Below, piece by piece: positions 1-13,930 of a DNA stretch of 13,930 bases. The notes beneath the pieces were generated by a model. It was not told where the DNA came from. It ran no database searches and saw nothing but the letters and a program-made list of their open reading frames with translations. How positions within the stretch are numbered: the first letter of the stretch is position 1; every line of letters starts with the position of its first letter. The position numbers were made by a program, and so were the translations under genes. This DNA comes from Phenylobacterium sp. (lineage in GTDB: Bacteria > Pseudomonadota > Alphaproteobacteria > Caulobacterales > Caulobacteraceae), in NCBI GenBank assembly GCA_019264505.1, contig JAHUZY010000403.1, positions 1 to 13,930 on the forward strand, given 5' to 3'.

Positions 1-1457
1 CCCTCGGCCAGGCGACAGCCGGCCTCGGTCAGGTCGGCCCGCTCGGTGAGCGCCTCGGCGGTCATGGCCATCTCGGCGCAGAGGGCGTCCATCACCGAGC
101 CTTCGCCCATGGAGAGCTTGCGCCCGGCCAGGTCCAGGGCCTGGATACCATTGGTGCCCTCATAGATCGGGCCGATGCGGGCGTCGCGATAGTGCTGGGC
201 CGCGCCGGTCTCCTCGATGAAGCCCATGCCCCCGTGGACCTGGACGCCGAGGGAGGCCACCTCGACCCCCACATCGGTGGACCAGGCCTTGGCGATGGGG
301 GTCAGCAGGTCCTGGCGGGCCTTGGCGCTGGCCCTGGCCTCCGGCGTGGGGGCCAGGCGGGCATGGTCGGCGAGCACGCCGGTCATGAAGCAGATGCCCC
401 GGGCCGCCTCGATCTTGGCCTTCATCAGCATCAGGGTGCGGCGCACGTCGGGATGGTCATAGATGGGGGCTGGCGAGGCGCCGCCCCAGGCGGATTTGCC
501 TTGCGTGCGGTCCTGGGCGTAGGTCAGCGCCTGCTGGAAGGCCCGCTCGGCGATGCCGACGCCCTCGACGCCCACCTGCAGGCGCGCGGCGTTCATCATG
601 ACGAACATGTGGGCCAGACCCTGGTTCAGTTCGCCGACCAGCTCGGCCTGGGCGCCGTCGAACATCATCACGCAGGTGGGCGAAGCGTGGATGCCCAGCT
701 TGTGCTCGATCGACGCGGCCCACAGCCGGTTGGCCTCGCCCAGCGTCCCATCGTCCAGGACGGCGCGCTTGGTGGCCAGGAACAGCGAAATGCCCTTCAC
801 CCCGGGCGGCGCGTCGGGCAGGCGGGCCAGGACCAGGTGGCAGATATTGTCGGCCGCGTCGTGGTCGCCCCAGGTGATGAAGATCTTCTGGCCATAGAGC
901 CTGTAGCCGCCGCTGCCGTCTGGCTCGGCCCGGGTGGTGAGCGCGGCCAGATCGGAGCCCGCCTGGGGCTCGGTGAGGTTCATGGTGCCGGTCCATTCCC
1001 CCGACACCAGCCTGGGCAGCACCAGTCGCTTCTGCCGCTCGGTGCCATGCTGGGTCAGGGCCTCGATGGCCGCCTGGGTCAGCATGGGGCAGAGGCCAAA
1101 GGCCATATTGGCCGCATGGACCATTTCGAAGACCGCCAGCTCCATGGCCTTGGGCAGGCCCTGGCCGCCGTGTTCAGCTTCGGCCGACAGGCTGTTCCAG
1201 CCCTGCTGGGCGAAGGCGCGATAGGCGTCGGCGAAGCCGGGCGCGGCGGTGACCTTGCCATCGGCATGGCTCGCGCCGGCCTGATCGCCGGCCCAATTGA
1301 GCGGCGCCAGGACCTCGGTGGTGAAGGCGCCGGCGGCGTCCAGCACGGCCGCCACGGTGTCGGCGTCCAGCTCCGGGAAGCTTGTCTCCACAAGGTCCCC
1401 ATGGCCGGCGACGTGCAGGGCGAAGGCGATGTCGCGGACGGGGGCGCGGAAGGTCAT
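1..1457 (-). CDS. Acyl-CoA dehydrogenase, DmdC/AidB-like, C-terminus cut by window edge
   Basis: Flavin-dependent alpha,beta-dehydrogenation of an acyl-CoA thioester in fatty-acid or methylmercaptopropionyl-CoA type catabolism, in the cytoplasm. The leftward frame is open from an ATG at 1457 to the window edge (485 codons). The N-terminus (MTFRAPVRDIAFAL) resembles the extra N-terminal domain of long acyl-CoA dehydrogenases. The FAD/substrate motif MNLTEPQAGSD is at residues 159-169, KIFITWGDHD begins at 191, and the C-terminal PIYEGTNGIQ carries the expected catalytic Glu at about residue 433. Family members of this type are usually near 590-600 residues, so roughly 110 residues are off the window. 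The start is supported by AGGAG (complement of 1464-1468) six bases upstream. The gene is divergent from the Sua5 gene, with a palindrome in the shared promoter region. The family is certain; DmdC versus another substrate cannot be decided by eye. Confidence 0.93.
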   Translation of the reverse strand, partial: MTFRAPVRDIAFALHVAGHGDLVETSFPELDADTVAAVLDAAGAFTTEVLAPLNWAGDQAGASHADGKVTAAPGFADAYRAFAQQGWNSLSAEAEHGGQGLPKAMELAVFEMVHAANMAFGLCPMLTQAAIEALTQHGTERQKRLVLPRLVSGEWTGTMNLTEPQAGSDLAALTTRAEPDGSGGYRLYGQKIFITWGDHDAADNICHLVLARLPDAPPGVKGISLFLATKRAVLDDGTLGEANRLWAASIEHKLGIHASPTCVMMFDGAQAELVGELNQGLAHMFVMMNAARLQVGVEGVGIAERAFQQALTYAQDRTQGKSAWGGASPAPIYDHPDVRRTLMLMKAKIEAARGICFMTGVLADHARLAPTPEARASAKARQDLLTPIAKAWSTDVGVEVASLGVQVHGGMGFIEETGAAQHYRDARIGPIYEGTNGIQALDLAGRKLSMGEGSVMDALCAEMAMTAEALTERADLTEAGCRLAE

Positions 1458-1481
1458 GGGCGGCTCCTGTTGAGGCAGGGC

Positions 1482-1508
1482 TATGTAGGCTGAGTGACGT
1501 TGCGTCAC
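1482..1508 (-). promoter_or_regulatory. Predicted promoter of the acyl-CoA dehydrogenase gene with overlapping 15-bp operator-like palindrome
   Basis: Read on the minus strand, GTGACGC (1508-1502), a 12-base spacer and CCTACATA (1489-1482) fit the Caulobacter sigma-73 pattern TTGACGS/N10-14/GCTANAWC well. The perfect palindrome GTGACGTTGCGTCAC (1494-1508, six-base arms, three-base centre) covers the -35 and part of the spacer, where a repressor or MerR-type activator would bind. Transcription would start near 1475 and leave a short leader containing the AGGAG ribosome site. The regulator is not identifiable from this window. The palindrome is seen directly; the promoter and operator roles are inferred. 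Confidence 0.5.
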
Positions 1509-1581
1509 CAAGGCTTGCGGTCCCCAGGGCGACAAGGGGCGGGGTTTGCGGCTATCACCGGCGCGACTTCAGGATGGGACC

Positions 1582-2520
1582 ATGACCATGACGCAAGCCG
1601 ATGCGGCGGCCGATCGCGCCGCCCAGGCCCTGGCCAGCGGCGCCCTCGCCATCCTGCCCACCGAGACGGTCTATGGCCTGGCCGCCGACGCAGCCGATCC
1701 CCGCGCCGTGGCCGCCCTGTTTCAGGCCAAGGGTCGGCCGCGCTTCAACCCCCTGATCGCCCATGTGGCCGACCTGGCCATGGCGCAGACGGTGGGCGTG
1801 TTCGATGAGCGCGCCATAGCGCTCGCCGAGGCCTTCTGGCCCGGCCCCCTGACCCTCGTCCTGCCAGTGGCCGATGGGGATGCGGTGTGCGACCTGGCCC
1901 GGGCAGGGCTCGACAGCGTCGCCATCCGGGTTCCTGGCCATCCGCTGGCCCGGTCGGTGATCGCAGCTCTCGGCCGCCCTGTGGTCGCGCCATCGGCCAA
2001 CCGGTCGGGGCGGCCCAGTCCCACCACCTTCGCCGACGCCCTGGAGGAGACCGGGGTCTTTGCGCTGGCGGCCCTGGACGGTGGGTCCTGCACGGTCGGA
2101 CTGGAGTCCACGGTGGTCGCCCTGCTGGACGAACCACGGCTGCTGCGCCCCGGCGCGGTGACGCGTGCGCAGATCGAGGCGGTGATCGGGCCCCTGGCCG
2201 AAGCCGAGGACGACGCCCGCCGCTCGCCCGGCCGCATGGCGCGCCACTACGCCCCCCAGGCGCCTGTCCGGTTGGACGCCGCTGCGCCGGAGGCCGACGA
2301 GGCCTATCTGGCCTTCGGACCCGGCGCGCCGGAAGGCCCGCGGGTGTTCAACCTCAGTCCGGCCGGCGACCTGGCCGAGGCCGCGGCCAATCTGTTTTCC
2401 TATCTGCGGGCGGCGGACCGCACCGCGCCGCGGGCCATCGCGGTGGCGCCGATCCCGACCGAGGGCCTCGGCGAGGCGATCGATGATCGCCTGCGCCGGG
2501 CGGCGGGCTTTGTCGGCTAG
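1582..2520 (+). CDS. L-threonylcarbamoyladenylate synthase (Sua5/YrdC/TsaC family, long form)
   Basis: Makes threonylcarbamoyl-AMP from threonine, bicarbonate and ATP, the first step of t6A37 modification of ANN-decoding tRNAs. The 312-residue length matches two-domain Sua5 rather than short TsaC. The YrdC domain covers about residues 8-190, with PTETVYGL (26-33), the KxR motif KGR (50-52), WPGPLTLVLP, and the SxN motif SAN (138-140). GLESTVVAL and LLRPGAVT follow, then the linker SPGRMARHYAPQAPV and a divergent C-terminal Sua5 domain. The ATG at 1582 is preferred over an in-frame TTG at 1546 because AGGA (1571-1574) lies at proper spacing and the residues before it are not family-like. A GCTATCAC element (1551-1558) could be a -10, but no convincing -35 accompanies it. 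It heads a rightward cluster of four genes. Confidence 0.93.
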   Translation: MTMTQADAAADRAAQALASGALAILPTETVYGLAADAADPRAVAALFQAKGRPRFNPLIAHVADLAMAQTVGVFDERAIALAEAFWPGPLTLVLPVADGDAVCDLARAGLDSVAIRVPGHPLARSVIAALGRPVVAPSANRSGRPSPTTFADALEETGVFALAALDGGSCTVGLESTVVALLDEPRLLRPGAVTRAQIEAVIGPLAEAEDDARRSPGRMARHYAPQAPVRLDAAAPEADEAYLAFGPGAPEGPRVFNLSPAGDLAEAAANLFSYLRAADRTAPRAIAVAPIPTEGLGEAIDDRLRRAAGFVG

Positions 2521-2538
2521 GCTGTGAGGGGCTAGATT
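2510..2538 (+). promoter_or_regulatory. Predicted internal promoter giving a leaderless mRNA for the downstream flavoprotein gene
   Basis: TTGTCG (2510-2515), a 17-base spacer and TAGATT (2533-2538) lie over the end of the Sua5 gene. The -10 context GCTAGATT (2531-2538) matches seven of eight positions of the Caulobacter housekeeping -10 GCTANAWC. Only six bases separate it from the ATG at 2545, so transcription should begin at or next to the start codon. No Shine-Dalgarno sequence is visible before this ATG, which fits leaderless translation. Confidence 0.45.
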
Positions 2539-2544
2539 TATCCC

Positions 2545-3954
2545 ATGACCATTTCCGTCCCCGCCGATGTGATCTCCCGCCTGAAGGCCGTGCTCGGCGA
2601 GGGCGGCTGGAGCCAGGACCCCGAGCGCCTGGCGCCCAAGCTTCTGGAATGGCGCGACCGCTGGAGCGGCCAGACGCCGTTCCTGGCCTTGCCCGGCTCG
2701 ACGGAGGCGGTGTCCGCCGTGGTCGGCATCTGTTTCGAGGCCGGCGTGCCGATCACCCCGCAGGGGGGAAACACCGGCCTGGTGGGCGGCCAGATCCCCA
2801 TGGGCGAGATTCTCCTGTCCACTGAGCGCCTGCGCGCCGTTCGCGACGTGGACGCCCTGGACGATGTCATGGTGGTGGAGGCCGGCGTCACCCTGGCCGG
2901 CGCCCATGAGGCGGCCCTGGCCAAGAACCGGCGCTTCCCCCTGGATCTCGCCTCGCAGGGGACCGCGACCATCGGCGGGGTGATCTCCACCAACGCTGGC
3001 GGCACAGCCGTGCTGCGCTATGGGACCACGCGGGACCTGGTGCTGGGCCTGGAGGCGGTGCTGCCCAATGGCGAGATCTGGAACGGCCTCAAGCGCCTGC
3101 GCAAGGACAATACCGGCTATGACCTCAAGCAGCTGCTGATCGGGGCCGAAGGCACGCTAGGTGTGGTCACGGCCGCCAGCCTGAAGCTGTTTCCCATCCT
3201 GCCGTCGCGGGCCGTGGCCATGGTCGGCCTCGCCAGTCCGCGGGCCGCACTCGACCTGCTGGCCCGGGCCAAGGAGGCGGCCGGCGGCGGGGTGGAGGCG
3301 TTCGAGCTGATCAGCCGGGTGGGGGTGGACTTCGCGCTCAAGAACATCGCCGGCCAGCGCGATCCTTTGGCGCAGACCCATCCCTGGTACGTGCTGGTGG
3401 AGCTGGCCTCTGGCGAGCCGGGCTCGGCTGAGGCCGCGCTGGAGCGGCTGCTTGGCCAGGCCCTGGAGAGCGGGCTGATCGCCGACGCCGTGGTCGCCCA
3501 GACCAAGACCCAGGCCCAGGCCCTGTGGTCCCTGCGGGAGAACCAGTCCCCGGCCCAGAAGCCGGAGGGCGCCACCTGGAAACACGATGTCTCGGTGCCG
3601 GTGAGCCGGGTGGCCGACTTCCTGGACGAGGCGGGCGCGGCCATGACCGCATTCGCGCCGGGATGCCGGATCTGCGCCTTCGGCCATGTGGGGGACGGCA
3701 ACATCCACTATGACGTCCTGCGCCCCGATGGGGGCGACGACGCGGCCCATTCAGCGGCCCGCGACGAAGGATCGCGCCGGGTTCACGACATTGTCGCCAG
3801 GCTGGGCGGCTCCATCTCCGCCGAGCATGGCCTGGGCGCGATGAAGACCGACGAAGCCTTGCGCTACAAGGCTCCGGTGGAGGTTGCGGCCCTGCGGGCG
3901 ATCCGCTCAGCCCTTGACCCCAAGCGCATCATGAATCCGCGGGTGCACTTCTAG
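2545..3954 (+). CDS. FAD-linked oxidase, D-2-hydroxyglutarate dehydrogenase-like (GlcD/D2HGDH/D-lactate dehydrogenase family)
   Basis: Predicted to oxidise a D-2-hydroxy acid, most likely D-2-hydroxyglutarate to 2-oxoglutarate, passing electrons to a membrane or flavoprotein acceptor. It is 469 residues, normal for the family. The N-terminal PCMH-type FAD-binding domain includes PQGGNTGLVGG (72-82), the segment GTATIGGVISTNAGG, and IGAEGTLGVVT. The C-terminal FAD-oxidase domain has the HDVSVP motif, GHVGDGNIH (380-388) and SAEHGLG with E427 and H428, which supply metal and substrate ligands in characterised D2HGDH enzymes. The ATG at 2545 lacks a Shine-Dalgarno but sits six bases after a strong -10. 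It begins 24 bases after the Sua5 stop. D-lactate or glycolate specificity cannot be excluded by motif reading. Confidence 0.88.
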   Translation: MTISVPADVISRLKAVLGEGGWSQDPERLAPKLLEWRDRWSGQTPFLALPGSTEAVSAVVGICFEAGVPITPQGGNTGLVGGQIPMGEILLSTERLRAVRDVDALDDVMVVEAGVTLAGAHEAALAKNRRFPLDLASQGTATIGGVISTNAGGTAVLRYGTTRDLVLGLEAVLPNGEIWNGLKRLRKDNTGYDLKQLLIGAEGTLGVVTAASLKLFPILPSRAVAMVGLASPRAALDLLARAKEAAGGGVEAFELISRVGVDFALKNIAGQRDPLAQTHPWYVLVELASGEPGSAEAALERLLGQALESGLIADAVVAQTKTQAQALWSLRENQSPAQKPEGATWKHDVSVPVSRVADFLDEAGAAMTAFAPGCRICAFGHVGDGNIHYDVLRPDGGDDAAHSAARDEGSRRVHDIVARLGGSISAEHGLGAMKTDEALRYKAPVEVAALRAIRSALDPKRIMNPRVHF

Positions 3955-4005
3955 GCCCCGCAACCGCCTTGGCTTTGTCATGAAGACAGGTCAAAGGACC
4001 GCGCC

Positions 4006-4791
4006 ATGCTGTTCGTCCTTTCCCCGGCCAAGGCGCTGGACTTCTCCGCCCCTGACAAGCTGCTCGGCATGACCGCCCCGCAGTTCGAAGCCGATGTGGC
4101 GGAGCTGGCCAAGACCACCCGCAAGCTCACCGTCTCTGATTTGAAGCGGCTGATGTCCCTGTCGGACAAGCTGGCCGAGCTGAACCGCGCTCGCTTCCAG
4201 GCCTTTGATCCCGACAGCGAGGATGGCCTGCAGGCCGCGCTGGCCTTCAACGGCGATGTCTATGCCGGCCTGCGCGCCCGGCAGATGAGCAAGGCCGACC
4301 TGGACTGGGCGCAGGATCACCTGCGGATCCTGTCGGGCCTCTATGGCCTGCTGCGGCCGCTGGACGTGATCCAGCCCTACCGGCTGGAGATGGGCACGCG
4401 GCTGAAGACCAAGCGCGGGGCCACCCTCTATGACTTCTGGGCCGACAAGATCGCCGTGGCGCTGAATGCGGCCGCGCAGGGCCATGCCGACCCGACGCTC
4501 GTTAACCTGGCCAGCCAGGAATATTTCGGCGCCGTCGACGCCCGGGCCCTGAAGCTGCCGGTCCTGACCATCCGCTTTCTGGACGAGAAGGACGGCCACG
4601 CCCGCATCGTCAGCTTCTACGCCAAGAAGGCCCGCGGCCTGATGACCCGCTGGGCCATCGACAACCGGATCAGCCGGGTCGATGATCTGAAGGGCTTTGA
4701 TGGGGACGGCTACCGCTTCGCCGCCGCCGACTCCCAGCCGGGCGAATGGACCTTCATCCGCCAGCAACCGAACGCCGCCGCCGCGGCCTGA
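4006..4791 (+). CDS. yaaA: Peroxide stress protein YaaA (DUF328/UPF0246)
   Basis: The 261-residue protein has the full length of the YaaA family (E. coli YaaA is about 258 residues). It opens with the hallmark MLFVLSPAKALDF and has the conserved GLYGLLRPLDVIQPYRLEMG segment, LYDFWADKI, NLASQEYF and the C-terminal FDGDGYRF. In E. coli YaaA binds DNA and limits Fenton-type damage during peroxide stress by lowering free iron; that role is family knowledge, not something visible here. AAAGGA (3993-3998), seven bases before the ATG, supports the start. It lies 51 bases after the flavoprotein gene and 26 before the 3-hydroxybutyrate dehydrogenase gene, so co-transcription is likely. Confidence 0.93.
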   Translation: MLFVLSPAKALDFSAPDKLLGMTAPQFEADVAELAKTTRKLTVSDLKRLMSLSDKLAELNRARFQAFDPDSEDGLQAALAFNGDVYAGLRARQMSKADLDWAQDHLRILSGLYGLLRPLDVIQPYRLEMGTRLKTKRGATLYDFWADKIAVALNAAAQGHADPTLVNLASQEYFGAVDARALKLPVLTIRFLDEKDGHARIVSFYAKKARGLMTRWAIDNRISRVDDLKGFDGDGYRFAAADSQPGEWTFIRQQPNAAAAA

Positions 4792-4817
4792 AGACCACCC
4801 CAGGGGGAGAGCTACGC

Positions 4818-5615
4818 ATGGCCGCAGACTATGGGATCGCCGGACACGTCGCCATCGTCACCGGCTCCACCAGCGGCATCGGCTTTGCGCTCGCCTCGGC
4901 GCTGGCCGAGCAGGGCGTGCATGTGATCCTCAACGGCCTGGGAGACCCCGCCCAGATCGAGACCAACCGGCGCGAGCTGCAGGCCCGCACCAACGCCTCG
5001 ATCCGCTATCACGGCGCCGACATGACGAGGCCCAATGAGATCGCCGACCTGGTGGACTATGCCGCGCGCGAATTCGGCCGCCTCGACATCCTGGTCAACA
5101 ATGCGGGCATCCAGCACGTCTCGCCCATCGAGGACTTCCCGCCCGAAAAGTGGGACGCGCTCATCGCCATCATCCTGTCCTCGGCCTTCCACGCCACCCG
5201 GGCGGCCGTGCCGATCATGAAGGCGCAAGGCCGCGGCCGGATCGTCAATATCGCCTCGGCCCACGGCCTGGTGGCCTCGCCGTTCAAGTCGGCCTATGTG
5301 GCGGCCAAGTTCGGGGTGGTGGGCCTGACCAAGGCGGTGGGCGTGGAGCTCGCCCGCACCGGCGTCACCTGCAACGCCATTTGCCCCGGCTATGTAAAGA
5401 CCCCCCTGGTGGAGGCCCAGATCGGCGACCAGGCCCGCTCCCGGGGCATTTCCGAAGACCGGGTGGTGGACGAGGTCATCCTGGCCGCCCAGCCCAACAA
5501 GGCCTTCGTCGAATACGACCACCTGGCCGGCATGCTGCTCTACCTCGTCTCCGACATGGGCGCCTCAGCCACCGGCGCCGCGCTGTCGGTGGACGGCGGT
5601 TGGACGGCGACCTGA
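4818..5615 (+). CDS. bdhA: 3-hydroxybutyrate dehydrogenase (short-chain dehydrogenase/reductase)
   Basis: Interconverts (R)-3-hydroxybutyrate and acetoacetate with NAD, typically in polyhydroxybutyrate or ketone-body use. The 265-residue classical SDR has TGSTSGIG (15-22) for the cofactor, NNAG (94-97) and the catalytic S147, Y160, K164. The region NAICPGYVKTPLVEAQI and the C-terminal AAQPNKAFVEYDHLAGMLLYL are typical of bacterial BdhA rather than generic SDRs. A GGGGGAGA ribosome site (4803-4810) precedes the ATG at 4818; the longer in-frame reading from 4746 would overlap yaaA and is not family-like. It is the last gene of the rightward cluster, and the accessory insertion begins after it. 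Confidence 0.88.
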   Translation: MAADYGIAGHVAIVTGSTSGIGFALASALAEQGVHVILNGLGDPAQIETNRRELQARTNASIRYHGADMTRPNEIADLVDYAAREFGRLDILVNNAGIQHVSPIEDFPPEKWDALIAIILSSAFHATRAAVPIMKAQGRGRIVNIASAHGLVASPFKSAYVAAKFGVVGLTKAVGVELARTGVTCNAICPGYVKTPLVEAQIGDQARSRGISEDRVVDEVILAAQPNKAFVEYDHLAGMLLYLVSDMGASATGAALSVDGGWTAT

Positions 5616-5772
5616 GGTTAAGGGGTGCGTTGGCCCGCAACACAGGTTCGCCCGCCGGGGCGAGAGCGCCAATGGTCAGTCGCCTTTCGATTGCTGTGAG
5701 TGGAACGGCCGAAGAACGACCTCACCACCACGGGCGGAGCCACGGCCTTGCGACCGATTTCGCAATGTGAAT
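5616..5772. other. Intergenic junction between 3-hydroxybutyrate dehydrogenase gene and the accessory region
   Basis: About 157 bases without a supported gene, lying between the tail-to-tail ends of bdhA and the AAA-TOPRIM gene. A short hairpin CGCCC-GCCG-GGGCG (5649-5662) could serve as a weak terminator but has no T-run. Base composition falls from the GC-rich left side into the AT-richer gene, so the left edge of the foreign segment probably lies here. No tRNA and no clear direct repeat was seen. Confidence 0.4.
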
Positions 5773-7848
5773 TCAGCTCGCCACTACCTCTGCTAAAATG
5801 CGCCCCATACCTGCTGGCTGGAACTTCGCATCGGCCATTCGACTCGCGATGAGATTTCGAAGACGCACGTAGCCAAGACCCTCGCCGTGACGATGCGCGA
5901 ACTCGTGAAGCACGTCTCTCCCGCGAAAAGTCTTGGCCCAACGATCGCTCGTTAGATCTGCGGTAAGTTCAGATTGCGTTCTCTGCTCCAAGGTAAGAAG
6001 TGCAGAACTAGAAAGCTCTGACTGCTCAAGATCATGCATCTTCGCAAGTGACCTGGACAGTGCCGATGCAACTCCGTTCGATGGGCTGAGGCGTGGATCT
6101 GACTTGAGATTAAGGGAAGAATTTATCTTCTCACCTACACGCTTCTTCAATTCATGCAAAACGAGCGCAGGAACGCACGCGCGAGCGCATTCTCGAAGCT
6201 CATTCCAAACGTCCTCAGCGTTAGAGAACTTTTTTATATCTAGAGCTCGCAATGTCTCAAGAATGAACTGAGGCTGCAGCAAGTAGTTTTCTATATGATA
6301 TACGTCCCATCTAAAGCGATGTTTTTCACTGGGTGGTACCCCATCCCCATCGCCATCCCAATCCGTTATCGATCTGACCTCGAATGGTATTTTGCCAGAT
6401 TTGGCGGCTCTCTCCAATGTATTATGAAGGCTTCTAACTCGGTCTTTGCTTCCACCTGACAGGCAATTCAGTCGCTCTTGCATTTCGGGAAACAGCTTCT
6501 GCACGAGGTTTATATCGTACTCCGACTCGCCTCCACCCTCGAATATAAGGACTTTGCCGCCAGGCCTGAACGCCGCCAAATCTCCAACGAGGTCGAGCAC
6601 GAGCTGCTCGGCATCCTCCTCTGCCTCCATCCGCGAAAGCTGATTTGTCGCGAAATCGAGGTGTAGCGCCGAGGACATATGGAAGAGGGAAAACTCGTCT
6701 TGTCCAAGCGTCTCACGGATGAGGGCATCGGAATGGGTTATGAGCCAAATCTGGTTGTCTAAGGCGGACGCTAAGTGCTCCGAGTAGAACTTCGGCAACT
6801 TACGAATAAGGCTGGGATTCAGGTGTAGTTCAGGTTCATCGAGTAAAACTATGGAATATCTTGGGGCCGAATTCCGTATTCTGAGATAACCATACAGTAT
6901 TTCTTTCTCGCCAGCGCTTAGTTCATTCAAGTCATGAGTGGAGCCATCCTTTCCAATAACAGGGAATGTCAGAGTCCCTTGAGGCGTCGGAAGGGGGCCG
7001 GGGAATGACTTGTCCGGAAAGAACGTTGTGAAAAGACTTTGTAGCGTAGATGTAAGGCTTGTTGAGCTATTTAATTTAGTGCCGGCGCGCTCTGCAAGAA
7101 CTTCTTGCACATATCCTGCCGCCAACTCCGACTTGATGTTCGTGTACTTCGACTGGTAGTTATAGAGGGCGGTATTTTTTTGCTGCTGCTTGTGCGCGTC
7201 TAGATTTACGTTTAGGTTTTGAACCAGCTCCCTCTGGAAGTGCCGCTGCGGGCTATGGTAATCTATGAGTCCAAGCACTCTTGGCATGTAGCTGCGAAAC
7301 ACCAGAGAAGCAGCTATGCTGTCGATTAGATTTAAGTCGCCACCTGGAGTGTACGTAAGTCCAATTTCTAGATCATCCTTTTCTAGCTCATCCATAAGGA
7401 TTGGTAGATTTAGTTCGACCATCCTATTTGCAGCTTCCTGCTGTGCTCTGATCTGCTCAGCGGGAACTCCTACGGCAAGCCTAAAATCTCCTGGACGGAA
7501 TATGGCGCCAGAGATTTCCCTTGCGCCGTTGGCTGCTAGATAAGCTCTCTCGTCAGGATGAAGCCTTATTGTGCACCTAAGTTCAAGCGGCGTGTCTCGT
7601 TTGTTAAGTAGTGGAATAAGATCGACGCGCCCGAACTCGTCTTGCGGCATTTGAAACTCATTGAACCACTGATGTATTTCGCCCGGCTGATACTCCCCGT
7701 ACACAGTTTTGAGCAGGCGAATAGCGTCGAATATGGTCGATTTACCGCAGCCGTTTGGGCCAGCAACAATCACTGTTGTGCCGAGGTCTTTCATTTCAGC
7801 GTATTTGACGCCTCGAAAGTTCTTTATCGTAAGTGAAGTGATGTGCAT
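5773..7848 (-). CDS. AAA/ABC-type ATPase fused to TOPRIM/DUF4435-like domain (OLD or merged PARIS-like defence protein)
   Basis: A 691-residue protein with two parts. Residues 1 to about 400 form an SMC/RecF/OLD-type ATPase: MHITSLTIKNFRGV start, Walker A GPNGCGKST (30-38), ABC signature LSAGEKE (310-316), Walker B SIVLLDEPELHL (332-343) and the H-loop THSD (371-374). Residues about 430-691 look TOPRIM/DUF4435-like: KVLIFEGGGESEYD (432-445), the acidic TDWDGDGDG (495-503), YHIENYLL (517-524) and a late FRGRDVLHEF. Class 1 OLD nucleases and PARIS (AriA ATPase plus AriB DUF4435, sometimes merged) share this plan and act against phage. The ATG at 7848 is chosen because the family N-terminus begins there; the frame stays open 44 codons upstream without family features, and no strong ribosome site is seen. 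The gene is strikingly AT-richer than its neighbours, indicating transfer. PARIS versus OLD is unresolved. Confidence 0.8.
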   Translation of the reverse strand: MHITSLTIKNFRGVKYAEMKDLGTTVIVAGPNGCGKSTIFDAIRLLKTVYGEYQPGEIHQWFNEFQMPQDEFGRVDLIPLLNKRDTPLELRCTIRLHPDERAYLAANGAREISGAIFRPGDFRLAVGVPAEQIRAQQEAANRMVELNLPILMDELEKDDLEIGLTYTPGGDLNLIDSIAASLVFRSYMPRVLGLIDYHSPQRHFQRELVQNLNVNLDAHKQQQKNTALYNYQSKYTNIKSELAAGYVQEVLAERAGTKLNSSTSLTSTLQSLFTTFFPDKSFPGPLPTPQGTLTFPVIGKDGSTHDLNELSAGEKEILYGYLRIRNSAPRYSIVLLDEPELHLNPSLIRKLPKFYSEHLASALDNQIWLITHSDALIRETLGQDEFSLFHMSSALHLDFATNQLSRMEAEEDAEQLVLDLVGDLAAFRPGGKVLIFEGGGESEYDINLVQKLFPEMQERLNCLSGGSKDRVRSLHNTLERAAKSGKIPFEVRSITDWDGDGDGVPPSEKHRFRWDVYHIENYLLQPQFILETLRALDIKKFSNAEDVWNELRECARACVPALVLHELKKRVGEKINSSLNLKSDPRLSPSNGVASALSRSLAKMHDLEQSELSSSALLTLEQRTQSELTADLTSDRWAKTFRGRDVLHEFAHRHGEGLGYVRLRNLIASRMADAKFQPAGMGRILAEVVAS

Positions 7849-8343
7849 CCAATTAGGCCGATTTCTGCATAGCTGGGCGATACGATTCCCGTCTCGGAGC
7901 ACGCTAAGCTTGCACGGCTCGCGCGCAACCATCTTCGTGGGATCGGTTGCAGCCAGGAGTCTCGCCAGAAGGCACTTCACGAAAGCGTTGGAGCGCGCCC
8001 GCTGGCGCGGCGCGGTAGCGCTTGCCGCTCAGCTTGAGGCGGCATCCGAAAAGCAAGTCTTTCCAAGCCGACACCTGAACATGAAAAGGTCTGCTTCTCT
8101 AATCGGGCATGGGGGTCAAGCTGGTTTTGCTCTTCGGCCTGATCGATCACGCGGGTCACGCTTCTCTTCGCAGTCTGGATGGCTCCTTACGAGCGGAGCC
8201 GCTGCACGCATGCATGGGATCAGGGTCTGGAGAGCCTCGCTATTGGTCGCGCTCGGAGCGCAGCAGACATTTTCGGCTTCATCCATCCCGTCGTCCGCGT
8301 GGGACGATCCGGCCAGGATCGGATTGAGGTGCGGTAGGTCAGG
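7849..8343. other. Gene-free stretch: upstream region of the ATPase gene plus 3' non-coding end of the IS110 element
   Basis: About 495 bases with no credible gene; reading frames here lack family resemblance. The left part (7849 to about 8090) must hold the leftward promoter of the ATPase gene, though no clear -35/-10 pair stands out. The right part (about 8090-8343) lies just after the transposase stop and is rich in short perfect hairpins: GGCTCC/GGAGCC (8181-8200), GCGCT/AGCGC (8249-8261), TCGTCC/GGACGA (8291-8307) and CGATCC/GGATCG (8305-8321). The likely right end of the element is near 8090-8110, where the minus strand reads GCTTGACCCCCATG and then GATTAGAGAAGC, similar from memory to ends of related IS110 elements. 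Confidence 0.45.
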
Positions 8344-9372
8344 TCATGCCGCAGCCTCCGATCCGTGCCGGAACTCTGTGCCGTCCGCCCACATGCGGTG
8401 CAGAACGACAGCAAGCTTGCGGGCGACGGCGACGATGGCGCGCCGGCGCCCCTTGGTCTTCATCAGCCGCATGCCCCAGGCCTTCAGGCTCGACCACGCG
8501 ATCGAGCGCATGAGCATCGCGTTGGCGGCGGCGTAGAGAGTGGCGCGCACATCGGAGTCGCCGGCGTGGGAGATGCGCCCGGGATTGTCCTTCTCGCCGG
8601 ACTGGAAGCGTCTGGGCGTCAGTCCGAAGTGGGCGCCGACGGTGCGCGAGCGCTTGAAGCGGGCGGGATCGTCGACCGCGGCCTTGAAGCTCAGGGCGGT
8701 GATCTCGCCGACGCCGGGGATGCCCATGAAACGGGTGCAGACCTCGTCTTCGTGAGCCGCCTTCCTCACGCGCCGGTCTAGCTCCATGAAGGTCTCGAAC
8801 AACATCTGCCGCGCGTGCAGCATCGGCAGCAGAGCCCGGCTCAGCGCCGGATCGCTCTCGATGGTGTCGCGCACGGCGACGTCGAAGGCGCCGCGCGACA
8901 GGCGCATGGGCAACTTCACGCCGAACACCTTCAGCAGGCCCCGGATCTCGTTCTCCAGGTCGATGCACTTGCGCTGCATCACCTTGCGGCTGGTGAGCAG
9001 CGCCCGCAGATGATGGCTCTCAACGCTCTTCACATGAACCCGGCTGTACCACCCGGAGCGGAGGATCTGGGCGATGCCGCGAGCGTCGTGCTTGTCCGTC
9101 TTGTTGCGCATGGCCGACAGCGCCGCCGCGACCTGCCTCGCCTCCATGCACACGACGTCGAAGCCGGCTTCCCGAAGGCCATAGGTCAGATGCTGGGTGA
9201 GCGTGCCGGCCTCCAGGCCGACCTGATGGATCGGCTCGCCGAACGCATTCAGGCAGCGGACCAGGTCCGGCACATCCGACGGCACTGATCGCTCGAGGCG
9301 GACCTTCCCGTCATCATCAATGATGCAGACCGCCACTGAGCGCAGCGACACATCCAACGCAGCGTAGAACAT
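8344..9372 (-). CDS. IS110-family DEDD transposase/recombinase
   Basis: A bridge-RNA type recombinase that moves its own element. It is 342 residues, full length. The N-terminal RuvC-like DEDD domain has ALDVS with D7, GLEAGT with E54, and NKTDKHDARGIA with D93 and D96. A helical middle (about 120-210) follows. The C-terminal Tnp_20 domain has GIPGVGEITALSF (217-229), TPRRFQSGEKDNPGRIS and S268, the likely nucleophile, followed by KTKGRRRAIVAVARKLAVVLHRMW. The ATG at 9372 has AGGGAG (complement of 9379-9384) six bases upstream. All catalytic residues and both domains are present, so the gene appears functional. Its GC content resembles the host chromosome, unlike the neighbouring ATPase gene. 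Confidence 0.95.
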   Translation of the reverse strand: MFYAALDVSLRSVAVCIIDDDGKVRLERSVPSDVPDLVRCLNAFGEPIHQVGLEAGTLTQHLTYGLREAGFDVVCMEARQVAAALSAMRNKTDKHDARGIAQILRSGWYSRVHVKSVESHHLRALLTSRKVMQRKCIDLENEIRGLLKVFGVKLPMRLSRGAFDVAVRDTIESDPALSRALLPMLHARQMLFETFMELDRRVRKAAHEDEVCTRFMGIPGVGEITALSFKAAVDDPARFKRSRTVGAHFGLTPRRFQSGEKDNPGRISHAGDSDVRATLYAAANAMLMRSIAWSSLKAWGMRLMKTKGRRRAIVAVARKLAVVLHRMWADGTEFRHGSEAAA

Positions 9373-9387
9373 CGTCGTCTCCCTTCA

Positions 9388-9511
9388 TCTCGGACTGAGC
9401 CGAGAACTCTATGGGAGCTTGCCCCTTCGCAGGACCGCCCGATTACGCATGCTATGGGCCTGATACCGACGCGTTAGATTGCGATTCCTGTTCAGTTTCG
9501 GAGGCGGTCCT
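9388..9511 (-). ncRNA. Candidate IS110 bridge RNA (structured 5' non-coding region of the element)
   Basis: In IS110-group elements the bridge RNA is encoded between the left end and the transposase start. Here that region contains a perfect nine-base inverted repeat, AGGACCGCC (9431-9439) with GGCGGTCCT (9503-9511). It encloses an asymmetric internal loop and a second six-pair stem (9445-9450 with 9469-9474, one G-U pair) capped by an 18-base loop. Closer to the gene is TCTCGG-ACTGAG-CCGAGA (9388-9405). This nested stem with a large internal loop is the shape expected of a guide loop. The RNA ends and the guides are not determined. Confidence 0.4.
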
Positions 9512-9656
9512 ACCTAGCGTCGGCCAGTAGCCCATCTAAGAACGTTAAACGCACGGGCCCCACTCCGGCGCACCCACCCCCGCCCGCACCCTTGACCTGC
9601 CGCCTTCGCCCGCCTCTCTTCTCGCCCAACAAGTGTTTGAAAATGAGGAGGACGCC

Positions 9657-10436
9657 GTGGCCTATAAACCCTTTGACCTGACTGGAAAGGTGGCCCTGGT
9701 CACCGGCGGCAATGGCGGGATCGGCTTTGGCATGGTCGAGGCCATGGCTCAGGCCGGCGCCGACATCGTCATCTGGGGCTCCAATCCCGACAAGAACCGG
9801 GCGGCGGAAGAGAAGCTGAAGCCCACCGGGGTGCGGGTGCTGACCCAGGTGGTCAATGTGGCCGACGAGAGCGCCGTGGCCGACGGCATGGAGGCCGCCG
9901 TGGCCAAGATGGGCGCGGTGCACACGGTGGTGGCCAATGCCGGCATCGGCGGCGGGGCCAAGTCGTTCTCGGAGTTTCCCACCGAGACCTATCGCAAGGT
10001 GCTGTCGGTCAATCTGGACGGGGTGTTCTTCACCTTCCGGGAGGCGTGCAAGCACATGGTCGCCCGGGGCGACGACGGGCAGGGGGGCTCGCTGGTGGCG
10101 ATCTCGTCCCTGTCGGCCCTGGACGGGGCGGCGCGAAACCAGGCCTATGCGGCCACCAAGGGCGCCCTGATCCCCATGGTCCGGGCCATCGCCGTGGAGC
10201 ATGCCCGCTATGGGGTGCGGGCCAATGTGATCCTTCCGGGCTGGGTCGCCACCGACATGACGGCCGCGGCCCAGGACAATGACAAGTTCAACGAGAACGT
10301 CATCAAGCGGGTGCCCATGCGCCGCTGGGGGGAGCCGGCGGACTTCGGCGGCATGGCGGTTTATCTGGCCTCGGACGCCTCGCGCTTCCACACCGGCGAC
10401 TCCTTCCTGATCGACGGCGGCTACGGCGTCTTCTGA
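9657..10436 (+). CDS. Short-chain dehydrogenase/reductase, classical SDR, substrate unknown
   Basis: NAD(P)-dependent oxidoreductase of the classical SDR type, 259 residues. It has the cofactor motif TGGNGGIG (16-23), ANAGIG, the NLDGVF segment, and the catalytic set S151, Y164, K168 in YAATK. The C-terminal half shows the RWGEPADFGGMAVYLASDAS pattern and the ending FLIDGGYGVF. The start is taken as GTG 9657 because GAGGAGG (9645-9651) stands five bases before it; a GTG at 9633 would put the ribosome site inside the gene. It is the first core-type gene right of the IS110 element and lies upstream of a nitronate monooxygenase gene in the same direction. The substrate cannot be told from sequence. 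Confidence 0.88.
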   Translation: MAYKPFDLTGKVALVTGGNGGIGFGMVEAMAQAGADIVIWGSNPDKNRAAEEKLKPTGVRVLTQVVNVADESAVADGMEAAVAKMGAVHTVVANAGIGGGAKSFSEFPTETYRKVLSVNLDGVFFTFREACKHMVARGDDGQGGSLVAISSLSALDGAARNQAYAATKGALIPMVRAIAVEHARYGVRANVILPGWVATDMTAAAQDNDKFNENVIKRVPMRRWGEPADFGGMAVYLASDASRFHTGDSFLIDGGYGVF

Positions 10437-10684
10437 CCCCGACTTTCGCGCCGCAGGCGCTGAAAAAAGGAGGGTGACACGAAGGGCACGAAGGGAAGCC
10501 AAGGACACGAAGGCCTCGCGGCTTCTTCCTTTGTGTCCTTCGCGGTCCTTTGTGTTCTTTGTGTCGCCTCTTTATTGAATGCGCTGCGCGCGGGGCCTTG
10601 CCCCCCTGACGCAGGGTCAGTGTTTGCGGGCGCGGCGGTCGGCGCCATGGTGGGGGCAACCAGAACACCACGGGAGACGACGCC
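10437..10684. other. Intergenic region between SDR and monooxygenase genes, repeat-filled
   Basis: About 248 bases dominated by the long hairpin repeat at 10476-10565. Further right come two small tandem hairpins: GGGGC-CTT-GCCCC (10592-10604) and CTGAC-GCAGG-GTCAG (10606-10620). A GGGAG ribosome site shortly before 10685 serves the next gene. No open frame here is convincing. Confidence 0.6.
10476..10565 (+). repeat. Long imperfect inverted repeat with 38-base arms, built of CACGAAGG units
   Basis: The left arm (10476-10513) and right arm (10528-10565) pair at 29 of 38 positions as DNA. Six of the nine mismatches are G opposite T, so the plus-strand RNA would pair at 35 of 38 through G-U pairs. 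The loop is 14 bases. The left arm contains CACGAAGG three times (10478, 10487, 10506) and the right arm CCTTTGTG twice (10528, 10547) plus a variant. This looks like a dispersed intergenic repeat of the kind scattered through GC-rich genomes; it may also stop transcription after the SDR gene. Confidence 0.75.
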
Positions 10685-11662
10685 ATGACCCTGCACACGC
10701 CGCTTTGCGACCTCTTGGAGATCCAGCATCCGATCATGCAGGCCGGCATGGGCGGGGTGGCCTATGCCGAGCTGGTGGCCGCGGTCTGCGAGGCCGGCGG
10801 CTATGGGGTGCTGGGCATGGCCGGCCGCTCGCCGGACTTCATCCGCGAGGAGATGCGCAAGGTCCGCCAGCTGACCGACAAGCCGTTCGGCGTCGACCTG
10901 CTGGCCGCCTCGCCCGAGAGCCTGACGGCCTCGGTGGAGATCATCATCGAAGAGGGCGCCTCGTCCTTCATCGCAGGCCTCGGCGTGCCCATGCCGATCA
11001 TGGAGAAGCTGAAGGCCGCGGGCCTCAAGGTCATGGTGGTCTGCGGGGCGGTGAAGCATGCGGTGAAGGCCGAGCAGGCCGGCTGCGACGCGGTCATCTG
11101 CCAGGGCGGGGAGGGCGGCGGTCATACGGGCCTCGTCGGCACCCTGCCGCTGGTCTGCCAGGCCGTGGAAGCGGTGAAGATCCCGGTGGTGGCTGCCGGC
11201 GGCATTTCCGATGGCCGGGGGCTGGCCGCGGCGCTGGCGCTCGGCGCGCAGGGGGTCTGGATCGGCACCCGGTTCATCGCCTCGACCGAGGCCCATGCGG
11301 GCCAGGCCTATCGCGAGGCCGTCGTGGCCGCTCAGGACGTCGATACGGTCCGCACCCGCTGCTATTCGGGCAAGCCCATGCGGGTGATGAGCAACCCCTA
11401 TGTGGCCGATTGGGAGAGCCGGCCCCAGGAGATCCAGCCCTTCCCCCTGCAGGCCATGCACTCCACCCAGACCGGGGTCATGGGGGGCATCGGCGGACAG
11501 ATCGAGGGGCTGGACCCTGACCGCTCCTGCTTCGCCATGGGCCAGTCGGCCGGCGGCGTCCACGACATCAAGCCGGCCGCCCAGATCGTCGCCGAGATGG
11601 TGGCTGAGGCCGAGGCCGCCATCGACCGCATGGCGCGCCTGCGGGGTCTGGTCCCGGCCTGA
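10685..11662 (+). CDS. Nitronate monooxygenase (class I, 2-nitropropane dioxygenase family)
   Basis: FMN-dependent oxidation of alkyl nitronates (such as propionate 3-nitronate) to carbonyl compounds and nitrite; related members have other enoyl or detoxifying roles. The 325-residue TIM-barrel protein starts with PIMQAGMGGVA, which contacts FMN. It carries QGGEGGGHTG with H147, the catalytic histidine of class I enzymes, then VPVVAAGGISDG-type phosphate binding (here IPVVAAGGISDGRG) and ALALGAQGVWIGTRFIAS. The end MGQSAGGVHDIKPAAQIV is characteristic of the family. The ATG at 10685 follows a GGGAG site. It converges on the YbjN-like gene with a 12-base gap containing a hairpin. Confidence 0.9.
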   Translation: MTLHTPLCDLLEIQHPIMQAGMGGVAYAELVAAVCEAGGYGVLGMAGRSPDFIREEMRKVRQLTDKPFGVDLLAASPESLTASVEIIIEEGASSFIAGLGVPMPIMEKLKAAGLKVMVVCGAVKHAVKAEQAGCDAVICQGGEGGGHTGLVGTLPLVCQAVEAVKIPVVAAGGISDGRGLAAALALGAQGVWIGTRFIASTEAHAGQAYREAVVAAQDVDTVRTRCYSGKPMRVMSNPYVADWESRPQEIQPFPLQAMHSTQTGVMGGIGGQIEGLDPDRSCFAMGQSAGGVHDIKPAAQIVAEMVAEAEAAIDRMARLRGLVPA

Positions 11663-11679
11663 CGCGGCCTGGCGTCAGG
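11658..11679. terminator. Hairpin between convergent genes containing both stop codons, probable bidirectional terminator
   Basis: CCTGACGC (11658-11665), a six-base loop and GCGTCAGG (11672-11679) form a perfect eight-pair GC-rich stem. The TGA of the monooxygenase gene (11660-11662) is in one arm and the complementary stop of the YbjN-like gene (11675-11677) is in the other. There is no T-run, so intrinsic termination would be of the hairpin-only or weak type, or the hairpin may protect 3' ends. Confidence 0.5.
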
Positions 11680-12169
11680 GGGCGCCGAGGAAGCCTTCGG
11701 GGTCGTTGGCGAGGCCCGCAAAGGCGCCCAAGCAACGCTGCCAGACGGCGACCTGGTCGCGTAGGTCGCCCTCGGTCTGGGTGTCGGCGAGCAGCAGGCC
11801 GTAGCGGATATCGGCCTGCTCGCCGCGCATCACGGTGCGGCAGAGGATGTCGCGGCCGTTGAAGGCGTTGAGGTGCTCCAGCGTCAGGGTGCGTTTTTCG
11901 ACGCTGGCCGAAAAGCCCAGGGCGCGGCAGGCGCGGCCGGCCTCGTCGCAGCCGATGAATTCGGCCCCGAAGATGCCCCCGGGCGTCACCACATTGAGGC
12001 GGACCTGGCCGCCTTCACGGCCCTCCATCTCGCCCCGGGCGCCCATGCCGGCCAGGACGGCGATCAGGGTGCTGGGGTCGCGGGCCGGCGCCTGGGCCTG
12101 GGCCGCTCCGGCGGCGAAGGTGAACGCCAGGCCGATGGCCAGGCTCTTGGCGAGGTGAAGTTGAAGCAT
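11675..12169 (-). CDS. YbjN-domain-like secreted/periplasmic protein of unknown function
   Basis: 164 residues with a clear signal peptide: a charged start, the hydrophobic run SLAIGLAFTFAAGAA and a likely cut after AQAQA near residue 26. The mature part has GGQVRLNVVTPGGIFGAEFIGCDEAGRACRALGFSASV followed by LEHLNAFNGRDILCRTVM. This resembles the YbjN family pattern (GC..G..C..L.F, then an N-x-W/F-N stretch) seen in many short exported alphaproteobacterial proteins. Three cysteines in the mature middle part could form disulphides in the periplasm. The biochemical function is unknown. A GGGGGA stretch (complement of about 12179-12184) precedes the ATG. It is divergent from the TIGR02301 gene and convergent with the monooxygenase gene. 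Confidence 0.65.
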   Translation of the reverse strand: MLQLHLAKSLAIGLAFTFAAGAAQAQAPARDPSTLIAVLAGMGARGEMEGREGGQVRLNVVTPGGIFGAEFIGCDEAGRACRALGFSASVEKRTLTLEHLNAFNGRDILCRTVMRGEQADIRYGLLLADTQTEGDLRDQVAVWQRCLGAFAGLANDPEGFLGAP

Positions 12170-12252
12170 GATCTCGTCCCCCAGAAATGTCCTCTGATCC
12201 GCTAGCAGAAGCGCCCGGCCCGCGCGAGCTTTCGCCCCTCAGGCGCGCGCCC

Positions 12253-12282
12253 GTGACAAGCTGGGCTTCAGCCTCCTAGACT
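12253..12282 (+). promoter_or_regulatory. Predicted promoter giving a leaderless mRNA for the TIGR02301 gene
   Basis: GTGACA (12253-12258), an 18-base spacer and TAGACT (12277-12282) stand directly before the ATG at 12289, with six bases between -10 and start codon. Transcription would therefore begin at the start codon. No good Shine-Dalgarno is seen. The -10 to ATG distance equals that of the predicted promoter at 2510-2538. Confidence 0.4.
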
Positions 12283-12288
12283 GGGCTC

Positions 12289-12741
12289 ATGCGTTCTTCC
12301 GCCCTGATCCTTGCTCTGTCGCTGTCGAGTCTGGCCCTGCCTGCCCAGGCGCAGGAGCGGACGCCGGCGCAACGCCAGACCCTGGCGGACATCGCCTATG
12401 TGCTGGGCGAAAGCCATGCCCTGCGGCAGGCCTGCGAAGGCGCCTATGACCAGTACTGGCGCGACCGGATGATGGGGGTGACCGACGCTGAGGCGCCCGA
12501 TGCGGCCCTGGATCGCCGGTTGAAGGAGGCCTTCAATTCCGGCTTCGCCAGCCGCCGGGCGGAGTTTCCCGAGTGCAGCCGCGCCAGCCGCATCGCCGAG
12601 GCCGCCGCCGCCCGCCGGGGCCAGGCGCTGGCCGCCAGCCTCGCCTCGGTCCGCCACCGGGTCGACCCCCGGGAGGCCGAGGCCCGCCGCAAGGCCCTGG
12701 AGATGGAGGCGATGGAAGAGGATCTGTCCCTCCGTCCCTGA
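12289..12741 (+). CDS. TIGR02301 family exported protein, function unknown
   Basis: 150 residues. The N-terminal signal peptide (MRSSALILALSLSSLALPAQA) has likely cleavage near residue 21-22. The mature part matches the alphaproteobacterial TIGR02301 pattern: LADIAYVLGESHALRQACEG, then YWRDRMMGVTDAEAPDAALDRRLKEAFNSGF, then a conserved cysteine in EFPECSRAS. The C-terminal third is a charged, alanine/arginine-rich helix ending EMEAMEEDLSLRP, probably coiled or extended. The family's function is not established. It sits alone between a divergent YbjN-like gene and the downstream antiporter gene. Confidence 0.8.
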   Translation: MRSSALILALSLSSLALPAQAQERTPAQRQTLADIAYVLGESHALRQACEGAYDQYWRDRMMGVTDAEAPDAALDRRLKEAFNSGFASRRAEFPECSRASRIAEAAAARRGQALAASLASVRHRVDPREAEARRKALEMEAMEEDLSLRP

Positions 12742-12990
12742 AGTGCGGCTTCGCCCCTGGCGCGACCGACCTTGACAGGCGAGGTCCAGCTCCCAATTTT
12801 GCGGCTGCGGGCCGGGCCCCTCTGACAGTCATGGTGACTGTGATGTCGGACCGCATCGAGGGTGCTCGATGACTGGGCTCGGACCGAATTCGCCGCATTA
12901 TGCGTTGGATCGCGACGTTCGCCGCTCCGTCAGCGCGGGCGCCAGAATCGCAATGGGTCCCGCGGGCCCCTGTGGAGACATCCGATCCCG
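12742..12990. other. Intergenic region upstream of the calcium/sodium antiporter gene
   Basis: About 249 bases without a convincing gene. It contains TTGACA (12772-12777) followed after 17 bases by AATTTT (12795-12800), a possible but weak promoter, and a perfect 17-bp palindrome at 12825-12841. GGAG (12974-12977) lies 13 bases before the antiporter ATG, a rather distant ribosome site. A short frame from 12900 is out of register with the antiporter and shows no family features. Confidence 0.4.
12825..12841. promoter_or_regulatory. Perfect 17-bp palindrome, candidate operator upstream of the antiporter gene
   Basis: ACAGTCATGGTGACTGT has seven-base arms and a three-base centre. It lies 24 bases after a possible -10 (12795-12800) and about 150 bases before the antiporter start, a usual place for a repressor site. 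It matches no regulator motif that I recognise. As RNA it would also form a small hairpin. Confidence 0.4.
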
Positions 12991-13930
12991 ATGATTATCG
13001 CCCTGCTCATTCTTGGCGGATTGGTGCTGCTCGCCGTGGGCGGCGAATCCCTGGTCAGAGGCGCGGTCGGCGTCGCCCGCACCCTGGGGGTTTCGCCCCT
13101 GCTGACCGGCCTGGTCATTGTGGGCTTCGGCACCTCGACCCCTGAACTGGTGACCAGCCTGATGGCCGCCCTCCAGCATTCCCCCGGCATCGCTGTGGGC
13201 AATGTGGTCGGCTCCAACATCGCCAACATCCTGCTGATCCTGGGGGTGACCGCGGTCATCTCGCCGATCATGATCCGGCCCTCGGCCATCCGTCGCGACA
13301 TGATCGTGCTGGGCCTGTCGTCCGCCGCCGCCCTGCTCGCTGTGCTGGCCGGCTTCATCGACCGCTGGTTCGGCGGCCTGCTGCTGGCCTCGCTTGTCGC
13401 TTACGTAGCCTACGCCTATGTCCGCGAGCGCGGCCGGATAGCGGCGGAGGATGCGGCGTCTGACGTCGAGCGTCCCAAGGCCGATCTGAAGATCGTCGGC
13501 AAGTTCATGCTGATGTCGGTGGCCGGCATCGCGCTCACGGTCCTGGGCGCCCGGCTGCTCGTTTCTGGCGCCATCGATCTGGCCGAGGGCTTCGGCGTCT
13601 CGCAGACCATCATCGGCCTGACCATTGTCGCCGTCGGCACCTCCCTTCCGGAAATGGTGGCCTGTGTCATCGCCGCCCTGCGCCGCCATTCTGACGTGGC
13701 GGTGGGCAATGTGATCGGGTCGAATATCTACAATGTGCTGGGCGTGCTGGGCGTCACGGCCATGGTCTATCCGATCCGCATTCCGCCGGAGATCGCCAGC
13801 CTGGACATCTGGGTGCTGCTGGGCGCCACCGGCCTGCTGGCGGTGTTCCTGCGCACCGGCGGCGGCCTGCAGCGGCTGGAGGGCGCAGCCTTCCTGATCG
13901 CCTATATCGCCTATGTGGGCGTGCTGGCCC
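12991..13930 (+). CDS. Calcium/sodium antiporter, CaCA family (YrbG-like), C-terminus cut by window edge
   Basis: Inner-membrane cation exchanger expected to trade Na+ (or H+) against Ca2+. It is open from the ATG at 12991 to the window edge (313 codons), close to the usual 310-370 residues, so only a short tail is missing. Both alpha-repeats are present: GFGTSTPELVTSL with E52 followed by AVGNVVGSNIANI, and AVGTSLPEMVACV with E221 followed by AVGNVIGSNIYNV. These inverted repeats bind the ions. Hydrophobic helices fill the rest, with a polar cytoplasmic loop near residues 148-170 (RERGRIAAEDAASDVERPK). The exact ions cannot be read from sequence. Confidence 0.92.
   Translation, partial: MIIALLILGGLVLLAVGGESLVRGAVGVARTLGVSPLLTGLVIVGFGTSTPELVTSLMAALQHSPGIAVGNVVGSNIANILLILGVTAVISPIMIRPSAIRRDMIVLGLSSAAALLAVLAGFIDRWFGGLLLASLVAYVAYAYVRERGRIAAEDAASDVERPKADLKIVGKFMLMSVAGIALTVLGARLLVSGAIDLAEGFGVSQTIIGLTIVAVGTSLPEMVACVIAALRRHSDVAVGNVIGSNIYNVLGVLGVTAMVYPIRIPPEIASLDIWVLLGATGLLAVFLRTGGGLQRLEGAAFLIAYIAYVGVLA

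Follow-up and report, generated by a model that had tools for sequence, protein, structure and literature searches.

The window, by which we mean the whole 13,930-nucleotide stretch of Phenylobacterium sp. DNA analysed here, carries on its minus strand a gene whose product joins an ABC ATPase to an AriB-like domain in one chain. The gene lies next to an IS110-family transposase in a segment that close relatives replace with other DNA. The features referred to below are these:

5634-9556, no strand: variable segment (AriAB gene and IS110), whose position is taken by different DNA in close relatives
5773-7848, minus strand: gene assigned to merged AriAB (PARIS), 691 aa, no internal stop; PADLOC PDLC02981
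6637-7848, minus strand: ABC ATPase half, residues 1-404
7735-7761, minus strand: Walker A GPNGCGKST, residues 30-38 (motif and conservation)
6901-6921, minus strand: ABC signature LSAGEKE, residues 310-316 (motif and conservation)
6820-6855, minus strand: Walker B SIVLLDEPELHL, residues 332-343 (motif and conservation)
6727-6738, minus strand: H-loop THSD, residues 371-374 (motif and conservation)
6625-6675, minus strand: connecting segment, residues 392-408; in 62 of the 69 proteins aligned it spans 15-17 residues
5776-6636, minus strand: AriB-like Toprim/DUF4435 half, residues 405-691
6538-6540, minus strand: E437, presumed catalytic Toprim glutamate; in motif order, the place of E29 of two-gene AriB
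6355-6363, minus strand: D496-x-D498, presumed metal site
6283-6294, minus strand: IENY, residues 519-522; compare E109-N110 in two-gene AriB
8344-9372, minus strand: IS110-family transposase, 342 aa (NCBIfam NF033542, 9.6e-71)

Upstream of 7848 the frame stays open to a GTG at 7980, which would give 735 aa if used; the start at 7848 is favoured because, of 46 sequences aligned with the window's among them, at least 90% keep M1 at that point. The PADLOC AriAB model PDLC02981 matched the protein at 602 bits (E 4.4e-181) over residues 1-689 and model positions 1-691 of 694, and the second-best PADLOC model reached 75.8 bits. A single chain carries both domains and fits the merged-PARIS model over its full length.

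Conservation was assessed in 69 proteins, the window's and those of 68 of 80 relative loci; the 12 loci left out comprised nine with an open frame below 97% of the match and three with at most 600 aa. The four ATPase motifs named in the initial annotation were correctly placed, and their key residues are near-invariant: the Walker A lysine K36 is kept in 67 of the 69 proteins, and S311, G313, E314, D337, E338 and H372 in every one. The acidic start at E437 and the IENYLL motif (519-524) are likewise present, with E437, D496, E520 and N521 invariant (69/69) and D498 found in 68. The acidic run proposed at 496-502 held only in its first part, since beyond D496 and D498 the D500 occurs in just 22 of the 69 proteins and D is absent from the five commonest residues at 502. 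K468 is K or R in 66 proteins and R470 is R or K in 44; both lie at the start of the helix following the domain's second strand and might be the counterpart of K60 and K64 of AriB. After the connecting segment, which leads from the last ATPase strand to the AriB-like part, comes a conserved helix, and the stretch 409-437 is 29 residues long in 63 of the proteins. Judged from their conservation, the named motifs are more than chance would produce.

In the ATPase half, AAA_15 (1.2e-17) and AAA_21 (2.7e-17) both exceeded their Pfam cut-offs. The DUF4435 label of the initial annotation fared less simply. Pfam DUF4435 aligned to residues 441-647 at 20.1 bits (E 5.8e-4), below the cut-off of 27, and a genome search with DUF4435 at 1e-8 did not retrieve the source genome; PF14491 appears in the precomputed domains of several full-length relatives. 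Since the Pfam score is sub-threshold, the label is carried by the profile-profile and fold evidence considered below.

The gene was also said to stand in AT-richer DNA beside an IS110 element, and both points hold: windows lying inside 6001-7800 have a GC of 0.47-0.51, compared with 0.66-0.74 in those ahead of 5800 or beyond 9600, and the transposase adjoins the gene. Nucleotide alignments to relatives stop at 5617-5635 and restart at 9557-9573, with collinear flanks. These alignments were made to five relatives in which both flanking dehydrogenase genes were found, the first at least 85% identical; the gaps between the two genes measure 2140 (L103), 2620 (L104), 2774 (L107), 2479 (L167) and 2839 bases (L168). 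Both flanking genes occur in the same orientation in 28 of 46 genus loci, separated by 25 to 5044 bases, and at E 1e-3 none of the 46 contained DNA like the window's insert. At 1e-20 the gene was found in its own genome only, among 60 searched (its own, 35 of the genus and 24 of the order). No integrase was recognised in the window's insert. We infer that cargo is exchanged through the conserved flanks.

Between the AriAB gene and the transposase, a stretch at 8089-8230 recurs as copies of 141-142 bases, 99% identical and lacking a transposase, on two other contigs of the source genome (C289 and C299); it is possibly a small non-autonomous element. A tRNA-Asp called by ARAGORN at 8558-8643 was rejected, as it falls within the IS110 gene and Rfam does not match it at the gathering threshold. 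Elsewhere in the window, a terC RNA (Rfam RF03067, 60.3 bits against a cut-off of 39.9) lies at 12804-12858 on the plus strand, where it directly precedes a sodium/calcium exchanger gene (PF01699, 3.2e-58) rather than a terC gene; our literature search found no paper on this RNA.

The site follows a short-chain dehydrogenase gene, and each close relative examined has different cargo there. We scanned twelve cargo proteins from seven loci with PADLOC, other ORFs of L105 and L106 lying outside the scan, and six proteins from four loci matched at 1e-20 or better: SoFic (8e-24) and AbiEi (1e-73) in L104, an RT-Toprim retron I-C (1e-194) in L105, PDC-M30A (1e-21) and PDC-M41B (3e-101; Pfam DUF5131) in L167, and PifA (5e-117; KAP NTPase) in L168. 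Known or candidate defence genes are therefore present in four of the seven scanned loci. There was no PADLOC match at 0.01 for the acetyltransferase-like and unassigned proteins of L103, the one HAD-like protein scanned in L106, or two of the three proteins of L107, the third of which is DUF4145/HEPN-like with a weak match (0.0015). L105 and L106 have one flank only, which makes it less certain that they belong at this site. Nine core proteins of the window that flank the insert, scanned as a control, gave one weak match (3.6e-5) and no other at 0.01. Among more distant members the gap may hold the same ORFs between genomes (L117, L118 and L120, outside the PADLOC scan), and the claim is for that reason limited to the close clade, in which the site is probably a defence hotspot without a recognised integrase. 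Our search of the Phenylobacterium and Caulobacter literature found no published report of this insertion site or hotspot.

A protein search gave 1813 proteins at E ≤0.001 among 7996 scored candidates, of which 120 were listed. The closest of those listed, the protein itself aside, are 67, 60 and 55% identical, with 94% coverage for the third, and the remainder at most 51%, so that, judged from these 120, the protein sits on a thinly sampled branch. Named genomes were scanned as well and yielded 223 relatives, of which 80 loci were retained. Four plasmid records match, two of them across most of the protein at 43% identity; two phage records match, in part only. In L071 (Tianweitania populi, 8001-11421) the gene is broken near residue 382, close to the joint of the halves, by a transposase-bearing element with an rve domain, which we take to be IS3-like, and in L073 the frame changes near residue 435. 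Both were considered as natural two-gene forms and rejected; they look like damaged single genes rather than natural splits. The other eight loci excluded for their open frame were seen as alignment pieces only.

Merged PARIS and OLD had both been proposed for the gene. OLD class 1 and GajA have the same layout, an ABC ATPase followed by a Toprim in one chain, and on this basis the protein could be a single-chain, class 1 OLD-like DNA nuclease, its Toprim cutting DNA under ATP-dependent control with no tRNA target. A single-sequence PDB search returned mainly P-loop ATPases as top matches, with AriA and AriB absent, and the C-terminal profile did not find AriB by sequence; for this reason the C-terminal domain was folded by itself, and that model was used for the structure comparison. 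(With the full-length predicted model, pTM 0.58, the TM values of the matches were low and the ATPase filled the list.) The best solved fold for the domain model was AriB, aligned over 222 residues, whereas OLD aligned over 160-162 and its Toprim superposes only partly. The effector profile matched 17 two-gene AriB proteins at 88-92% probability, against 5.5% for a profile built from three OLD proteins. At equal depth, 14 of 15 random AriB triplets still beat the OLD triplet (range 4.2-88.9%), which narrows the gap and leaves its direction unchanged. By consensus, AriB and the effector half also have in common, in the same order, the EN motif and, towards the C terminus, a stretch reading G[KR]D. 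Effector profiles of the short ATPase-DUF4435 fusions match as well, at 97.7% with nine sequences and 66-97% with three at a time, and the three proteins scanned among L078-L081 match AriAB best in PADLOC. The OLD alternative is accordingly disfavoured for the effector half, and we regard a DNA nuclease of that family as unlikely. The outcome that had been named as fatal to the annotation, a C-terminal half with no TOPRIM or DUF4435 match by profile or structure or with unconserved acidic residues, was looked for, and matches and conservation were found instead. The fold of the predicted model and the profiles support placing the effector half with AriB rather than OLD and, together with the full-length AriAB match and the common invariant residues, make the gene very probably a merged PARIS by its make-up. 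Strictly, one name need not exclude the other, since PMC10568477 gives a proposal to treat PARIS as 'class 4 OLD'; the same paper calls it unclear whether the effector half of the fusion belongs with AriB or OLD.

For the ATPase half the signals are mixed. Its fold in the predicted full-length model is nearer PtuA than AriA, and a PtuA-type or other OLD-type ATPase could have captured an AriB-like effector independently, giving a PARIS-like effector with other sensing and leaving 'merged PARIS' as an architectural name only. In profile comparisons that took in AriA, GajA and OLD, 14 of 15 draws put AriA pairs above the two GajA proteins (E 1e-5), which speaks against such a capture, and at equal depth AriA was not ahead of OLD; an apparent preference for AriA over OLD was dropped after a control with equal sequence numbers. 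When 249 genomes were searched for PtuA at 1e-60, none came up, even in the controls. We consider independent capture somewhat less probable than an OLD-type nuclease. An acquired gene that is inert or has a housekeeping function, with no antiphage role, has a precedent of sorts in an archaeal OLD-family ATPase for which PMC12796447 reports a cell-cycle role. Such a gene would sit poorly with the failure to find it in the other 59 genomes, the conserved catalytic residues and the other defence-type genes that relatives carry at the same site, and we think it highly improbable.

The gene can be compared with the known forms of PARIS. Two-gene PARIS (AriA and AriB; PDB 8ux9, 8v45-8v49) has in common with our gene an ABC ATPase and a Toprim/DUF4435 nuclease, the invariant E, DxD and EN in identical order, and the AriB fold across the entire effector domain. 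There, according to PMC12409363, an AriA hexamer holds three AriB; once a phage trigger such as Ocr has freed it, AriB forms dimers and cleaves tRNA (PMC12409363; PMC11455837). In contrast, the single chain here fixes a 1:1 ratio in place of the six AriA to three AriB reported in PMC12409363, sequence identity is low, the ATPase fold is the PtuA-like one noted above, and no free AriB can be released unless the chain is cut. Long merged PARIS (PDLC02981) includes relatives of about 690 aa, among them those 67 and 60% identical, and has an extra G438 in 44 of the 69 aligned proteins, the window's included. The short fusions (533-559 aa) likewise join ATPase and DUF4435 in a single chain and are shorter than the long type by about 130-160 residues; of 398 genomes searched, 13 had DUF4435, nine as a short fusion and four as a separate gene beside an ATPase. 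We tentatively take the short fusions for PADLOC's shorter AriAB type PDLC02982 (570 positions). Fused AriAB has already been described, and profiles built from such fusions, in PMC9122126; the present gene adds a member. Our literature search recognised no experiment on the fusion, which is not to claim that none is in print.

By analogy with two-gene PARIS, we suggest that the ATPase parts would form a ring keeping the tethered AriB-like domains inactive, and that the ATPase would be altered by a trigger from the phage, probably an anti-restriction protein or one like it. The AriB-like domains might then leave the ATPase surface with the tether intact, a step of our own conjecture, and a freed domain would pair with that of a neighbouring chain. 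Essential RNA, presumably tRNA as for AriB, would be nicked with the help of two metal ions, for which E437, D496 and D498 would be the ligands; translation would halt and the infected cell would arrest. The elements on which this scheme builds, namely the domain make-up, the conserved catalytic residues, the AriB-type fold of the predicted model and the variable insert, are demonstrated here. Taken whole, with RNA cleavage by a horizontally acquired single chain of ABC ATPase sensor and AriB-like Toprim nuclease, we judge the mechanism somewhat more probable than even. It is also possible, with the chances rather against it, that the effector is never released at all, being held on a short tether of near-fixed length and switched on in place by neighbour pairing inside the ring. 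The near-constant spacing of 392-408 and 409-437 hints faintly at tethered activation over a floppy leash.

An insertion site with differing short cargo offers a practical lead for finding defence genes. Placing the effector half with AriB makes it testable whether a chain that retains its effector can still cut tRNA. If activation in place proves true, it would define an allosteric tethered tRNA nuclease, a mechanistic class of its own between PARIS and OLD.
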